From: Desulfurococcus mucosus DSM 2162
GTDB lineage: Archaea; Thermoproteota; Thermoprotei_A; Sulfolobales; Desulfurococcaceae
DNA: 64,000 bases
Direction of reading: 5' to 3'
Assembly: GCF_000186365.1 (NCBI RefSeq)
Contig: NC_014961.1
Span: 682,001-746,000, forward strand
A program made the translations under genes and the position numbers. The stretch's first letter is position 1, and the number at the start of each line of letters is the position of its first letter. The notes beneath the pieces are model-generated. The model was given only the letters and a program-made list of their open reading frames with translations, did no database searches and was not told the origin of the DNA. Below are positions 1-64,000 of this stretch, in pieces.

Positions 1-114
1 CGTCAGAAAGTAATGGAGTTCAGGAGGGAGTTCCTGGAGATACACTACGGCTTCAAGTTGACAAGGGAGGACGAGGTAAAACTATTGAAGATAATGCTTC
101 ACGCCGAGAGCTAA
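1..114 (+). CDS. C-terminal end of an unidentified protein (partial)
   Basis: An open frame runs from the window edge to a TAA at 112-114 and encodes 37 residues rich in charged amino acids (ending KIMLHAES). It has the composition of a genuine C-terminus and lies about 50 bases upstream of gcvH on the same strand. The rest of the gene is outside the window. I do not recognise it. Confidence 0.5.
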   Translation, partial: RQKVMEFRREFLEIHYGFKLTREDEVKLLKIMLHAES

Positions 115-163
115 GCTATTTTTACTTGCTTCAACATCATAGGTTATGTCAGGTGGATACTTC

Positions 164-589
164 ATGAGCGATATCGTGATAGACGTAAAGGGGAAAAAAT
201 ACGTAGTTAAAACCGATAGGAGGTACACTGAAACAGATGAATGGGCTCTCCTCGAAGGAGGCAAGGTCAGGATAGGCATCACGGACTACGCGCAGAAGGA
301 GCTCAAGGACATAGTATCAGTCGAGCTACCTGAAGTCGGGAGACAAGTGAAGAAGGGTGAGGAACTGGGTGTAATAGACTCGATAAAGGCGTCATCAGCT
401 TACTATGCTCCCGTGAGCGGTAGAGTGGTTGAAGTCAACGAGGAATTACTGTCTACCCCTGAGCTCGTGAACAAGGACCCCTATGGAGCCGGGTGGATCG
501 CCGTAATAGAGCCCTCGAACCCAGGGGAGTATGAAGGCCTCCTCGACGCCGGCAAGTACTCTGAGAAAATAAAGAGTGAAAAACACTAA
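164..589 (+). CDS. gcvH: Glycine cleavage system H-like lipoyl protein
   Basis: A 141-residue lipoyl carrier protein of the GcvH family. The protein carries the aminomethyl intermediate of the glycine cleavage complex, or acts as a lipoyl carrier in other lipoate metabolism. The N-terminal motif YTETDEWA, the segment VRIGITDYAQKELKDIV and the lipoyl-lysine motif DSIKA (about residues 67-71) followed by YYAPVSG are diagnostic. An in-frame ATG at 146 exists, but ATG 164 is preceded by AGGTGG at 151-156 with good spacing, so I start there. A T-rich TATA-like stretch at 116-125 fits a promoter. No P- or T-protein gene is nearby, so the lipoyl partner is not evident. Confidence 0.88.
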   Translation: MSDIVIDVKGKKYVVKTDRRYTETDEWALLEGGKVRIGITDYAQKELKDIVSVELPEVGRQVKKGEELGVIDSIKASSAYYAPVSGRVVEVNEELLSTPELVNKDPYGAGWIAVIEPSNPGEYEGLLDAGKYSEKIKSEKH

Positions 590-648
590 GCGTTTTTCCC
601 CGCCTCCTCCAGTTAACATCCATGCTTAAAGCACGGGTGATGGAATTG

Positions 649-1350
649 ATGAGTGAGCTAGTTGAAAAACTAAGTGTGAAAGACTTAGCCGCTATGATAG
701 ACCACACTCTTTTGAAGCCGGATGCAGATGTAAAGCTACTGGATAAGTATATAGAGGATACAAGGAGATACGGGTTTAAACTCTTGATGATCCCCCTCTC
801 ACTTGTCGACAGAGTACTGGAGTTAGCGGGGCGAACAATGGAAATCGGCGTCGTAGTAGGGTTCCCCCTAGGCAACACGTCAACGAGAACCAAGGTAGCC
901 GAGGCCATTGATGCAGCCGAGCACGGTGTCAGCGAGATCGACATGGTAATGAATATCAACATGTTTAAGTCTAGGAACTACGAGTACGTGAAGAGAGATA
1001 TAAGGAGCGTTGTGGAGGCAGTTAAGCCCAAAGGCGTGAAGGCGGTTAAGGTCATCATTGAAACAGGCTTACTAAGCGACGAAGAGAAGAAGACAGCTAC
1101 CCAACTAGTTGCAGAGTCGGGTGCAGACTACGTTAAGACATGCACCGGGTTCCTTGGCTCAGTTGCCACAGTACATGATGTCAGCCTCCTGTACAAGGCG
1201 TCCTCAGGCAGGATAAGCGTCAAGGCCTCAGGCGGGATAAGGCGAGGCCTTGACGCATTAGCCATGATAGCTGCCGGCGCCTCAAGGATAGGTACTAGTT
1301 CAGGTGACAGGGTGATCGAGGACTTCATATCACTCAAGGAGGAGATGTAG
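649..1350 (+). CDS. deoC: Deoxyribose-phosphate aldolase
   Basis: A class I aldolase that cleaves 2-deoxyribose 5-phosphate to acetaldehyde and glyceraldehyde 3-phosphate in deoxynucleoside catabolism. TIM-barrel family motifs are clear: the N-terminal MIDHTLLKPDA, then EIDMVMNI, the Schiff-base segment YVKTCTGF and the late VKASGGIR. In-frame ATGs lie at 622 and 640, but GGTGA at 636-640 sits 8 bases before ATG 649, which gives the 233-residue form typical of archaeal DeoC. The next gene begins one base after the stop, so the two are probably cotranscribed. Confidence 0.93.
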   Translation: MSELVEKLSVKDLAAMIDHTLLKPDADVKLLDKYIEDTRRYGFKLLMIPLSLVDRVLELAGRTMEIGVVVGFPLGNTSTRTKVAEAIDAAEHGVSEIDMVMNINMFKSRNYEYVKRDIRSVVEAVKPKGVKAVKVIIETGLLSDEEKKTATQLVAESGADYVKTCTGFLGSVATVHDVSLLYKASSGRISVKASGGIRRGLDALAMIAAGASRIGTSSGDRVIEDFISLKEEM

Positions 1351-2208
1351 ATGAACGGGGAAGGACTCTACCTTCTGGAGCCAGCCGGCAAAACCTTCAA
1401 GCTGCAGTTCAAGGTTCTCAAAGTCTACGCGGTTGAGAAAACTCCCCACCAGGAGATGATGCTAGTGGAGCTCGAGGGGTTTGGGAAGGCATTGGTGATA
1501 GATAACTTTATACAAAGCACGGAGGCTGATGAAGCATTCTACCATGAATCACTCGTTCACCCAGCAATGGCACTGCACCCCGACCCCGTAAGAGTACTCA
1601 TCATTGGCGGAGGCGAGGGAGCAACCCTTAGAGAAGTCTTGAAGCATGGAACCGTGCGGGAGGCTGTAATGGTCGACATAGACCCAGTCGTGGTTGAATT
1701 CTCGAAGAAATACTTGGAGTACATGCACCAAGGAAGCTTCAATGACCCTAGATCCCGGGTCCTCATCATGGATGGGTTGAGATATGTGAAGGAAGCCCCC
1801 AGCGACTACTTCGATGTCGCAATAATGGATCTCACAGACCCTTATGCCGGCGATGTCGCCAAGCCCTTGTACAGTGAGGAATTCTACAGGGATGTGAAGA
1901 GGGTTCTAAAGAGGGACGGGGTCATGGTCACCCAGGCTGGGAGCAGTTACTTCTACACAAGCGAATACGACTATGTGCTCGGGAACATAGGGAGGGTTTA
2001 CAGGTATACGGCCGAGTACAATATATGGATACCGAGCTTTGGACTCAACGTGAACTTCATCGTGGCCTCAGACACCTATGACCCCTACTCCCTTACTGCA
2101 AGAGACTTCGATGAGAGGCTTGCAACGAGGGGTGTGAAGACAAGGTTCATTAATGGCGAACGCTACAGGGGTCTACTAGCAATCGGTGCACTGAGACCTC
2201 TACACTGA
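1351..2208 (+). CDS. speE: Spermidine synthase-type aminopropyltransferase
   Basis: A 285-residue polyamine aminopropyltransferase that moves the aminopropyl group from decarboxylated S-adenosylmethionine to a diamine or polyamine acceptor. Seen in the sequence: an N-terminal beta domain with DNFIQSTEADEAFYHESLVHP, the Rossmann motif LIIGGGEGATLREVL, the acidic VMVDIDPVVVE, and the catalytic region IMDLTDPY. The start is fixed by GGAGGAG at 1338-1344. It follows deoC directly. Hyperthermophile enzymes of this family often have broad acceptor range, so the exact product (spermidine, thermospermine or an agmatine derivative) is not decided by sequence. Confidence 0.92.
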   Translation: MNGEGLYLLEPAGKTFKLQFKVLKVYAVEKTPHQEMMLVELEGFGKALVIDNFIQSTEADEAFYHESLVHPAMALHPDPVRVLIIGGGEGATLREVLKHGTVREAVMVDIDPVVVEFSKKYLEYMHQGSFNDPRSRVLIMDGLRYVKEAPSDYFDVAIMDLTDPYAGDVAKPLYSEEFYRDVKRVLKRDGVMVTQAGSSYFYTSEYDYVLGNIGRVYRYTAEYNIWIPSFGLNVNFIVASDTYDPYSLTARDFDERLATRGVKTRFINGERYRGLLAIGALRPLH

Positions 2209-2257
2209 GATCCACGAGTGCCCTCCACATAGGGTTCAGCTGGTGGTGGATGCCTTG

Positions 2258-3727
2258 ATGCACCTTTACCCTCCTAGATACGGCCCCGAGTGGGGTAGTG
2301 GCGGGATCTTCGGCTTAACCTACCATAGAGGCGTCTTATACTACACTGTTGCAATGGAGGCTGAAGCCCACTTCATACATGACGACGGCTTCACTGAAAC
2401 ATATAGATTCCAGGGCCTGGGTCCCGGACCCGCCTCGGGCGGCGACACCTATAACGCTGTAGATGTCGTTGACGATGAAATATTCTTCGGGGGATGGGTT
2501 CATAACCCAGCCCTATACAAGGGTAAAACAGGGGGTTCAGGGGAGATCGATTTCAGAAACAAGTATAGCCATATACATGTATACAGTGTGGCCGAGCACT
2601 CCGTGAAGCTCCTGTGGAGTGAAAGCATACATGACGAATACAAGTGGGCTGGCGAAGTCTCCCAGATAACATACGATCCTGTGAATGATAGACTACTCAT
2701 AGGTAGGGCTGACGGCCACGTCAACCTAGGCATCTATTCACTGCCACGCAGGGGAGGCAGGGTTGAAAAAGTAAGCGAGACACCTGGGCTTAAGGGAGCC
2801 TTGTTCCTGGACTACGCGTGCTTCGATATGCAGCCAAACTGGCTTAGAGGAGTCGATGGAATCCAATGTGTTGACCTGGTTAGCGGGCAACTAGTCAAGT
2901 ACAGTGTTGAATCATGGAGCAGGATATCCGTGGATGGCGGAGGCGTTGAGATGCGTGGAAGCGGCTACGGGATCAGCGCGTATACAAGGTACCTGCACTT
3001 CTTCCGTGGAGGAGTACTAGTGGGAAACCCTGTTGAGCCATGGATCGATGAGCCAAGGTTCATGAGGCTCTTCGACTTCGGCCGGAACCCCTATGCGCCG
3101 CAGAGAAGTAATGCACTGGTACTTGGCGGAGGTATCCTGGCACCCTTCAACGCGTACACCCATGGCTTTCTACACGGCTATAAGGAGGGTGACAACGTAC
3201 TTGCGAAGCATCTCAACACCGTGGTGGGTCCTTCAGTGCTCGTGTACATTACTCCACCCCAGGCCAGGATAGTAATGGCCCTTGGCGCCAGAGTAACAAG
3301 CATGGCTAAGAGAGGAGGCGAAATCCTAGTTGGTTATTCAACCACACCCAACCTGGGGGGCAGGGATGCATCACCACTCGACGCCGGGGTCAAAGGAATC
3401 ACTATCGTCAGCGAGGAATCACTGCTAAGCGCCTCCCCGCCCCCAGTGGTTTTCAGGGTCTATGGCTGGATGGTTGAAGGCAACTACTTTGGTGGAATAC
3501 CGCTATCCGGGTACAGGGAGCCGCGTTTAGTGATAGACTCCAAGAGGGGGAACAGGCTTACAATATACCATTATGATGCAGGTCTCCCTCCAGACATTAT
3601 AGAGGAGTCATCGCTCAGTCTAGGGGAGGGCCGGAGCACTGTTGACTTGAAGGGCTACTGGGGCATAGTCTCATTCAGACTTGAAGAAGCTGATCCAAGT
3701 GCTAAGATATATATCATCCTCAACTAG
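2258..3727 (+). CDS. Conserved crenarchaeal protein, DUF2139-like
   Basis: About 489 residues with many beta-strand and turn-rich segments (repeated G/D/W/Y blocks such as YNAVDVVDDEIFFGGW), suggesting a beta-propeller-like fold. I recognise it as probably the DUF2139 family of Crenarchaeota, whose function is unknown. No signal peptide or membrane segment is visible. A GTG at 2243 could extend the frame by five residues, but GGTGGTGG at 2242-2249 is well placed for ATG 2258. It lies 50 bases after speE on the same strand and overlaps the 3' end of nfeD on the other strand by 8 bases. Confidence 0.65.
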   Translation: MHLYPPRYGPEWGSGGIFGLTYHRGVLYYTVAMEAEAHFIHDDGFTETYRFQGLGPGPASGGDTYNAVDVVDDEIFFGGWVHNPALYKGKTGGSGEIDFRNKYSHIHVYSVAEHSVKLLWSESIHDEYKWAGEVSQITYDPVNDRLLIGRADGHVNLGIYSLPRRGGRVEKVSETPGLKGALFLDYACFDMQPNWLRGVDGIQCVDLVSGQLVKYSVESWSRISVDGGGVEMRGSGYGISAYTRYLHFFRGGVLVGNPVEPWIDEPRFMRLFDFGRNPYAPQRSNALVLGGGILAPFNAYTHGFLHGYKEGDNVLAKHLNTVVGPSVLVYITPPQARIVMALGARVTSMAKRGGEILVGYSTTPNLGGRDASPLDAGVKGITIVSEESLLSASPPPVVFRVYGWMVEGNYFGGIPLSGYREPRLVIDSKRGNRLTIYHYDAGLPPDIIEESSLSLGEGRSTVDLKGYWGIVSFRLEEADPSAKIYIILN

Positions 3728-5060
3728 TTTTCCGCCTGACCTTTAAGACACCGCCTTCCAGTATCTCCTCGACAACCACTTCCTCGCCTGGCAGCAAGTG
3801 TTCGCTTGAGACCGCTCTCCAATACTCTCCTTCAATAATCACGAAACCCATTTGACCCGGCTTCACCTCCTCGATCACCCTGCCCGTCTTACCCACTGGA
3901 AGGAACTCCACGGGCTTCCTGCGCTTCACATTAATCACCTTGTAGATCACGACGCCGAAGACTCCGCCCAGAACTATTGATACTGCTAATACATATAGTC
4001 TCAACACGGTAATATATTCACCGCTGGGCGAGACACCTGTGGGGACATAGACTGGCAGTAGTGCGAAGCCAAGTGCGAGCAACACTATCCCGCTTATACC
4101 GACTACCCCGAATCCCGGTATAACGAAGAGCTCTAGTGAGAGCAGTAGTGCACCTAGCAGTATTAGGAATGCCGAGATCATGTTAGCACTGAACCCCGTG
4201 CCAACTAGGCCCAGTAGTAGTAGCCCTATGGTCAATGGAAGCACCGATAGCTTTCCTGCAACGAGGGCAAATATTGTTGCAAGCATCCCTATGGTTGCAA
4301 GTATGTTTGCAACATAGCTATTGGAGAGCACGGATATAAACCGTGACCTGATGCTACAGGAGAAGGTTCTCACGGATGCCCTATCTATGTTTAAAACATA
4401 CTCTACGCCGTTAACCCTCACATGGGTTCCATTTATTGCTGAGAGAAGAGTGTTGAAGTCTTCGACCTCTAAGTCGGCTACGCCGAGTGAGACTGCTACA
4501 GTGGAGTTTATGGTTAGGGCATACCTTACGAATTCCTCTATCAATGTCTGATTCCTGCCGGCTCTCCCCGCATAGGTTCTCGCCTTCTCTATTATAGGGT
4601 TGAGTACCTTTGACTCGTTGACGAATTGTATTCGACCGGTTAATGGATCAACCACGACTGGCTGCATATCCCCTATTGTCGAGTACCTTTGCAACGCCAC
4701 AATGTTAGCTGGAAGTATTATCAGCGTGGCAGCACTAAGAGCCTTGGTTTCAACGTAAGCCACGGTAGGCGTCTTCGAGTATAGCACGGCGTCCCCTATT
4801 GTGAAGCCCGCGTCCAGGAGGCCTCCGTAGGAGTTAACCCGGTATATGAGTAGGGAGCCAGTTGACTCAGCCTCTCTCAATGCATCTGTAAAGCACTCTG
4901 CAACACCGTTATCTATAGTGTCGAAGGGGGGTGCTATGTCGACTACTAGTACTCTATCTACCACCCTAACCTGCCCCTGGCTCTCCGCATGATTCACAGC
5001 CAGGGATGTGAAAAGCAACACCACGGCGACGAGAAAAACAATGCTTCTCGCTAAGTCCAC
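3720..5060 (-). CDS. NfeD-family membrane serine protease (ClpP class)
   Basis: A 446-residue membrane protein. It starts with a signal or anchor segment (residues about 7-24), followed by a ClpP-like protease domain (about 36-230). This has a YRVNSYGG oxyanion-type motif, the serine region KALSAATLIILPAN and a later GDMQPVV block. Four or five membrane segments follow (about 245-375). The C-terminal OB-fold NfeD domain (about 385-446) contains GKTGRVIEE and GEYWRAVS. In Pyrococcus the related protease cleaves the C-terminus of the partner stomatin. Here the stomatin gene lies immediately upstream, 16 bases away, which supports the same partnership. The gene ends 8 bases inside the convergent DUF2139-like gene. 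Confidence 0.88.
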   Translation of the reverse strand: MDLARSIVFLVAVVLLFTSLAVNHAESQGQVRVVDRVLVVDIAPPFDTIDNGVAECFTDALREAESTGSLLIYRVNSYGGLLDAGFTIGDAVLYSKTPTVAYVETKALSAATLIILPANIVALQRYSTIGDMQPVVVDPLTGRIQFVNESKVLNPIIEKARTYAGRAGRNQTLIEEFVRYALTINSTVAVSLGVADLEVEDFNTLLSAINGTHVRVNGVEYVLNIDRASVRTFSCSIRSRFISVLSNSYVANILATIGMLATIFALVAGKLSVLPLTIGLLLLGLVGTGFSANMISAFLILLGALLLSLELFVIPGFGVVGISGIVLLALGFALLPVYVPTGVSPSGEYITVLRLYVLAVSIVLGGVFGVVIYKVINVKRRKPVEFLPVGKTGRVIEEVKPGQMGFVIIEGEYWRAVSSEHLLPGEEVVVEEILEGGVLKVRRKTS

Positions 5061-5076
5061 CGCCCCAGGCCCCCTT

Positions 5077-5865
5077 CTACTCGCCTTTCTCCCTCTCTTT
5101 AAGAGCCTTGTAGACGCCGATCATCGAGCCGGTTGACGATGCGGAAGACTCTGTGACGACTACGAGGGCTTTCTCCCTCGCTATCTCTATCAGGGTCTGC
5201 AGCTCCCTCAACCTCAATGCTACCGGGTGCTCCTCATACATTCTGGCTGCCTCAGCAAGTATCTGGGATGCCTGTCTCTCACCCTCAGCTTCTATGACTC
5301 TAGCCCTCCTCCATCTCTCTGCTTCAGCCTGCTTCGCCATGGCCCTCATCAGTTCCTCGGGGAGCTCAACGGACTTTATGGTTACAGAGGATATTTTTAT
5401 CCCCCACGGCATGGTTAACTCATCGAGTATGCCTGTTATCCTCTTGTTTAACTCATCCCTCTTTTGAAGCAGCTCATCCAGCTCTGACTGCCCTAGTACA
5501 TCTCTTAGAACAGTCTGCCCGAGAAGACTCACGGAGTAATGGTAGTTTGCAACCCTGGTTATAGCTAGGACTGGATCCACCACCCTGTAGTATACTACCG
5601 CGTCAACCTTCACGCTAACGTTGTCTTTCGTAATGATCTCCTGCTTCGGGACGTCAACGGTTATCACCCTTAAGTCAACCTTCGCAACCTGGTCGAAGAA
5701 CGGTATCACGAGTATTAGGCCGGGACCCTTGGCGCCCACCAGCCGGCCGAGCCTGAAGACAACCACCCTCTCGTATTCCCTAACGATTTTAACTGATGCT
5801 GAGAGTAGGGGTACACCTATGAAGAGTATTATTATCAGGAGTATTAGGAGCCCAAAGGGATCCAT
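5077..5865 (-). CDS. Stomatin/prohibitin (SPFH, band 7) protein
   Basis: A 262-residue SPFH-domain protein. It has one N-terminal membrane segment (about residues 4-25), the band 7 domain (EYERVVVFRLGRL, GLILVIPF, DVPKQEIITKDNV) and a long charged helical C-terminus (AKQAEAERWRRARVIEAEGE) that normally drives oligomerisation. Such proteins form ring assemblies on membranes. Gene order with nfeD downstream is the classic two-gene operon in which the NfeD protease processes stomatin. The promoter region is shared divergently with the EamA transporter. Confidence 0.9.
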   Translation of the reverse strand: MDPFGLLILLIIILFIGVPLLSASVKIVREYERVVVFRLGRLVGAKGPGLILVIPFFDQVAKVDLRVITVDVPKQEIITKDNVSVKVDAVVYYRVVDPVLAITRVANYHYSVSLLGQTVLRDVLGQSELDELLQKRDELNKRITGILDELTMPWGIKISSVTIKSVELPEELMRAMAKQAEAERWRRARVIEAEGERQASQILAEAARMYEEHPVALRLRELQTLIEIAREKALVVVTESSASSTGSMIGVYKALKEREKGE

Positions 5866-5921
5866 TATCCCACCACTGATTAACGATTAAACACTGCTAC
5901 CTAATAAACCTGCCCAGGCCA

Positions 5922-5936
5922 CGGGCTTTAAGCCCG
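5922..5936. promoter_or_regulatory. Palindrome in a divergent intergenic region
   Basis: The 15 bases CGGGCTTTAAGCCCG form a perfect inverted repeat with one central base. It lies between the divergent starts of the stomatin gene (5865, minus) and the EamA transporter (6003, plus). The position fits an operator better than a terminator, because no gene reads into it. This is a candidate only; no cognate regulator is evident in the window. Confidence 0.3.
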
Positions 5937-6002
5937 AGCCAGCATCACTAGACCCCCGGTGAACAGCATTAAACCCGGCTCAGAGGCGAGCGGTGGCAAG
6001 GC

Positions 6003-6881
6003 ATGCCTCTTGGAGACATGGCTACAGGGTTGCTTTACCTGGGCTTAAGCGTATTGATGTGGTCTCTGACGCCGAGCCTTATCTCAATGGACAAAGCCCG
6101 CTACAATAGCTTCACAGCCAATGGTTTAAGAGCTCTTCTCGCGGGTGTCGTGATGCTCCCGTTCACGGCTGAAATCATACTTGAGAATCCCGTTGACTAC
6201 CTCACAGCCGGGGCCCTCCTTGGCTTGATCGGCATACTTGTAGGGGACTCCCTGTATATTCTCACGATAAGGAGGTTGGGGCCCGGCCTCGCCGTTGTAC
6301 TATGCTACTCGTACGTTGCGACAACACAGCTACTTAAACAACTCGTAGCACCAGGCGGTAGCGTGTATGTCGCTGTTGCTGCATCCCTGATAGCTATTGT
6401 CGGCATGTATATAGCGGTGCGCGAACAGTTGACGTTCATAGTGTTTAACACCACTGGGTTGCTCGCGGCAGCCCTGACCAATATATCGTGGGCTGCCTGG
6501 AGCCTGATCTCATGGATATATGTGAAGGGGCGAGGCCTCAATGTGCTGGCTTTAACCTCTGCCAGGTTCATTATACCCGGCCTCATTCTTACAGTGTATT
6601 CCACTAGAAGGCACGGGGCAAGAGAGCTCTTCACACATGCACCCAGAAAGCTCAGGTACACCATGCTAAGCGGTTTAACAGGCTACCTCGTAGGGGGGAC
6701 AGCTTACCTTGAATCCCTTAAATACATTGATGTCTCACAGGCGACAATAGCCACAGCAGCAGTCCCAGTGTTGAGCCAACTGATCTCCTCGACTACCACC
6801 GGCAGCAGAATCCGGAGGAGTGAACTCGCTGGAGCACTACTGGTTGCATTGTCCATAGTGATTTCATCGCTTTACAGCTGA
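6003..6881 (+). CDS. EamA/DMT-superfamily transporter
   Basis: A 292-residue integral membrane protein with about ten hydrophobic segments arranged as two EamA repeats (about residues 5-130 and 150-290). This is the drug/metabolite transporter superfamily layout; the substrate cannot be told. GGTGG at 5992-5996 supports ATG 6003; an alternative ATG lies at 6018. The stop codon TGA (6879-6881) falls inside a hairpin repeat copy (6872-6912), so the last residues (YS) are encoded by repeat sequence. The C-terminus may therefore have been altered by the insertion. Confidence 0.82.
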   Translation: MPLGDMATGLLYLGLSVLMWSLTPSLISMDKARYNSFTANGLRALLAGVVMLPFTAEIILENPVDYLTAGALLGLIGILVGDSLYILTIRRLGPGLAVVLCYSYVATTQLLKQLVAPGGSVYVAVAASLIAIVGMYIAVREQLTFIVFNTTGLLAAALTNISWAAWSLISWIYVKGRGLNVLALTSARFIIPGLILTVYSTRRHGARELFTHAPRKLRYTMLSGLTGYLVGGTAYLESLKYIDVSQATIATAAVPVLSQLISSTTTGSRIRRSELAGALLVALSIVISSLYS

Positions 6882-6912
6882 AAGCCTCGCCTTTTAAGGC
6901 GGGGAGGAGGTT
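6872..6912 (+). repeat. Hairpin repeat copy G (IS605-end-like)
   Basis: It begins TTACAGCTGAAAGC, continues into a strong hairpin (CCTCGCC TTTTAA GGCGGGG) and ends GGAGGAGGTTGG. It is one of at least six related copies in the window (others near 15744, 17830, 18117-18158, 18996-19206, 19235). The unit looks like the terminal hairpin of an IS200/IS605-type element. Here it overlaps the stop codon of the transporter gene. Confidence 0.6.
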
Positions 6913-6960
6913 GGATCAGGCTGGTATCTCCTCGTGGATGATCATGCTTCAAGTTACAGG

Positions 6961-7045
6961 TGCGGGGGGTGGGATTTGAACCCACGCAGGCCTACGCCAT
7001 CGGGTCCTGAGCCCGACCCCTTTGACCAAGCTCGGGCACCCCCGC
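6961..7045 (-). tRNA. tRNA-Leu (anticodon CAG)
   Basis: On the minus strand the acceptor stem pairs GCGGGGG (7045-7039) with CCCCCGC (6968-6962), followed by discriminator A at 6961. The T arm is GTGGG-TTCAAAT-CCCAC. The anticodon stem TCGGG/CCCGA encloses loop CTCAGGA, giving anticodon CAG. A long variable arm makes it a class II tRNA, as expected for leucine. I see no intron, and CCA is not encoded after the discriminator. Confidence 0.96.
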
Positions 7046-7054
7046 ACCTATAGA

Positions 7055-8500
7055 TTACTGGATTACATGCGACGGGTTATAAAGGTAGGGTGCAGGGTTG
7101 CCTACAGCCTCCTCAACCGCTTTTAAAGCATATTGGTAGAGCCTGCTATCTATTAATCCCTGCTGGAAAGCCTTATCCAACTCCTCCCTGTCGAGCACGT
7201 TGATCCTTCCATCAGGTGTTACTGATACGTCTACTAGGAGATCGTGATACTTCACCGTGTCCGCTGAGACCTCGGGGGGTGTGTTTACATTGATGTATGA
7301 GCCTAGCCACGTGTTCCCCCTGTAGTAGTTGTGCACTATGTAGGGTCTTCCAAGCATGATAACCATGTAGTCCACGTCGCCCGGCTTCCTCTCCACGTTT
7401 AAGCCATCGTAGATGCCGCTCCCCGTTATCAGGCGCTTGATGATGATGCGCGTGGAATCCGGGCCCCTTAGAACCTTCTCCACTCTTCCAGGCACGAGCT
7501 CCAATACTTCGCCGGTTGGCTTTACATGTTTTATCCTGATAGACCTCTCCTCTGAGATCTTTGCAAGCAGAAACTCGTGGACACCCTTTGACGCTGCATC
7601 CCTGCCACATCCATGCATGACGCTGAACTCCAATGCCTCGACGAGATCCCCTAGCCCCATTGAGCGAAGAGAATGATGCCCACTTATAGTGGGTGTTACA
7701 GCATCCCTTACATCATCCAGGAATGCCTTTGAGAGACTTGTGAACCTTATTAAGCCCAATAGCTCTCCGCTGTAAAGTTTAACCGGTGGCTCCGCCTCCT
7801 TGACCCTGGCCATCAGCCTACGGTATTCCCCGAGCAACGTGTCTATCTCATTCAGCAATTCACCTGACCCAGCGAACCTGGCACTACTCCTGAAGTGTAT
7901 TCCTAGGCCTGTCCCCATGAGCCTCGAGGCTGCTAGCGTGGTGAGCCTGGCTTTCAACTCTGGATCCCTGATATGCTCTGAGAACGTGACCCTTGGCTCC
8001 CCGTGGAGTAATGCTACTAGTTTCCCGAGGAGCCTGAAGCCTTTCGATGCAATAACGCGCTCCCCGGGGTACAAGGGCGCCTTCCTCACGCCTACTACCG
8101 CTTTATCCCCAGGTGTCTCCTTGCAGGGGGACACTTCTACCTTGAACTCCCCTGCATCAGCCGTGCACACTCCGTTCTCCGCCTTCTCAATCCTAACCAG
8201 GTATACTGAGTAAAGCTCCACCTTGGAGAGAGTTTTAAATGTGAACGGTATCGTCGAGGTCAGCTGCTCGAACACCTCCCTGGTTTCCGCTGGTGAACCA
8301 ATCAATATGACTCCATCTCCGTCATCACTGTCCTTAATGGTTACATCGCTCGGTGAGTTGTTGACTGTTAAACCGAACCTTACAGCTATCTTCTCGCTGG
8401 GTTGCACTATTGCGTAACCCTTCTCTACGAGTAGCCTTGTCAGAGCTGTGGCATATATGCCTCTAACCCTTACATTGACCAAGCCTAGATCCCTATCCAC
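7055..8500 (-). CDS. FAU-1 family RNA-binding protein / RNase E/G-like
   Basis: A 481-residue protein matching the archaeal FAU-1 family: an N-terminal RNase E/G-like part (about residues 1-330) followed by a DUF402 domain (about 350-470). Seen in the sequence: LNVERKPGDVDYMVIMLGRPY and the acidic DLLVDVSVTPDGRINVLDREEL typical of DUF402. Pyrococcus FAU-1 binds AU-rich RNA, and a related protein cleaves pre-5S rRNA. A role in RNA processing is therefore likely but inferred. It is preceded by the UPF0147 gene by only 3 bases, so the two are almost certainly cotranscribed. Confidence 0.82.
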   Translation of the reverse strand: MDRDLGLVNVRVRGIYATALTRLLVEKGYAIVQPSEKIAVRFGLTVNNSPSDVTIKDSDDGDGVILIGSPAETREVFEQLTSTIPFTFKTLSKVELYSVYLVRIEKAENGVCTADAGEFKVEVSPCKETPGDKAVVGVRKAPLYPGERVIASKGFRLLGKLVALLHGEPRVTFSEHIRDPELKARLTTLAASRLMGTGLGIHFRSSARFAGSGELLNEIDTLLGEYRRLMARVKEAEPPVKLYSGELLGLIRFTSLSKAFLDDVRDAVTPTISGHHSLRSMGLGDLVEALEFSVMHGCGRDAASKGVHEFLLAKISEERSIRIKHVKPTGEVLELVPGRVEKVLRGPDSTRIIIKRLITGSGIYDGLNVERKPGDVDYMVIMLGRPYIVHNYYRGNTWLGSYINVNTPPEVSADTVKYHDLLVDVSVTPDGRINVLDREELDKAFQQGLIDSRLYQYALKAVEEAVGNPAPYLYNPSHVIQ

Positions 8501-8503
8501 GGG

Positions 8504-8782
8504 CTAATCGTGGATCGTTTCCAGTATGGCTATTACCTGCCATATCTTCGTTCTAGCACTTAAAGGCATATTGGGGTCCTGGCTCACCTGGTCTAGAACC
8601 CCTACGGCGTTAGCGGCCCTGACACCGGGCGTGTATCTTTCATCACGGAGATGGTTTAAGGCCTCGGTTGCAGCCCTCCTGATGTTCCTGGGGACAGCTG
8701 TGTCGTTAACTATGCTCATCAACAAGTATATGGCGTTCCTCATCTTGACCTCGTTATCTGGCACCTTGCTCAAGCCGGTCAC
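8504..8782 (-). CDS. UPF0147 family protein
   Basis: A 92-residue all-helical archaeal protein. The pattern [20 protein letters not shown], then [20 protein letters not shown] and a final [17 protein letters not shown] matches UPF0147, which is widely conserved in archaea and of unknown function. It is translated just upstream of the FAU-1 gene. The first codon is GTG; an in-frame TTG nine bases later is possible. Confidence 0.85.
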
Positions 8783-8866
8783 CCCGGAGCAGTATTAATA
8801 CTCTCTATAACAATACACTACCACTAGTTAAAAACCATTAAACTAGTTTACGAGTAGGTGGGATGT

Positions 8867-9229
8867 ATGTCGGAGCGAGATCCAATAAAGGTCATGGCTG
8901 AACTACTGAAGTCAGGTGCAACAATGCTGCCTGAGACATGCCCTGTGGAGGGATGCAACCTCCCCCTCTTCAAGCTTAGAAGCGGAGAGATAGTTTGCCC
9001 AGTGCATGGAAAGGTTCATGTCGTCAGGACTGAGGAGGAGGTTAGGGAAGTTTACTCCAAGACGACGCTAGCCCTCTTGCTGGACAAGGTTGAGTCAACA
9101 GCCATCAGGGTCATAGATTCACTCGTAGGCGAGCCTGATGCTGATGCATCAGAGATCATAAGGTGGCTCGAGGTACTTGAAAGAGTTGAAAGGTTGAAAT
9201 CCATGACGAAGGGGAGGCCTCAGGGCTAG
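8867..9229 (+). CDS. Sjogren syndrome/scleroderma autoantigen 1 (p27) family zinc-ribbon protein
   Basis: A 120-residue protein with a zinc-ribbon-like block CPVEGCNLPLFKLRSGEIVCPVHG (CX4C...CX2H), followed by a helical C-terminus. This matches the archaeal members of the autoantigen p27/ZNRD2 family, whose role is not established. GGTGG at 8857-8861 points to ATG 8867 rather than the upstream in-frame GTG 8858. Its last four bases overlap the convergent tmk gene. Confidence 0.8.
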   Translation: MSERDPIKVMAELLKSGATMLPETCPVEGCNLPLFKLRSGEIVCPVHGKVHVVRTEEEVREVYSKTTLALLLDKVESTAIRVIDSLVGEPDADASEIIRWLEVLERVERLKSMTKGRPQG

Positions 9230-9840
9230 CCCCGGGGGGCATGCCCCCTACCTATGACTCCCTGCACTATGCTCCATACCTCGGCGTACACCTCCCCCAG
9301 TGGCCTCGACGCATCAACACGTGTGAGGAGCCCTATCTCCACCATCCTCACGTAGGCTTCCCTTACCCTGTGGAGGAACTCTTTTTTCTCGTACTCAGGG
9401 AACCTTGATGTACTCGTCGTCTTCCTGGATAAGCCTTCCTCAGGGTCTACGTCAAGGTATATGGCTACATCAGGCTTTAACGCATACTTGTTTACCTCGA
9501 GGATCCAGTCGAATGGTGCACCACTAGCCGACTGGTAGGCCACGCTACTGTAGAAGTATCTGTCCGAGACTACTGTTACGCCTTTCTCTATGAAGGGCTT
9601 CACCAAGCTCTTCACATGTATGAGTCTGTCAAGGGCGAACGCTAAGGCATCGATGTATGCATCCCGTAAGTCACTGTAGATGGATTTAACGGCTTTAACG
9701 ATCTCCGAGTCCGTTGGCTCATATGTGTAGATGGCTGGAAAACCCCTTGACTCCAGCTCCTCGACCAGCCTATGCGCCACCGTTGTCTTCCCAGCACCGT
9801 CAAGTCCTTCGAGCACTATGAAGTAACCTTTACCATGCAT
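9226..9840 (-). CDS. tmk: Thymidylate kinase
   Basis: A 204-residue dTMP kinase that makes dTDP for DNA synthesis. The P-loop GLDGAGKTTVAHRL is at the N-terminus. The DR(Y/F) motif is in VVSDRYFYSSVAYQ, and the substrate and lid region VDPEEGLSRKTTSTSRFPEYE is present. Its start overlaps the end of the phosphomevalonate dehydratase small-subunit gene by 11 bases. It is the last gene of the minus-strand mevalonate-pathway operon. Confidence 0.93.
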   Translation of the reverse strand: MHGKGYFIVLEGLDGAGKTTVAHRLVEELESRGFPAIYTYEPTDSEIVKAVKSIYSDLRDAYIDALAFALDRLIHVKSLVKPFIEKGVTVVSDRYFYSSVAYQSASGAPFDWILEVNKYALKPDVAIYLDVDPEEGLSRKTTSTSRFPEYEKKEFLHRVREAYVRMVEIGLLTRVDASRPLGEVYAEVWSIVQGVIGRGHAPRG

Positions 9841-10165
9841 AGATCACACCGGAGCCGCGCATGTATCTAACACGCCTCTTGGTTTTTAAAGCGTCCCTGA
9901 AGCCCTCGTAGTCTTCTACTACTAGCAGAGGTATCTCGGCTATCACGCATCCAGCGATCAGTATTGGCTCAGCCTCCTTAACCACCATGCATAAGGGAGA
10001 ACTACCCTGCTGCCTCATAGCGTAGATCACGTAGGATCCCACAGTGCTCCCCCTTCCCCCCTTGAATACAAGCACCCGGCCCCGGATACTTACCTCGCCA
10101 CTCTCCGTCTTCACGACACCACGGACTGGGTCCACCTCGCCTAGGAAGCTCAGGTATTGATCCAC
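9830..10165 (-). CDS. Phosphomevalonate dehydratase small subunit (aconitase X swivel domain)
   Basis: The DUF126/AcnX swivel-domain subunit of (R)-5-phosphomevalonate dehydratase, which makes trans-anhydromevalonate phosphate in the archaeal mevalonate pathway. Motifs are LSFLGEVDP, GRGSTVGSYVIYA and EAEPILIAGCVIAEIP. The given start is GTG at 10165. The family-typical N-terminal strand, however, continues upstream in the same frame (VVDGECEGEVVVV, about 10204-10166), and no ATG, GTG or TTG lies between that segment and the upstream in-frame TAA at 10249-10247. The true start is therefore uncertain and may be a rare codon such as CTG 10231. The large-subunit gene ends just upstream. Confidence 0.85.
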   Translation of the reverse strand: MDQYLSFLGEVDPVRGVVKTESGEVSIRGRVLVFKGGRGSTVGSYVIYAMRQQGSSPLCMVVKEAEPILIAGCVIAEIPLLVVEDYEGFRDALKTKRRVRYMRGSGVIYAW

Positions 10166-10217
10166 GACGACTACCTCGCCCTCGCATTCACCGTCAACAA
10201 CAGCTCTGACCCGCCAG

Positions 10218-11387
10218 CTACCCGTAGACAGACTCCACCACCTCCCTTACCCCTGCCACCCTGACCCTGAGCCCGTGGATTTTCCTGAGGTAGAATGCTG
10301 CCTTCCCACTATTGGTGATAACCACATCATATCTCTCACGCAGCCTAGACACCACCGGGCACGTGCCTGCTGCGATGTCGACACCCCTGGCCTTCAACTC
10401 GTTTATGAGCCAGCTGTACCTGGACACGTACTCTGCTGGGATTGTTAGGAGGAGCCTGCCCCTCCGTGGATACCGGTGTCTCTTTAAGAGTCTAGCTGTT
10501 TCGACGAGTTCACCAAGGCTTAGATGAGGGCAACCCATGTAGCCGAGCACCCTGCCACCGGGGGGTGGTTCTTCGCCAACATACCTCTCGAGATCCCTGC
10601 CTTCAACAGTAACCCTCTCCTCTAATTCCTCGATATATGTGCCCCTAGGAGTCAACCCGGGTATAACTGCCATTGCATGAGAGCCGGATGCAGCCATTGA
10701 TGCTAACAGTACCTTGAGCTCGCCCATGCCCAGGCGGGCTGCTGAAGGGATGAACGGTGTCTCCCTCAGGTTTTCACCTATCCATAATCCCAGGGTTCCA
10801 GCCGGATATGCGTAGGCGTCTGGTGCAAGCGTCACCGCAACCCTGGCGCGACGGTTACCGAGAACATGAAGCCCGGCATGATACGTGTAGCCTGTTATAG
10901 CGGCTGCCAGGGCTATGGGACCTCCCTCCCTGTTAGTGAAGCCGCCGTAGAAAGTGTTGGCGAATATTACCGCACTGCTCTCACCCCATGCAAGATGCTC
11001 CCCGGGCGCAGGAGGCCTATACCAGTATGGTATGCATGTGAAGACCGGTTTGAAACCCATCCTCACGAGTGCGTCATCTATTATGCTCTGCTGCTCTAAG
11101 AGACTGTTATCTATGATGGATTGAAGCCCACCGTAGTCAACGCATCCCGGGTTCACCGTGGTATACACCCTGGCCCTCCCACCCTTCTCGTAGAAGTCCC
11201 TTATGAACCTTGAACCATAAACACCAATATTGGAGAATGAAACCCCTGAGACATGTGCGTGAACTATCTCTACAAGCCTGTCAGCTCCCATTGATTCCCC
11301 GACTCTCACTATTATCTCCATTGCTTTAGCAGTGCTCCAACCGTATTCCCCCCTCAGCATTGCCTCCTGTTCCTTCGTAAGGTACAT
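10218..11387 (-). CDS. Phosphomevalonate dehydratase large subunit (aconitase X catalytic)
   Basis: A 389-residue DUF521/aconitase X catalytic subunit expected to hold a [4Fe-4S] cluster. It dehydrates (R)-5-phosphomevalonate together with the small subunit. Seen: EIVHAHVSGVSFSNIGVYG, VNPGCVDYGG, CIPYWYRPPAPGEHLAWGESSAVIFANT and VLGYMGCPHLS, with several conserved cysteines suitable for the cluster. Its start codon overlaps the stop of the UbiD-type decarboxylase gene, and the small subunit follows. The next enzyme of the pathway is thus adjacent. Confidence 0.9.
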   Translation of the reverse strand: MYLTKEQEAMLRGEYGWSTAKAMEIIVRVGESMGADRLVEIVHAHVSGVSFSNIGVYGSRFIRDFYEKGGRARVYTTVNPGCVDYGGLQSIIDNSLLEQQSIIDDALVRMGFKPVFTCIPYWYRPPAPGEHLAWGESSAVIFANTFYGGFTNREGGPIALAAAITGYTYHAGLHVLGNRRARVAVTLAPDAYAYPAGTLGLWIGENLRETPFIPSAARLGMGELKVLLASMAASGSHAMAVIPGLTPRGTYIEELEERVTVEGRDLERYVGEEPPPGGRVLGYMGCPHLSLGELVETARLLKRHRYPRRGRLLLTIPAEYVSRYSWLINELKARGVDIAAGTCPVVSRLRERYDVVITNSGKAAFYLRKIHGLRVRVAGVREVVESVYG

Positions 11388-12667
11388 TAGGGTATCTCAA
11401 CCCTCCTATACTTATCCCAAGCCCCGTCAAACGGCTTAACAGCTATAAAGACAACCTTGTCGCCGAGCCCCTCCATACTCCTCGGATCCAGCGTGCTGCC
11501 CTTAACGTCCCTGAGCACTATCAGATCCTCGGAGCCCCTCATACGGGTTGCAATAGCCCATTCAACCATTAATGGATCATCCACGTCTATGTCGTCATCG
11601 ACAACTATAACGTGCTTCACGCTTGGATGCGCCGAGATCACTGCTAACCCCGCCAGCCTCGCGTCACCGGGCGACATCTGTTTAAGCGATACGACAACGT
11701 GAAGCCAGCCTGAGCCACCCTCCGTCAGCCTCACGGCTTTCAGGCCCGGTGCAATCCTCTTGACATGACTATATATCACGGGCTCCCTGGGGAACCCCAT
11801 TAGGAATTGATGCTCCCAGGAACCAGGGACTATGGCGTGGAAAACCGGGTTTCCATTCCTTGCCACATAGACTGCGAGGGGTTTGAAAACAGGTTCTTTT
11901 CTCTCAGGGTCCACCAGCATCAGTATATCGGTGAACGGCCCCTCCCTATCTCTTTCACCAGTTATCACGCCTTCTACGACCACGCTGGAGTCTACGGGAA
12001 CCGGTATCCTGTACAACGGTGTCTCCGCAACCATGTTCCCGCCGCCGAGAGCCGCTCCCACGCCTACTTCAAAGACCCCTAGGGGAGGATTCATTGCGGC
12101 CGCTAATTCCTGGAAGGGGTTGAGCCCCAGTACAAGTGCGACAGGGGTGTCACGGCCTCTCTCACGGTTCCTGCTGACTATGTAGTGTAGGTGTCTCGGC
12201 ACTATTCTAAGAGTGGCCTTGTCGTTGGCGTGATACATTACTCTATGGAAACTGCTGTTACAGTACTCCTCTGTACACGCTATGATAACCGAGCTCGTTA
12301 AGTAGTATCCCCCATCCTCCCTGTAGTACTTGATGAATGGAAGTACGTCGAGGAGTCCCTCAATCCTTCTAAAATACTTGTGGAATTCATCCCTCACGAG
12401 GCCCGCAGGATTGTTTAAAGCGTTCTCCATCAACTTGTAGAGCTCCTCATCGCTTCCAGCATTGAAAAGCCTGTAAACATCCCTCCTCCTGGTGACTAGG
12501 TTAGTGTACCCGGTAATCCACTCTCTCCCCCTGACCTTGAATACTACTACCCTATCCCTGTTGCTCCACGCAATCCTCGTGATCTCATAGCTTGAGTCGA
12601 TGACGCCGGCGTCAAGTATCTCCTTACCCATGGTCTTCGCCAGCTTCTCCAGGAGCTCTAAATCCAT
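11387..12667 (-). CDS. UbiD-family anhydromevalonate phosphate decarboxylase
   Basis: A 426-residue UbiD-family decarboxylase. Homologues in Aeropyrum-type archaea convert trans-anhydromevalonate phosphate to isopentenyl phosphate using prenylated FMN. Motifs include NPAGLVRDEFHKYF, the LGLNPFQELAA block, EGVITGERDREGPFTD with the conserved E..R..EGPF(T)D catalytic segment, and VIVVDDDIDVDD. Linkage to both phosphomevalonate dehydratase subunits makes this role much more likely than ubiquinone-type decarboxylation. The prenyl-FMN synthase (UbiX) is not in the window. Confidence 0.9.
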   Translation of the reverse strand: MDLELLEKLAKTMGKEILDAGVIDSSYEITRIAWSNRDRVVVFKVRGREWITGYTNLVTRRRDVYRLFNAGSDEELYKLMENALNNPAGLVRDEFHKYFRRIEGLLDVLPFIKYYREDGGYYLTSSVIIACTEEYCNSSFHRVMYHANDKATLRIVPRHLHYIVSRNRERGRDTPVALVLGLNPFQELAAAMNPPLGVFEVGVGAALGGGNMVAETPLYRIPVPVDSSVVVEGVITGERDREGPFTDILMLVDPERKEPVFKPLAVYVARNGNPVFHAIVPGSWEHQFLMGFPREPVIYSHVKRIAPGLKAVRLTEGGSGWLHVVVSLKQMSPGDARLAGLAVISAHPSVKHVIVVDDDIDVDDPLMVEWAIATRMRGSEDLIVLRDVKGSTLDPRSMEGLGDKVVFIAVKPFDGAWDKYRRVEIP

Positions 12668-12671
12668 GCCG

Positions 12672-13916
12672 TCACACCTCGATGAACTCCTCAGTGTAGT
12701 CCTCTCCTATCCTGATCTGAGAGAGCTTTAATACGTCTATCCTGTCCTGGAACCTTGTTCTCACAAGGATCTCCCTTCCTTCGAAGTCGAATTTTTCCAC
12801 TATGCAAGGGTAGTCGCCTCCTCTATGTGAGCCGACCCCGCAGTAAACACCTTTCTCGAAGCCGGGCGGATACGTCTTCACCTTGACGACGCCGAGTCTC
12901 CTATTGATCTCCTCACTGTTGAAGGCTTTAACAGTGCCGTAGACGTGTAGCTCGTTCACGAGCTGGGAGGCATATATCACCCTGCCCTCTACCAGCCCAT
13001 CCAGCATTGAGGACTCTACTTGCACGCCGTGGAACAGGGGATGACCATCCACGAGCACTGTATCCATGTTCACCCTCCGCAGTGGGGCATCTACGAGGAA
13101 ATCCCTGTACCTCATGCTACGGAGTAATCTCCTCTCCTCCCTGCTACGTGTTCTCCTAACAGTTGGCTCGGGTAGTTCGTATACTTTCACGCCTATCTTC
13201 TCAAACCTCTTGAAGTACCGGCTTAAATCGTCTCCGAGTATTACCACTGCATCCGGCTCAACGATCTCGATCAAGCGTTGCTTATAGTATACTGCGCCAG
13301 GATCCCTGATCCATCCATCTGTATCGATCACTATGATACTGCATCCAAGGGACTCAGACTTCTCGGCCAACCAGCGGAGCTCCCTAGGGATCACATGCGT
13401 GTAGCCCTGGGGACGGATGTCGCCTATGAATCTCATCATGTAAACGGGTATCTCGGTGTTCCATAGAACCTGCCTATCCGGGATCCCCAGTGATATGAAG
13501 CCCGGTGGGCCTATGTCGGCTTGCCCCACGTCTCCGTCTATCACGCAGGGCTTTAAGCCTGCCGAGATGGCTGTGTTTGAGAGCAGTGTTGTAAACGAGG
13601 TTTTACCGGAGTCCACGCCCCCTATGACCACTACTCTCCTGTGGCCTTTTGAAACTATTTCAAGTGCCGTGCTCGCTCTCTTCCTGTATGGATCATGTTC
13701 ATCAACGGGCTGTATAGTGGAATCACTCGTCATGGTAACGTCGAGCTCCGTGTCCTCGAGGGCCTCGATAACATAGTTCCTGAACCTGTGCACAATAATA
13801 TTCTCACCACCCCTAACAGTCTTCCCTAGGATCGCGATGGAACCCTTCACGATTGTAATAGACATCGGCCCGAAAACCCTGACGGCCTCGCCTCTTACAA
13901 GGCTTAAACGAGGCAA
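12672..13916 (-). CDS. Clp1/Grc3-type polynucleotide 5'-hydroxyl kinase
   Basis: About 414 residues with a P-loop VIGGVDSGKTSFTTLLSN (about residues 95-112), a DGDVGQADIGPPG motif and an IVIDTDGW Walker B region, matching archaeal Clp1/Grc3 RNA 5'-kinases. Such enzymes phosphorylate 5'-OH RNA ends in tRNA and rRNA processing. I prefer TTG 13916, which follows GGTGG in the upstream gene's end with good spacing; an upstream TTG at 13931 would add five residues. It lies between an RNase H-like protein and the isoprenoid genes. Confidence 0.85.
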   Translation of the reverse strand: MPRLSLVRGEAVRVFGPMSITIVKGSIAILGKTVRGGENIIVHRFRNYVIEALEDTELDVTMTSDSTIQPVDEHDPYRKRASTALEIVSKGHRRVVVIGGVDSGKTSFTTLLSNTAISAGLKPCVIDGDVGQADIGPPGFISLGIPDRQVLWNTEIPVYMMRFIGDIRPQGYTHVIPRELRWLAEKSESLGCSIIVIDTDGWIRDPGAVYYKQRLIEIVEPDAVVILGDDLSRYFKRFEKIGVKVYELPEPTVRRTRSREERRLLRSMRYRDFLVDAPLRRVNMDTVLVDGHPLFHGVQVESSMLDGLVEGRVIYASQLVNELHVYGTVKAFNSEEINRRLGVVKVKTYPPGFEKGVYCGVGSHRGGDYPCIVEKFDFEGREILVRTRFQDRIDVLKLSQIRIGEDYTEEFIEV

Positions 13917-13917
13917 G

Positions 13918-14562
13918 CTACTCCACCTCAACTCCCTTCATCATGGCGATCTTGAAGGCTGCATACACATCCTTCTCCCTGAACGGCTTCACCCTTCTGA
14001 GCCTTTCCCCCAGGACCCTTGCTTCATCAATGCTCACTGAACCAGGAGTAGTTGCATCCTCATCCACGATCTCAACCCTTAACCCTGTGTCTCTTCTAAG
14101 CATCGAGGCCAGCTCCACCCCCCTGTGCCTGGATCCAACTCTCACAATTACCCTGTCTGCCGGCATACACTCCCTAAGATAGTTAGCCATGTTGACTACA
14201 TCTATATAGTCCCCCGTGCCGTGCTCCACGTATTCACCGTCACCTATCACAATGTAGCCTAAGCGCCTCCCTGGGTCGACGCCGAGCACCAGCTCCCTGT
14301 AACCTGTTTTAAGGCGGGTGGCCAGGATGGCTTTCTCGAGGACTCTGCAGTCACGGGATGGATCGTAGAAGACAACCACATCCCTCCTATCTGAGACCTC
14401 TTCCAAGAACACGGTGTAGTCTGTGTAGAACACGCTTCCATAAGGCACCTCATCCCTAGAGTAATAGTGGCTGAACGATACATTCCTCTCCCTGAGGACA
14501 GCGAGCACTTTGAGGAACCATCTCGGCTCGTAGACGGCTATCACCAGGGGGCGCTTCTGCAA
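13918..14562 (-). CDS. Conserved archaeal protein with RNase H-like motif
   Basis: A 214-residue protein of unknown function. The central segment ELVLGVDPGRRLGYIVIGDG is the first strand of a RuvC/YqgF-type RNase H-like fold, with an aspartate in the catalytic position. Later acidic residues occur in EIVDEDATTPGSVSIDEA. It is the first gene of the operon that continues into Clp1 kinase, to which it is translationally close. This suggests a nucleic-acid role. I cannot say whether it is an active nuclease. Confidence 0.6.
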   Translation of the reverse strand: MQKRPLVIAVYEPRWFLKVLAVLRERNVSFSHYYSRDEVPYGSVFYTDYTVFLEEVSDRRDVVVFYDPSRDCRVLEKAILATRLKTGYRELVLGVDPGRRLGYIVIGDGEYVEHGTGDYIDVVNMANYLRECMPADRVIVRVGSRHRGVELASMLRRDTGLRVEIVDEDATTPGSVSIDEARVLGERLRRVKPFREKDVYAAFKIAMMKGVEVE

Positions 14563-14612
14563 GCCCTTAAATCACCGTGTAATAATCACATCACCATGGA
14601 TATATCTCACGG

Positions 14613-15233
14613 GTGATTTTTATAGGGCTCTACACAGGGCATCAAACAATAGACTCGCTAATAGAGTCCAGCAGCACCACGCTATTTTACGGTGTAGCGG
14701 GATCAGGGAAGACAACTATGCTGATGACCATAGCAGGCAACTACTGTAGAAACCGGGTATGCCTGTACGTGTCAACCGAGGAGACCCTCCACTATGAGAG
14801 GGTTGCCCGGGACCCGGAGAGGTATCGTGGAGTACTCTTCACGGAGATATATGACTTCGGAAGGCTCGTCGACCTTGCAACATTTATATATCTGCATGGA
14901 TTCGAAGCAGTCTTTATAGATAGCTTGAACTCTCTCTTCAGGCTAGAGCCCTTGGGCGAGAACTCTTTATCCAGGCTTGCCTATATAGTTGCATCACTGA
15001 GAAAAACCGTGGAGAACAACTCGGGGAAGCTCTTCGCGTCTGCACAGGTGAGGGCTGGTGAAGGAGAAGATAAGCCTGTGGGGGAGCCGGTGCTCGATTA
15101 CTACTTCGATGTCGTGGTAAGCCTCTCGATAGGAGGGGATGGGAGATACGCGAGAATAGTTAAGCCCCCTGAGGCAGATGAAGGAAGAGTCTTCCCATTC
15201 AGGATAACGGAGAGTGGGATTGAATGGATGTAG
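14613..15233 (+). CDS. RecA/RadB-like ATPase
   Basis: A 206-residue single-domain RecA-fold ATPase. Walker A is FYGVAGSGKTTML near the N-terminus, Walker B is EAVFIDSLNSLFRLE, and an LFASAQVRAG segment resembles the sensor region of RadA/RadB. It is much shorter than RadA and lacks the N-terminal helix-hairpin-helix domain. It could be RadB-like or another RecA-superfamily protein. The start is GTG at 14613 without a clear ribosome site. Its end overlaps carS by 10 bases. Confidence 0.78.
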   Translation: MIFIGLYTGHQTIDSLIESSSTTLFYGVAGSGKTTMLMTIAGNYCRNRVCLYVSTEETLHYERVARDPERYRGVLFTEIYDFGRLVDLATFIYLHGFEAVFIDSLNSLFRLEPLGENSLSRLAYIVASLRKTVENNSGKLFASAQVRAGEGEDKPVGEPVLDYYFDVVVSLSIGGDGRYARIVKPPEADEGRVFPFRITESGIEWM

Positions 15234-15736
15234 CCTCGTACGTTGTCTGGTTGATCAAGTATTATCTCCCCGCTATGGTTGCCAATGCATCCCCTGTATT
15301 GGTCAAGGGGAGGATAGCTATAGATAGGGGGCGCCTCTTCATCGATGGGAGGCCGGTTTTCGGCAACCATAAGACATGGGAAGGGTTTACAATAGGGGTT
15401 GTGAACGCGTTCATAACCGGCTCAGCCATCGGAGTCGTCCTCAGGGACCCCTGGATACAAGTGCTCTCTCTTGCAGCAGGGGTCTCCAGCATGCTCGGAG
15501 ACCTAGCTGGGGCGTTTATAAAGCGCAGGCTGGGCATAGCGCCTGGAAAACCCTTGCCTATAGTGGATCAATTGAACTTCGCGTTGGCGACAACAATCCT
15601 CTACATCGCACTACGTGTTGAAGATGTAGTAGGCCGCATGGATTTCGTTGCGTTAACACTCCTCCTAATACTCATACTGCATGTGGCCACGAACAGCTTG
15701 GCATACTTGCTCGGGTTGAAGGATACATGGTGGTAG
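15224..15736 (+). CDS. carS: CDP-archaeol synthase
   Basis: A 170-residue integral membrane enzyme that activates digeranylgeranylglyceryl phosphate with CTP in archaeal lipid synthesis. Seen: ANASPVLVKG, the conserved GRPVFGNHKTWEG motif, and GDLAGAFIKRRLGIAPGKPLPIVDQ, which together are specific to CarS (formerly DUF46), with four to five membrane segments. It follows the RecA-like ATPase with a 10-base overlap. The isoprenoid precursors it needs are made by the mevalonate enzymes encoded at 9.8-12.7 kb. Confidence 0.93.
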   Translation: MDVASYVVWLIKYYLPAMVANASPVLVKGRIAIDRGRLFIDGRPVFGNHKTWEGFTIGVVNAFITGSAIGVVLRDPWIQVLSLAAGVSSMLGDLAGAFIKRRLGIAPGKPLPIVDQLNFALATTILYIALRVEDVVGRMDFVALTLLLILILHVATNSLAYLLGLKDTWW

Positions 15737-15743
15737 CATTCGG

Positions 15744-15784
15744 TTACCGTTGAAAGCCTCCACCCTTAGGACGGGGGAGGTCAA
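15744..15784 (+). repeat. Hairpin repeat copy F (IS605-end-like)
   Basis: TTACCGTTGAAAGC followed by a hairpin (CCTCC...GGAGG around CCCTTAGGACGGG) and a GTCAA end. It has the same design as the other copies, with the start TTAC.R.YGAAAGC and an end near GAGGTCAG. It sits 8 bases after the carS stop and before the convergent end of the SufB-like gene, so it may also act as a terminator hairpin. Confidence 0.55.
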
Positions 15785-15792
15785 CCCTGGTG

Positions 15793-17025
15793 TCAGCCCA
15801 CGGCGTTCCTGGTTATCCTGTCGAGTAGTTTCTCCACCTCTCTTTTCACGGCAAGCGGTATGCCGGGCACCTCGATGCTCATGAAGCCCCTTACAAGCAC
15901 CGATTTCGCCTCGTCCTCTGTGAACCCTTTGCTCATAAGGTACTGTATCTCTTTCTCAGCTATCATGCCTATGGCTGCTTCATGGCTTAGGAGGGCACCC
16001 GGTTTCCTCGATGTGATAACCGGTATTGATGACACCATGGCTTTCCCCGATAACAATAGTCCAAGGCACTCTATGTGGCCGCGTGTCTCTGCATCATACG
16101 CGTCGATACTGCTCCTAGCGTAGACTTCAGCATGGTCGCTTGCCACTACACGGGACACCACCTCCGCTGAACTACCTTTACCGGCTAGCACGGCTGCTGA
16201 CCCCTGATCATATATGCCTCGCCCGCTACCAGCCACTATTGATGCTAGGTAGGCTTTTCCACCTGCTGAGAGCTCTGTTCTCGGATATGTTTGCAGGCTT
16301 GCGACAGGGCTGTAGATTATGTAGTAGCTAACGTATTCAGCCCCTTCCTCAACCCTCACAGCTGTCCTAGGCCTCACGTGCATTCCATCCGCCCATGCAT
16401 GCATCATTGTGAAGGTTAGCCTTGCATTCCGTGACACATAGAACTCTGAGACACCTATGTGCACTCCTTCCCTGACGCCGTGGGGCACCGCGCAACCAGT
16501 CACCACGTGTGCCTCGGCACCCTCATCAACGAACACTATGTTATGCGCATACTGTATCCTGCGGTCACCTGTTATAGCGAGGCAGGTATATATTGGAACC
16601 GGAACCCTGACGCCCCTCGGTACATAGATGAAGTATCCGAGCTCGCCGCCTCGAAGATACGTGGATGCCGTGTACTTATCGGTAGCTGGATCCACAAGCC
16701 TCCATGCAAGGCTCCTCCCAACGTCAGTCTTCTCCAATGCGAGCCTTGTAGGCATTATCTTAACACCGTACTTACCCAGCACCCTCTCCATTAACCTGTA
16801 GAGGGCTGTCTCATCGAGCTGAATATATGAAGCTGCCTCAACATTCATGCCGAATCTCTCGCCGGCACCCCTGGCCTCAGCCGGAATCCCGCTTTCGCCG
16901 CTAACCTCACCCACGCTGACCGGTTCAGCTGTATAAGCATCTAAATCTACATCGGGTCCGAACGGGGCGGGCTTAAGCAATGCCTCCCTCACTCTACTAG
17001 TGTTACGCTCACCCAATCCCACCAC
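15793..17025 (-). CDS. sufB: SufB/SufD-family Fe-S cluster assembly scaffold
   Basis: A 410-residue member of the SufB/SufD family. The beta-helix core contains IYVPRGVRVPVPIYTCLAI, NIVFVDEGAEAHVVTGCAVP, and the late DAYDAETRGHIECLGLLLSGKA and ALLSHEAAIGMIAEKEIQYLMSKG blocks. It scaffolds Fe-S clusters with the SufC ATPase, whose gene lies upstream with a 17-base overlap. Only one SufB/D-type gene is present, as in the minimal archaeal SufBC arrangement. Confidence 0.88.
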   Translation of the reverse strand: MVGLGERNTSRVREALLKPAPFGPDVDLDAYTAEPVSVGEVSGESGIPAEARGAGERFGMNVEAASYIQLDETALYRLMERVLGKYGVKIMPTRLALEKTDVGRSLAWRLVDPATDKYTASTYLRGGELGYFIYVPRGVRVPVPIYTCLAITGDRRIQYAHNIVFVDEGAEAHVVTGCAVPHGVREGVHIGVSEFYVSRNARLTFTMMHAWADGMHVRPRTAVRVEEGAEYVSYYIIYSPVASLQTYPRTELSAGGKAYLASIVAGSGRGIYDQGSAAVLAGKGSSAEVVSRVVASDHAEVYARSSIDAYDAETRGHIECLGLLLSGKAMVSSIPVITSRKPGALLSHEAAIGMIAEKEIQYLMSKGFTEDEAKSVLVRGFMSIEVPGIPLAVKREVEKLLDRITRNAVG

Positions 17026-17740
17026 CCCTAAGAGCCTCTACTCCCCTCCTGTAGCCCAGCTTGAATACCACTGGAAGCACCTCGTCAGGGGAGCCGCTGT
17101 GAACAATCCTCCCCTCCATCAGGATGTGGACCCGGTCTATCCTGCTCAATTTATTCGTTATTAGACCCGTATGTGTCACCAGTATCACTGAGCTACCCTT
17201 ACGCGTCAACAGGTCTATCACGTGCGCTATGCTGTCAGCGCTCTCGATGTCGACACCGCTATCTGGTTCATCAAGCATGGCTAGCTTCGGCGACTGCAAG
17301 AGTGAAAGGAAGAGTTCAGCCCTCTTCTTCTCGCCACCACTGAACCCGAGGAAGAGATCCCTCTCGAGTAAGGGATCTACCCTGAGGAGTTTCGAAAACA
17401 TAGCTGAGTCCTCGCACCTATACTTCTCCAACATGAATCTAGCTACATCCCTCAGCTTAACGCCCTTCACCTCTGGAGGATTCTGATGGGCCAGGGCTAT
17501 CCCAAGCCTCGCCCTCTCATAGGGGGGTAAATCAGTGATGTCGCGTCCTCCAAAGTATATTTTCCCGGAAACCACCTTCAAGTATGGTAAGCCCATTATT
17601 GATGCTAGGAGCGTTGATTTACCGCTGCCATTGGGACCCATTACTACGTGCAACTCCCCATGTTGAACAGTAAGGGATACATCCCTGAGCACCAACCTAT
17701 CCCCTACAGTAACAGAGAGACCTCTGATCTCTAGGCTCAT
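17009..17740 (-). CDS. sufC: SufC ATPase of Fe-S cluster assembly
   Basis: A 243-residue ABC-type ATPase. It has Walker A MGPNGSGKSTLLASI, the Q-loop AHQNPPEVKG, the SufC-type signature FLGFSGGEKKRAELFLSLL and Walker B KLAMLDEPDSGVDIES. The phrase LDEPDSGVD is typical of SufC rather than transporters. It overlaps the SufB/D-like gene, and the two form a two-gene operon. Confidence 0.93.
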   Translation of the reverse strand: MSLEIRGLSVTVGDRLVLRDVSLTVQHGELHVVMGPNGSGKSTLLASIMGLPYLKVVSGKIYFGGRDITDLPPYERARLGIALAHQNPPEVKGVKLRDVARFMLEKYRCEDSAMFSKLLRVDPLLERDLFLGFSGGEKKRAELFLSLLQSPKLAMLDEPDSGVDIESADSIAHVIDLLTRKGSSVILVTHTGLITNKLSRIDRVHILMEGRIVHSGSPDEVLPVVFKLGYRRGVEALRGGGIG

Positions 17741-17829
17741 CTCAAACCCCTATATCAGGAAAGGATCCACCATGAATATAAGTTGAAGCCCTTCCAGGTT
17801 TAATAGCGGTTTGAAGAACCGCTTACGCC
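17741..17829. other. Intergenic spacer before the proC island
   Basis: Eighty-nine bases upstream of sufC. They contain a small inverted repeat (GCGGTTTGAAGAACCGC at 17806-17822) and otherwise no gene. The sufC promoter must lie here on the minus strand. Confidence 0.4.
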
Positions 17830-18099
17830 TTACAACCGAAAGCCTCGTCTTTCAAGGCGGGGATGAAGGTTTATAGGCTTGTTTTTATATATGGGTAATG
17901 GTGATGAGGAGAGGTATTTAGCGGTGAGGGGGCTGCAACCCTTCGTGAACGAGGGGTTGTTCCCGAGCAGAGATAACCAGATGGGGGATCTCTGACCACC
18001 CCGACTGCCCCGCAGATGACAGATGTAAACCCGAACAAATGCGGGGAACCCGTGAACCGCCCTAAGGGAAACCCCCTTTTAGGGCGGAGAGGAGGTCAG
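17830..18099 (+). mobile_element. Element A: nonautonomous IS605-like element with RNA-like body
   Basis: A 270-bp unit. The left end TTACAACCGAAAGC leads into a hairpin (CCTCGTCTT/AAGGCGGGG, 17842-17861). A TATA-like TTTTTATATA lies at 17882-17891. The body is rich in stems, and the right-end hairpin pairs CGCCCTAA with TTAGGGCG around GGGAAACCCCC, closing with GGAGGTCAG at 18091-18099. Its last 93 bases align with element B in inverted orientation. The architecture matches a tnpB-less IS200/IS605 derivative whose right end encodes an omegaRNA-like transcript. No transposase or TnpB is encoded. The call rests on remembered element features. Confidence 0.55.
18007..18099 (+). ncRNA. Candidate omegaRNA-like structured RNA, copy A
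   Basis: The stretch starts GCCCCGCAGATGAC, continues TGTAAACCCG, ATGCGGGGAA and GTGAAC, and ends in an 8-bp perfect stem (CGCCCTAA/TTAGGGCG) followed by GAGGAGGTCAG. The copy at 18996-19089 (minus) keeps the same blocks, with differences that preserve stems. In TnpB systems the guide follows the right-end motif directly. Here that would be the bases from 18100 onwards, beginning AAAGGCATTGC. Whether it is transcribed, or served by a TnpB elsewhere in the genome, is unknown. Confidence 0.45.
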
Positions 18100-18116
18100 A
18101 AAGGCATTGCTTCAAG

Positions 18117-18158
18117 CTGACATCCTCCCGCCCTGAAAGGCGATGCTCTCGGTTGTAA
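18117..18158 (-). repeat. Hairpin repeat copy D, abutting proC
   Basis: A 42-bp minimal unit on the minus strand: TTACAACCGAGAGC, hairpin ATCGCC TTTCA GGGCGGG, then AGGATGTCAG. Its left end lies two bases from the proC stop codon (18161-18163). Its right end faces the right end of element A across a 17-base gap (18100-18116). Confidence 0.6.
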
Positions 18159-18160
18159 TC

Positions 18161-18976
18161 CTATAAACCCAGCTCTCTTCTAACATTATCATCTATTTCC
18201 CTACCGATCTCCATAGACCTCTTGTATGATGCTTCAATAGTTTTCATTAATGCTGCTTTAACGCCTTCAGACTCCATGGTGATCAAACCCCTTATGGTCG
18301 TGCCTGCAGGTGTAGTGACCTCATCTCTCAATATAGCTGGGTGGATATCGTTATTCCTAAGGAATCTCGCAGTGCCTTCTAATACATCTAATACAGCATC
18401 ACAAGCTAGGTCTCTTGGCAAGCCTACTAGAACACCACTCATTACTAACGCGTCAACTATTTCAGCAATAAAAGCGGGTCCACTGCCAGCTAGAGCTGTC
18501 CAAGCATCTAATAATTCTTCGGGAACCCAGTAAACCCTACCCATACACTTCAATAGCTTTTCAACTAGCCCTTTACTATCATACTCTTGGTCAACCGCTA
18601 CAGCTGTAGATGACAAGCCTACAAGAGCATTCATATTCGGCATGGCCCTGTATACATGGCTATTGCCTACAATTAGCTTAATAGTATTGATCCTTACACC
18701 GGCCATAAAGGATACGATTATTTTACCAACCCAGCTACTTCTATTGACCTGCTTAGCTAGTGCTGGGAAGTGGTATGGTTTAACAGTTACGAAGATGACA
18801 TCGCTAGATTTAACGGCTAGATCATTGTCTCTAGTTACATGTGCACCCAGAGACTTAGCGTTACTTAAAGTCTCATCTCTCCTACCAGTAGCTACAATAT
18901 CACTATAACCACAAGATATAAGCGACTTTACAACAGCGGTGCCAATCCTACCAGAACCAAGTACAGCTATTCTCAT
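18161..18976 (-). CDS. proC: Pyrroline-5-carboxylate reductase
   Basis: A 271-residue P5C reductase that makes proline from 1-pyrroline-5-carboxylate with NAD(P)H. It has the N-terminal Rossmann motif LGSGRIGTAVVKSL, the family signature AGSGPAFIAEIVDAL and the conserved TTPAGTTIRGL. Length is normal and no frameshift is seen. The DNA is visibly AT-richer than its neighbours: 37% and 35% GC in two 60-base lines counted by hand, against 50% in a comparable sufB line. It is bracketed by mobile-element ends, 2 bases beyond its stop and 19 bases before its start. No other proline gene is nearby. This suggests horizontal acquisition as element cargo. Confidence 0.92.
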   Translation of the reverse strand: MRIAVLGSGRIGTAVVKSLISCGYSDIVATGRRDETLSNAKSLGAHVTRDNDLAVKSSDVIFVTVKPYHFPALAKQVNRSSWVGKIIVSFMAGVRINTIKLIVGNSHVYRAMPNMNALVGLSSTAVAVDQEYDSKGLVEKLLKCMGRVYWVPEELLDAWTALAGSGPAFIAEIVDALVMSGVLVGLPRDLACDAVLDVLEGTARFLRNNDIHPAILRDEVTTPAGTTIRGLITMESEGVKAALMKTIEASYKRSMEIGREIDDNVRRELGL

Positions 18977-18995
18977 AGAGACACCATGCGATACT

Positions 18996-19089
18996 CTGAC
19001 CTCACTCCCAGCCCTAAAAAGGTTTCCCCGTTTAGGGGTTCACTGATTCCCCTGCATCTCCCCGGGTTTACACCCGTCATCTACGGGGC
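18996..19089 (-). ncRNA. Candidate omegaRNA-like structured RNA, copy B
   Basis: It begins GCCCCGTAGATGAC, continues TGTAAACCCGG, ATGCAGGGGAA and GTGAAC, and ends GAGTGAGGTCAG. It aligns block by block with copy A (18007-18099) at almost the same length (94 versus 93 bases). The bases that would act as guide (18995 downwards, AGTATCGCATGG...) run into the proC start region. Expression is not known. Confidence 0.45.
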
Positions 19090-19206
19090 GGGGATGCCCC
19101 GTGGGCTCAGGGCTAACCCTGAATGCAACACTCAGGGGTTAGGAGCCCCTCACGCCACACCTAAACCCTTCAACCCCGCCTTAAGAGACAGAGCTTTCAG
19201 CTGTAA
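18996..19206 (-). mobile_element. Element B: inverted IS605-like element upstream of proC
   Basis: A 211-bp unit on the minus strand. The left end TTACAGCTGAAAGC (19206-19193) is followed by a hairpin region, then a stem-rich body, and it finishes with CCCTAA/TTTAGGG pairing around a GGGAAACC loop and GAGGTCAG ending at 18996. Its right half is homologous to element A but lies in the opposite orientation. It ends 19 bases before the proC start codon, and any transcript through it would run into proC. Confidence 0.55.
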
Positions 19207-19234
19207 CCATAGGCTTTAATGATACATCGCAACT

Positions 19235-19277
19235 TAACAGGGAAACCCTCACCCTTCCAGGGCGGGGAGGAGGTCAG
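19235..19277 (+). repeat. Hairpin repeat copy E (right-end-like)
   Basis: CTTAACAGGGAAACCCTCACCC, loop, GGGCGGGGAGGAGGTCAG. The GGGAAACCC block and GAGGAGGTCAG terminus match the right ends of elements A and B. It lies between element B and the convergent end of the Lhr helicase gene and closes the proC island on that side. Confidence 0.55.
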
Positions 19278-19305
19278 GTGAAACAAGCATCCAGTGGGCA
19301 GGCAA

Positions 19306-21972
19306 CTATGCTTGCTCAGAGAGCTGGCTTCCCTCACCGAGCCTCTGTTTGACGAGTTCATGCAGTCTTGCAAGTAGCTTCCTCATGTCCTCCATCAAGA
19401 CTACATCGCTATAGCCATGTACGACTATGCTGTGTGCAAATGGGCTCGGTACATCAACGGGACCCATTAAAGCCACCTTTATCTCGCCGCTCCTCACCTT
19501 TTCGAGTACTTCCACCGCCTCATCTATGTGCATGTAGTCCATTAGTATCTCCCTATAGGTCTCCTTTAGAACTGGGAACCCAGGTATTTCCTCAACAGCC
19601 TTCAATAACTCTTCAGCGTTGACCTGGAGCTTGTTGATGCTTTTCTCAGTATCCCTATACCTCCTTAGCAACATGAAGCTTCTGACAGCCGTGTGCCTGA
19701 ATCTCCTCTTAAGTAGATCAGTCCTCCTCACTACTTTCTCAAGTATCTCCCATGCCTTCTCCACCGGTATGGTTCTAAACCATTCAAGCCACTCCCCACG
19801 GGGATGGCCGGGCACCGTGAGCATAAACCCGTTGTCCGTCACGGTTAGCTTAACGTTTACTCCGAGTCTCTGCCCCACTATGTAGGCGTAAAGCCTTGCT
19901 AACGCATCGTTGGCTTTACGGCCGAAGATCGAGTGAACTATTATGTTCCTCCTAGTCGGCTCATCATATATTTCTATTAGTATCAGCTCGTCTGATGGCA
20001 CGAGGCCCTTTGCATAGAGCTTCTGCTCCATGATGTAGTCGCATATTGTTTCAGCCGCATGCCTCTGCAACCTGTATTCTTTAACAAGGTACTCCACTGT
20101 GCGCTCCCTCCCCTTCTCATCAAGCATCTCGGATATGAGCCTCCTGAAACGCCCAACCTCCCTCGCTGAATCGTATGCTAGCGGAAGCATTTCACTGAAC
20201 CATGAGGGGACCGTTGGCCTCTGTCCATCCGCCTGCCTCACTATCACCTTGAAGCCCTTGCTTTGCAGGTACTCGTAAACCCTGCCTCCTAACACGAAGA
20301 GATCGCCTGGTGCAAGGTACTCGACGAAGGCTTCTTCGAGATCTCCGACGTAACGGTTGTCAACCGTGAAGACGTGTGCCTTGCTCTCGTCTGGTATCAC
20401 GCCTATGTTCTGATAGTATATCATCCTAGTCGTCTTCTTCCTCCCGAATACTCCCTCATTCTCGTCAAGCCATATCTTAGAGTACACTTTCTGATACTCG
20501 TAGAAGTCGCCTAGCTGCCCAGCTAGGTATCTGAGCACTGAGAGGAAGTCGCTGTAGCTTAACTCATGGAAAGTATATGTCCTCCTAACCAACCTATAGG
20601 CGTCCTCTATCCTCCACTTCTTCTCCAGTGCAAGCCCCACGATATGCTGTGCGAGAACATCGAGAGGGTTACGCGGTATCCTTATCCTATCGATCTTCCT
20701 CTGGAGGGCGAGCTTGGCGAGCACTGTGCACTCGAGGAGGTCATCGCGGTCGACCACTATGACTCTCCCCTTGCTTGTCTCCCTGATATGGTGTCCAGCC
20801 CTCCCTACTCTCTGGAGAAGCCTTGTAACACTCTTAGGGGAGCTCAGCAATACAACTACATCTATGTACCCTATGTCTATTCCAAGCTCAAGCGATGTAG
20901 AGCTAACTATGGCTCTCAGCTCGCCGTTCTTCAACTTGTTCTCTATTTCTATCCTTACATCCCTACTCAGGCTACTGTGATGCGCCTCTATGTCATCTAT
21001 GTCGATCACGCCCTCCTTCTCGAAGATCTTCCTGAGCTTGAAGACTACTCTCTCGGTGGAACTCCTGGTGTTCGTGAATATGAGTGTTGTACGATGCCTC
21101 TTGATTATCCTTCTAAGCTCATCGTATATTGCTTCATTGATCTCCTCGGCAGATGAATATATGAGGTCTTTAACCGGGGAGACAACCCTTATATCCATTT
21201 TCTTATCGAACCTAGCGTCAACTATTTTACAATCCCTGGGCGAGCCATCGTCATTGTAGCCTACCAGGAAGAGGGCTACATCCTCTAATGGCGCTATAGT
21301 AGCGCTTAACCCGATTCTCTGCAACCGTCTCCCAGCGAGGTGTTCAAGCCTCTCAACGCTCACGGCCAAGTGGCTTCCCCTCTTGCTTGATGCAAGCTCG
21401 TGAACCTCGTCGACAATGAGTATCCTGGCATTAGCCAACCTCTCCCTGAACCTCGGAGCATTCAAAGCTATAGCCAGGCTCTCCGGCGTCGTTATAAGGA
21501 TGTGCGGGGGATCCCTGTTCATACGCTGCTTCTCGCTCGGAGTGCTGTCACTGGTTCTTACAGCTACCTTTATCCTTGGAAGCTCCAGCCCCATGCTCCT
21601 CGCTTCTTCAACTATGCCTTCAACCGGCTCCAGGAGGTTCTTCCTCATATCGTTGTTGAGCGCCCTGAGGGGGCTTACATAAACCACGTAGACGCCGTCC
21701 GGCATCCTCCCTGTTTCCTCGTATTGTCTATAAATGTCGTCTATTATCCCCAGGAAGACTGCCAGGGTCTTCCCGGTTCCCGTTGGGCTTGAGACAAGCA
21801 CGTTGCAACCCTGCTTGACAAGAGGTATTGTCCTTCTCTGGACTGGTGTTAGCCCTCCGTACTTCTTTACGAACCATTCCCTCACGTATGGTCTGAGACC
21901 TCCTAGAACCTCTTCATCCGTGAAGTCCTCTAGCGCTGTAACTATAGGCGTTGCCCCCACCCACTGAGACAC
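19306..21972 (-). CDS. Lhr-family superfamily 2 DNA helicase
   Basis: An 888-residue ATP-dependent helicase of the Lhr-core type. Seen: Q-motif LTPVQRRTIP, Walker A SSPTGTGKTLAVFLG, Walker B IVDEVHELASSKRG, motif III LSATIAPLE, motif V STSLELGIDIGYID and motif VI QRVGRAGHH. The long C-terminal winged-helix and Lhr-core parts (HSIFGRKANDALARLYAY) are present. Archaeal Lhr proteins are linked to DNA repair and to unwinding of RNA:DNA hybrids. The length is that expected for a complete protein. Confidence 0.93.
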   Translation of the reverse strand: MSQWVGATPIVTALEDFTDEEVLGGLRPYVREWFVKKYGGLTPVQRRTIPLVKQGCNVLVSSPTGTGKTLAVFLGIIDDIYRQYEETGRMPDGVYVVYVSPLRALNNDMRKNLLEPVEGIVEEARSMGLELPRIKVAVRTSDSTPSEKQRMNRDPPHILITTPESLAIALNAPRFRERLANARILIVDEVHELASSKRGSHLAVSVERLEHLAGRRLQRIGLSATIAPLEDVALFLVGYNDDGSPRDCKIVDARFDKKMDIRVVSPVKDLIYSSAEEINEAIYDELRRIIKRHRTTLIFTNTRSSTERVVFKLRKIFEKEGVIDIDDIEAHHSSLSRDVRIEIENKLKNGELRAIVSSTSLELGIDIGYIDVVVLLSSPKSVTRLLQRVGRAGHHIRETSKGRVIVVDRDDLLECTVLAKLALQRKIDRIRIPRNPLDVLAQHIVGLALEKKWRIEDAYRLVRRTYTFHELSYSDFLSVLRYLAGQLGDFYEYQKVYSKIWLDENEGVFGRKKTTRMIYYQNIGVIPDESKAHVFTVDNRYVGDLEEAFVEYLAPGDLFVLGGRVYEYLQSKGFKVIVRQADGQRPTVPSWFSEMLPLAYDSAREVGRFRRLISEMLDEKGRERTVEYLVKEYRLQRHAAETICDYIMEQKLYAKGLVPSDELILIEIYDEPTRRNIIVHSIFGRKANDALARLYAYIVGQRLGVNVKLTVTDNGFMLTVPGHPRGEWLEWFRTIPVEKAWEILEKVVRRTDLLKRRFRHTAVRSFMLLRRYRDTEKSINKLQVNAEELLKAVEEIPGFPVLKETYREILMDYMHIDEAVEVLEKVRSGEIKVALMGPVDVPSPFAHSIVVHGYSDVVLMEDMRKLLARLHELVKQRLGEGSQLSEQA

Positions 21973-22011
21973 TGATGTACTTAAACCGATTTAATCACAT
22001 ACCGCCTGCCC

Positions 22012-23415
22012 CTACTTGAAGAAGACGTCCCTGGGCCACCTGTAAATCACGTAGCTGTATGCGAGAGCGTTGGATAGCAGCCAGAGCCCTGTCACCACTG
22101 CTCCACGGGTCAGGCCGAGTAGCCCGGTTGCCGTGAAGAAAGCGGCGAAGACTAGCTCCCATGGTGCTCGGAGTCTCCCGGACGCTGATTGATGAATCCC
22201 CTTAGGTGTCCTTGCATACTGCATCCTCACTCTTACAAGGGCTTTTACAACTGAGGAGAAGTAATAGGGTGAGAGGGCTGTGGTAACTGCTGCACTCCTC
22301 CCCATGTTGATAAGCGCCTTTAAGCCGGAGCCCGAGTACTCCTTTAGCTTCCTGTAGTAGTGTCTTCCAAAGATGGCTTGCGAAGCCAGTAGTAGTAATA
22401 GGAGGTATGCATACTCCCACAGCACGTCCACGGGTCTCACCACCACTTGAACCGCTAGAACTAGACTCCCGAGGAACACTAGTGAAGGCACTATGTACTG
22501 GGAGAGAAATGCCAATGCCTCCATCTTACCCAGGAAGCCCTGCTTGGAGCGCAGTATGTGGCTGAGCCTTGTGACAAGCACATCTGTGGCACCGTATGCC
22601 CATCTAGACTGCTGGATACGTAGCGCCCTATAGGTTGACGGGTTCTCCACGTAGACAGCGCACTCATCTATGTACTTTACCCCGAGGCCGTGATACATCA
22701 TCCTGGCCCCTATCTCCATGTCGTCCTGTATCCTCTCTTGATCCCATCCTTTCAGGATCCCTTTGAGAACCCGGGCTCTGAACAAGGTTCCCGTGCCAAG
22801 AGGGAACACGCTTAACCCCATGCAGCTTCTACCACGGTATATGGCGTCAATTATGAACTTCATGGAGTATCCGAGGGCCTCGCTTAGCCTGGTGTCGAGG
22901 TTCAACGGCTCCCATCTACCGACCACGGCTGCTACATTCCCATTCGCCTCGAGAACGCCTATAGCCTTCTCCAGGAGACATTTATCAAGCATTGCGTCAA
23001 CGTCAACTACGTACACATAGTCACCCCTGGAGAGCCAGAGCCCCGTGTTTACAGCGCCTGTACGATATCCTTCGGGGATACTTCTCCGCACGAGCCACAC
23101 GTTCACCCCCTTCCTCCTCCACTCAACAAGCCTCTCGAACAACACTTCTCCAACATCCTCATCGTCATCGGAGACAACTATTATCTCGTAGTCTTCAACG
23201 CCTAATCCATGGATGTAGTTCACAGCCCTCTCAAGGTACTCAATGGGCTCCCGCCTAACCGGGATGATAAAGGATACGCCACGGGCTCTGCCGGAGAGGT
23301 GGGTCTGCATCCTGCAACCAGTAGCCTTCAATACTAGTACCGTGTATGTAGCGTAGAACCATGCTTGCGGCAACACTATCAGTAGCACTGCGAGTAAACC
23401 CGTCATCGAGGCCAC
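22012..23415 (-). CDS. Membrane glycosyltransferase family 2 (processive type)
   Basis: A 467-residue GT2 enzyme. One N-terminal membrane segment is followed by the GT-A domain with VSFIIPVRREP, a VVSDDDED acidic block, DYVYVVDVDAML (DxD), and the Q..RW motif QQSRWAYGATD typical of processive cellulose- or hyaluronan-synthase-like enzymes. Several membrane segments follow (about residues 300-450). It probably builds a surface polysaccharide or glycolipid. The sugar is unknown. GTG 23415 is the first start; ATG 23406 is possible. Confidence 0.85.
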   Translation of the reverse strand: MASMTGLLAVLLIVLPQAWFYATYTVLVLKATGCRMQTHLSGRARGVSFIIPVRREPIEYLERAVNYIHGLGVEDYEIIVVSDDDEDVGEVLFERLVEWRRKGVNVWLVRRSIPEGYRTGAVNTGLWLSRGDYVYVVDVDAMLDKCLLEKAIGVLEANGNVAAVVGRWEPLNLDTRLSEALGYSMKFIIDAIYRGRSCMGLSVFPLGTGTLFRARVLKGILKGWDQERIQDDMEIGARMMYHGLGVKYIDECAVYVENPSTYRALRIQQSRWAYGATDVLVTRLSHILRSKQGFLGKMEALAFLSQYIVPSLVFLGSLVLAVQVVVRPVDVLWEYAYLLLLLLASQAIFGRHYYRKLKEYSGSGLKALINMGRSAAVTTALSPYYFSSVVKALVRVRMQYARTPKGIHQSASGRLRAPWELVFAAFFTATGLLGLTRGAVVTGLWLLSNALAYSYVIYRWPRDVFFK

Positions 23416-23470
23416 GCCCTAGTCAGGGATAAAAACATGGCAAGGTAAATATGCATACTTGGTGGAAGAC

Positions 23471-24118
23471 ATGGTAAGGGTATCGTGGCATGGACACGCC
23501 TGCGTCTCCATTCTAAGGGACAACGGCTACACCATCACCATAGATCCCCATGACGGGTATAGTATAGGGATTAAGAGGCCTGAAGTGAAAGCCGATCTCG
23601 TCCTGGTCACACACGACCACTTCGACCACAACGCCGTAGACGTGGTTTCTAAGAGTGGGAAGACCAGGGTGCTTAAGTCGTTCAGAGGGGAGGCAGTGGT
23701 CGATGATGTAAGAATACGTGGCTTCCGCACTTTCCACGACAAGTATAAGGGGAAGAGACGCGGCGAGAACACCGTGTACATTGTGGAGGTAGATGGGAAG
23801 CGGATAGCACACCTCGGGGATCTCGGCGATATACCTGACGCCAGCGTTCTCTCAGCACTTAAAGGAGTAGACCTATTGATCACACCCGTTGGCGGGACCT
23901 TCACTATTGAGCCTGGAGAAGCGTGGAGCATAATTGAAGAGGTAAAGCCCCTCAATGTACTGCCAATACACTACTGGATCACAGGCGTGACCCTCCCGCT
24001 TAAGCCTATCGACGAGTTCCTGAAGGCGGTGAAAGGCTACAGCGTGGTCAGGCTGGACTCCAACAGCTTCACACTCGAGAACTACTCTAACAGTGTCATC
24101 CAGCCAAGGTACGTTTAA
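23471..24118 (+). CDS. UPF0173-type metallo-beta-lactamase-fold hydrolase
   Basis: About 215 residues with the metal-binding motif VTHDHFDHNAVD, then HLGDLGDIPD and the late LPIHYWITG histidine, all typical of the small UPF0173 MBL-fold proteins. The substrate is unknown. GGTGG at 23461-23465 supports ATG 23471 over the upstream in-frame TTG at 23459. Three genes follow on the same strand. Confidence 0.87.
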   Translation: MVRVSWHGHACVSILRDNGYTITIDPHDGYSIGIKRPEVKADLVLVTHDHFDHNAVDVVSKSGKTRVLKSFRGEAVVDDVRIRGFRTFHDKYKGKRRGENTVYIVEVDGKRIAHLGDLGDIPDASVLSALKGVDLLITPVGGTFTIEPGEAWSIIEEVKPLNVLPIHYWITGVTLPLKPIDEFLKAVKGYSVVRLDSNSFTLENYSNSVIQPRYV

Positions 24119-24130
24119 ACGGTGCGGGCA

Positions 24131-24331
24131 ATGAGCCTTAGGCACGAGGAGAGTGTCGCCAGGGAACTGGAGTTCCTGAGGAGGGCTTCAGTAAGGTTCC
24201 TCGTCAACCACTACGGGTTGCCAAGGTATGTTGTCGAGGGGAAACTTAGTAGGGCACAACTATTATTTAACCTGATCAGGGATCACGCTAGGTGGGTTAG
24301 GAGGGGTGATGAAGGGCGCCAAGCCCGCTAG
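24131..24331 (+). CDS. Small helical hypothetical protein
   Basis: A 66-residue basic, helical protein (VARELEFLRRASVRFLVNHYGL...). It begins 12 bases after the MBL hydrolase stop, and the frame codes in the same style as its neighbours. I do not recognise a family. The size and basic charge suggest nucleic-acid or protein binding, but this is only inference. Confidence 0.5.
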   Translation: MSLRHEESVARELEFLRRASVRFLVNHYGLPRYVVEGKLSRAQLLFNLIRDHARWVRRGDEGRQAR

Positions 24332-24374
24332 TGCTGAGCGGTGAAGAGGGATCAACCGGCTGAAGTGATCCATC

Positions 24375-24659
24375 ATGGCGTATACGTGGGAACCTAAATG
24401 GGAGCCATTCAAGGTGAGTGTTGCGGGAATGGTCTTTACCACTTGCAGAGACAGGGTGACCGGGCTCATCGCGTGCCCCATATGCATACATGCTGTATCC
24501 AAGTGCCTCGGGGGGAGTCAACCCCCCTCCTACCAGTATGAGAACTCATTCTTCTTCACTGTGGACGACCTCATTTCCCACTTGAAAACATATCATTTAA
24601 GAGGATGGCATAGGAGGATAGAGAAAATAGCCAGTAAGGCTAGGGAAGAAGAGGAGTAG
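24375..24659 (+). CDS. Small protein with C2H2-like zinc-binding pattern
   Basis: A 94-residue protein. A CPIC pair (about residues 37-40) is followed about 30 residues later by HLKTYH, giving a C-x2-C...H-x4-H arrangement like a stretched C2H2 finger. A further Cys lies before the pair. A basic and acidic helical tail closes the protein. It ends four bases before the PfkB-family gene, so cotranscription is likely. Function unknown. Confidence 0.55.
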   Translation: MAYTWEPKWEPFKVSVAGMVFTTCRDRVTGLIACPICIHAVSKCLGGSQPPSYQYENSFFFTVDDLISHLKTYHLRGWHRRIEKIASKAREEEE

Positions 24660-24662
24660 CTA

Positions 24663-25496
24663 ATGGAGGATGTCTGCATCTACGGTAATCCAACCCTAGA
24701 CTACATTGTCCTCGAGGACGGCTCAAGGAAGATTGGTTATGGAGGCGGCGTCTACTACTCCTCACTCCCTTTTCAGCGTGAGGGAAGATACCGTTTAAAC
24801 GTGTACGCCGTGTACTCGCCGAAGATACATAACCACCCGGTCTACAAGGCTGTCAACAAGCTCCAATACTCATCCACGGCAACGATCTTCAAGCTCGTCT
24901 ACAGGGGTTCGTCAAGAACGCTCTACCTCGAGGAGCGTGCACCTCCATTATACCCGTGGAACATCCATGAGGGATTATGCATATCCATCGTGAATCCCGT
25001 TTTCCACGAGGTCACTGAGGCTAATCTAGCAATGATAAAGGTAAGGTCGCAACTGCTGGCTGGTGACATGCAGGGGTTTGTGAGGAGCTTAGATAACGGG
25101 AGAGTTGTCTACTCGTGTTCGACGAGAGCCCTTCACCTGCTGAGATACTTCGATGTAGTACACATGGATGTAGACGAGTTGAAGGCCGCTACATGTGTAT
25201 GGGATGAATTAAGAGCCCTTGAGAAACTCTTAAACATAGTACGTGGAACCAGGGTAGTTGTGACAGGTAGGTTGAAGCCAATCCATGTCGTAGATCACGG
25301 TAGCCTTGAATCAATCAATATTGATGACTCACCCCTCGTAAGCGATAAGACTGGAGCAGGCGACTACTTCCTAGGTACACTACTGGTGAACATGTTGAGT
25401 CATGAAGACTTCACGAAGGCTGTTGAGAAGGCGCATGACGAGACAACCAAGTGGCTTATTGAAAGGAATGCCTCATCGCCGCCCACCACCCTCTAA
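24663..25496 (+). CDS. PfkB-family carbohydrate/nucleoside kinase
   Basis: A 277-residue ribokinase-fold kinase. The N-terminal GNPTLDYIV and GGGVYYSS blocks and the C-terminal signature SDKTGAGDYFLGTLL, with the catalytic Asp in GAGD, identify the family. It is slightly shorter than ribokinase and lacks the usual N-terminal lid residues, so the substrate is uncertain. Archaeal relatives act on nucleosides or sugars. It follows the small zinc-binding protein gene. Confidence 0.82.
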   Translation: MEDVCIYGNPTLDYIVLEDGSRKIGYGGGVYYSSLPFQREGRYRLNVYAVYSPKIHNHPVYKAVNKLQYSSTATIFKLVYRGSSRTLYLEERAPPLYPWNIHEGLCISIVNPVFHEVTEANLAMIKVRSQLLAGDMQGFVRSLDNGRVVYSCSTRALHLLRYFDVVHMDVDELKAATCVWDELRALEKLLNIVRGTRVVVTGRLKPIHVVDHGSLESINIDDSPLVSDKTGAGDYFLGTLLVNMLSHEDFTKAVEKAHDETTKWLIERNASSPPTTL

Positions 25497-25739
25497 ACAA
25501 TCGCTGAACCACAGTGCTTCATCCAAAGGGTCTGCACTGTATGCTAAACTTGCTCCGATCCTCGTGTTACTTGACGCGCTGTAAACCATGTATTGCTTAA
25601 AAACATCGGCGTAATATCGTATACTTGTCTTACTCCCCCGGTGGTGGGCGGCTCTGCAATTATTTCTTTGGCTTAACCCCCTTTTATATGTTTCAACGAA
25701 GGAGAGCCTGCTGCACCGGGGAAACACGAGGCAAACAAC
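25497..25739. other. Intergenic stretch with a possible minus-strand mini-ORF
   Basis: A 243-base gap between convergent genes. On the minus strand a 38-residue frame (ATG 25589 to TGA 25473) reads protein-like (ASSNTRIGASLAYSADPL) and overlaps the end of the PfkB gene by 24 bases. A TTTTTAAG stretch precedes it. There is no family match by eye, and no RNA gene is recognised. Confidence 0.25.
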
Positions 25740-26108
25740 TTAAAATGCGAGGACAGCGTCGCTCATACCACCGTCATAGAGCCTGGTCGCCGATACATTG
25801 GTCTCCTCGTTTTTAACCGGGGGCATGCCAACTCTCTCCATTATGGCAGACTTGAGCTCACTGATTGACGGAACCCTCCCGATGAACCTTAGCTTGCCAT
25901 TTACATATATTTGCGGTAGATCCATTGATTCGGCTTCAAGAGGATCATTGAACCAAACGTGCTCTGGGATTATCTCAACCCAAATCCCCTTCCTATCGAG
26001 GAGCTCCTCGGCGACCTGGAAGAGCCGTCTCAACGCCTCATCGCTTTCCTCGCTGAAGTCGAGGCGTACTTCCACAATCACTTTAGTAGTGTCCTCGGAT
26101 TCGCTCAT
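25740..26108 (-). CDS. Thioredoxin/glutaredoxin-like protein without CxxC
   Basis: A 122-residue protein. The segment ESMDLPQIYVNGKLRFIGRVPSISEL looks like the cis-proline and final strand region of a thioredoxin or glutaredoxin fold (LPQIYVNG). The N-terminal half gives beta-alpha-beta elements (VIVEVRLDFSEES). No CxxC redox motif is present, and no cysteine at all is seen, so it would not be an oxidoreductase. It may be a structural or binding variant. Unassigned otherwise. Confidence 0.5.
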   Translation of the reverse strand: MSESEDTTKVIVEVRLDFSEESDEALRRLFQVAEELLDRKGIWVEIIPEHVWFNDPLEAESMDLPQIYVNGKLRFIGRVPSISELKSAIMERVGMPPVKNEETNVSATRLYDGGMSDAVLAF

Positions 26109-26227
26109 TCAGCATCCCTGTATGCCTCATCGAGGATTATTGCCTTTTAAAGGAGGGGGCGGTGGAATACTCGGTGTAGTGGCTATGTTTTACTTATAAA
26201 AACAGCTCCCGGTGAGACGATACCGGT

Positions 26228-27607
26228 TTACTCGGTTTCCTTCTTCACGGGGTGGATGTAGTCCCGGGGCGCCTTAGAGAATACCTCGAGGTATTTCCTC
26301 AGAGCCTTCGGAATAGTCACGGTGCCATCTTCATTCTGATGATTCTCCAGTATCGATGTTATAGCCCTAGTGCTGGCGATCGCCGTACTGTTGAGCGTGT
26401 GAACATACTCTTTGATCATTCCTCTTCTACGTATGAGCCTCGTCTTCAACCTGAAGGATTGCCAATCCGTGGTATTGCTGCAACTCACCATCTCCCTGAA
26501 GAGTCCTTGAGCCGGCATCCATGTCTCCAGGTCGTACTTCTTAGCGGCCGGTGCTCCGAGGTCACCGCTCGCTATGTTCACAATCCTGTAGGGTAACTCG
26601 AGTCCCCTGAAGAGCTCCTCAGCGTTCCCAATGAGCTCCTCCATCAGGCTCCAGCTCTCCTCCGGCTTAGCGTAAACGTATTGCTCAACCTTATGGAACT
26701 GGTGGACTCTGAAGATCCCCTTGAGATCCCTGTTGCCTGCGCCGGCTTCTTTCCTGAAACACGGTGAGACACCTACATATTTAAGCGGTAACTCTTCCTC
26801 GGGTATCTCCTCGAAGGCGTGGAGAGCTGCCAGCGAGTGCTCCGCTGTAGCTATGAGATAGAGGTCTTCGCCCTCTATCTTGTAAATGGCATCCTTGAAT
26901 GTTGCAAGGTCTATCACGCCCGACATCACCTTGTGACGCAGCATGTAAGGTGGTAGAACCAGCCTGTATCCTTTACTAGTCAAGCTGTCTATGGCGTACA
27001 TTAGTAGAGCCATGTCGAGGAACACTATGTCATCGAAGAGGTAGTAGAACCTGCTTCCAGCCACCTCCCCGGCTTTAACGGTGTCGCCAAGCCTTAGAAC
27101 ATTCTCGAGCATATCAGCATGTCCAACAGGCCTCCATTCTATCAGCTTGTAGTCCACCTTGAACCCATACCTCTCTGTCTGCTGCTTGAACTGCTCGAGG
27201 TGCCCGGTCCACACCTTTGGAGTGCCCCAGAACCTTATGGGTACATTATAAGTGTCGTCAGGACCTATAGGTACGCTCTCGTGAACCGTGTTAGGCAGTT
27301 TTAGCAGGGCTTCATCCCTGAGTTCCTCGAGCTCTCTGAGCTTCTTCTCAAGCTCCTCTAACTGGGATAGGAGTTCCTTCGCCTCATTTATCCTGAGGCT
27401 TCTCTCCGGCTCAGGTAACCTGGATATATCCCTGCTTATAACATTATGCCTGTGCCTGAGCTCTTGCACTTGTGACAGCATCTTGCGCCACTCGAGGTCT
27501 AGCCTATACGCCTCATCCACCAGGCTTGGATCCATGAATCTCTTTTTCACATGTTCCTTTAACTGCTCCGGGTTCTCCCGGAGCAGTGTTAGAATACTCC
27601 AAGACAC
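26228..27607 (-). CDS. serS: Seryl-tRNA synthetase
   Basis: A 459-residue class II synthetase. The N-terminal coiled-coil arm (about residues 30-110, rich in E/L/R) binds the long variable arm of tRNA-Ser. Motif 2 lies in [28 protein letters not shown] and motif 3 in [18 protein letters not shown]. It is the ordinary bacterial/archaeal type rather than the rare methanogen type. The start is GTG 27607 after GGTGG; a TTTTTAAT TATA-like element lies about 50 bases upstream. Confidence 0.96.
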
Positions 27608-27687
27608 GTTGCTCCACCACTGTCTCCAACACTATTTCACAGAGTGAGACTTGAATTAAAAAGTGTATCTTAGGCTGCAGGCCACTG

Positions 27688-28047
27688 TCACTCCCTGGCT
27701 TCCTGCGTGCTCTTAGCGTACTCCTCGACTATGTCGTAGCCGAAGCGTTCCTTGAACATCTGCCTCCCCTTCTCCGTCATCCTGAGGGGGGTCCACGGGG
27801 GGTCATAGACTATGTCTACGTCGGCGTCTACGCCTAGTTTCTCTTTCAATACGTCGATTATCATCAACGGCAGGGTGGCGGCGAGCGGGCAAAACATTGT
27901 CGTCAAGGACATAGCTATCTTCACTGTCTTTTCATCGACCACCCTTATATCGTAGATTAACCCGAGGTTGTACACGTCGATCCCTATCTCCGGGTCTGTC
28001 ACTGTCTCCAATGCCTCGATAACCTTCTTCTTCAAGTCCTCGCTCAA
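27688..28047 (-). CDS. DUF59 (MIP18/PaaD/SufT-like) Fe-S assembly protein
   Basis: A 119-residue protein with the DUF59 hallmarks: VTDPEIGIDVYNLGLIYDI, then the reactive-cysteine block TTMFCPLAATL and DIVYDPPWTP. Such proteins help mature Fe-S clusters. It is the last gene of an operon with the small helical protein and the two eIF2B-like genes. Confidence 0.88.
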   Translation of the reverse strand: MSEDLKKKVIEALETVTDPEIGIDVYNLGLIYDIRVVDEKTVKIAMSLTTMFCPLAATLPLMIIDVLKEKLGVDADVDIVYDPPWTPLRMTEKGRQMFKERFGYDIVEEYAKSTQEARE

Positions 28048-28053
28048 AGCTCT

Positions 28054-28344
28054 TCACCCCTCTTTCCTCCCCGTCGACATTAAGCCCCTGAGGTATCTAG
28101 CCATGAGCACGTGTGGCGGGGTCTCAGATATTTTCACGGCTATCGTATACATTGCCTTAAGCTCCTCTTCACTCGCGTAGTCGAGGGGTATCCCCTTCTG
28201 CTGGTTGCGCTCCCATTCAGCGATCAGCTTCTCCATTATGCTGGCGACCGTGGGGTCAGAGTAGAAGGCTATCTTGTACGCCTGCTCACGTGATTCATCT
28301 ATCAACCGTATGATTTCCTGCCGCATCCTGGATGCGTCGAGCAT
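28054..28344 (-). CDS. Small helical hypothetical protein
   Basis: A 96-residue helical protein (RMRQEIIRLIDESREQAYKIAFYS...). I do not recognise a family. It sits between ribose-1,5-bisphosphate isomerase and the DUF59 gene with gaps of 6 bases on each side, so it is almost certainly expressed. No motif or metal site is visible. Confidence 0.6.
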   Translation of the reverse strand: MLDASRMRQEIIRLIDESREQAYKIAFYSDPTVASIMEKLIAEWERNQQKGIPLDYASEEELKAMYTIAVKISETPPHVLMARYLRGLMSTGRKEG

Positions 28345-28350
28345 ACATAT

Positions 28351-29361
28351 CTACTCCAAGAGGTCTTCAAACCTTATGCTAGTAAATGTCGACACACCCT
28401 GTTTAATCTTTTCCAAGGCCCATCCAAGCCTCTCCATCAAGACTAGTATTGCTGCCTGCGGCGGGATGACACCTATCTCTGTCACTATGGCGTCTATGTA
28501 CTCTGGTGGAGTAACATCGAAGGAGGGATTCAACACTTTGACGCCTGGATGCTGCTTCAACCAGTCTTCGGGGACAACCTCTGTTGGATCCCTGAACTCT
28601 ATGGGGACCAGCTCGCCCACCAGTGTGACAGGTGAGAACTTATATGACTCGGCAACCACGTAGACGCGTACCCTAGCCTCCTTTGCTGCAAGCGCCACCT
28701 GGCTTGTACCGATCTTGTTCACTACGGCACCGTTGCTGGCAACGGTGTCGGCGCCTATTACAACGTAGTCTACCTCACCCATGACATATCTTACAGCACT
28801 ATCAGGTATCTGAACCACTGGCACACCATTGTTGATCAGTTGAGTGGCCGTTATCCTCCCCTGGTAGAATGGGCGGGTCTCCGTGCTGTATACCTTGACC
28901 ACTCTTCCCTGCCTGTAGGCCTCCGTTATAGTGCTCACAGCCACACTACTGTGGCAGTGAGTCAGCACTATCGAGTTCTCCTTTATCCTTCTGGCAGCCA
29001 TCTCGCTTATCTTCTTCACAGCGCTGAGACTCTCCTCGATGAACCTATTGGCTGAACCTATTATGGAGCTGCGTGCACTCTCGTAATCCTGGGCATTCTT
29101 CAATGCTGAAACAACAAACATCACTGCGTTGGGGAGGCTGACAGCGGTTGGCCTCGTCGATATAAGTATGTCTGCAACCCTACCAATATACTTCTTGAAT
29201 ACCTGGAGATCCCTGGGACCCGCATACTCTTCCGCTGCTATCTTCAAGGCCTCCGCAGCCGCCCTTCCTATCTTGCCGGCGCCCCTAATCTTCATGCTCC
29301 TTATGCCTTCAGCTATCTCCAGTACCCGGGGCGGAATCCCTGCCTCACTCACTGCAACCAC
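28351..29361 (-). CDS. Ribose-1,5-bisphosphate isomerase (eIF2B-like fold)
   Basis: A 336-residue member of the eIF2B alpha/beta/delta-like family. The segments THCHSSVAVSTI (catalytic Cys) and VIGADTVASNGAVVNKIGT (catalytic Asp) match archaeal R15P isomerase. That enzyme makes ribulose 1,5-bisphosphate in the AMP and nucleoside degradation route ending in RubisCO. No RubisCO or AMP phosphorylase gene is in the window. The start is GTG 29361. It overlaps a paralogue upstream by 13 bases. Confidence 0.85.
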   Translation of the reverse strand: MVAVSEAGIPPRVLEIAEGIRSMKIRGAGKIGRAAAEALKIAAEEYAGPRDLQVFKKYIGRVADILISTRPTAVSLPNAVMFVVSALKNAQDYESARSSIIGSANRFIEESLSAVKKISEMAARRIKENSIVLTHCHSSVAVSTITEAYRQGRVVKVYSTETRPFYQGRITATQLINNGVPVVQIPDSAVRYVMGEVDYVVIGADTVASNGAVVNKIGTSQVALAAKEARVRVYVVAESYKFSPVTLVGELVPIEFRDPTEVVPEDWLKQHPGVKVLNPSFDVTPPEYIDAIVTEIGVIPPQAAILVLMERLGWALEKIKQGVSTFTSIRFEDLLE

Positions 29362-30290
29362 CTCTTCACCTCGGCTACGATGGCTTCAAGGGGTTTGACG
29401 AGTGGCGGGAAGGAGCCGTGGATCTCGCGGAGAACTATGGGTATGGCTTGAGGCGCGAAGAGCCCTCGCTCAGTTGCGATTACGTCAATGTACTCGGGGG
29501 GTGTTACATCGTAGAGCGGTGCCGTCGCCATGTAATTCTCGGGTAGTGTTCTCCGGGTATCCTCATCCATCAGGAGCCTCCAGTCTCCCTCCGGGAGCTT
29601 GAGTAGCTCGCCGTAGATCGTCTCGATGCTGAACTTCATTGTTGGTGCTACCACGAAGACCCTTACCCTTGCCTCGTGTGCATCTAATGCTATGATGCTT
29701 GAGCCAGCTTTGCCGACGACTGCCCCATTAGCTGCAACAGCCTCAGCCCCAAGGACAACCTTGTCTATGTTTTTCATGAAGAAGCGGGCCGCTGAGTCAA
29801 CTATGAGGTATACCTCGACGCCAAGCTTCTCAAGGTACTCTGCCATCGCCAATCCCTCCAGGCCCGGCCTGGACTCCGCGACGTATACTTTCACCTTCAC
29901 CCCACTGTCAACCAGCGTCTTGAAGAGTCTTCGGAGAGTCAGACTGTTACTGTTCGTCATCAATGCATCGCCGTCTACAACGCGCTTAGCCGCCATCTCG
30001 GCTGCACGTGTAACGCTCTCATCGTACTCTGAGGCAAGGGCATCTATGTATTCCTCAATACCCTTCAAACCGTTTTCAAGGAAGTATGTGCCGATCCGTC
30101 TTAGAGCATTCAGTGAAGCCATGGAGCTCGGCCTCTCAGCCATCAGCTTCTCATAGAGTTCTACAAACATCTTTGCAAAGGCCTTCGCATCCCCGCTGGA
30201 TGCAGCCTTCCTCAGTGTTGAAGCCGTCTCAAAGAATAGCTCTGAGCCAGTTGACCTGGCGGCAAACCCGTGACGCATCAGGCTAGACAT
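29349..30290 (-). CDS. eIF2B-like paralogue lacking isomerase catalytic residues
   Basis: A 313-residue eIF2B alpha/beta/delta-like protein, paralogous to the adjacent R15P isomerase. At the catalytic Cys position it has NSNS (LMTNSNSLTLRR), and the catalytic Asp is Glu (VLGAEAVAANGAVVGKAG). The fold-defining VTPPEYIDVIATERG is retained. It is therefore probably not an active R15P isomerase. It could be a regulatory subunit or a different sugar-phosphate enzyme. It is the first gene of the operon. Confidence 0.72.
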   Translation of the reverse strand: MSSLMRHGFAARSTGSELFFETASTLRKAASSGDAKAFAKMFVELYEKLMAERPSSMASLNALRRIGTYFLENGLKGIEEYIDALASEYDESVTRAAEMAAKRVVDGDALMTNSNSLTLRRLFKTLVDSGVKVKVYVAESRPGLEGLAMAEYLEKLGVEVYLIVDSAARFFMKNIDKVVLGAEAVAANGAVVGKAGSSIIALDAHEARVRVFVVAPTMKFSIETIYGELLKLPEGDWRLLMDEDTRRTLPENYMATAPLYDVTPPEYIDVIATERGLFAPQAIPIVLREIHGSFPPLVKPLEAIVAEVKRWLQ

Positions 30291-30319
30291 TTCCGGACAC
30301 CCATATTCATTGAACCAGG

Positions 30320-31189
30320 CTACTTATTGTGGATAATGAATTCACTCAATCTACTTATAAACTCATTGAAGCCTTCGCCACCGGTGTAGGGTATGTCCAT
30401 CGAGTGAAACGGTTTACCAAGCACCTCGAGCACGCTCGGCGTCTCCACTGTCCAAGGCCGTCTCCCGATGCTAAGTGCCTCAACGGCTCGCTTATAGCGT
30501 CGTCCATCATATATGAGTAGCTTCGATGGCGCCGCCACGAGAACCACATCCGCATCCAGGGAGGCTGCTGTGGGGGCTGAGGAGTTGTTATAGCTTTCAG
30601 TCAACACTATATCGTAGTCGTTGAGCAACCCGTAGACAGCATCCACCTCCCTGTAGAGATCCTCGCTATCCAGGAGGCCTGCTATCTCGCTCCTAGTGGC
30701 ATCCCTGAAAACAGTGTTTCCCGCTTCACCGAACCTTTTGATCAATGCTTCGACAACACTAGCTGTAACGCTGTTAAGCCTAGCAATGTTCTCCCTTACA
30801 ACCAGGTACTCGTCGACCCTCCCAGTAACCCGGCTTACCCTTACAAGCACAGCCTGCGAGACGACATCGCTGAGAACACTCAGGTAGAATCTGGCTGAGC
30901 CCCCGTGTCTCAATGGATCCGGCGGCATGGTGAGTATGTCCACCGGGTTGACTAAGCGGAGTTCGCCAAGTAATCCAAGCTCCCTTGCAACAACATAGGC
31001 GTCGTGCCCTACAAGGATCCCTGTCTCCATGGAGAATCCAAGTGTTTCCGGCTGGTACCATCCGCTGTGTCCTGCAACAGGCTTAAAGTAGTAGGTCTTG
31101 AACCTCCTCCCTAGCTCCCTTGCAAGGCCTAATGCCACCGTCGTCTTACCTGAGTCGTGCGGTAGCATCCCAGTGATGAGTACCCGCAT
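30320..31189 (-). CDS. Dethiobiotin-synthetase-like P-loop ATPase
   Basis: About 289 residues with a P-loop LITGMLPHDSGKTTVALGLA and a second-strand FKPVAGHSGWYQPE block, like dethiobiotin synthetase and cobyrinic-acid synthase-type ATPases. No biotin gene is nearby, so the substrate is unknown. The frame is open for 30 codons upstream, but ATG 31189 begins just before the P-loop strand and follows GGTG (31201-31198) and a TATA-like ATTATAAAT. I therefore start there. Confidence 0.65.
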   Translation of the reverse strand: MRVLITGMLPHDSGKTTVALGLARELGRRFKTYYFKPVAGHSGWYQPETLGFSMETGILVGHDAYVVARELGLLGELRLVNPVDILTMPPDPLRHGGSARFYLSVLSDVVSQAVLVRVSRVTGRVDEYLVVRENIARLNSVTASVVEALIKRFGEAGNTVFRDATRSEIAGLLDSEDLYREVDAVYGLLNDYDIVLTESYNNSSAPTAASLDADVVLVAAPSKLLIYDGRRYKRAVEALSIGRRPWTVETPSVLEVLGKPFHSMDIPYTGGEGFNEFISRLSEFIIHNK

Positions 31190-31248
31190 CTCGATGCACC
31201 TGGAACATTTATAATCCATCCCCCCTATACAATCTTGAATCATGATGC

Positions 31249-32739
31249 ATGAAGGTGGATGATGTGCGGGCCCTGCCACCCTTGATCCTGCTACTACTGG
31301 TTGTGCTCAGTTCCCCAGGCCTGATCCATGTATCCGCGCAGGAGGCTCCGGGTAGACTCATATACATCTATTTCCCCGGTTCAGATGGGCAGAGAGTAGC
31401 CGGCGTACTCAGGGAGATATACGGTAATTCAACGCCTATAAGCTTCTACAGCGTGGAACCTGAGCAAGGAGGCAGCCCGCTTTACTATTTATACTGGATG
31501 ACAACGGGAGCGAGGCCAGCCGGCTCATCCACCATCCCCCAGTACGGGGGAGTGAATCAATCCACAGTGCTCATTCTCTGGAATAACACTGCCCTCGTAG
31601 GCAACCCTCTTGTGGATCCATCAATCCACCCCTATGCCTACAATCCTCTTTACAATCTATCCGGGAACTACATTCCGCCGAGGATAATATCGGTTAAGGC
31701 TAACAACAGTTTCCACTGGGATGAAATAGACTCGGATGTCCGCTTAAACCTCTCGGGAAGCGTGCTCAGCATAGAGGTCGTTAAGCAGGGCTATACGTGG
31801 ACGCTTAACACGACGCAGAGCAGGGAGCTAGCCCCGCCAAGGATCTTTGTACTGCTCAATGAGACAAGATTCCTCTCAGCTGGAAACTACACTATCACCT
31901 TCTACGTTATAAGGGCTGACCCCGAGAACATAACCCTGTTCTTCCCTGGTAGTGTGAGGATGGACATCGGTGCAGGGAGCGGTGTGAGCGGGATAATCTC
32001 GCATACTACCCCGTGGAGTATAATAGACAGGGATCTCTTCACCAGGCTTCCCAGCGATGCCGCAGCATGGTGGCTGCAGCAATCAGTGTTAACGCTTGGC
32101 GATGTAACCAGGTTGGCCGCGGGCAATGTAAATGTATCGGTGACGCTAGTCTACATGCCCCACCTAGTCTTACTGAAAAACCTCACCGGTGGCGTGACAT
32201 CGCCCGACATGGTTGACGCCGTGTACAATGGTTTCAAGCTCGTGGCAGCCTCACTCATCACCACGTATAGGGATGCAGCAATAGTGGTCTTCGACACCGG
32301 TGAAGCCGGGAGACCCGGCTACCTCGCCATAGCTAAGGGTAGTGTCCAGCAAGCGAATATATCCCTCACAAGCAGTCAGCTTGTGGCATTCATCCTCGCC
32401 GGAAGCTCCCTCACACCCCTAGGCTACAGCAACCTCTTAAACCTGCTGCAGCAGAGGAAACTCGAGATCGGCGACTTAAACGTCAAGGTAAACGAGTTAA
32501 ACAACACTGTGACCTCAATGAACCAGACGATCAACGAGTTGACGGGCAAGCTAGCCACGTGTAGCTCGGAAAACACGTTGCTAAACTCAAGGATAACGCA
32601 GGTTAACGCAGAGCTGGAAAAAGCCAAGGCCCTCTACACCCAGGCATACACATACATAACGCTGGGGCTCGCGACAACAATAGCAGTATCGGTAGCCCTA
32701 GGATACATCGCGATCCTGGCTGCACGCAAAAAGCCTTGA
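31249..32739 (+). CDS. Membrane-anchored cell-surface glycoprotein with coiled coil
   Basis: A 496-residue exported protein. It has a signal segment (about residues 10-30, LPPLILLLLVVL) with a cleavage-like VSAQEAP, and a large extracellular part with many N-glycosylation sequons (NSTP, NQST, NNTA, NLSG, NYTI and others). A heptad-like coiled coil follows (about 415-465), then a C-terminal membrane anchor with the stop-transfer tail AARKKP. This layout resembles a stalked crenarchaeal surface protein. I see no enzyme motif. Confidence 0.7.
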   Translation: MKVDDVRALPPLILLLLVVLSSPGLIHVSAQEAPGRLIYIYFPGSDGQRVAGVLREIYGNSTPISFYSVEPEQGGSPLYYLYWMTTGARPAGSSTIPQYGGVNQSTVLILWNNTALVGNPLVDPSIHPYAYNPLYNLSGNYIPPRIISVKANNSFHWDEIDSDVRLNLSGSVLSIEVVKQGYTWTLNTTQSRELAPPRIFVLLNETRFLSAGNYTITFYVIRADPENITLFFPGSVRMDIGAGSGVSGIISHTTPWSIIDRDLFTRLPSDAAAWWLQQSVLTLGDVTRLAAGNVNVSVTLVYMPHLVLLKNLTGGVTSPDMVDAVYNGFKLVAASLITTYRDAAIVVFDTGEAGRPGYLAIAKGSVQQANISLTSSQLVAFILAGSSLTPLGYSNLLNLLQQRKLEIGDLNVKVNELNNTVTSMNQTINELTGKLATCSSENTLLNSRITQVNAELEKAKALYTQAYTYITLGLATTIAVSVALGYIAILAARKKP

Positions 32740-33626
32740 ACATTCACCAAGGCTGAAAAGCCCCGTTTTTAAGGCTAAGTAAAGGCCCGTGACCCTCGAG
32801 GCTTCCTTGACCCTTGCCCCCACCCGGGTGCAGTTACATAGCCTCATACCGCCGTGGACAATCCTGTAACAGAGTGCGACAATCGGTCCTCTATTGTACT
32901 TGAGCGTCCCGGTCACTGGCCTGGGGCTGACCCCAAGCAACCTGAACCCTCTCCCCAGAGTAGCCGGGCTAGGAGCACGAAGGGGAGCTAGATGACTGTG
33001 GCCGGCTTCCTCACTCCATACTACCGGGACATTAACGCTGGCCTCGATCCACATTGCGTTCAGGGTGGCGAGTGAGTTGAATGCCGGGTTGAAGTTGCCA
33101 CGAGGTAAACTCTCTTGGTGCCCAGCGGCTGCTTCCAGCGGAACTCGACGAGGAACTCCTTGAGCCTGCCCTTCTGTTGTCCATCCACCAATGATCACAT
33201 ACATACCGCTTAACTCCTGACTCTCAATTCGGGCCTTCCGCCGAGGGCCTGCAGACGATGGCTATCGAGCGTTCCCCCAACCCTCAGCTGACAACGCACC
33301 CTTAAGCTCAGTAGCGTCTCCTCGACTTTGGTTGCGGCTTGACTGAGTGCTCTCGAGTAACTGTGGAGCTGATAGGTTAAATACCCTCCGCCGAATTCTC
33401 AGTGTGCTTCATGCAGTGCTATCGACTCTGGATCCCAGGCGAATTAAAAAAGCGAGTGCCTGGAGAAAGCAAGTACTGCTCTCGTAGGTGGACAGAGAGC
33501 AGAGCTCCAATGCGACAAAGCCCACCATGCTCGTCTCGTACAGCGTGCTCTATCGCTGCAAGCCCAAAAGTGCTCGAAGAAAACATTTTTAGCTATTGTA
33601 TCCAATAATTTGTTAGGTGAGGGGAC
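32740..33626. other. Gene-poor region with degenerate transposase-like remnants
   Basis: An 887-base stretch without a convincing gene. On the minus strand, about 33161-33070, a frame reads KEFLVEFRWKQPLGTKR then VYLVATST, which resembles the C-terminal part of a DDE-type transposase. A second minus frame at 32698-33204 gives a 168-residue basic product with no recognisable domain. The plus strand from 33240 to 33600 is broken by stops. It is best read as decayed mobile DNA. Confidence 0.4.
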
Positions 33627-35027
33627 TTGGTATACATAGTGCCCTTATCCATAGTCATAGCATATTTAGTGGGAATGCTACTCGTAGGCATATATACGAG
33701 CAAACGCCTAATAAGAACGAGCGAGGACTTGATTCTCGCGGGCAGGAACCTCGGCGTTATCCTGGTTGCGGCCTCTCTCTCCGCGAACAACATCGGTGGG
33801 GGCAGCACCGTGGGCGTCGCGGCGAAAGCATACGGCGATTGGGGCTTGTCTGCGGGCTGGTACATCCTCACCGCTGCCATAGCCATGATCCCACTTGCAC
33901 TAGTCCTGGCTAGGTTACGACGATCTTTAGTCTGGACCCTTCCAGAGGTTATTGGAAGGAGATATGGCACACCGAGCTACCTCTTGACTTCAATTCTTCA
34001 GATCGTGTCACTGGTCTGCCTCTCAGCCATGCAGGTCTTGGCATCTGGAACCATAATTGCTGCCCTGACTGGTCTGCCCTACGAGGTCGGCGTCGTCATC
34101 GCCGGCGGCATATCAACCGTGTACACTATAATGGGCGGCCTGTGGGCAGACGCGTTCACCGACCTTTTCCAGTGGGCGATCATATTCTTTGGCATGCTTG
34201 CGGCCCTACCATTTGTCATCAGCAATGTAGGAGGGTTTGAGACAATGGTATCCAAACTCCCGCCAGGGCACTTCGACCTCTTCAAAGCCGGAGGAGGAAC
34301 CATAGTGAGCCTGTTGATAATGTACATTGTGACCTTTATCATGGGGTCAGAAATGATAACACGAGCGTTCGGAGCAAAAGACGAAAAAACGGCCTTCCGG
34401 GGCTCCTTGCTCTCGGCCGTGTTTCAAGGGATGTTTGCCTTCATCCCTGCTCTCATTGGACTAGCCGCCCTAGCCGCGTTCCCTAATATCAAAGCTAGCG
34501 ATGCGTATGCAACAGCGATGCTGAGACTCGCCCCACCCTGGATAGCCGGCTTAGGGCTGTCGGCTATTTTGGGGGCTACCATGTCAAGTGCGGACTCCGA
34601 TATGCTCTGTGCCTCCTCGATCTTTTCAAAAGATATCTACCAAAAGTTCATCAGACCTAAGGCAAGCGATAGAGAAATAATTCTAATTACGAGGGCAGGG
34701 ATAGCCGTAATAGGCGGTATCTCAATATTGATCGCGCTACTGCGCTTGGACATCATAACTGTAAACACCTTCGCCTTCATGCTCCGTGCAGCTGGCCCGT
34801 TCGCCCCGTTCCTGTTCGGAATTTTCCGGGAAAAAGTCTCGAGGAATGCCGGCATAGTTGCCATAATTGCTGGGAGTGTTGCCGGCGTGGCATGGCGACT
34901 GATGGGTCAGCCGTACATTGGAGACGTAGTCTTAGGTTCGGCAGTCAGTGTACTGGCGTTCATTGTGACCGATAAAATTGAAAAAGCTCTCAACAGGCCC
35001 CTAGCTCCGCCACTTACACCTCGGTAG
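33627..35027 (+). CDS. Sodium:solute symporter family transporter
   Basis: A 466-residue membrane protein with about 12-13 hydrophobic segments. Family features are DLILAGRNLGVILVAASLSANNIGGGSTVG near the N-terminus and GLGLSAILGATMSSADSDMLCASSIFSKDIY later, matching the SSS superfamily with its sodium-site serines. The substrate is not decided. The start is TTG at 33627 after GGTGA (33616-33620). It stands alone between two gene-poor stretches, consistent with an acquired gene. Confidence 0.9.
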   Translation: MVYIVPLSIVIAYLVGMLLVGIYTSKRLIRTSEDLILAGRNLGVILVAASLSANNIGGGSTVGVAAKAYGDWGLSAGWYILTAAIAMIPLALVLARLRRSLVWTLPEVIGRRYGTPSYLLTSILQIVSLVCLSAMQVLASGTIIAALTGLPYEVGVVIAGGISTVYTIMGGLWADAFTDLFQWAIIFFGMLAALPFVISNVGGFETMVSKLPPGHFDLFKAGGGTIVSLLIMYIVTFIMGSEMITRAFGAKDEKTAFRGSLLSAVFQGMFAFIPALIGLAALAAFPNIKASDAYATAMLRLAPPWIAGLGLSAILGATMSSADSDMLCASSIFSKDIYQKFIRPKASDREIILITRAGIAVIGGISILIALLRLDIITVNTFAFMLRAAGPFAPFLFGIFREKVSRNAGIVAIIAGSVAGVAWRLMGQPYIGDVVLGSAVSVLAFIVTDKIEKALNRPLAPPLTPR

Positions 35028-35439
35028 GATCTTTGCCTGAGGCAAGCACATCAGCAAAAAATATTTTTTCCTGTGCTCGTCGTCGTGGTTCGAAAAAGTC
35101 GCTAGCCCGAAGGGTTGCTCAAATTTAGCCGTTGCCTTAGGCGTCGCTGCATAGCTCTGCTAGGTAGACCCCGGAAACCCTGTCACGCACAACCTTGACG
35201 CCCTCGTGCCTCGGCAACCTGCCGTGAACAGCTACTACCAGCTGTATTGAAAGCAGACAGAGTTTTCAACGAGCCCCGAGGCGGAGGGGTATGATTATAC
35301 TCTTGTCCGCGACTATTACGACTAGCCCGGTGATGAGTAGTAGGGGCTGCGGGCTTCGGCCGCGTCCTCCTCATGCCTCTGCTAATGGGAGCCGTAATGT
35401 TTAAAAATATGGGTGGCGATAAAAACGTAGGTAAAGTAT
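35028..35439. other. Gene-poor region after the symporter, with short gene relics
   Basis: A 412-base region with no full gene. On the minus strand 35265-35137 an open frame without a normal start reads AVHGRLPRHEGVKVVRDRVS then GVYLAEL, a protein-like C-terminal fragment. Another minus frame about 35365-35270 gives a hydrophobic PLLLITGLVVIVADKSIIIP. Both look like decayed gene ends. The downstream promoter contains TTTAAAAATATGG (about 35400). Confidence 0.3.
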
Positions 35440-36072
35440 ATGAGTCTGCGTCTGCTGACAGTCCTCCTGCTGATCGCGGTAGCCATTCCTCTAGCTGGGG
35501 CCCAGCAATTGCCGTATAAGGCGGGGGACTGGATACGCTACAGCTACATGTTTAAGAGGTACGGTGGCGAGTGCACTGCAACAATATACGTCAGAGTGGA
35601 TGAGGCTAACTACCCGTATGTGAACTACTCGGTGAAAGTGGAGAAGACAGAGGGGGATCACACTATCTGCCCGTGGGGACAAGGTTACGAGTTCTCTATG
35701 AGTATAAACGTCACGTGGAGCCGGCCCGAGTCAAGTGGCCCATTCCTTTTCTTCGTTGACCCCTCCTACACTGGTGAGATAAACCTTTACGGGGTAGGTA
35801 GGGTCTGCTACGTTAACGGAGTGCTCAAGTCGTGGGAGGTTAAGCAGAACGGCCCCGCTGGGGTTGTTGAGGTCAGTGCTTCTGTTGTGGACTCGAGTAT
35901 GGGGTTCCTCAAGCCCTTCCCCACAGACACATTGTCTCAGAATACATTGTCTCAGTCCCTGCTACTGGTTGCAGTGGTCATTGTGGCTGTCGCCATGGTG
36001 GCAGTAGTCCTCTTCAGGAAGCGTAAAATACGGGTAACGATCTCCATGCCTCTCAGCAACCCCGGCCCTTAA
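35440..36072 (+). CDS. Small exported membrane-anchored protein
   Basis: A 210-residue protein with a signal peptide (residues 1-21, ending AGAQQ) and a beta-rich extracellular domain (about 22-155) with sequons (NYSV, NVTW) and four cysteines. A C-terminal membrane helix (about 170-190) is followed by basic FRKRK. A short in-frame duplication (TDTLSQNTLSQ) comes from a near-perfect repeat of ACATTGTCTCAG. Function unknown; probably a surface protein. Confidence 0.65.
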   Translation: MSLRLLTVLLLIAVAIPLAGAQQLPYKAGDWIRYSYMFKRYGGECTATIYVRVDEANYPYVNYSVKVEKTEGDHTICPWGQGYEFSMSINVTWSRPESSGPFLFFVDPSYTGEINLYGVGRVCYVNGVLKSWEVKQNGPAGVVEVSASVVDSSMGFLKPFPTDTLSQNTLSQSLLLVAVVIVAVAMVAVVLFRKRKIRVTISMPLSNPGP

Positions 36073-36373
36073 AAAGGGTTCGGGCTCCGCGTCGCGGAGG
36101 CTCCGAGGAGCTTGAACGCTAACCCCGATTCCCAGTCCAGAGGCACGGGAGGGCATCCCACCTGGGCAAGCCCTTCTGCCTGTCATCACTTCCACTGGCT
36201 TACGGATCCCCGGAATGAGGGTGCTTTTCTCCTTTGCTGTCCGTACACAACTTTTTCATTTTGTCCGAATGCCTTGCGAAGCTCTAAAAGCGATCGACTG
36301 GTGTCTCCCAGCCTATATGAAGCCCGGATCGAGAGCCGGGAGAGACGGGTGGAGTGACCGGGGCAAGCCGGGC
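36073..36373. other. GC-rich stretch with hairpins; possible mobile-element relic
   Basis: About 300 bases without a gene. A CCCTTAAAAAGGG hairpin overlaps the preceding stop codon, CTCCGCGTCGCGGAG forms another, and CCCGGATCGAGAGCCGGG a third. The minus-strand frame near 36195-36070 reads ASGLGIGVSVQAPRSLRDAE, which resembles, from memory, the basic C-terminal tails of crenarchaeal TnpB proteins. Not proven. Confidence 0.3.
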
Positions 36374-36490
36374 TTACTTTCTCTTCCTTGAGACAAGGGA
36401 GCACGCCACTAGGGCGATCACCGTTGCAGCCATTCCAACGCCGGCATAAATCTCTAACCCCGTTGGCCTAGCTCTCGGTGGTCTAGTCAT
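36374..36490 (-). CDS. 38-residue membrane-tail ORF (possible gene remnant)
   Basis: An ATG-started frame encodes a Pro/Arg-rich N-terminus, one membrane helix (IYAGVGMAATVIALVACSLV) and a basic SRKRK end. This is exactly the shape of the C-terminal anchor of archaeal surface or solute-binding proteins. The frame upstream is closed by TAG. It is either a true micro-protein or, more likely, the surviving end of a lost surface-protein gene. Confidence 0.35.
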   Translation of the reverse strand: MTRPPRARPTGLEIYAGVGMAATVIALVACSLVSRKRK

Positions 36491-36491
36491 A

Positions 36492-36929
36492 TCATGCTAT
36501 GTGTAGTAACTCCTTCAGTCTAAGGGTTATCAGCGTTATGGAGAGCAGTGATAGGGTGATGTTTAACACTGGATTATTGCTTCTAGCTATTTTCAGTGAG
36601 AACGATGCATCGGAGAATGGGTGTAGGAGGCGAACTCCCTGTATATTCAACATGTCTGCAAGGATATGGGAGAGCCACCCTACTGCGATAGCCTCGAGTA
36701 TTAGCGTGTTATACACCTTCAAATATCTCAGCAAGAAGGCGGCGCCAAGGATGCATAGTGATAAAGCAAATATGTTGTGAAGCGTTCTACGGTGTTTAAA
36801 GTGGACATCTATATCCGGGATCAGTGAGGCAAGCCCGGCCACAGTGAGGGCTGTGAGGGATGAAGCTATGTCCGAGCCGATGTAGGAGCCCAGCGCTGCT
36901 GCCAGCAAAACATGGGTGGTCTTCTTCAA
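36492..36929 (-). CDS. YdjM/DUF457-type membrane-bound metal-dependent hydrolase
   Basis: A 145-residue membrane protein with conserved KKTTHVLLAAALGSYIG, the LIPDIDVHFKHRRTLHN motif (acidic residues plus HRxxxH) and SHILADMLN. These match the LexA-binding/YdjM-like inner-membrane hydrolase family with putative metal-binding His and Asp residues. It lies just downstream of rpiA on the same strand (gap of 18 bases). The biological substrate is unknown. Confidence 0.78.
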   Translation of the reverse strand: MKKTTHVLLAAALGSYIGSDIASSLTALTVAGLASLIPDIDVHFKHRRTLHNIFALSLCILGAAFLLRYLKVYNTLILEAIAVGWLSHILADMLNIQGVRLLHPFSDASFSLKIARSNNPVLNITLSLLSITLITLRLKELLHIA

Positions 36930-36947
36930 TCTCCCACCGCTTCAGCA

Positions 36948-37670
36948 TCACTGAGCCTTCTTTTTAAGAACCTTGACTCCGGAGGGCTCCCCCACTATAA
37001 CCATGTCGACGAGCTCTGAGGGAAAGACCCCTGTTTCAATGACGCCGTGCAGTAGCTTTAACGCGTTGTGGAGTGCGAGAGGGTCCCTCACCGGCTTAGA
37101 CAGCTTGTAGTCAACTATATAGTTGCCGTTGTCCGATACCACCGGTCCATCCTTCCCCGACCCTACACGCAACACGGGTTCCCCGTAGCCCAGCTCCCCC
37201 AGCTTTCTCACCACGTAGCGAAGGGATACCGGGAGCACTTCCACCGGTATAGGCTTGGCGTACAGGTAGTCTACCCCGGTGTACTTCGTGTAGTCGACCA
37301 CGTAAATCCTTTCCCTACTGCGTAGGGCGAGTGTTTTCTCCCTCGCGAAAGCCCCGCCTCTTCCCTTAACCATGTCTAGTTTACTGGAAACCTCATCAGC
37401 CCCATCAATGTAGACATCTACCTCGTCCACGCCGGCTGGGTCGAGGAGCACTGTGTAACCTATTGAGGCAAGGTGAAGCATCGTGTCTGCCGATGATGGA
37501 ACAAGCCTCTTGCCCGTGAAGAAATCCCTGCAGTGATCGATGAGGAGCTTGATTGTGGAGCCTGTTCCAACCCCGATCACTGATGCATCCCTATATGTTT
37601 CGCGAAGGATTCTACATGCCTCCCTACATGCATTAAGCTTAGCGTGCTCCACGCTGCTTGATGAATCCAT
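36948..37670 (-). CDS. rpiA: Ribose-5-phosphate isomerase A
   Basis: A 240-residue enzyme interconverting ribose 5-phosphate and ribulose 5-phosphate. Seen: VIGVGTGSTIKLLID, then VPSSADTMLHL, the active-site DVYIDGADEVSSKLDMVKGRGGAFAREK and the late YIVDYKLSKPV. ATG 37670 follows GGTG with good spacing; seven more codons are open upstream. Crenarchaea lacking the oxidative pentose phosphate pathway use it for nucleotide sugar supply. Confidence 0.95.
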   Translation of the reverse strand: MDSSSSVEHAKLNACREACRILRETYRDASVIGVGTGSTIKLLIDHCRDFFTGKRLVPSSADTMLHLASIGYTVLLDPAGVDEVDVYIDGADEVSSKLDMVKGRGGAFAREKTLALRSRERIYVVDYTKYTGVDYLYAKPIPVEVLPVSLRYVVRKLGELGYGEPVLRVGSGKDGPVVSDNGNYIVDYKLSKPVRDPLALHNALKLLHGVIETGVFPSELVDMVIVGEPSGVKVLKKKAQ

Positions 37671-37794
37671 GTCGACACCCTGGTGAGCCACATACCTAGT
37701 ATTTGTTGCACAACGTTAAAAGCATCGAGGAGCTGCATGGTGGACAAGGTTAATTACGGCTCCACCCCGTATCTAGGGTTAAGGTGTCGAAGTA

Positions 37795-38643
37795 ATGAAA
37801 GCATATATATCCGTGGATCTCGAAGGGCTGCCAGGGGTCTCATCCCTCACAATGCTCAACCCGGGGAACACGCAGTTCAACAGGCCTGTACGCGTCTTAA
37901 CGAAGCTCCTAAACACCGTGGTGGATGAGCTCTCTAACCACGGTTTTGAAACAATATATGTCGCGGACAGCCATGGATTAATGACTAACATAGACTACCT
38001 TGAGCTTGACAGTAGGGCTGAGCTGATACAGGGTTACCCACGCCCCTTCAGCATGGTGACACTCCTGGACTCCAGCTTCGATGCCGCATTGTTCATAGGC
38101 TACCATTCAGCGGCTGGAACAATACATGGGATACTTGATCACACGATGAGCGGGAGAACCTTCGCAGAGATAAAAGTCAACGGTGAGAAGGCCAGCGAGT
38201 TCATAATTAACAGCCTCTACGCAGGGGAGCAAGACGTCCCCGTGATACTGCTTGCCGGAGACGAGCATCTAGGTGGCGAGGTGGAGAAGCATAGCCCCTG
38301 GACAGTGTTCGTTCCATTGAAGAAGGGTTTATCGAGGTATAGTGCTATCTACCCCGGCATAGACAAGGTAACCGAGGCACTTAGGGAGGGCGTCGCAAAG
38401 GCCGTGAAGAAGTTGAAGAAGGGTGAGATGCAGCCCTTGAAGTGGGAGAAGCCCTATAGGGTTGAGTTGAATCTAAGGGACTCCCTTATAGCCGACATCC
38501 TTGAGGCCCTCCCAGTGTTCAAGAGGGTGGATGCGTACAGGGTTGAGTTCTCGGCTACCACGGCTAGAGAAATGCTGGGGTACATAGAGCTCGTAGCCCA
38601 TGTAGGCTACGGCATAGACGCGTTGAAGAATAGCATCAAGTAG
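37795..38643 (+). CDS. M55-family D-aminopeptidase (DppA-like)
   Basis: A 282-residue zinc peptidase-like protein. Conserved blocks are YISVDLEGLPGV (Asp and Glu metal ligands), VADSHGLMTNIDYLEL, FIGYHSAAGTIHGILDHTMSG and VILLAGDEHLGGEV, all typical of DppA/M55. It probably cleaves D-amino-acid-containing or other small peptides. It has a single-gene transcription unit, and its stop overlaps the convergent HD-domain gene by 8 bases. Confidence 0.9.
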   Translation: MKAYISVDLEGLPGVSSLTMLNPGNTQFNRPVRVLTKLLNTVVDELSNHGFETIYVADSHGLMTNIDYLELDSRAELIQGYPRPFSMVTLLDSSFDAALFIGYHSAAGTIHGILDHTMSGRTFAEIKVNGEKASEFIINSLYAGEQDVPVILLAGDEHLGGEVEKHSPWTVFVPLKKGLSRYSAIYPGIDKVTEALREGVAKAVKKLKKGEMQPLKWEKPYRVELNLRDSLIADILEALPVFKRVDAYRVEFSATTAREMLGYIELVAHVGYGIDALKNSIK

Positions 38644-39190
38644 ACCCCATGTACTCTGAAACCACTTGGTGAAGGATCCCTTTCAAATCTCCATTGGCTT
38701 TTTCATTGATCAACCTGTATAGGTGGTCCCGTACATTGACAACTATCTCCTCAACCTGGCGATACCCTGTGTCAACCAGCCTCGAACCCTCTAGGATCGT
38801 TGCAATATCATCAGCAGCCTTAACAACCAGTGCTTCGAGGCTTCCAGCCTTAGAGAGCTCATCGTAGAGCTCACTGTATCCTTGAAGCCCCAGCTCCTCG
38901 ATGGCTTTGGACTCCACCATGGAGAAATATTCTTCCACACCGTGCTTAACCTGTCTAACCACGTCGCCGGTCACCGCTTCAGGGATATCGTGTATTATGC
39001 TCATAGCGAGGACACGTGCCTTATCGATCCTCACACCCATGGATCCAAGCCTCTCAGCTATATCCATCGCTATAAGCGTCGTGAGGAATATGTGGTCGGC
39101 TACGCTTTCAGCTACAGCTGGAGGAACACCCCTCAGAACCCAGCCGGTTCTAGGTATGTGCCTGAGGTTAAGGATGTATTTAAGGTTCAT
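38636..39190 (-). CDS. HD-domain phosphohydrolase (YfbR/HDDC2-like)
   Basis: A 184-residue HD protein. The metal ligands are in SVADHIFLTT (first His), MSIIHDIPEAVTGDV (HD motif) and AADDIATILEG (last Asp). The N-terminal LRHIPRTGWVLRGV motif is typical of 5'-deoxynucleotidase-like HDDC2 proteins. It probably dephosphorylates deoxynucleoside 5'-monophosphates, though the substrate is inferred. It lies 11 bases downstream of the carboxyltransferase gene. Confidence 0.85.
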   Translation of the reverse strand: MNLKYILNLRHIPRTGWVLRGVPPAVAESVADHIFLTTLIAMDIAERLGSMGVRIDKARVLAMSIIHDIPEAVTGDVVRQVKHGVEEYFSMVESKAIEELGLQGYSELYDELSKAGSLEALVVKAADDIATILEGSRLVDTGYRQVEEIVVNVRDHLYRLINEKANGDLKGILHQVVSEYMGST

Positions 39191-39201
39191 TCTTCACCAC
39201 G

Positions 39202-40590
39202 CTAATAGCCAAGTATCTCGTCCCATAGGTCGCGGCCACCGGTTTTAGCGGTTGAAGCCTGCCTCCTATTCTTCTCGAAGAATTCTGTTGCCACATCGGG
39301 GAATAGGCAGTATGTCAACACGTCTTCCTCCTTCGTGTAATATCCTTTCTCCTTAACCGTTTTCACGCACTCCTCATACATGGGCTTCAACAAGTCTGCT
39401 GGACGCACATCTATAGGCTTCTCGCTACCCAGGATGAGTTTGACGACTTCCTCCTTTAATGGTGCAGGCGGCCTACCGTACAGTCCCTTCACATAGTCCC
39501 TTACCTCCTTCGTTACAACCTTGTAGCGGCCGTTGATCACGTTTAGGACGGCTTGAGCCCCAACTATCTGGGATGAAGGTGTGACAAGGGGTGGCCAGCC
39601 GAGGTCTTCTCTCACGCGTCTGACCTCTTCAAGCACCTCGCCTAACTTGTCCTCTGCACCTAGTTGCTTGAGCTGCATTATGAAGTTCGTTATCATACCG
39701 CCGGGAACCTGGTGCTCTAGGACATTGGGGTCCGGTATGAACACCTTCATGTTTAATAAGTCCTTGTACTTGCCGAAGACTAGTTTCTCAAGGTATATGC
39801 TGATCTCCTTAACCACGGAGAGATCGATGCGGGGCCTTGCGTCAGGGTGTAGGGCATAGTATACTGTTTGTATGCCCGGTTGCCCTGTTCCAAAGGCGAG
39901 GGGGCTTATCGAGGTGTCTATGAAGTCTGCTCCTGCTTCAACTGCTTTAACATATGTTGCAACAGCTAGTCCTCCAGTGTAGTGTGAGTGTACGTCCACA
40001 GGTATCTTGAAGTTCTCCTTTATGGCCTTGACAAGCGAGTACGCTGTGTAAGGGTCGAGTATCCCGGACATATCCTTTATAGCTATGTGATCCACGCCGA
40101 GCGAGATCAATTCCTCTGCTATCTTCAGGTAATGCTCCACTGTGTGAACGGGGCTTATGGTGTAGGTTATTGTGCCCTGCACTATGGCACCGAGCTCCTT
40201 AGCCTTCCTTATCGAGGTCTTCATGTTCCTGACATCGTTCAACGCGTCGAAAACCCTGAAGATATCTATGCCGTTCCTATACGACAGCTCGACGAATTTT
40301 TCGACTACATCGTCAGGGTAATGCCTGTACCCAACGAGGTTCTGGCCGCGTAGAAGCATCTGCAGCTTGACTCTCTTCACTCTTTCACGTATAATCCTGA
40401 GCCTCTCCCATGGATCCTCATTCAGATACCTGATCATCACGTCGAATGTTGCCCCTCCCCACATCTCTATGCTGTAGAAGCCAGTCCTGTCTATCTTGTC
40501 GAGCAGCGGGATCATGTCCTCCGTCTTTAAACGGGTTGCAAGCAGGGACTGGTGCGCGTCCCTTAGAGTTGTATCAACTATCTCAACCAT
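39202..40590 (-). CDS. PycB/OadA-type carboxyltransferase subunit
   Basis: A 462-residue protein with the carboxyltransferase TIM barrel (IVDTTLRDAHQSLLATRLKT, MWGGATFDVMIRYL, HIAIKDMSGILDP, DVHSHYTGGLA) and the conserved carboxylase domain (HQVPGGMITNF, PPLVTPSSQIVGAQAV). It lacks a C-terminal biotinyl domain, so a separate biotin carrier would be needed. It may be pyruvate carboxylase subunit B or an oxaloacetate/methylmalonyl-type decarboxylase subunit. ATG 40590 lies after GGGGGT; an ATG 24 bases upstream is less likely. Confidence 0.87.
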   Translation of the reverse strand: MVEIVDTTLRDAHQSLLATRLKTEDMIPLLDKIDRTGFYSIEMWGGATFDVMIRYLNEDPWERLRIIRERVKRVKLQMLLRGQNLVGYRHYPDDVVEKFVELSYRNGIDIFRVFDALNDVRNMKTSIRKAKELGAIVQGTITYTISPVHTVEHYLKIAEELISLGVDHIAIKDMSGILDPYTAYSLVKAIKENFKIPVDVHSHYTGGLAVATYVKAVEAGADFIDTSISPLAFGTGQPGIQTVYYALHPDARPRIDLSVVKEISIYLEKLVFGKYKDLLNMKVFIPDPNVLEHQVPGGMITNFIMQLKQLGAEDKLGEVLEEVRRVREDLGWPPLVTPSSQIVGAQAVLNVINGRYKVVTKEVRDYVKGLYGRPPAPLKEEVVKLILGSEKPIDVRPADLLKPMYEECVKTVKEKGYYTKEEDVLTYCLFPDVATEFFEKNRRQASTAKTGGRDLWDEILGY

Positions 40591-40744
40591 ACAGTACCCC
40601 CTGTTGAAACACACGGGTTTGAAGAGCTTTCCCGGTTACTGATAGTGAATGATACAACAATGTTATAAGCGTTGCAACCGAGGGCGACACCAGTAGCCTG
40701 TTGTGAAAAACAATGGTGGAAACTTGCTTGAGATGTTGATAAGG

Positions 40745-41941
40745 CTACTTCTCACCGACGAATTCCGCGAGGAGTTCTATGCCTTCCACAAGGTTCTTCT
40801 CATCCATCGTGACGAAGGTTATCCTGAGGTGGTTACTCCCGGATTCACCGAATATGGAGCCGGGCAGCATTGCAACACCCTTCTCCTCGATCAGCTTCAT
40901 TGTGAAGCCGACGTCGTCAAGCCCTTTCTCCCTGATATAGTGGGCCATGTCGGGGAACAGGTACATGCTTGCAGCCGGTTTAAGCACCCTTGCCCTCGGC
41001 AGATTCTTCTTTAAAGCCTCATATGCTGCGTCACGCCTCCTCCTGTACACCGGTATCACTTCACGCAGATACTTCTCCTTGAAGCCGCCGGAGAGATAGT
41101 AGTAGGCCATCCACTGCATTGGTACAGGTGCCACTATGCCGAGCACTCCCTTGAGCTTCGTCATCTCAGCAATCGCATTGCTGGGTCCGTAGACGTAGCC
41201 TAGCCTGCCTCCAGGGATGGCTATGTCCTTGCTGAAGGAGCCCACTACCACGAGCCGGTCCATTGAGGGGGCAAGCTTCTCGAACCACACATGTTCCCCT
41301 TCGTACACTAAGTGCTTGTAAGCCACGTCATAGATTATCCATGCCTTCCTTTCATAAGCAACATCCACGATTGTCTTAGCTACCTCGCTATTGATCACCC
41401 TGCTCGTAGGGTTATCAGGGCTCGCTAACAGTATAGCTTTGGCGCTGGAGCCCAGCTTATCCTTTATGCATTCAGGATCCGGGTTGAAGCCGTTTTCATA
41501 TAGCTGTCTACATGTCTCAACCCTTAAGCCGGCTAGCCTTGCTAGATCCCAGTACACGCTGTACGAGGGGTCTAGGAGCAGCAGGGTGTCGCCCTCGTCA
41601 AGCAGGGTGTATATCGATAAGACGAGCCCATCGGCACCGCCGGTTGTAACAAGGATGTTTGAAGGCTCCACATCTACCCCGCCGTACTTCCTCAGATCCT
41701 CGGAGATCGCCGTCCTCAACTCTGGGAGACCCTGCGTGGAGACGTACCTGAAGTGCTTGAACGGGTCTCTTCTAAGCATCTCGATGAAGTAGTTAAGTGC
41801 CTCCGTATCCGGCGGTAACCCTGGTTGACCTGCTGTATAGTTGTACACCTTGACGCCTCGCCTCGAAAGCTCCTCCGCCTTCGCGATGAGCACTCTTTGA
41901 GGGTTAACTGGGAGAGATGATACTCGCCTTGATACGCTCAT
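40745..41941 (-). CDS. Class I/II PLP-dependent aminotransferase
   Basis: A 398-residue aspartate aminotransferase-like enzyme. Seen: YNYTAGQPGLPPD, TTGGADGLVLSIYTLLD, SPDNPTSRV, IIYDVAYKHLVYEG and the PLP-lysine motif VGSFSKDIAIPGGRLGY, with a late NHLRITFV arginine. The substrate cannot be fixed. Start ATG 41941 follows GGCGGTGG; upstream in-frame codons would run into the TiaS gene. Probably cotranscribed with TiaS and deoxyhypusine synthase. Confidence 0.9.
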   Translation of the reverse strand: MSVSRRVSSLPVNPQRVLIAKAEELSRRGVKVYNYTAGQPGLPPDTEALNYFIEMLRRDPFKHFRYVSTQGLPELRTAISEDLRKYGGVDVEPSNILVTTGGADGLVLSIYTLLDEGDTLLLLDPSYSVYWDLARLAGLRVETCRQLYENGFNPDPECIKDKLGSSAKAILLASPDNPTSRVINSEVAKTIVDVAYERKAWIIYDVAYKHLVYEGEHVWFEKLAPSMDRLVVVGSFSKDIAIPGGRLGYVYGPSNAIAEMTKLKGVLGIVAPVPMQWMAYYYLSGGFKEKYLREVIPVYRRRRDAAYEALKKNLPRARVLKPAASMYLFPDMAHYIREKGLDDVGFTMKLIEEKGVAMLPGSIFGESGSNHLRITFVTMDEKNLVEGIELLAEFVGEK

Positions 41942-42021
41942 GTCCACCGCCTCTATACGAGTATCAACCATACGTATATGCCTATATGAGGATAAAAACC
42001 ATGTCGCCGTGAACGAATCCA

Positions 42022-43374
42022 TCAGGGCTTCCATACGAAAGGCTGTATGAGTTCACTAGGAGTGAAAACCTTTCCACGGGGCATCCTGTCAAGGGGGCGC
42101 ATAACATGCTTGAATACATGGAATGGCGGCTGATAACACTCCTTACCCAGCCGCCTGGGAACCTCAATAGTCTCCTTGCCCAGTTCAGTTGTCCTGAAGC
42201 CGCAGTGCCTGCACTTGAACCCCTTGCCCCTTCCCGCACTCTCCATCCTCCTACCGCATACAGGGCATAGAGGGTTACGTGTAATGGTCTTCTTGGAGAG
42301 CTCCTTCACACATATCTTCTCAAGGTTCAATGTTGCACCATGGGTCCTGCTTCCCGGTCTCACGCATCCCATCGCCTCGACCCTGTCTCCTGGCTCCAGT
42401 TCCCCGACCACGTCCCTGAAGTGCTTCGTAGGCTCGTAGACAGCTACATCTATGCAGCAGTCATCGCATAATTTGAAGACCAAGTGGCCTCCCTGAATCC
42501 TCCTCGGCTTCGAGGCCACTACTCCAGTCAGCCTTACACACATGTATGGGTGTACATCGCATATGGAGCCAACTGGTTTGAGATGGCTGTCGGTGTGCTG
42601 ATTTGTACGGAAGACAGCCATGTACTCTATGGGCTCCAACACCCTGATTAATTTCGATGCCTCAATGACATCCAGCGGTGTCTCCCCTCTAACACCATAT
42701 AGAACTGGGTCGGGACCCCTGGGGATTACGAGGGGTCTCCCGGATTCATAGTCATAGTTGAGGATCGTCCTACCCCTGGTTGCTTCATCCATCTCCACTA
42801 TGCTATCCTCGTCGACCATCCTGGGCTTACCAATGTACTCCCGGGTCCTGTAGGCTATTAGCTCGTAGGTGTAGTCTCCGCTGAGCATCTGGTTCCCTAT
42901 GGCTGCCAGGGAGCCTATTACACCCCTCTTCCCTCTTGGAGCATATACCTTAACCGCTCCCCCTAGTTTGCCAACGATTCTCAACGCGTAGTCGAGCGGG
43001 ATGAAGTCGTAGAGTGCTTTCCCACCGTATGCACCAAGGTATTCCGGGACATCGCCCTCTAGAAAGACTATTGACGGCTGATGCTTTGGGTTAGCGTATT
43101 CAGCTATATACTCCTCAACCTCTGATTCAACAAGTCCAACCACGTCATCTAAAGCCGCCTCGCCTCGGAGCAGTATCCTCAATGCTACCGCACCGTTTCC
43201 CCTGGTCTTCCATGGGACAGCCGGGTTTAGCCTGATAAGGTTGGGGTAGTCGGTGAACTCTACATCGCTTCTCTGGGATAGCTTGTATGCTATTCTAACC
43301 GCTAAGTGTGTTGTACAGCCACCTAGAGGTGAATCTACATCATCCAACCCTATGTGGAGCCTAATCCAGCTCAA
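42022..43374 (-). CDS. tiaS: tRNA(Ile2) 2-agmatinylcytidine synthetase
   Basis: A 450-residue archaeal enzyme that attaches agmatine to C34 of tRNA-Ile(CAU) so that it reads AUA. N-terminal LDDVDSPLGGCTTHLAVRIAY and the KTRGNGAVALRI block are diagnostic. An OB-fold region (GVVASKPRRIQGGHLVFKL) and a C-terminal zinc ribbon (CPVCGRRM...CRHCG) follow. Its start is two bases from the upstream deoxyhypusine synthase stop. Confidence 0.95.
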   Translation of the reverse strand: MSWIRLHIGLDDVDSPLGGCTTHLAVRIAYKLSQRSDVEFTDYPNLIRLNPAVPWKTRGNGAVALRILLRGEAALDDVVGLVESEVEEYIAEYANPKHQPSIVFLEGDVPEYLGAYGGKALYDFIPLDYALRIVGKLGGAVKVYAPRGKRGVIGSLAAIGNQMLSGDYTYELIAYRTREYIGKPRMVDEDSIVEMDEATRGRTILNYDYESGRPLVIPRGPDPVLYGVRGETPLDVIEASKLIRVLEPIEYMAVFRTNQHTDSHLKPVGSICDVHPYMCVRLTGVVASKPRRIQGGHLVFKLCDDCCIDVAVYEPTKHFRDVVGELEPGDRVEAMGCVRPGSRTHGATLNLEKICVKELSKKTITRNPLCPVCGRRMESAGRGKGFKCRHCGFRTTELGKETIEVPRRLGKECYQPPFHVFKHVMRPLDRMPRGKVFTPSELIQPFVWKP

Positions 43375-43377
43375 TAC

Positions 43378-44331
<954 letters not shown>

Positions 44332-44381
44332 CTCATCCAGGCTGAATGATTGCTCCAATGCAGCCACCCTCAGCCACGGGG

Positions 44382-44388
44382 TTAAATA
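44382..44388 (-). promoter_or_regulatory. TATA-like element for the deoxyhypusine synthase operon
   Basis: TATTTAA on the minus strand, about 50 bases before ATG 44331. An archaeal TATA box sets the transcript start about 25 bases downstream (near 44359), which leaves a short leader containing GGATGAG before the ATG. Confidence 0.4.
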
Positions 44389-44511
44389 GAGATAGTGGTG
44401 CACTATTATAGTTATAGCCTTCCAACCTCCTCGCAGTCCCAGGGCCCTGGGCCTACCTCTTCTCATCAATATTAAAACCGGTCTACCGTAGATTTTGAAA
44501 CGGCGATCCAA

Positions 44512-45183
44512 GTGGTGTCAAGCCTGGAAAAAGAGATCCTGCTGAGGATACTTGGATCCAGGAGAATACTGCTGGATGAGCTGGAAGCCCTGTACAGGGT
44601 CCCCGAGGAGAACCTCCTAGGAATCCTGGAGAGGAACAGGGATATCATAGCGTTAAATGGGAGAACCGTGGCAGCTGTGAAACCATTGGAGCTAGCATTA
44701 AGGCTCCTGGAACAAGGCGTCAGCATAGAGAGGATTAGCAGGGCTGTTGACTGGAGGGACTTCGAGCAACTCGCCTCCTACGTGATGAGCGAGCACGGTT
44801 ACCTCGTGGAGTCCAACATAACTCTCACAACACCGGTTAGGCTGGAGATAGATGTAGTAGGCGTTGACACGGCAAGCGGGCTCGGCATAGCGGTGGACTG
44901 TAAACACTGGTCGCATAACACTAGGGGGAAGCTTATTGAAGCTGGAACCAGGCATGTTGAACGCTTGGAGAAGGCTCTATCACACTACGACTACCTCAAG
45001 GAGAAATACCTTGTCTTCAAACACTTGAAGGAAGCTGTCCCAGTAATCCTGACCCTGAGGCAACCGTCTTTCAGAGCATATGGAAACGTGGTGTTCATCA
45101 GTGTGAGAGAGTTCAATGAATTCCTAGGCAACATAAGGTACATCATAGACGTATTCGGTGTGAAACCAGTTAAACCCTCCTAG
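44512..45183 (+). CDS. Winged-helix plus restriction-endonuclease-like (PD-(D/E)XK) protein
   Basis: A 223-residue protein. The N-terminal half is helical with a winged-helix-like region (LLDELEALYRVPEENLLGIL). The C-terminal half has RLEIDVVGVD followed by GIAVDCKHW, the D...(D/E)-x-K arrangement of restriction-endonuclease-like nucleases, with Cys beside the lysine as in some archaeal members. It lies immediately upstream of PCNA on the same strand. I infer a DNA-repair or RNA-cleaving nuclease. The start is GTG 44512. Confidence 0.6.
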   Translation: MVSSLEKEILLRILGSRRILLDELEALYRVPEENLLGILERNRDIIALNGRTVAAVKPLELALRLLEQGVSIERISRAVDWRDFEQLASYVMSEHGYLVESNITLTTPVRLEIDVVGVDTASGLGIAVDCKHWSHNTRGKLIEAGTRHVERLEKALSHYDYLKEKYLVFKHLKEAVPVILTLRQPSFRAYGNVVFISVREFNEFLGNIRYIIDVFGVKPVKPS

Positions 45184-45255
45184 ATGCCCAGGGTCGTAGA
45201 GGAAAGCGATTTAATACTCGGATACCATATTATAATCAACCCGGGTTGAAGCAGT

Positions 45256-45993
45256 ATGGCTAGGATTGTTTTACCTGAGGCAAAGATCTTCAAGGAGATA
45301 ATAGGAGCCGTTGGGAAACTAGCTGATGAAGTCGCTTTGAATATAACCCGTGAAGGAATATCCATCAAGGCGCTTGACATCGACCAGTCATCGTACATAG
45401 AGATTGTTCTTCCAAGCGACATGTTCCTAGAGTACACGGTAGAGAACGAGGAAGTCGTTGGAATATCCACAAGCAACATTAAGAAGGTGTTAAAACACCT
45501 TAGGAAGGGAGAAAACCTCACCATTGAAACCAGCGGTGAGTACGTGGGCTTCACCGTGGGAACCGTGACTAAGAGAAGGTACAGGTTCAGGAACATAGAT
45601 GTAGCCGTACCCGAGATACCTGAATTCAACCTAGATTTCAAGGTAACAGCCCAGTTAACATCCTCAGGTGTGAAAAAAGCCATTGAAGACGTGGAAAGCG
45701 TTGGCAGCGTGATCGAGGTGGATGCCTCAAGCGATACATTAGTCTTCAGGGCCGTCGGCTCCTCCAGAGCCGAAGTCAGGTTCACACAGGGCTCCCCTGC
45801 TTTAATATCACTCGAGGTAAGGGAGCCATCTAAGTCGACGTACGACGTAGTAAAGCTTGCAACCGTACTCGGCGTTGCAGAGATGTCGGACATGGTCACC
45901 TTAGGGTTCTCGAGCAAGATGCCTCTTAAAATGGAGTTCCACATAGGCTCCGGGAGGATAACATACCTCACTGCACCCATAGAGGTAGGCTAA
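45256..45993 (+). CDS. pcn: DNA polymerase sliding clamp PCNA
   Basis: A 245-residue clamp subunit. Hallmarks include ITREGISIKALDIDQSSYIEIVLPS, YRFRNIDVAVPEIPE and a C-terminal GRITYLTAPIE, with the internal repeat expected of PCNA. Crenarchaea usually have several PCNA paralogues that form heterotrimers; only this one is in the window. A TATTATAATC element at about 45226-45235 is a likely TATA box, leaving a very short leader. Confidence 0.95.
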   Translation: MARIVLPEAKIFKEIIGAVGKLADEVALNITREGISIKALDIDQSSYIEIVLPSDMFLEYTVENEEVVGISTSNIKKVLKHLRKGENLTIETSGEYVGFTVGTVTKRRYRFRNIDVAVPEIPEFNLDFKVTAQLTSSGVKKAIEDVESVGSVIEVDASSDTLVFRAVGSSRAEVRFTQGSPALISLEVREPSKSTYDVVKLATVLGVAEMSDMVTLGFSSKMPLKMEFHIGSGRITYLTAPIEVG

Positions 45994-45996
45994 CTA

Positions 45997-46629
45997 GTGG
46001 AACCCTACATACCTGCATCAGTGTTCAGCAATGCGACCACAGCATCCAGGATGCTTGAATCCCGCGGTTGCACTATTGTTTTTCTAAATGATTTAGCAGT
46101 CAACCTCTATGGCCTGGTGATTCCGATCGCCGAGGTACGGGTCCTCCTGCCAGAGCACTGTGCTGATGAAGCCCTTGGAACCCTGCTTGAGTCCTTCGGC
46201 ATCCATGAAGACTACTTAAAGGCGGGTGAACGGCTCAGTGAGAAGGGATTAGTTGCCGTATCAACGAGGACGAGGCCCCTGCTCGTAGCGGAGACAGCTA
46301 AGACTAGCTTGGACAACCAGATACTTGGCTCCCCGGTGAAATACCTGGACGCCCCCTACGAGTTCAACATACCGGTACTCGAACACCTGATAGTGAAGCT
46401 GCTGGCAATGGGGCTCTACCCCTACTCTGCTTATGGTGCATCACTTCTCTTCTCGTGGCTCGACCATTTGAATCCAAATGTATGGGCTGAAGCCGTGGAG
46501 GGAAGCGGGTTACCCAGGGAGGCCTTGAAAGATATGCTTCGAAGCGTTTCCACCCATATAGGGAACTTCCAGCCAGCCGGGATAGATGGCCTCAGGGATA
46601 AGTTAAAAGCATTATTAGACATGATTTAG
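45997..46629 (+). CDS. Nucleotidyltransferase-fold-like protein of unknown function
   Basis: A 210-residue protein that starts with GTG three bases after the PCNA stop. The segment GCTIVFLNDLAVNLYGLVIP then IAEVRVLLPEH has the pattern of the minimal nucleotidyltransferase fold found in AbiEii-type and DUF6036-like proteins. The usual catalytic Asp pair, however, is replaced (AEVRVLL instead of xDIDLL), so it is probably not catalytic. Its tight link to PCNA and to the PhoH-KH gene suggests a nucleic-acid role. Low certainty. Confidence 0.5.
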   Translation: MEPYIPASVFSNATTASRMLESRGCTIVFLNDLAVNLYGLVIPIAEVRVLLPEHCADEALGTLLESFGIHEDYLKAGERLSEKGLVAVSTRTRPLLVAETAKTSLDNQILGSPVKYLDAPYEFNIPVLEHLIVKLLAMGLYPYSAYGASLLFSWLDHLNPNVWAEAVEGSGLPREALKDMLRSVSTHIGNFQPAGIDGLRDKLKALLDMI

Positions 46630-46691
46630 GGACTAGGCAGATCCCTGGAGTTTATGAGGCTTGTAAACGTTATCAGCACCGGGGTGAGAGC

Positions 46692-47840
46692 ATGGCGACC
46701 AATGTGTTCGGCAAGATAAGCCCTCAAACCCCTGGTCAAGAGGAGATTGTGAACGCTCTGAGCGATAAGCGATACGAGATCATAGGCTTGTTTGGTCCAA
46801 CGGGCTCGGGGAAAAGCCTTATAAGCATACTGTACGGCGTGGACTCCGTGCTCAACAACAGGTATAAGCGCTTCATAATCTCACGCCCCCTCATAGATGT
46901 TGTGTCAGGCAAGGAGCTCACGGCAGCAGACCTCGGTGACTCCTACTACCAGTTAGCGTCCTCCTACATACAGGATATAACATCCGGGGTCGTTGAGTGG
47001 AGCCTTATAAGGGAGTTAATGGAGAAGGGCTTGATAGTTATAGCTGACTCACACTACCTGCGCGGAAGAACATTCGACGACTCCATCATATTCCTCGACG
47101 ACGCCCAGAGCATACCGGTGGAGAGCGCTATTGAGATAGTTATGAGGATAGGGAGGAACAGCAGGCTCATCATAGCAGGCGACCCAGTCTTCCAGAGGAC
47201 TGTGGGAAGCAGGGATTCCGCAAGCATGCTAAGGGAGATCCTCCTCGGAGAGGACTCCGCCAAGGTCATAGACCTAGGGCTCAAAGACATAGTGAGACCC
47301 GGGGCCCGGAGAGGGATAAAACTCCTACTTGAATCCAGGATGAGGGCCAGAGTACTCAACGAGGCTGAGAAACAGGTAATCGACGCAGCGAGGGTACGGG
47401 CACCGGACGCCGACATAGTCACCGTGGTAGAGTTCGTGGAGTTGAAGAAGCACCATGGAATCACCGGGGAAGGATCACCGGACGCCGTGATAATAGTTAA
47501 GGAGGGATACATTGGGAGACTTGTCGGTAAAGGCGGCGAAAGAATAACCGGGATCGAGAAGGACACTGGATACAGGCTCAGGGCAGTTGAGTTATCCCTA
47601 GACTTCAAGCCGTTGATCAGAGCCATACATCCAGTGAGCTGGATACACAAGCATATAGTGGATGCAGACTTCGCAGGCCCCAACCTCGCTGTCAAGGTGA
47701 CTAGTGAAGGCTACGGGGCCTTCGTGGGGCAGAAGGGCTCCCATATACGGTTCCTAGAGGACGTTATGAAGAAGCTGCTGGGCGTTGGAGTCAGAGCATA
47801 TGAGGTGGAAGCTAAGGAGGAGAAGAAACGGAAGAAGTGA
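46692..47840 (+). CDS. PhoH-like ATPase with C-terminal KH domains
   Basis: A 382-residue protein. The PhoH-type P-loop domain (about residues 15-210) has GLFGPTGSGKSLISIL, SIIFLDDAQSIP and LIIAGDPVFQR. Two KH-type GxxG loops follow (about 275-290, IGRLVGKGGERI; about 340-355, GAFVGQKGSHIRF), then a lysine-rich tail. It is an RNA-binding ATPase or helicase-like protein whose precise role is not established. A GGTGA site precedes the ATG. It overlaps the convergent transglutaminase gene by 29 bases. Confidence 0.87.
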   Translation: MATNVFGKISPQTPGQEEIVNALSDKRYEIIGLFGPTGSGKSLISILYGVDSVLNNRYKRFIISRPLIDVVSGKELTAADLGDSYYQLASSYIQDITSGVVEWSLIRELMEKGLIVIADSHYLRGRTFDDSIIFLDDAQSIPVESAIEIVMRIGRNSRLIIAGDPVFQRTVGSRDSASMLREILLGEDSAKVIDLGLKDIVRPGARRGIKLLLESRMRARVLNEAEKQVIDAARVRAPDADIVTVVEFVELKKHHGITGEGSPDAVIIVKEGYIGRLVGKGGERITGIEKDTGYRLRAVELSLDFKPLIRAIHPVSWIHKHIVDADFAGPNLAVKVTSEGYGAFVGQKGSHIRFLEDVMKKLLGVGVRAYEVEAKEEKKRKK

Positions 47841-49140
47841 GGCGGCGACGGCTTAACCAGATAGCTACAAGTAGAGTAAACACTGCCACCGCGAGCACCA
47901 CTAGTATCACGGGTAGTCGGCCATCCACATGCATCCCTCCACTAGTGGCGGCACCACTAGTGGTTTGTGCAGGCTGCGACTGGATGCCAGTAGTCGTGTA
48001 AGGCGTGGTCATCGTGGTAGTGGTGGGCGTGGTGGTCGGTGACGTTGGCTTCCCCCCGGGGCCGCCGGCCAGGCTCTCAATGAACGCCTCCATCCTTGCG
48101 GGTAACGTGAAGTCGGGGCCACTGAACATTGAGAGATACTCGTTTCTCTCCATGATTGAGAATACCTGGACAGCCGTGATCTCCCTGTGGAGATCCACCA
48201 CTTCTCCGACCTCTGTTTCATTCACGTATGTTTCACGCGTATAGCCCTCGAAGACGAATGAATAGTCGAGTAGGCTACCTGCTAGAAAGTCCAGTGAAAT
48301 CCACCCTAGCCCAGGTATGTATGCGAGGACGAATGCATGGGGGCCATTATGCTTGAAGACGTATGTCACATTACCTATCTTGGTGGAGAGTACCCCGTTA
48401 ACACCTATGTCACGTATGTACACGTAGCCTGAGGCTATTACTGCGGGTATGCCGTAGTAGCTTAACAGTTCCACTAGTACACGCGACATGTCATCGCAGT
48501 CGCCCTGCCTGGAGTCCACTACTTCGTCGATCGTCCTGGGGAGATCTGACGCATTATACGTGAAGTAGTATCTGTACGTGAAGAAGGCCGCGTTCACAGC
48601 CAGGCCGAACACGCTGGCAGAGGAAGCTGGAACCCCGTGTGTTTCATTAAACCATTCCTCGAAGGCTGGTACTACTACATTGGTTACCTTGGCATACGGC
48701 TTCCTCACGTATTTCTCAACGAGCTCATGCGGCATGGTACTATTTGGAACCGGGGTATACGAGGGGTCCCCTAGGGCTTTCGAATAGTAGTCTAGGAGTG
48801 CCGAGCCCTCCGGGTGGCATACGGTGACCTCGGATACGAAGAATCCGAAGAAACTTTGATTCATCGCCACTTTAAAAGTGAAGTAGCCCGCGGTCTCATT
48901 AAACTCCAGGTTGTACACGTAGATCGCTGATGAATTCTGATAGAAGCCTTCGACAAGCGTTATGTTCTGCGGGGTTTCAAGCATAAGTGTCTCGTTGATT
49001 GTTGAGTTGTATACTTTAATCGCGTTAATAAAGTAGAGGGTTTCACAGGTCTCCGGCACGGCCACCGTGGGTGTTGCGTAGAGGTTTGAGAGCAGTGAAA
49101 GCATGACCATGATAAGGGTTGCTGTATGAGGTGCCTTCAA
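47812..49140 (-). CDS. Secreted transglutaminase-like cysteine protein with membrane anchor
   Basis: A 442-residue exported protein. An N-terminal signal segment (about residues 7-24) is followed by a sequon-rich extracellular part. A transglutaminase-like core has DSRQGDCDDMSRVLVELL (Cys), GPHAFVLAYIPGLGWISLD (His and Asp). A Thr-rich linker (PTTTPTTTTMTTPYTTTG) leads to a C-terminal membrane helix and basic WLSRRRL. Such domains act as peptidases or cross-linkers at archaeal surfaces. The target is unknown. Confidence 0.82.
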   Translation of the reverse strand: MKAPHTATLIMVMLSLLSNLYATPTVAVPETCETLYFINAIKVYNSTINETLMLETPQNITLVEGFYQNSSAIYVYNLEFNETAGYFTFKVAMNQSFFGFFVSEVTVCHPEGSALLDYYSKALGDPSYTPVPNSTMPHELVEKYVRKPYAKVTNVVVPAFEEWFNETHGVPASSASVFGLAVNAAFFTYRYYFTYNASDLPRTIDEVVDSRQGDCDDMSRVLVELLSYYGIPAVIASGYVYIRDIGVNGVLSTKIGNVTYVFKHNGPHAFVLAYIPGLGWISLDFLAGSLLDYSFVFEGYTRETYVNETEVGEVVDLHREITAVQVFSIMERNEYLSMFSGPDFTLPARMEAFIESLAGGPGGKPTSPTTTPTTTTMTTPYTTTGIQSQPAQTTSGAATSGGMHVDGRLPVILVVLAVAVFTLLVAIWLSRRRLTSSVSSPP

Positions 49141-49143
49141 GCA

Positions 49144-49365
49144 TTACACCTTCTTAAGCCATGTGATAGCTCGTATAGTTATTCTGGGCACGGGCTTCCC
49201 CTCCGATACCTCATCTATTCTCAGTATTTCACCGGGGGCTGCATCAGCGGGCACCACTGGGCCCGCCTTACGGGGAACCAGGTATATTCTCCCGCCTCTG
49301 GTGGCTGCTCCGCTGTCATCGAGGCGGGGGAACACGCATCCAGTAGAGCCCCCATTCACCGCCAC
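49144..49365 (-). CDS. Small hypothetical protein, possibly real
   Basis: A 73-residue frame beginning GTG with a GGAG-like site. The second half reads like a folded strand-rich protein (GRIYLVPRKAGPVVPADAAP...VPRITIRAITWLKKV). A TTTTAAG TATA-like element lies about 35 bases upstream (near 49400). It ends three bases before the transglutaminase gene on the same strand, so the two could be cotranscribed. There is no family match by eye. Confidence 0.45.
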   Translation of the reverse strand: MAVNGGSTGCVFPRLDDSGAATRGGRIYLVPRKAGPVVPADAAPGEILRIDEVSEGKPVPRITIRAITWLKKV

Positions 49366-49422
49366 GCCTCCAGTGCTTCCAGTGGCTAAACTAGCTTAAA
49401 ACCTTTACCTAGTGAACAGTCT

Positions 49423-50283
49423 TCAGGGGATTTTAACGTCTAGCACAACCTGGTGCATGCGGGGGCCAACGTTCCTTATCTTCCTCTTCCCGGCTATCTC
49501 GTAGCTTCCTAGGCCTAGTGATTCAAGCCTCTTCCTTAATGCTTCTTCAGCTTTAACCAGGTAGTGCTCTCCTTTGAGCGTCTTCACGTGGAGGTATACA
49601 TGTATCCAGCCCCTTCCACCCCTCAGCGCCTTTAACGCCTTGTCAAGGTAGTCGAGGGCTAGCTCGGGGTATGGCATGAGAACTCTGTCGCTTGAGTTGG
49701 AGAGCCTTGAGTCTACAACTTCTCCTGCGTCCCCTAGGATTGGTTCAACAATATCCTCCACGTGGTTCAGCCTTATGTTTTCAACCATGTATTGGTAGGC
49801 GTACGGGTTGATGTCTATGCTGTATACTTTCCTAGGGGCTGCATGCCTAGCTATTATTATGCTGAACAACCCGGCTCCTGCAAACATGTTTAACACTGTT
49901 TCGCCGGGTCTCGTTAAGCGTGCGATCCTAAGGTGCTCGTAGTTTAGGCTGGGCGATATGTATACTTTGTTTATATCCACCTTGAAGACGCATCCATGCT
50001 CCCTATATATGGTCTCACTCCTCTCCTCCCCGGCGAGCAGTACATGGCTTCTTAACCTGTAGGGTCCCTCAACACCTGGGATCGCTGCCCACACGCTTTT
50101 AACAAAGTTGAAGCGCTTAAGGAGCTCTTCAGCTAATGGTTTCAACTCCCAGGGCTCCATGCCGAGTGGAACCCTTATCAGGGCTAGATCCCCGATGAAC
50201 TCGACTCTCTTCCATACTTTTCCAGCCTTCTCCTCGCCGAGGATCTCCCTGGCCAGCTCCTTTATTAGGCTACCTCTAGCCAT
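49423..50283 (-). CDS. Trm5/TYW2-family tRNA methyltransferase
   Basis: A 286-residue class I methyltransferase. The SAM-binding core is VLNMFAGAGLFSIIIARH, then YSIDINPYAYQYMVENIRLNHVE and ILGDAGEVV. The N/DxPP-like motif is replaced by VLMPYPELALDYLDKALKAL, as in Trm5-type enzymes. It probably methylates N1 of G37 in tRNA or takes part in wyosine formation. The short N-terminal domain places it with smaller Trm5 forms. GATATAAA-type TATA boxes lie just upstream (about 50310-50330). Confidence 0.85.
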   Translation of the reverse strand: MARGSLIKELAREILGEEKAGKVWKRVEFIGDLALIRVPLGMEPWELKPLAEELLKRFNFVKSVWAAIPGVEGPYRLRSHVLLAGEERSETIYREHGCVFKVDINKVYISPSLNYEHLRIARLTRPGETVLNMFAGAGLFSIIIARHAAPRKVYSIDINPYAYQYMVENIRLNHVEDIVEPILGDAGEVVDSRLSNSSDRVLMPYPELALDYLDKALKALRGGRGWIHVYLHVKTLKGEHYLVKAEEALRKRLESLGLGSYEIAGKRKIRNVGPRMHQVVLDVKIP

Positions 50284-50569
50284 GTACCGTTTGCCCCTGA
50301 ATATTCATCCTCATCTCTTTATATCGTTTATATCTAGGGTTTTTCTCCCCATCCACGCCTTCATGGGTAGCCAAGCCGCCTCCGGTGCGGGTTCACAGGG
50401 CATGGAGCCCAACGGCACGGGGCCCTCCGCGAGGCTTCCGAGGCCCCAAGGGGCTTGGTGCACTGCTCCCATCACCCCTCACAGCCGGGGCACCACCTCC
50501 CCAAACCCATAATCATCAACCCAGGGAAACAGGCAATACAAAGGCCTATAAAATGTTTTCACCAGCCAT
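50284..50569. other. GC-rich structured intergenic region, possible RNA or TnpB-end relic
   Basis: Between trm5 and the endonuclease III gene. From about 50340 to 50510 the DNA is strongly GC-rich with nested inverted repeats: GGGGCC (50419-50424) pairs with GGCCCC (50442-50447), and GGGCATGGAGCCC is a short hairpin. On the minus strand an open frame ends at TGA 50393 and reads AVRGDGSSAPSPLGPRKPRG, like the low-complexity tail of an OrfB/TnpB protein. Downstream follows TGAACCCGCACCGG and another hairpin. It could be a stable RNA or a decayed IS605 right end. Confidence 0.35.
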
Positions 50570-51241
50570 CTAGTATAGTGATAGCCTACCCTGCTGGTAG
50601 TGTTTACATAGATCCCTGAGGACGCATTCGTCGCAAAGCGGTTTCCGTGCCTTGCAAATCCTTCTACCATGTGTTATCAGGTATAGATGTAGCTCCAGGT
50701 AGTTCCATGGACTCGTGTTCTCCATCCAGAACGATGAGACATCGCTGTACCGGCCCGTCTCAGTAAACCCCATGCGCCTAGTTATCCTTGATATATGGGT
50801 GTCGACTGGAAACACCGGTATACCGAAGTACCTTAAGAGCACTACGTCGGCGGTTTTTTCACCTACCCCCGGTAACTCCATGAGTCGTCTCCGTGCTTCA
50901 TTCACGTCGCCTGCACGAGTCACCTCAGCGGTAAGCCTCTCGGTGAAACCCGGCTCTTGGAATAGTTCAGCCAGCTTCCTCAAAACCCTAGCCCTGTTCC
51001 TGTACATGCCTGCAGGCCTCAAGATGCCTTCCAGCATGTGTTGCTCCATTGAGAGGATTACCTGCGGGGTGATCCTCCCCTGCCCGATCTCCCTTAGCCT
51101 CGCTATGGCCTTGACGGCGTTTCTATCACTAGTGTTCTGGCTTAGCACTACTGCTACGAGCACCTCGAATAATGAGGTTGTCTCTATGTGTTTCTCGGAT
51201 ACTGCGAAGTCTCCTTGCTCGAGTCTATGTGTCTTCCGCAA
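50570..51241 (-). CDS. nth: Endonuclease III (Nth)-type DNA glycosylase
   Basis: A 223-residue base-excision repair enzyme for oxidised pyrimidines. The helix-hairpin-helix LMELPGVGEKTADVVLL is followed by the catalytic-Asp region FPVDTHISRITRRMG. A C-terminal [4Fe-4S] motif CKARKPLCDECVLRDLC (C-x6-C-x2-C-x5-C) is intact. The catalytic Lys is expected in the HhH, and GEKTAD supplies it. The start is TTG 51241 after GGAG. Confidence 0.92.
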   Translation of the reverse strand: MRKTHRLEQGDFAVSEKHIETTSLFEVLVAVVLSQNTSDRNAVKAIARLREIGQGRITPQVILSMEQHMLEGILRPAGMYRNRARVLRKLAELFQEPGFTERLTAEVTRAGDVNEARRRLMELPGVGEKTADVVLLRYFGIPVFPVDTHISRITRRMGFTETGRYSDVSSFWMENTSPWNYLELHLYLITHGRRICKARKPLCDECVLRDLCKHYQQGRLSLY

Positions 51242-51281
51242 CCTCTCCAGTATAGTGTCGCCAATCCTGGTGCTCGGAGCC

Positions 51282-52580
51282 CTATGGATAGATCCTCCCC
51301 CTGAACCTTGGGAAGGGAAGCGTGTCCCTTATATGGTCTAACCCAGCGATCCACATGGTAGCTCTCTCAACGCCGAGCCCGAAGCCGCTATGGGGGACGC
51401 TACCGTACCTCCTTAGATCCAGGTACCACTTGTAGTCATCCGGGTTCAAGCCCTGCTCCACGATCTTCTGGTAGAGTACATCATAGTTGTCCTCGCGTTC
51501 CCCGCCGCCGATTATCTCACCATAGCCTTCTGGTGCAAGGAGGTCGAAGCCTAACACTACGTTTGGGTTTGATGGGTCGACCTTCATGTAGAAGCTCTTT
51601 ATCTGCCTCGGGAAGTGTGTGACGAAGAAGGGTTTCTCGAACTCCATGGTTAGAATCCTTTCCTCATCGGCTCCAAGGTCATCCCCCCACTTGATGTTAA
51701 CGCCCTTCTTCTGCAGGATCTCCACTGCTTCATCATACCTTATCCGTGGATACGGGGGTTCTGCAGCTGGTTTAAGCCTCTCTATGTTCCTCCCGAGATC
51801 TATGAGATCACCCCTCCTCTCCTCTAGAACCCTTCTAACTATATGGGATACGAGCTCCTCTGCAACCCTCATCATGTCCTCCATGGTGTACCATGCTGCC
51901 TCAGGCTCCAGGTGCCAGTACTCGGCGAGGTGACGCCTCGTCCTCGATCTCTCAGCTCTGAAGCTTGGTGTAAGGCTCCAAACCTTCTCTAGGACGTAGA
52001 TCAAGGCCTCTAGGTATAATTGCGCACTCTGACTGAGATATGCTTTCTGCCCAAAGTAATCAACGGGGAAGAGTGTTGCTCCTCCTTCACAGGCTGAGGC
52101 GGTGAGTATCGGGGGGTTCACCTCCCACCATCCGTTAGATGTGAAATACTCCCTGCCGGCTTCTAGAACGGTGTGCTTGACCTTAAGGATTTTAGCGAAG
52201 CGGGGACTCCTGATCCATAAGTGACGGTTGTCGAGCAGGTATTCTAGGCCTTCACCACCTTTTATCGGAAAGTCTCTGCTGTACCCGGTTATCTTGAATG
52301 ACTCTGCCTCCAGCTCGTATCCCCCTGGGGCACGGGGCTCCTCCCTTACCGTGCCACATGCCATGACACTGGCTTCTAGACCTATGTTCTTCAATTCGTT
52401 GACGAGCTCCTCGCCAAGTCTACCCGAGTCTACAACGACCTGTATTACGCCTGAGGAATCCCTGACCCTGATGAAGGCTTTACCACCTACGACACTCCTC
52501 CTGTATATCCAGCCCCTTATGCATACGTGTGCCCCTATCATATCCTTGTTCATTACATCAGCTATACTCCTGTATTCCAT
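51282..52580 (-). CDS. asnS: Asparaginyl-tRNA synthetase
   Basis: A 432-residue class IIb synthetase. The N-terminal OB-fold (VCIRGWIYRRSVVGGKAFIRVRDSSG) is followed by the catalytic domain with TASACEGGATLFPVDYFG, then YLSQSAQLYLE and motif 3 GFGLGVERATMWIAGLDHIRDTLPFPR. The SACEGGATLF and HFPR features place it with AsnRS rather than AspRS. ATG 52580 after GGTGA is the likely start, since upstream codons read into the promoter. Confidence 0.92.
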   Translation of the reverse strand: MEYRSIADVMNKDMIGAHVCIRGWIYRRSVVGGKAFIRVRDSSGVIQVVVDSGRLGEELVNELKNIGLEASVMACGTVREEPRAPGGYELEAESFKITGYSRDFPIKGGEGLEYLLDNRHLWIRSPRFAKILKVKHTVLEAGREYFTSNGWWEVNPPILTASACEGGATLFPVDYFGQKAYLSQSAQLYLEALIYVLEKVWSLTPSFRAERSRTRRHLAEYWHLEPEAAWYTMEDMMRVAEELVSHIVRRVLEERRGDLIDLGRNIERLKPAAEPPYPRIRYDEAVEILQKKGVNIKWGDDLGADEERILTMEFEKPFFVTHFPRQIKSFYMKVDPSNPNVVLGFDLLAPEGYGEIIGGGEREDNYDVLYQKIVEQGLNPDDYKWYLDLRRYGSVPHSGFGLGVERATMWIAGLDHIRDTLPFPRFRGRIYP

Positions 52581-52640
52581 CCCAGTCACCATCATCTCCA
52601 CGGATATATGTGGACAGGGGATAAATACTTGCCGAGCCAC

Positions 52641-53198
52641 CTATGGAAGCTCTCTGGCCATTACGTATGCGTCCTCACCGTCAAGGTAGTATCCCTTTTC
52701 AACCTTCACTTTACTGTATCCGAGCTTCTCGTAGAGGGAGATCGCCGGGGTGTTGGATACCCTTACCTCCAGGTATGTCTCATTACACTTGTACTCGTAG
52801 TACATGGATCTCATTGCATGGGCCATTAAGGCATACCCGAGGCTCTTCCCTCTATGCTCACTTAAAACCGCTATGCTAACCACGTGACCGCTTCTCGCGA
52901 GGAACCTGTGGAAAAACCCTGGTTTCCACTCGACACGCGTCATAATGTAGCCGACTACCTCGCCTGACGGTGCTTCAGCCACGTAGAAGGCTTTACCGTA
53001 GTCCTCGTACAGCTCCTCGAAGAAGCCTCTGGGATAGTGTTCTGGTAACGCAACCATGTTTATCTCTATGACTCTGTCGATGTCGCTACTGGTAGCATTC
53101 CTGATACTGTATCCAGGGGCCTCGTTGCGCAACCTCTCCAAGGCCGTGTTAAACAACGCGTCGACATGGGGTCTCCCCGGTGACGCATCCATAGGCAT
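52641..53198 (-). CDS. RimI/Ard1-type N-terminal acetyltransferase (GNAT)
   Basis: A 185-residue GNAT protein. The acetyl-CoA motif VVSIAVLSEHRGKSLGYALMAHAM and the late YLEVRVSNTPAISLYEKLGYSKVKVEKGYY are typical of the archaeal Ard1/RimI Nt-acetyltransferase. It would acetylate protein N-termini. It lies just upstream of asnS on the same strand. Confidence 0.88.
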   Translation of the reverse strand: MPMDASPGRPHVDALFNTALERLRNEAPGYSIRNATSSDIDRVIEINMVALPEHYPRGFFEELYEDYGKAFYVAEAPSGEVVGYIMTRVEWKPGFFHRFLARSGHVVSIAVLSEHRGKSLGYALMAHAMRSMYYEYKCNETYLEVRVSNTPAISLYEKLGYSKVKVEKGYYLDGEDAYVMARELP

Positions 53199-53273
53199 GC
53201 CCTCGAAAGCCGTGTTCCAGTATGCAACATTATAAGTGGAGTTAAAGGTATAAAGCCTTAATGGGGTTCACTA

Positions 53274-54488
53274 ATGACTGAGGAAATAACCAGGTATCTC
53301 CACCAACCCCTCCAGGGAAGAAACCTTGTCCTCGGTTTAACCGCGAGCTCCTCCATATATAAGTCCATAGATCTAGCGAGGAGGCTCATACGCATGGGGG
53401 GAAGCGTGAGGGTAGTGCTGACCAAGAGATCCCTGACGTTAATAGGCCCAGACCTAGTCCACTGGGCGACAGGCAGTAAGCCATTCCACGAGATGAGCGG
53501 TGAGACGGAGCACATAGATCTAGCACGCTGGGGGGACGCGATGATCATAGCCCCGGCTACACTCAACACCATGGCTAAGATCGCGGGCGGGGTCTTAGAC
53601 GAGTTGCTGACGCTTACAGCAGTTACAATGATGGGGTCTGGGAAGAAAGTGATGCTGGTGCCAGCTATGAACCTCCGCTTAATGAATTCCCCCCAGTATA
53701 AGAGGATCACAGGGATCCTTGAAGAATACGGTGCCATCATAGTGCCACCCATGGTGGAGGAGGATAAGGCAAAGTATCCCCCGCTAGATGACCTTTCACA
53801 CTGCATTGATGCCGTAGTCAACAGAGGGCTTGATCTAAGGGGGCGCAGGGTTCTCGTGACAGCAGGCCCTACACGGGAGCACATAGACCCGGTCAGAGTA
53901 ATAACTAATCCTAGTAGTGGCTTAATGGGGGTTCTAGTAGCTAGGGAGCTAGCCTGCAGAGGAGCATCCGTTGACCTGGTGCACGGTCCCATGGCCGTTA
54001 AGCCGCCTTACACCGTCAGAGCCTTCGGGGTTGAATCAGCCAGTGAGATGGCTGACAAGATCAGGGAGCTGACGAGCATAGTGAACTATGATGCAGCCGT
54101 CTTCGCTGCAGCACCAGCAGACTATAAGCCCGCGACCACAATGCAAACAAAGATCTCTACACGGGAGAAACCCGTCCTCGAGCTGAGGCTGGAGCCTACT
54201 CCCAAGACTATAAGAGCCATTGTTAAGAGACCCAGGGTGCTCGTAGCGTTCGCTGCCGAGACATGCGGCGGTGAAGAACTGGTTGAGCGAGCCCTCCACA
54301 AGGCAGCTGACTACGGTGCCGACTTAGTCGTAGGCAACAATGTCTCATCAAGCAACGCGGGCTTCGGAAAGGATATGCTTGACGTAGTAATGGTCTCCGA
54401 GGGAAAGGTACTGGATAAGGGGTACAAGCTCAAGGCCGAGGTCGCCAGGGTGATAGGGGACTTCATAGCGAGCCGCCTTCACGCCTAG
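53274..54488 (+). CDS. coaBC: Bifunctional phosphopantothenoylcysteine decarboxylase / phosphopantothenate-cysteine ligase
   Basis: A 404-residue fusion. The N-terminal flavoprotein domain (CoaC, about residues 15-185) contains LTASSSIYKSIDLARRL, MIIAPATLNTMAKIAGGV and VPAMNLRLMNSP. The C-terminal ligase (CoaB, about 190-400) contains VTAGPTREHIDPVRVITNPSSG, AAVFAAAPADYKP and the KP-rich EKPVLELRLEPTPK motif. It makes 4'-phosphopantetheine for CoA. It is one of several CoA genes within 53-62 kb. Its end overlaps the convergent ATPase gene by 26 bases. Confidence 0.95.
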   Translation: MTEEITRYLHQPLQGRNLVLGLTASSSIYKSIDLARRLIRMGGSVRVVLTKRSLTLIGPDLVHWATGSKPFHEMSGETEHIDLARWGDAMIIAPATLNTMAKIAGGVLDELLTLTAVTMMGSGKKVMLVPAMNLRLMNSPQYKRITGILEEYGAIIVPPMVEEDKAKYPPLDDLSHCIDAVVNRGLDLRGRRVLVTAGPTREHIDPVRVITNPSSGLMGVLVARELACRGASVDLVHGPMAVKPPYTVRAFGVESASEMADKIRELTSIVNYDAAVFAAAPADYKPATTMQTKISTREKPVLELRLEPTPKTIRAIVKRPRVLVAFAAETCGGEELVERALHKAADYGADLVVGNNVSSSNAGFGKDMLDVVMVSEGKVLDKGYKLKAEVARVIGDFIASRLHA

Positions 54489-55401
54489 CTATCTCTGTGA
54501 AAACCTCTAGGGGGGAGCCGAAGACCTCGAAGACCCTGCCCTCATATTTCTCCCTGATAGTGCTGAGGAAGCCGAGTAAACGGTTCTCCAGGCTTTCAAG
54601 AGGCATGTTGAGCGGCACCGGCTCATAGAAGTCCAGTCCTTTCAACACACTGACGGCGAAGTACCATAGCAACTTACCTATCTTGCGCCCCTTAACCTGC
54701 TCAACGGATACCCCGCTACTCGAGAAGCTTGTATGCAAGATGTATATCGAGGAGGCCTCCACACCATCCCTGAGGAGGCTGGCCCGCTTCTCGTCGCCGA
54801 TGTCGAGGACCCCGTAGCCGTGTCTCGTTGTATAGTGCGGGGAAACGTTGACCCCATACAGCTCCTTGACCCTGGGGTCGAATACAAGTATCGATGAACC
54901 AGCCCTTACCCGGAGCCCGCTGCCCGAGGCCTCAACCACGGTGTTCTCCGTGGACAGCACCGTGAACCCCTTTGAGTACGCTATGCTGGAAATAGTGCTT
55001 TTACCGGTATGGGGATAGCCCAGTAGCAGTACAGCCCTACCTGTTCGAGGAATATGTATGCTCACCGAGTCCGTTAATATGAAGCGGTCGCGTAGAGCCA
55101 ACCTCCTGGCAAGTGCCTGTATCAGGAAGAACACGGGGGCTTCATTGACGTATGGTTCAACCGGGGCTCCCTCCACCACGTATTTATCTGGAAGCACATC
55201 ATAGTATCCTGTGGCAAGCACCCTGAAGCCCGTGCCCCGTATCCAGGATACCTCGATATCTACAGTGCTACAGTAGTCGGCAAGCCTGGGATCTGGGAGG
55301 TATCGTCGTGAAAACGATGATGTAAACGACTCTGCGATCTCCGTGACGCCGTCCCCGAGTAGCTCAACGCAGACCTCATCTACGGAGATATATCTCCTCA
55401 A
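54463..55401 (-). CDS. HPr-kinase-like P-loop ATPase of unknown function
   Basis: A 312-residue protein. A central P-loop AVLLLGYPHTGKSTISSIAYSKG (about residues 128-150) is followed by LSTENTVVEASGSGLRVRAGSS, the layout of HPrK-like kinase domains found beside PqqD-type or other modification systems. The N-terminal 120 residues are unlike HPr kinase. No partner gene is apparent; it sits inside the CoA region. The role is open. Confidence 0.55.
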   Translation of the reverse strand: MRRYISVDEVCVELLGDGVTEIAESFTSSFSRRYLPDPRLADYCSTVDIEVSWIRGTGFRVLATGYYDVLPDKYVVEGAPVEPYVNEAPVFFLIQALARRLALRDRFILTDSVSIHIPRTGRAVLLLGYPHTGKSTISSIAYSKGFTVLSTENTVVEASGSGLRVRAGSSILVFDPRVKELYGVNVSPHYTTRHGYGVLDIGDEKRASLLRDGVEASSIYILHTSFSSSGVSVEQVKGRKIGKLLWYFAVSVLKGLDFYEPVPLNMPLESLENRLLGFLSTIREKYEGRVFEVFGSPLEVFTEIARREGGSL

Positions 55402-55487
55402 GTATCTCCCTACAGTGGCTGATGATGGAGGGGAAATATATTGATTGTGCTTCCCATGCGCTGGTCGACCAACGGGATTGAGGCAGC

Positions 55488-56264
55488 CTACGGGTTAATG
55501 AGGAGTTGAGAAGACGACAGCTCTCTTAGTCTTTCAAGGATCGCCCTGAGGGCCTCCTGGAGCACAGCGTTGTTATCGTAGCTCCTAATCATCTCCTCAA
55601 GCCTCGCCTTCTCCATGGATTTAAGTTGCTTAGCCTCCTTGATCATCAGGGGTATTGCTCTCACTATGTTGTCCACTATGGTGACTGATGCTGCACGTGC
55701 AGTCCTCGATAACGGGTTTAAATCTACCGCTATAACCGTCTTACCCATCCTCCTTAAAGCCTCCGTCCTGTCACCATCCTCCAGGGGGACCAGGACCACG
55801 TCCGCTATAAGTATTCCTCGGGGGCTCACACGCCTCCTCTCACTGAATAGCTCCGGTATCGTGGCGGATGCGTCTTCTCCGACCCCGAGCACCTCTACTG
55901 CACCGTGCTCTAATAGCTGCCTGGCCACGGCTTCCTCTCTCTCCCTGGTTCTGTAGAACAGGTTGACCTCTATCTTCGCCCCCACGGTCTCAGCGAGTTC
56001 AACGATCTCCCGTGGGACAAGGGCAGCCGTATTACCGTTAACCGAGATCACCGGGTGCTTGGCCAGCAGCATGTGTGCTACTGCAACCCTAGCCGCCTTC
56101 AAGGCGAAATCATGCGTTCTCTCACCGAGGAGGTAGTCAAAACACTCTCCCCGTCCATGCGCTATCAACCCTTCTGGGGCCACGACGCCTTTCTTAAAGC
56201 CTTCAACCAGTCTCTCCCTGATTAGCAGGCTCTCTCTTCGCGGGTGATTTGGTGGAATATTCAA
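55488..56264 (-). CDS. Phosphopantothenate synthetase (4-phosphopantoate-beta-alanine ligase)
   Basis: About 258 residues. It joins 4-phosphopantoate and beta-alanine, the archaeal substitute for pantothenate synthetase. Family motifs are [20 protein letters not shown] near the start, [46 protein letters not shown] and [23 protein letters not shown] 56264 follows GAGGTG with good spacing and puts the family N-terminus right. It overlaps the pantoate kinase gene by 62 bases, an unusually long overlap. Confidence 0.92.
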
Positions 56265-57084
56265 CTGTGACACCTCTGCTTGAAACCCTTGTCGTGAACA
56301 CCTTTACCCCCTTGCTGCCTAATAACTCAGATACCTCTAATGCGTACTCATCCTCAACCCATATCACGAGAGCCGCTTTCTTAAGGTAGAACGATACCAC
56401 ACCCTTCACGCCTTGCAGAACCTTGTCGACCGTGGAGTAGTCAAATATCCTCCTAGTGAATGCCTGGGAATACGTGAAGAACTCGTGTAGATCCTCGGTT
56501 TCAACGATTCTCCTATAGTAGGAGAATGCCTCACTGTATAGGCTACTGCTTATTCTAGATAGCATCATATGTGTGGGCTCCCTGTAGGGTAGCTCCCCCA
56601 CCACTAGCACAGGATTCTCGGGGAGCATTACTCGGTGAGCCACTCCAACACCTGGAGCACCAGGCTTTAAGCGTATGGCGAAACCCCCAGTGTACTCGGA
56701 GAGGACGTCGCCAAGCCCCGTTGAGTATTTCACCTCGAGGACATGCGCTACTTGAAACGCTCTAAGTGATGGAAGCCCCTTGGCACGGTATGCTGCAAGA
56801 GCGTGCGCTATCAGGAGGCCGGCCGACAAGCCGAAGCCGCTTCCCAGTGATACAGGTGAATACGCGCCTACACTTACCCCTGGGCCCCCGCTGCATATCT
56901 CGAGGGATTGATCCCTTAGAACAGTCTCGTTGTTTACCCTAATACCGCAGTCCCCTGCAGTAGCCTCAGCCTCCATGTATAGGTCGAGGTTCAACCCAGC
57001 CCCATAGCTACCTGTCTCAAGGGGGTTTTCCGACTTGAAGGGTATCCATAGCCCGGAGACGTGGAGAGGCACCTTGACCCTCAA
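56203..57084 (-). CDS. Pantoate kinase (GHMP family)
   Basis: About 293 residues. It phosphorylates pantoate in the archaeal CoA route. Seen: the GHMP substrate motif [14 protein letters not shown], the glycine-rich ATP motif [21 protein letters not shown] and [25 protein letters not shown] 57084 follows GGTGG, fits the family N-terminus and lies 23 bases after the apgM stop. An ATG at 57153 would overlap apgM. The C-terminus runs 62 bases into the phosphopantothenate synthetase gene. Confidence 0.92.
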
Positions 57085-57107
57085 AAAACCACCCTTTGGA
57101 GCTGTTT

Positions 57108-58385
57108 CTACTTGGAGAGATATCTTTCGATCAACCCTGGTAGGAGGAGCCATCCGTGCTCGATGAGCCCGAGGCTGCCTTTCCCACAGTCTCTCTCGGT
57201 GAACCTGCTGACTCCATCCGGCTCTATGCCAGGCATGTAGAACGCCACGGGTACCGGGTCGTCTGTATGCGCCTTCACGCTCGGAGGGGTTGCGTGGTCG
57301 GCTGTAACTATTAAAGCATACTTGTCCCTTACCTCATCTATTAATGGTTGCACAAAGTACCTGTCTATCTCTTCGATCCTCTTCTTCTTGGACTCCACGT
57401 CGCCGTCGTGGCCGGGCTCATCCGGGCCCTTCAAGTGGACGTAGACTATGTGGTTGTCCCCGAGTGCCTTGAGCGCCGTCTCCAACCTGGCCTCATAGTC
57501 CCTGGCCGGGTTCCCTGTAGGCGGCTCCATTATTATTGTTTCTGCACCGAATGCTCTACCTATGCCTACTTCAACAGGCATCTCGGCGAGCACTGCAAAC
57601 CTGCACCCGTATTTCTCGGGTAGCTTCACCGCCCTGGGTAGTGAGCCACCGGCATCCCTCATGAGTATGGCGTTTGCAGGGAGCAGGCCTTTTCTAGCTC
57701 TCTCCGCGTTCACAGGGTGCTTTGAAAGTATTTCAAGGGATCTCTCGAAGAACTCGTTCGCTATCTCGGCCGCTACCTTCGCCTCAGCCGTATCGTCCAG
57801 TGGCATTATCTTCGGTACTTTTCTAGATGGAGATGGCACTGCCACGCTGACCATGCCATGTCTCTTATAGGCTGGATCATTATTGTCCACCATTGGTGAA
57901 AGCCTATGCCTTCTACTGCCGATCACCACCACTGCGCGATGCCCTATCGTCGCAACCACCTTGGCGTATCCCTCGTGGATCCCTAGCTCCAATCCATCAA
58001 CTGCTTTAGCCAGCTCCTTAGCCTCCGCTGTCGAGAGGCTCCTACCCACCCTTCTATCGATTATTACACGTGTAGATGGGTCTATGGTGGCGAAGTTGGC
58101 TCTGAAAGCCACCTCGTAGCCCTCCCTTATCTCAAGCCCGGCACCCAACGCTTCGAGAGGCCCCCTCCCGGTGTAAACCTCGTGGGGATCGTACCCTAGG
58201 ATCGAGATCACTGCTTCATCGCTCTCAGGGGCTATCCCCTTACCCACAGTATACATTAACCCGCATTTACTGTTCCTTGCAACCCAGTCTAAACCGGGTT
58301 TCACACTGAGCTCCAGGGTTGTCACCGGGTCGCTCAGTCTATCACCCATACCGTCCAGCACTAGGTAGAGCAGCCTATGCCTCAA
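57108..58385 (-). CDS. apgM: Archaeal-type 2,3-bisphosphoglycerate-independent phosphoglycerate mutase
   Basis: About 425 residues of the alkaline-phosphatase superfamily. It interconverts 3- and 2-phosphoglycerate in glycolysis and gluconeogenesis. Seen: LYLVLDGMGDRLSDP (metal Asp), the Ser region APESDEAVISILGYDP, DNNDPAYKRHG, HLKGPDEPGHDGD and ALIVTADHATPP. The upstream frame has an ATG at 58484, but TTG 58385 follows GAGGTG and lies downstream of a TATATTTATAT element. I therefore start there. Confidence 0.93.
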   Translation of the reverse strand: MRHRLLYLVLDGMGDRLSDPVTTLELSVKPGLDWVARNSKCGLMYTVGKGIAPESDEAVISILGYDPHEVYTGRGPLEALGAGLEIREGYEVAFRANFATIDPSTRVIIDRRVGRSLSTAEAKELAKAVDGLELGIHEGYAKVVATIGHRAVVVIGSRRHRLSPMVDNNDPAYKRHGMVSVAVPSPSRKVPKIMPLDDTAEAKVAAEIANEFFERSLEILSKHPVNAERARKGLLPANAILMRDAGGSLPRAVKLPEKYGCRFAVLAEMPVEVGIGRAFGAETIIMEPPTGNPARDYEARLETALKALGDNHIVYVHLKGPDEPGHDGDVESKKKRIEEIDRYFVQPLIDEVRDKYALIVTADHATPPSVKAHTDDPVPVAFYMPGIEPDGVSRFTERDCGKGSLGLIEHGWLLLPGLIERYLSK

Positions 58386-58394
58386 TCGGCAACA

Positions 58395-58431
58395 CCTCTG
58401 GTTCCCATATAAATATAGTGACGCGAATATA
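58395..58431. promoter_or_regulatory. Divergent promoter region for apgM and the ABC transporter operon
   Basis: The plus strand reads ATATAAATATAGTGACGCGAATATAAAA. On the minus strand TATATTTATAT serves apgM (TTG 58385); on the plus strand GAATATAAAA serves the ABC ATPase gene (ATG 58464). The two TATA-like elements are only about 15 bases apart, so expression of the two units may be coupled or competing. Confidence 0.45.
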
Positions 58432-58463
58432 AAATGACCGGTGTAAACACGGGGAACTCTACC

Positions 58464-59204
58464 ATGGAGACATATGCTCTCCAAGTACGGAACCTCACTA
58501 AGCTGTATGGGCGGGGAAGCATCGGCGTAAGGGATCTAAGCTTCAATGTGCGGAGCGGTGAGATATACGGGTTAATAGGCCCTAATGGCAGCGGTAAGAC
58601 AACGACTCTCCGGATAGTTGCAACACTCATAAAACCATCCTCCGGTGAAGTACTGGTGTACGGGGTTAACGCTGTGAAGGAGCCGTTGAAGGCGAGGCAG
58701 CTTATCAACTACCTCCCCGAGGAGGCAGGTGCGTACAGGGATTTAACAGGCTTAGACTTCATTAGATTCATGCTTTCACTAAGGTTCAAGGGGAAGGCAC
58801 TCGAGGAGACTGTTGAAGAGGCTGTTGGAATAGCGGACCTCGGCAACAGCCTCAGGAAACCTGTTAGAACCTACAGTAAGGGCATGAAGAGGATACTGGC
58901 CTTAAGCGTTGTATTAGCCTCCAAGCCAAAACTGATGATCCTTGACGAGCCCACCACGGGCCTGGATGTCGAGAGAAGCATATATGTAAGGGATCTGGTT
59001 AAGAAGTACAACAGGGAGCTAGGCTTAACCGTGCTTCTCAGCAGCCATAACATGCTGGAGGTCGAGAGGCTCTGCGACCGCGTCGGCATGCTGTATAAGG
59101 GGAGGTTGATCGCCGAGGGCCCCGTCGATGAGTTGAAGAGGCAGGTGGCTGGAAGAGACTTAGAGGATGTATTCATGAAGCTTAAAACCGTGGCCGAGGT
59201 GTAA
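58464..59204 (+). CDS. ABC-2 type exporter ATP-binding protein
   Basis: A 246-residue ATPase. Walker A is GLIGPNGSGKTTTLRI, the Q-loop is YLPEEAGAYRDLTG, the signature is RTYSKGMKRILALSVVLAS and Walker B is KLMILDEPTTGLDVE. It pairs with the membrane subunit that follows four bases later. Start ATG 58464 has GGGG upstream; ATG 58434 is possible but lies inside the promoter. The substrate is unknown. Confidence 0.9.
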   Translation: METYALQVRNLTKLYGRGSIGVRDLSFNVRSGEIYGLIGPNGSGKTTTLRIVATLIKPSSGEVLVYGVNAVKEPLKARQLINYLPEEAGAYRDLTGLDFIRFMLSLRFKGKALEETVEEAVGIADLGNSLRKPVRTYSKGMKRILALSVVLASKPKLMILDEPTTGLDVERSIYVRDLVKKYNRELGLTVLLSSHNMLEVERLCDRVGMLYKGRLIAEGPVDELKRQVAGRDLEDVFMKLKTVAEV

Positions 59205-59208
59205 CCCG

Positions 59209-60462
59209 GTGACACTTAAACCCCTCGTCGTAAGGGAGGTCAAGAGCTTCCTGAAGAACCCAGCGTTCATAATGTCGATAATCATACTCGTAGTGTTCTA
59301 TGCATCGCTTGGAGGCATCATGAGGACGAGTGTTGAGTCAGCTGTACGGGAGGCCTCCTCAATATCCATAGGCGTGGTCAAAGAGGAAGATACACCACTC
59401 GTAAACCAGTTGATCGCCGTTTTAAACCACTACACTAATGGCTCACTGGGATTCTACAGTAGCCTTGACGAAGCCGTTGAGAAAGCTGGTGTTGCAATAC
59501 TCATACCAAGAGGGTTCACTGTAAACGCCACTACACCTGGGAGGAGCCTGATGCTTAAGGGAGGCGTTAAAATAGAAAGCCTTTCACCCATCATAAGCCA
59601 AGCCAGGCTCTCCGTTGTGTCCTCAATAGCCTCAACGCTTTCAAACCTCCTGCCCGTCGCGATCAGCCAGCTCTATAATGTTTCAGTTGAACCAGGCAAG
59701 CAGGTGGTCGTTGACAACTATGTGAGAATATATGGGAGAACAATGACAGTAGCCGAGTTCAACGCCGTGGTCGGAGTACTCTCCATGATACCCACGCTCA
59801 TAGGCCTCGTGGTCGGTATAAACGCCGCCTACGCTGCACAGGCAACAGCCATAGAGAAGGTTGAGAAAGCATTCGAGATGCTGCTGGCTCAACCGATCCC
59901 ACGTAGAAGCGTTGTAGTAGCCAAGATAATTGGAGCGGTCGTTGCATCAATGATCATGGGAACCGCATACATGGTTGCAATGCTCCTTATGCTGGCTTCA
60001 GTGGTGCCCAGCGGCATGGTCGGTAATGAGTCGTCGCAGCTCATTCAATCAACCATGAGCGTGGCAGGCCCCTTCGTTATAGCACTGATAATATTCTCAA
60101 TGGTGCTGGGCCTCATATACTCGGGCGCCATGGGCGTGCTGGTTGGAGCAGTGGTCAGCGATGAGAGAATGGCCGGCGTCCTCTCAACCCCTATAATACT
60201 GTTGTTCATGGGAGTCGGGTTCGCCGTAATGTACCTCGGCATGCCCCTCAACACCATAACAGCCGTGCTATCTGGATTAAGCATCGTGCCAATAGCGTTC
60301 GTGGTTATCAACGCGTCTCTCTCAGGCCAGTATGTTTACGCAGCTCTCTCAGTCTCCATAGCGGTGCTGGCAACCCTTGCAGTAATGTTGATCGCCATAG
60401 TAGTGTTCAACCGTGACATAGTGGTGCTCGGACTCAGGGTCTCATTAAGGCGGAGAGAGTAG
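59209..60462 (+). CDS. ABC-2 type transporter permease
   Basis: A 417-residue membrane subunit. An N-terminal anchor (FIMSIIILVVFYASLGG), a large extracellular loop (about residues 45-190) and five to six C-terminal membrane helices with a KAFEMLLAQPIPRRSVVVAKIIGA coupling-type loop match NatB-like ABC-2 permeases. The start is GTG 59209. It forms an operon with the ATPase gene. Confidence 0.88.
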   Translation: MTLKPLVVREVKSFLKNPAFIMSIIILVVFYASLGGIMRTSVESAVREASSISIGVVKEEDTPLVNQLIAVLNHYTNGSLGFYSSLDEAVEKAGVAILIPRGFTVNATTPGRSLMLKGGVKIESLSPIISQARLSVVSSIASTLSNLLPVAISQLYNVSVEPGKQVVVDNYVRIYGRTMTVAEFNAVVGVLSMIPTLIGLVVGINAAYAAQATAIEKVEKAFEMLLAQPIPRRSVVVAKIIGAVVASMIMGTAYMVAMLLMLASVVPSGMVGNESSQLIQSTMSVAGPFVIALIIFSMVLGLIYSGAMGVLVGAVVSDERMAGVLSTPIILLFMGVGFAVMYLGMPLNTITAVLSGLSIVPIAFVVINASLSGQYVYAALSVSIAVLATLAVMLIAIVVFNRDIVVLGLRVSLRRRE

Positions 60463-60492
60463 GCGTCCTAGAGGTATTTATCAAAGCCGTTT

Positions 60493-61299
60493 TCAAGTCT
60501 TCTTAGAGTAGAAGTAGTGTTTCTCCTCTGGGAAAACCCCGGCCTTGACCTCCTTCGCGTATTCGCCGACAGCCTTTATTATCATGCTCCTCAGGTCAGC
60601 GTAGGCTTTAGCGAATGGGGGAGGATGCTCCGTTAACCCGAGCAGGTCGTGTAGGACGAGCACTTGCCCATCGCAGAACGGCCCGCTACCAATACATATG
60701 GTGGGTACATTCAACTCCCTTGTGACCTCGCCGGCTACATCGGCCGCAGTATACTCTATCACAATGGAGAAGACGCCGGCTCTCTCGAGTTCCCTTGCAT
60801 CCTCCAGTATCCTATCCCGCTCCTTCTCGCTTAACCCGCGCCTCCTGTAGCCGCCTATGAGGAATGACCTCTGAGGCGTTAACCCTATGTGACCCATCAC
60901 CGGGATGCCGGCTCTCACAAGAGCCCTTACTACATCACTCATTTCTCCTCCCCCCTCAAGCTTCACCGCGTCTGCCCCGGCCTTCATCAGTAGCCCGGCA
61001 TTCCTCACCGCTTCCTCCACGCTTGTCTCATAGCTGAGGAACGGCATATCGGCGACGACGAGTGCACGGGGCCTAGCCCTACTAACGCTGGCCACATGTA
61101 TCAGCATCATATCCATTGAGACAGGTATCGTTGTGTCGAAGCCGTGGACAACCATTCCAACGCTGTCACCGACGAGGATTACGTCAACACCAGCCTGGTC
61201 CACTAGCTTAGCCATTGCATAATCGTAGGCTGTCACCATCGCTATCTTCTCCCTACCCTTCATCTTAACTATGTCTCTGACCGTTATCCTCGTACTCAA
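60493..61299 (-). CDS. panB: Ketopantoate hydroxymethyltransferase
   Basis: About 268 residues. It adds a hydroxymethyl group to alpha-ketoisovalerate, the first committed step to pantoate. Seen: VTAYDYAMAKLVDQAGVDVILVGDSVGMVVHG, DMPFLSYETSVEEAVRNAG, AVKLEGG, PVMGHIGLTPQR and ICIGSGPFCDGQVLVLHDLLG. TTG 61299 follows GGAGG by eight bases and gives the usual N-terminus (TRITVRDIVKMKGREKI); GTG 61314 is an alternative. It follows panE by a short gap. Confidence 0.95.
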   Translation of the reverse strand: MSTRITVRDIVKMKGREKIAMVTAYDYAMAKLVDQAGVDVILVGDSVGMVVHGFDTTIPVSMDMMLIHVASVSRARPRALVVADMPFLSYETSVEEAVRNAGLLMKAGADAVKLEGGGEMSDVVRALVRAGIPVMGHIGLTPQRSFLIGGYRRRGLSEKERDRILEDARELERAGVFSIVIEYTAADVAGEVTRELNVPTICIGSGPFCDGQVLVLHDLLGLTEHPPPFAKAYADLRSMIIKAVGEYAKEVKAGVFPEEKHYFYSKKT

Positions 61300-61357
61300 A
61301 ACCACCGCCTCCACATAGCTTGCCTACTATTAGCGGGACTGATATTTTTTATGTCGC

Positions 61358-62290
61358 CTACGTTGCAGAGTCCCTGCGGCCACCCTCCTCTATAAGGTGT
61401 ATCATGAGCGTGATAAGCCCGTTCACCGAGGGTTCCCTCCCGAGCTCCCTAGCTATGAAGCCATTGATGTAGTCCACCTCGGTAGGACTACCTGCTGCTA
61501 CATCCTGAGCCATGCTTGAATGATTGTCAGCTGTACTCCTCACATTGCTAACAATATAGTCTAGTAGTCTTCTAGGCTCAAAGAGGTATCCATGTCGACG
61601 CGCCACCTCCGTGAACTCTGAGAGTATAAGCTTCGCGAGCTCCAGCCCGGGCCCGGTTAAAACAACCCTGTTCCTGGATCTCGCTATAGCCGTCAACGGG
61701 TTGACCACGGCGTTTAAAGCCAGCTTCAACCACCTGTAGTAATCTATGTTGGATACAACCCTGAACTCGAAACCACCAAGCCTGAACATTCTGCTCAACT
61801 CCATTAATTCGAGACGTAAGCCAAGCCTGCTGCCGGCTATGATTGTGCGTCCACCGTGATACACTATGTGAGCCGGTGAAACCCTTTCAGCACCGAAGTA
61901 AACAACCCCGCCTGCAGCCTTAGAGCCGAATTTCTCCTCAGCGAGCTCCAGGCTGCCGAAACCATTCTGTAGCATTAAGAGCACTCCATCGCTTGCCAGG
62001 ATCTCCTCTGCAAGCACCATTGTGGCTGGTACACTATACGCCTTCACACTGTTGAAGACGAACCTACACTCGTCGACAGGGCTCTCATAGTGCCTCGGCA
62101 CCACTGGCACTAGGATGTCAACGCCTTCAACCCTATCGTGGACTCTTATCCCGCCCTGCTGTAGCACTGTTTTAACGGTTTCTTCACGGCCGTAGTACAC
62201 CGGTATCCCTGAGAACCCGGCTCTGTAGAGGAAGTACGCTATTGTTGCCCCAACGGCTCCGCCGCCAATAATGCATACATCGCTAGTCAT
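61358..62290 (-). CDS. panE: Ketopantoate reductase
   Basis: A 310-residue enzyme that reduces ketopantoate to pantoate. The N-terminal IIGGGAVGATIAYFLYRAG Rossmann motif, the LLMLQNGFGSLELAEEKFG block, WLKLALNAVVNPLTAIARSRN (catalytic Lys) and the late PTEVDYINGFIARELG are typical. It overlaps the regulator gene by four bases (ATGA), so the two are translationally coupled. panB follows. Confidence 0.94.
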   Translation of the reverse strand: MTSDVCIIGGGAVGATIAYFLYRAGFSGIPVYYGREETVKTVLQQGGIRVHDRVEGVDILVPVVPRHYESPVDECRFVFNSVKAYSVPATMVLAEEILASDGVLLMLQNGFGSLELAEEKFGSKAAGGVVYFGAERVSPAHIVYHGGRTIIAGSRLGLRLELMELSRMFRLGGFEFRVVSNIDYYRWLKLALNAVVNPLTAIARSRNRVVLTGPGLELAKLILSEFTEVARRHGYLFEPRRLLDYIVSNVRSTADNHSSMAQDVAAGSPTEVDYINGFIARELGREPSVNGLITLMIHLIEEGGRRDSAT

Positions 62291-63162
62291 GGATTCCTCT
62301 TCACCAGGCTCACGAGTATTCTCTCAAGCTCGTTGAAGTCTGTGGTGAAAATATAAACCACTGGCTCAAGACCCTTACCTCCGAGATCAGCTATGGCATC
62401 CGGCTTCTCCCTCGCAGCCATCTCCACTCTCTTCCAGAAGCCCTCTACATCCTCGTGAGGACCGCTCACGGCGAGCTTGAGACCCAGATCCCTGAGCGCC
62501 TCGACATAGACCTCCTCGTATCTCGTGTTGAACCCGACTCTTTTAGCCGGGTTAAGAGTTGACACCGTGAGGAGGAGCCTTGACAAATGCCTGCTCCCAC
62601 CATACATGGGCTCCCCTGTGACAGCTACACCGTTAAGGGTACGGGTTATCCTCCCAGTTAACCCTATTATCTCGTACACTGATGCAGGCGGCCTAGGTGC
62701 GTAGACTAGGTTTGAGCCCACCTCAGGTATAACCCTGTGGAGCCCTTCTATGGACGTGATCCTGAGCAACGCAACCCTATAGTACTCTACATCGGGGTCT
62801 ACTGGCAGCCCCTCTGAGCACGATGTAAATATCTCCTTATACTTCGAGCAAACCGCTTTAAGCGCCAGGGTGTTAACCACTTGGTAGCTGGCTAGCTCAA
62901 ACCTGTCACGCGGAGCCCTGAATGCGAGGCTACACAGTATCTCCACATAGTACTCAACCACCTCTCTCTCAAGGCCTACCTCATGGAGCTGGCGTAGATA
63001 CTCCTCCATAGGTTTCTTCAACAGCTTGTTTACCATGGGCTGTGATACATGTAGCAGGGAGGAGATCCTGTGCTGGCTGAGCCCCTGCCTGCTCAGCCTA
63101 TGTGCAAGCACGCCTCTAAGCGAAACCAGTATTTTCTCACATATGGCGTCATGAATTATCAT
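62287..63162 (-). CDS. HTH-ThiN transcriptional regulator (ThiR-like)
   Basis: A 291-residue protein. An N-terminal helix-turn-helix (RLSRQGLSQHRISSLLHVSQPMVNKLL) is joined to a C-terminal ThiN domain (about residues 130-285, with PEVGSNLVYAPRPPASVYEI, GEPMYGGSRHLSRLLLT, VGFNTRYEE and ADLGGKGLEPVVYIF). HTH-ThiN fusions are the archaeal thiamine-responsive regulator ThiR. Here it is cotranscribed with panE and panB rather than thiamine genes. It may sense thiamine phosphates or another ligand and control this operon. No operator could be picked out. Confidence 0.82.
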   Translation of the reverse strand: MIIHDAICEKILVSLRGVLAHRLSRQGLSQHRISSLLHVSQPMVNKLLKKPMEEYLRQLHEVGLEREVVEYYVEILCSLAFRAPRDRFELASYQVVNTLALKAVCSKYKEIFTSCSEGLPVDPDVEYYRVALLRITSIEGLHRVIPEVGSNLVYAPRPPASVYEIIGLTGRITRTLNGVAVTGEPMYGGSRHLSRLLLTVSTLNPAKRVGFNTRYEEVYVEALRDLGLKLAVSGPHEDVEGFWKRVEMAAREKPDAIADLGGKGLEPVVYIFTTDFNELERILVSLVKRNP

Positions 63163-63817
63163 TGCCCCACGGGACCCCTTCAGCCTGGAGAGACCTCAAG
63201 CTACTGGTAGATCCCTGGCGGCTTTTTTCTAGTTTTCTGGCAACCGCCTCTGCAAGCCCCAGTATCTCGTTGAGAACCCTGATCTCGTTTGAAAAAGCCT
63301 CCTCGTACCGCATCATCTCCTGGAGTATGCTTGTCACCTTCTCGAGCTCATTGAAGACGAGCCCGCGGAAAACCTCCTTGTCAACCTCGCTGAGCTTATC
63401 CTTAACTGCCAGCTTGTGCAAGGTGTTGAGCATCTTCAACGGCTCCATGCTCCTGTACTTTATGGCGAGGAGTTTAAGCCTTGGATCCTCCTCTCCCCTG
63501 GAGCCAGTGTAGGCCTCTATGGCGTCTCTCACAGAGTCTATGTCTCTGAACCTCCACCAGGTCTGGTTCTTTGAGGTATAGGATTTCTCTATTATCCCGT
63601 AGTTCTTCTCCATGACCTTCAGTAGGTTAACCGGGTTGTATGTTACCCCGGCCTCGTAGAGTTTGAAGACTATGTGCTTGTAGCTGAAGTCGCCGAGCCT
63701 GTGGTCTATGTTTGGGTCCCTGGCAATATTGTAGGCGATCCTTAAAACGACTAATGCTTTCTCACCGTATCTTGAAAGGAAGTCCTCTATGGCTGTCCTC
63801 GCGTCGCCGGGAAACAA
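63149..63817 (-). CDS. Hypothetical protein upstream of the ThiN regulator
   Basis: A 222-residue protein of unknown family. The N-terminal half is helical with a winged-helix-like pattern (YKHIVFKLYEAGVTYNPVNLLKVMEKNYG). The C-terminal half is a long charged helical or coiled-coil region (RGLVFNELEKVTSILQEMM). Its end overlaps the HTH-ThiN gene by 14 bases, so it heads the operon with panE and panB. It might be a DNA-binding partner. Confidence 0.6.
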   Translation of the reverse strand: MFPGDARTAIEDFLSRYGEKALVVLRIAYNIARDPNIDHRLGDFSYKHIVFKLYEAGVTYNPVNLLKVMEKNYGIIEKSYTSKNQTWWRFRDIDSVRDAIEAYTGSRGEEDPRLKLLAIKYRSMEPLKMLNTLHKLAVKDKLSEVDKEVFRGLVFNELEKVTSILQEMMRYEEAFSNEIRVLNEILGLAEAVARKLEKSRQGSTSSLRSLQAEGVPWGNDNS

Positions 63818-63899
63818 GCGTTAAACACCGTGGAGACATAATGTTCTCCCGGATTTAAAAACGTTTCAATACGTCTTCTATCACTCGAACGGTGGTTGA

Positions 63900-64000
63900 A
63901 TGAGTGCTGTCGAGGTAGTCGACGTCCACAAGGTCTATGATGATGAAACATATGCTGTTAGAGGCGTGAGCTTCACTGTGAGGCCTGGAGAGATATATGG
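63900..64000 (+). CDS. N-terminus of an ABC transporter ATPase (partial)
   Basis: ATG 63900 follows GGTGG (63891-63895), with a GATTTAAAA TATA-like element about 45 bases upstream. The readable part (VEVVDVHKVYDDE, then AVRGVSFTVRPGEIY) is the standard beginning of an ABC nucleotide-binding domain just before Walker A. The gene continues beyond the window. It is divergent from the hypothetical-ThiN-panE-panB operon. Confidence 0.85.
   Translation, partial: MSAVEVVDVHKVYDDETYAVRGVSFTVRPGEIY

Follow-up and report, generated by a model that had tools for sequence, protein, structure and literature searches.

The genome of Desulfurococcus mucosus is a single contig of 1,314,639 bp, of which bases 682001-746000 formed the window, the stretch of 64,000 nt that was analysed. 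Coordinates below are those of the window unless they are called genome positions. Two native neighbours frame the locus: sufC on the left (17009..17740, minus strand), which has counterparts of 80% and 76% identity at the same place in two congeners, and on the right a gene for an lhr-type ATP-dependent helicase (lhr, 19306..21972, minus strand; 84% and 80% identity in the congeners). Between them lies a block (17830-19277) composed, from left to right, of element A (plus strand), 17 nt, element D (minus), 2 nt, proC (minus), 19 nt, element B (minus), 28 nt and element E (plus). The gene proC (18161..18976) encodes an intact pyrroline-5-carboxylate reductase of 271 aa, differs in composition from its surroundings, and its product passes the cut-off of the NCBIfam proC equivalog (TIGR00112: 248 vs 197 bits). 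The description of an intact gene wrapped by IS605-like elements, given in the first-pass annotation, was thus confirmed for A, D, B and E.

Element A (17830..18099) is a 270-bp non-autonomous element of the IS200/IS605 type, with TTAC on its left, TCAG on its right and a complete right-end region that resembles an RNA scaffold. A 17-nt spacer (18100..18116) lies between A and D, whose right ends face each other; it gave no significant element match after junction tests. Owing to this arrangement the same 17 nt would be the guide for the right-end RNAs of A and D alike, as reverse complements. Element D (18117..18158) is a minimal form of 42 nt in which left and right ends are fused; similar minimal copies were found at genome positions 1179939, 1314308, 1219204 and 1116025. 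Its left end (TTAC side, at 18158) lies 2 nt past the proC stop codon. The right end of element B (18996..19206; TCAG at 18996) faces proC across a 19-nt spacer (18977..18995) that precedes the start codon; both distances are those first reported. B, which is 211 bp long and likewise non-autonomous, belongs to a second subfamily and is 93% identical to genome positions 612158-612368. A 28-nt AT-rich spacer (19207..19234) leads to element E (19235..19277), a right end of 43 nt without a left end.

The block holds seven recognisable element ends (two of A, two fused ones of D, two of B and one of E) instead of the four counted originally. Of its 1,448 nt, 66 belong neither to proC nor to an element. 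Host DNA adjoins the block on both sides: intergenic DNA upstream of sufC (17741..17829), which is partly conserved in the congeners, near sufC only, and the stretch from the block to the stop codon of lhr (19278..19305). Immediately to the left of element A, in the upstream region of sufC, positions 17805-17825 (AGCGGTTTGAAGAACCGCT) form a near-perfect hairpin.

The element family

A and B are homologues in inverted orientation, as had been noted (right ends 79% identical over 99 nt, left ends 79% over 48 nt), and represent two different subfamilies. The A-type 270-bp family comprises six full copies with 91-100% identity and one split by the contig ends; this seventh A-type element runs from genome position 1314583 to 220, across the break at which the circular sequence record starts and ends. 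The last 91 positions of the right end of A have 44 copies in D. mucosus, 24 in the congener G001 and 11 in genome G026, whereas the second congener, G002, has zero copies of the element scaffold. Four right-end copies were found in the window, against a mean of 0.13 in shuffled sequences (18-mer, 3 mismatches). Bare right ends like E occur elsewhere in the genome, and so do nested or side-by-side copies (genome positions 763256-763440, 1163096-1163444 and 132170-132337). In the first of these a minimal element lies in reverse orientation within a longer one, which provides a precedent for nested insertion.

In the sampled part of the genome TTAC was present at 20 of 26 left ends and TCAG at 29 of 32 right ends, and the 32 downstream flanks were all distinct. 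These ends and flanks, together with those of the six full copies, indicate a fixed short target and insertion without target duplication. The TTAC/TCAG pattern is that of IS608-like elements in the IS200/IS605 family, whose insertion leaves no target duplication. The right-end stem of A is strong (z -3.9 vs shuffles). The left end of A has an 8-bp stem not above shuffles, and the stems of B, D and E fold no better than shuffles; we rated the family as having near-terminal palindromes, though the right-end stem of A is the only one that exceeds shuffles.

A search of the whole genome for the Y1 (HUH) transposase TnpA gave no match to PF01797, while control genomes were positive. There are six intact TnpB genes, and the right-end 120 nt or so of A share 89-97% identity with the corresponding ends of four of them. 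The genome also contains an IS607-type element (genome positions 1097589-1099284), in which a MerR-resolvase serine recombinase lies beside an intact tnpB; the right end of this tnpB remained unmatched in the search for A-type elements. The elements are multicopy, too short for a transposase and homogeneous at their ends, which are akin to those of IS605/IS1341-type elements of the same genome. Because they share their ends with tnpB genes and the genome lacks a Y1 transposase, we assign them to the palindrome-associated transposable elements (PATEs). The family is new in itself, but it belongs to a known class of non-autonomous, IS200/IS605-derived elements: the term transposase-less was correct, and elements of this sort are already described (PMC3119063).

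The PATEs of Haloquadratum walsbyi are short and transposase-less, have near-terminal palindromes and IS605/IS1341-type (TnpB) relatives, and form families of >90% identity; they include terminal-only versions of 52 bp, make no target duplication and are mobile despite IS200-type transposases that are rare, absent or broken (PMC3119063). The D. mucosus elements resemble them in being short, transposase-less and homogeneous within families, in their near-terminal palindromes and kinship with TnpB elements, in inserting without target duplication, and in having terminal-only copies (42 bp here). They differ in their host, a hyperthermophile of the Desulfurococcales, in the complete tnpB-type right-end scaffold kept by A-type copies, and in bracketing a foreign metabolic gene. 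With IS608/IS605 they have in common the TTAC left target, a TCA-type right cleavage site, subterminal hairpins and strand polarity, but the elements are non-coding and Y1 TnpA is missing from the genome. The likeness to IS1341-type (tnpB only) elements lies in the right end, which four intact D. mucosus tnpB genes bear; A, B, D and E, in contrast, have no tnpB.

The scaffold region is conserved in sequence and may encode a putative omega-RNA. A homing unit could be imagined in which right-end RNA from one of the outer elements directs TnpB to cleave sufC-lhr alleles that lack the insertion, so that proC spreads. The intact TnpB genes, the kinship of four of them with the right end of A, and the guide position of E (19278-19297), which is host DNA beside lhr, would suit such a scheme. 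We consider it very improbable: only E would have a guide that is host DNA present in the empty allele, and of E just 43 nt are left, without the RNA scaffold; A, B and D have their guides inside the block; and no Rfam family matched in 17000-20000.

Origin of proC

The GC content of proC is 42.5%, compared with 52.1±2.0% for 55 ORFs of the window, and its GC3 is 34.6%, compared with 60.6±4.7%; among these ORFs it ranks lowest in both. Its AT-richness, previously noticed in single lines of sequence, thus holds for the whole gene. In sampled stretches covering 509 kb (39% of the genome) the GC3 of proC is the second-lowest of 459 ORFs. The published G+C content of the type strain O7/1T is 53.1% (PMC3111991). 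Another AT-rich group of ORFs (38-45% GC; genome positions 404899-413895) is probably a foreign island, in which no PATE ends were detected.

In both available congeners, G001 and G002, sufC and lhr are direct neighbours: the ORFs are 35 and 42 nt apart, compared with 1,565 nt in D. mucosus. The flanking gene order is conserved, with at least nine genes common with G001 and about 13 with G002 in the stretches compared. proC is missing from both congener genomes, and the surroundings of lhr showed no element ends. The first-pass annotation had held that conserved sufC-proC-lhr synteny, with proC of native composition, would mark the gene as ancestral; this arrangement was looked for and not found, and the empty site that it had proposed as a check was present in both congeners. 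The comparison supports a lineage-specific insertion. At the outer ends of the block the intergenic DNA of the congeners is too diverged for a base-exact junction; the host DNA beside the block (89 + 28 nt) somewhat exceeds the congener gaps, so that the edges may contain additional non-element DNA, at most about 80 nt.

In the ProC tree D. mucosus ProC groups with that of Thermogladius (support 100/99), and ProC of genus g7 is placed elsewhere. The Lhr tree conflicts with this position: there Desulfurococcus groups with genera g7 and g6 (100/99), and the Thermogladius-like genus g9 lies outside. ProC of a g9 genome (G033) and ProC of the Thermogladius metagenome-assembled genome (MAG) share 98% identity. 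D. mucosus has a single proC. Since the gene is foreign in composition, its tree conflicts with that of Lhr, and both gene and repeats are absent at the site in the congeners, proC was probably gained by horizontal transfer.

The alternative, that proC was ancestral to the genus at the sufC-lhr junction and was lost together with the elements in both congener lineages, could draw on the patchy distribution of the gene (16 of 41 genomes of the family and order), which makes losses common. We regard it as improbable. It requires two losses, each of which restored close sufC-lhr spacing, it leaves the composition and the tree conflict to be accounted for, and none of the proC homologues examined in the order has a sufC-lhr-type neighbourhood.

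Thermogladius was considered as direct donor and rejected: its proC has 63% GC, so the donor was probably AT-richer and belonged to a lineage outside the sampled genomes. Thermogladius proC also lies near suf genes, but order and orientation differ and SufC and SufB are about 39-45% identical; we treated this as coincidence. No proC relative was found in viral contigs, and plasmids gave distant bacterial homologues only (at most 36% among the matches listed). In a search of named contigs for proC relatives the Thermogladius MAG alone matched.

No proA was found in the D. mucosus genome. As a consequence, ProC is an orphan enzyme here and works without the standard glutamate route; its substrate may be pyrroline-5-carboxylate that is derived from ornithine or scavenged. 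This raises the question why the acquired gene was kept.

Entry of proC and a possible role of the elements

proC of D. mucosus is an acquired, lineage-specific gene inside a PATE cluster. As to how it came there, we infer that the element ends most likely mediated its entry. On this reading proC passed to the D. mucosus lineage from another, unsampled archaeon by way of element ends, and would have entered the empty sufC-lhr junction bounded by PATEs. Two routes can be envisaged. In the first, one compound unit would be delimited by outer ends lying on the same strand, a left one (TTAC side) and a right one (TCAG): either A-left and E-right on the plus strand or B-left and D-right on the other. 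A Y1 transposase acting in trans, later lost, would have moved this unit. In the second, incoming element-proC-element DNA would have recombined with an element copy resident in the sufC-lhr gap. We infer both the order of insertion and its mode (compound-unit movement or inter-element recombination). Element B might in addition serve proC as a promoter.

Besides the empty junction, the foreign composition and the tree conflict, the layout of the block argues for entry through the elements. The acquired DNA amounts essentially to a bare gene, because proC lies 2 and 19 nt from element ends and so little other DNA is present. The outer ends follow each other, left then right, on each strand, with the polarity that IS200/IS605 units need, and the ends of the family are consistent. 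Among strongly foreign genes proC is the only one found beside elements, and it is also the most tightly bracketed. As in compound transposons, proC lies between related elements whose outer ends are polarity-compatible on each strand; unlike them, the putative unit has no transposase and no second copy.

Within the 509 kb sampled, element ends flank three ORFs at distances of up to 300 nt on each side: proC, a subtilase gene (genome positions 1106436-1107683) and a gene for an HTH protein (846813-847190). The subtilase has an orthologue in the congeners, which in G002 has the same RuBisCO-like neighbour, and the HTH protein has close homologues or orthologues there. We rejected both as further cargo, given these homologues and the conserved place of the subtilase gene. 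The search for other cargo genes, suggested earlier, thus yielded two candidates with congener homologues and no second proC unit. Because both other bracketed genes have congener orthologues, bracketing alone is not proof of cargo.

These two genes argue against element-mediated entry, as do several other observations. With 44 copies, 1.6 neighbouring pairs less than 1.1 kb apart are expected at random. E has no left end and its folding does not exceed that of shuffled sequences, and the AT-rich ORFs at 404-414 kb are without detected element ends. G029 and G020 carry both proC and elements, but no element ends lie within 1.5 kb of proC; the same distance was free of ends in the relatives examined. 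The original proposal that proC moved with, or was captured by, an element therefore stood in part: the gene is lineage-specific and foreign, but carriage was not shown, given the missing Y1 transposase, the lack of a second unit and the weak hairpin of E. When D-proC-B was removed on the minus strand, which joins 18116 to 19203, an older element appeared to be restored (p 0.0025 vs letter shuffles); against random genomic joins p was 0.085, and this candidate was dropped. Taken as a whole, we give the explanation by transfer through element ends somewhat less than an even chance. Its more specific form, a compound PATE unit in which transposase-less IS200/IS605-type ends captured a foreign proC and delivered it into an archaeal chromosome, is put forward tentatively.

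Alternatively, proC may first have been acquired by other means (natural transformation, a virus or plasmid, illegitimate recombination), and PATEs may later have inserted into and around this new AT-rich DNA, which was under weak constraint, and shortened its flanks. The abundance of the elements, their nested and side-by-side copies elsewhere and the congener orthologues of the other bracketed genes agree with this, and the different subfamilies of A and B, together with the fragment E, suggest separate arrivals. PATEs and their relatives in Haloquadratum often insert into other mobile elements (PMC3119063). Against such accumulation stand the three to four insertions that it needs in two short gaps around one gene, the near-complete loss of donor DNA outside proC (66 nt in all), and the fact that the sole strongly foreign element-adjacent gene found is also the most tightly bracketed. 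Its probability, too, falls a little short of even; we judge element-mediated entry and later accumulation about equally likely, the former at most slightly favoured.

Transposase-less IS200/IS605-type repeats are plentiful in some archaea and mostly regarded as junk. A foreign proC pared almost to its coding sequence between element ends, where relatives have an empty site, would offer a concrete case bearing on gene movement driven by repeats. If the compound-unit reading is true, gene transfer would have been driven by ends for which this genome has no transposase. A gene-carrying role of these elements is possible; the idea is testable but unproven.

The native subtilase gene has PATEs on either side (genome positions 1106246-1107888). 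A related remnant (77% over 61 nt) lies at a similar place near the subtilase gene in G001 (L183, 3087-3142), so some element insertions may predate the species split.
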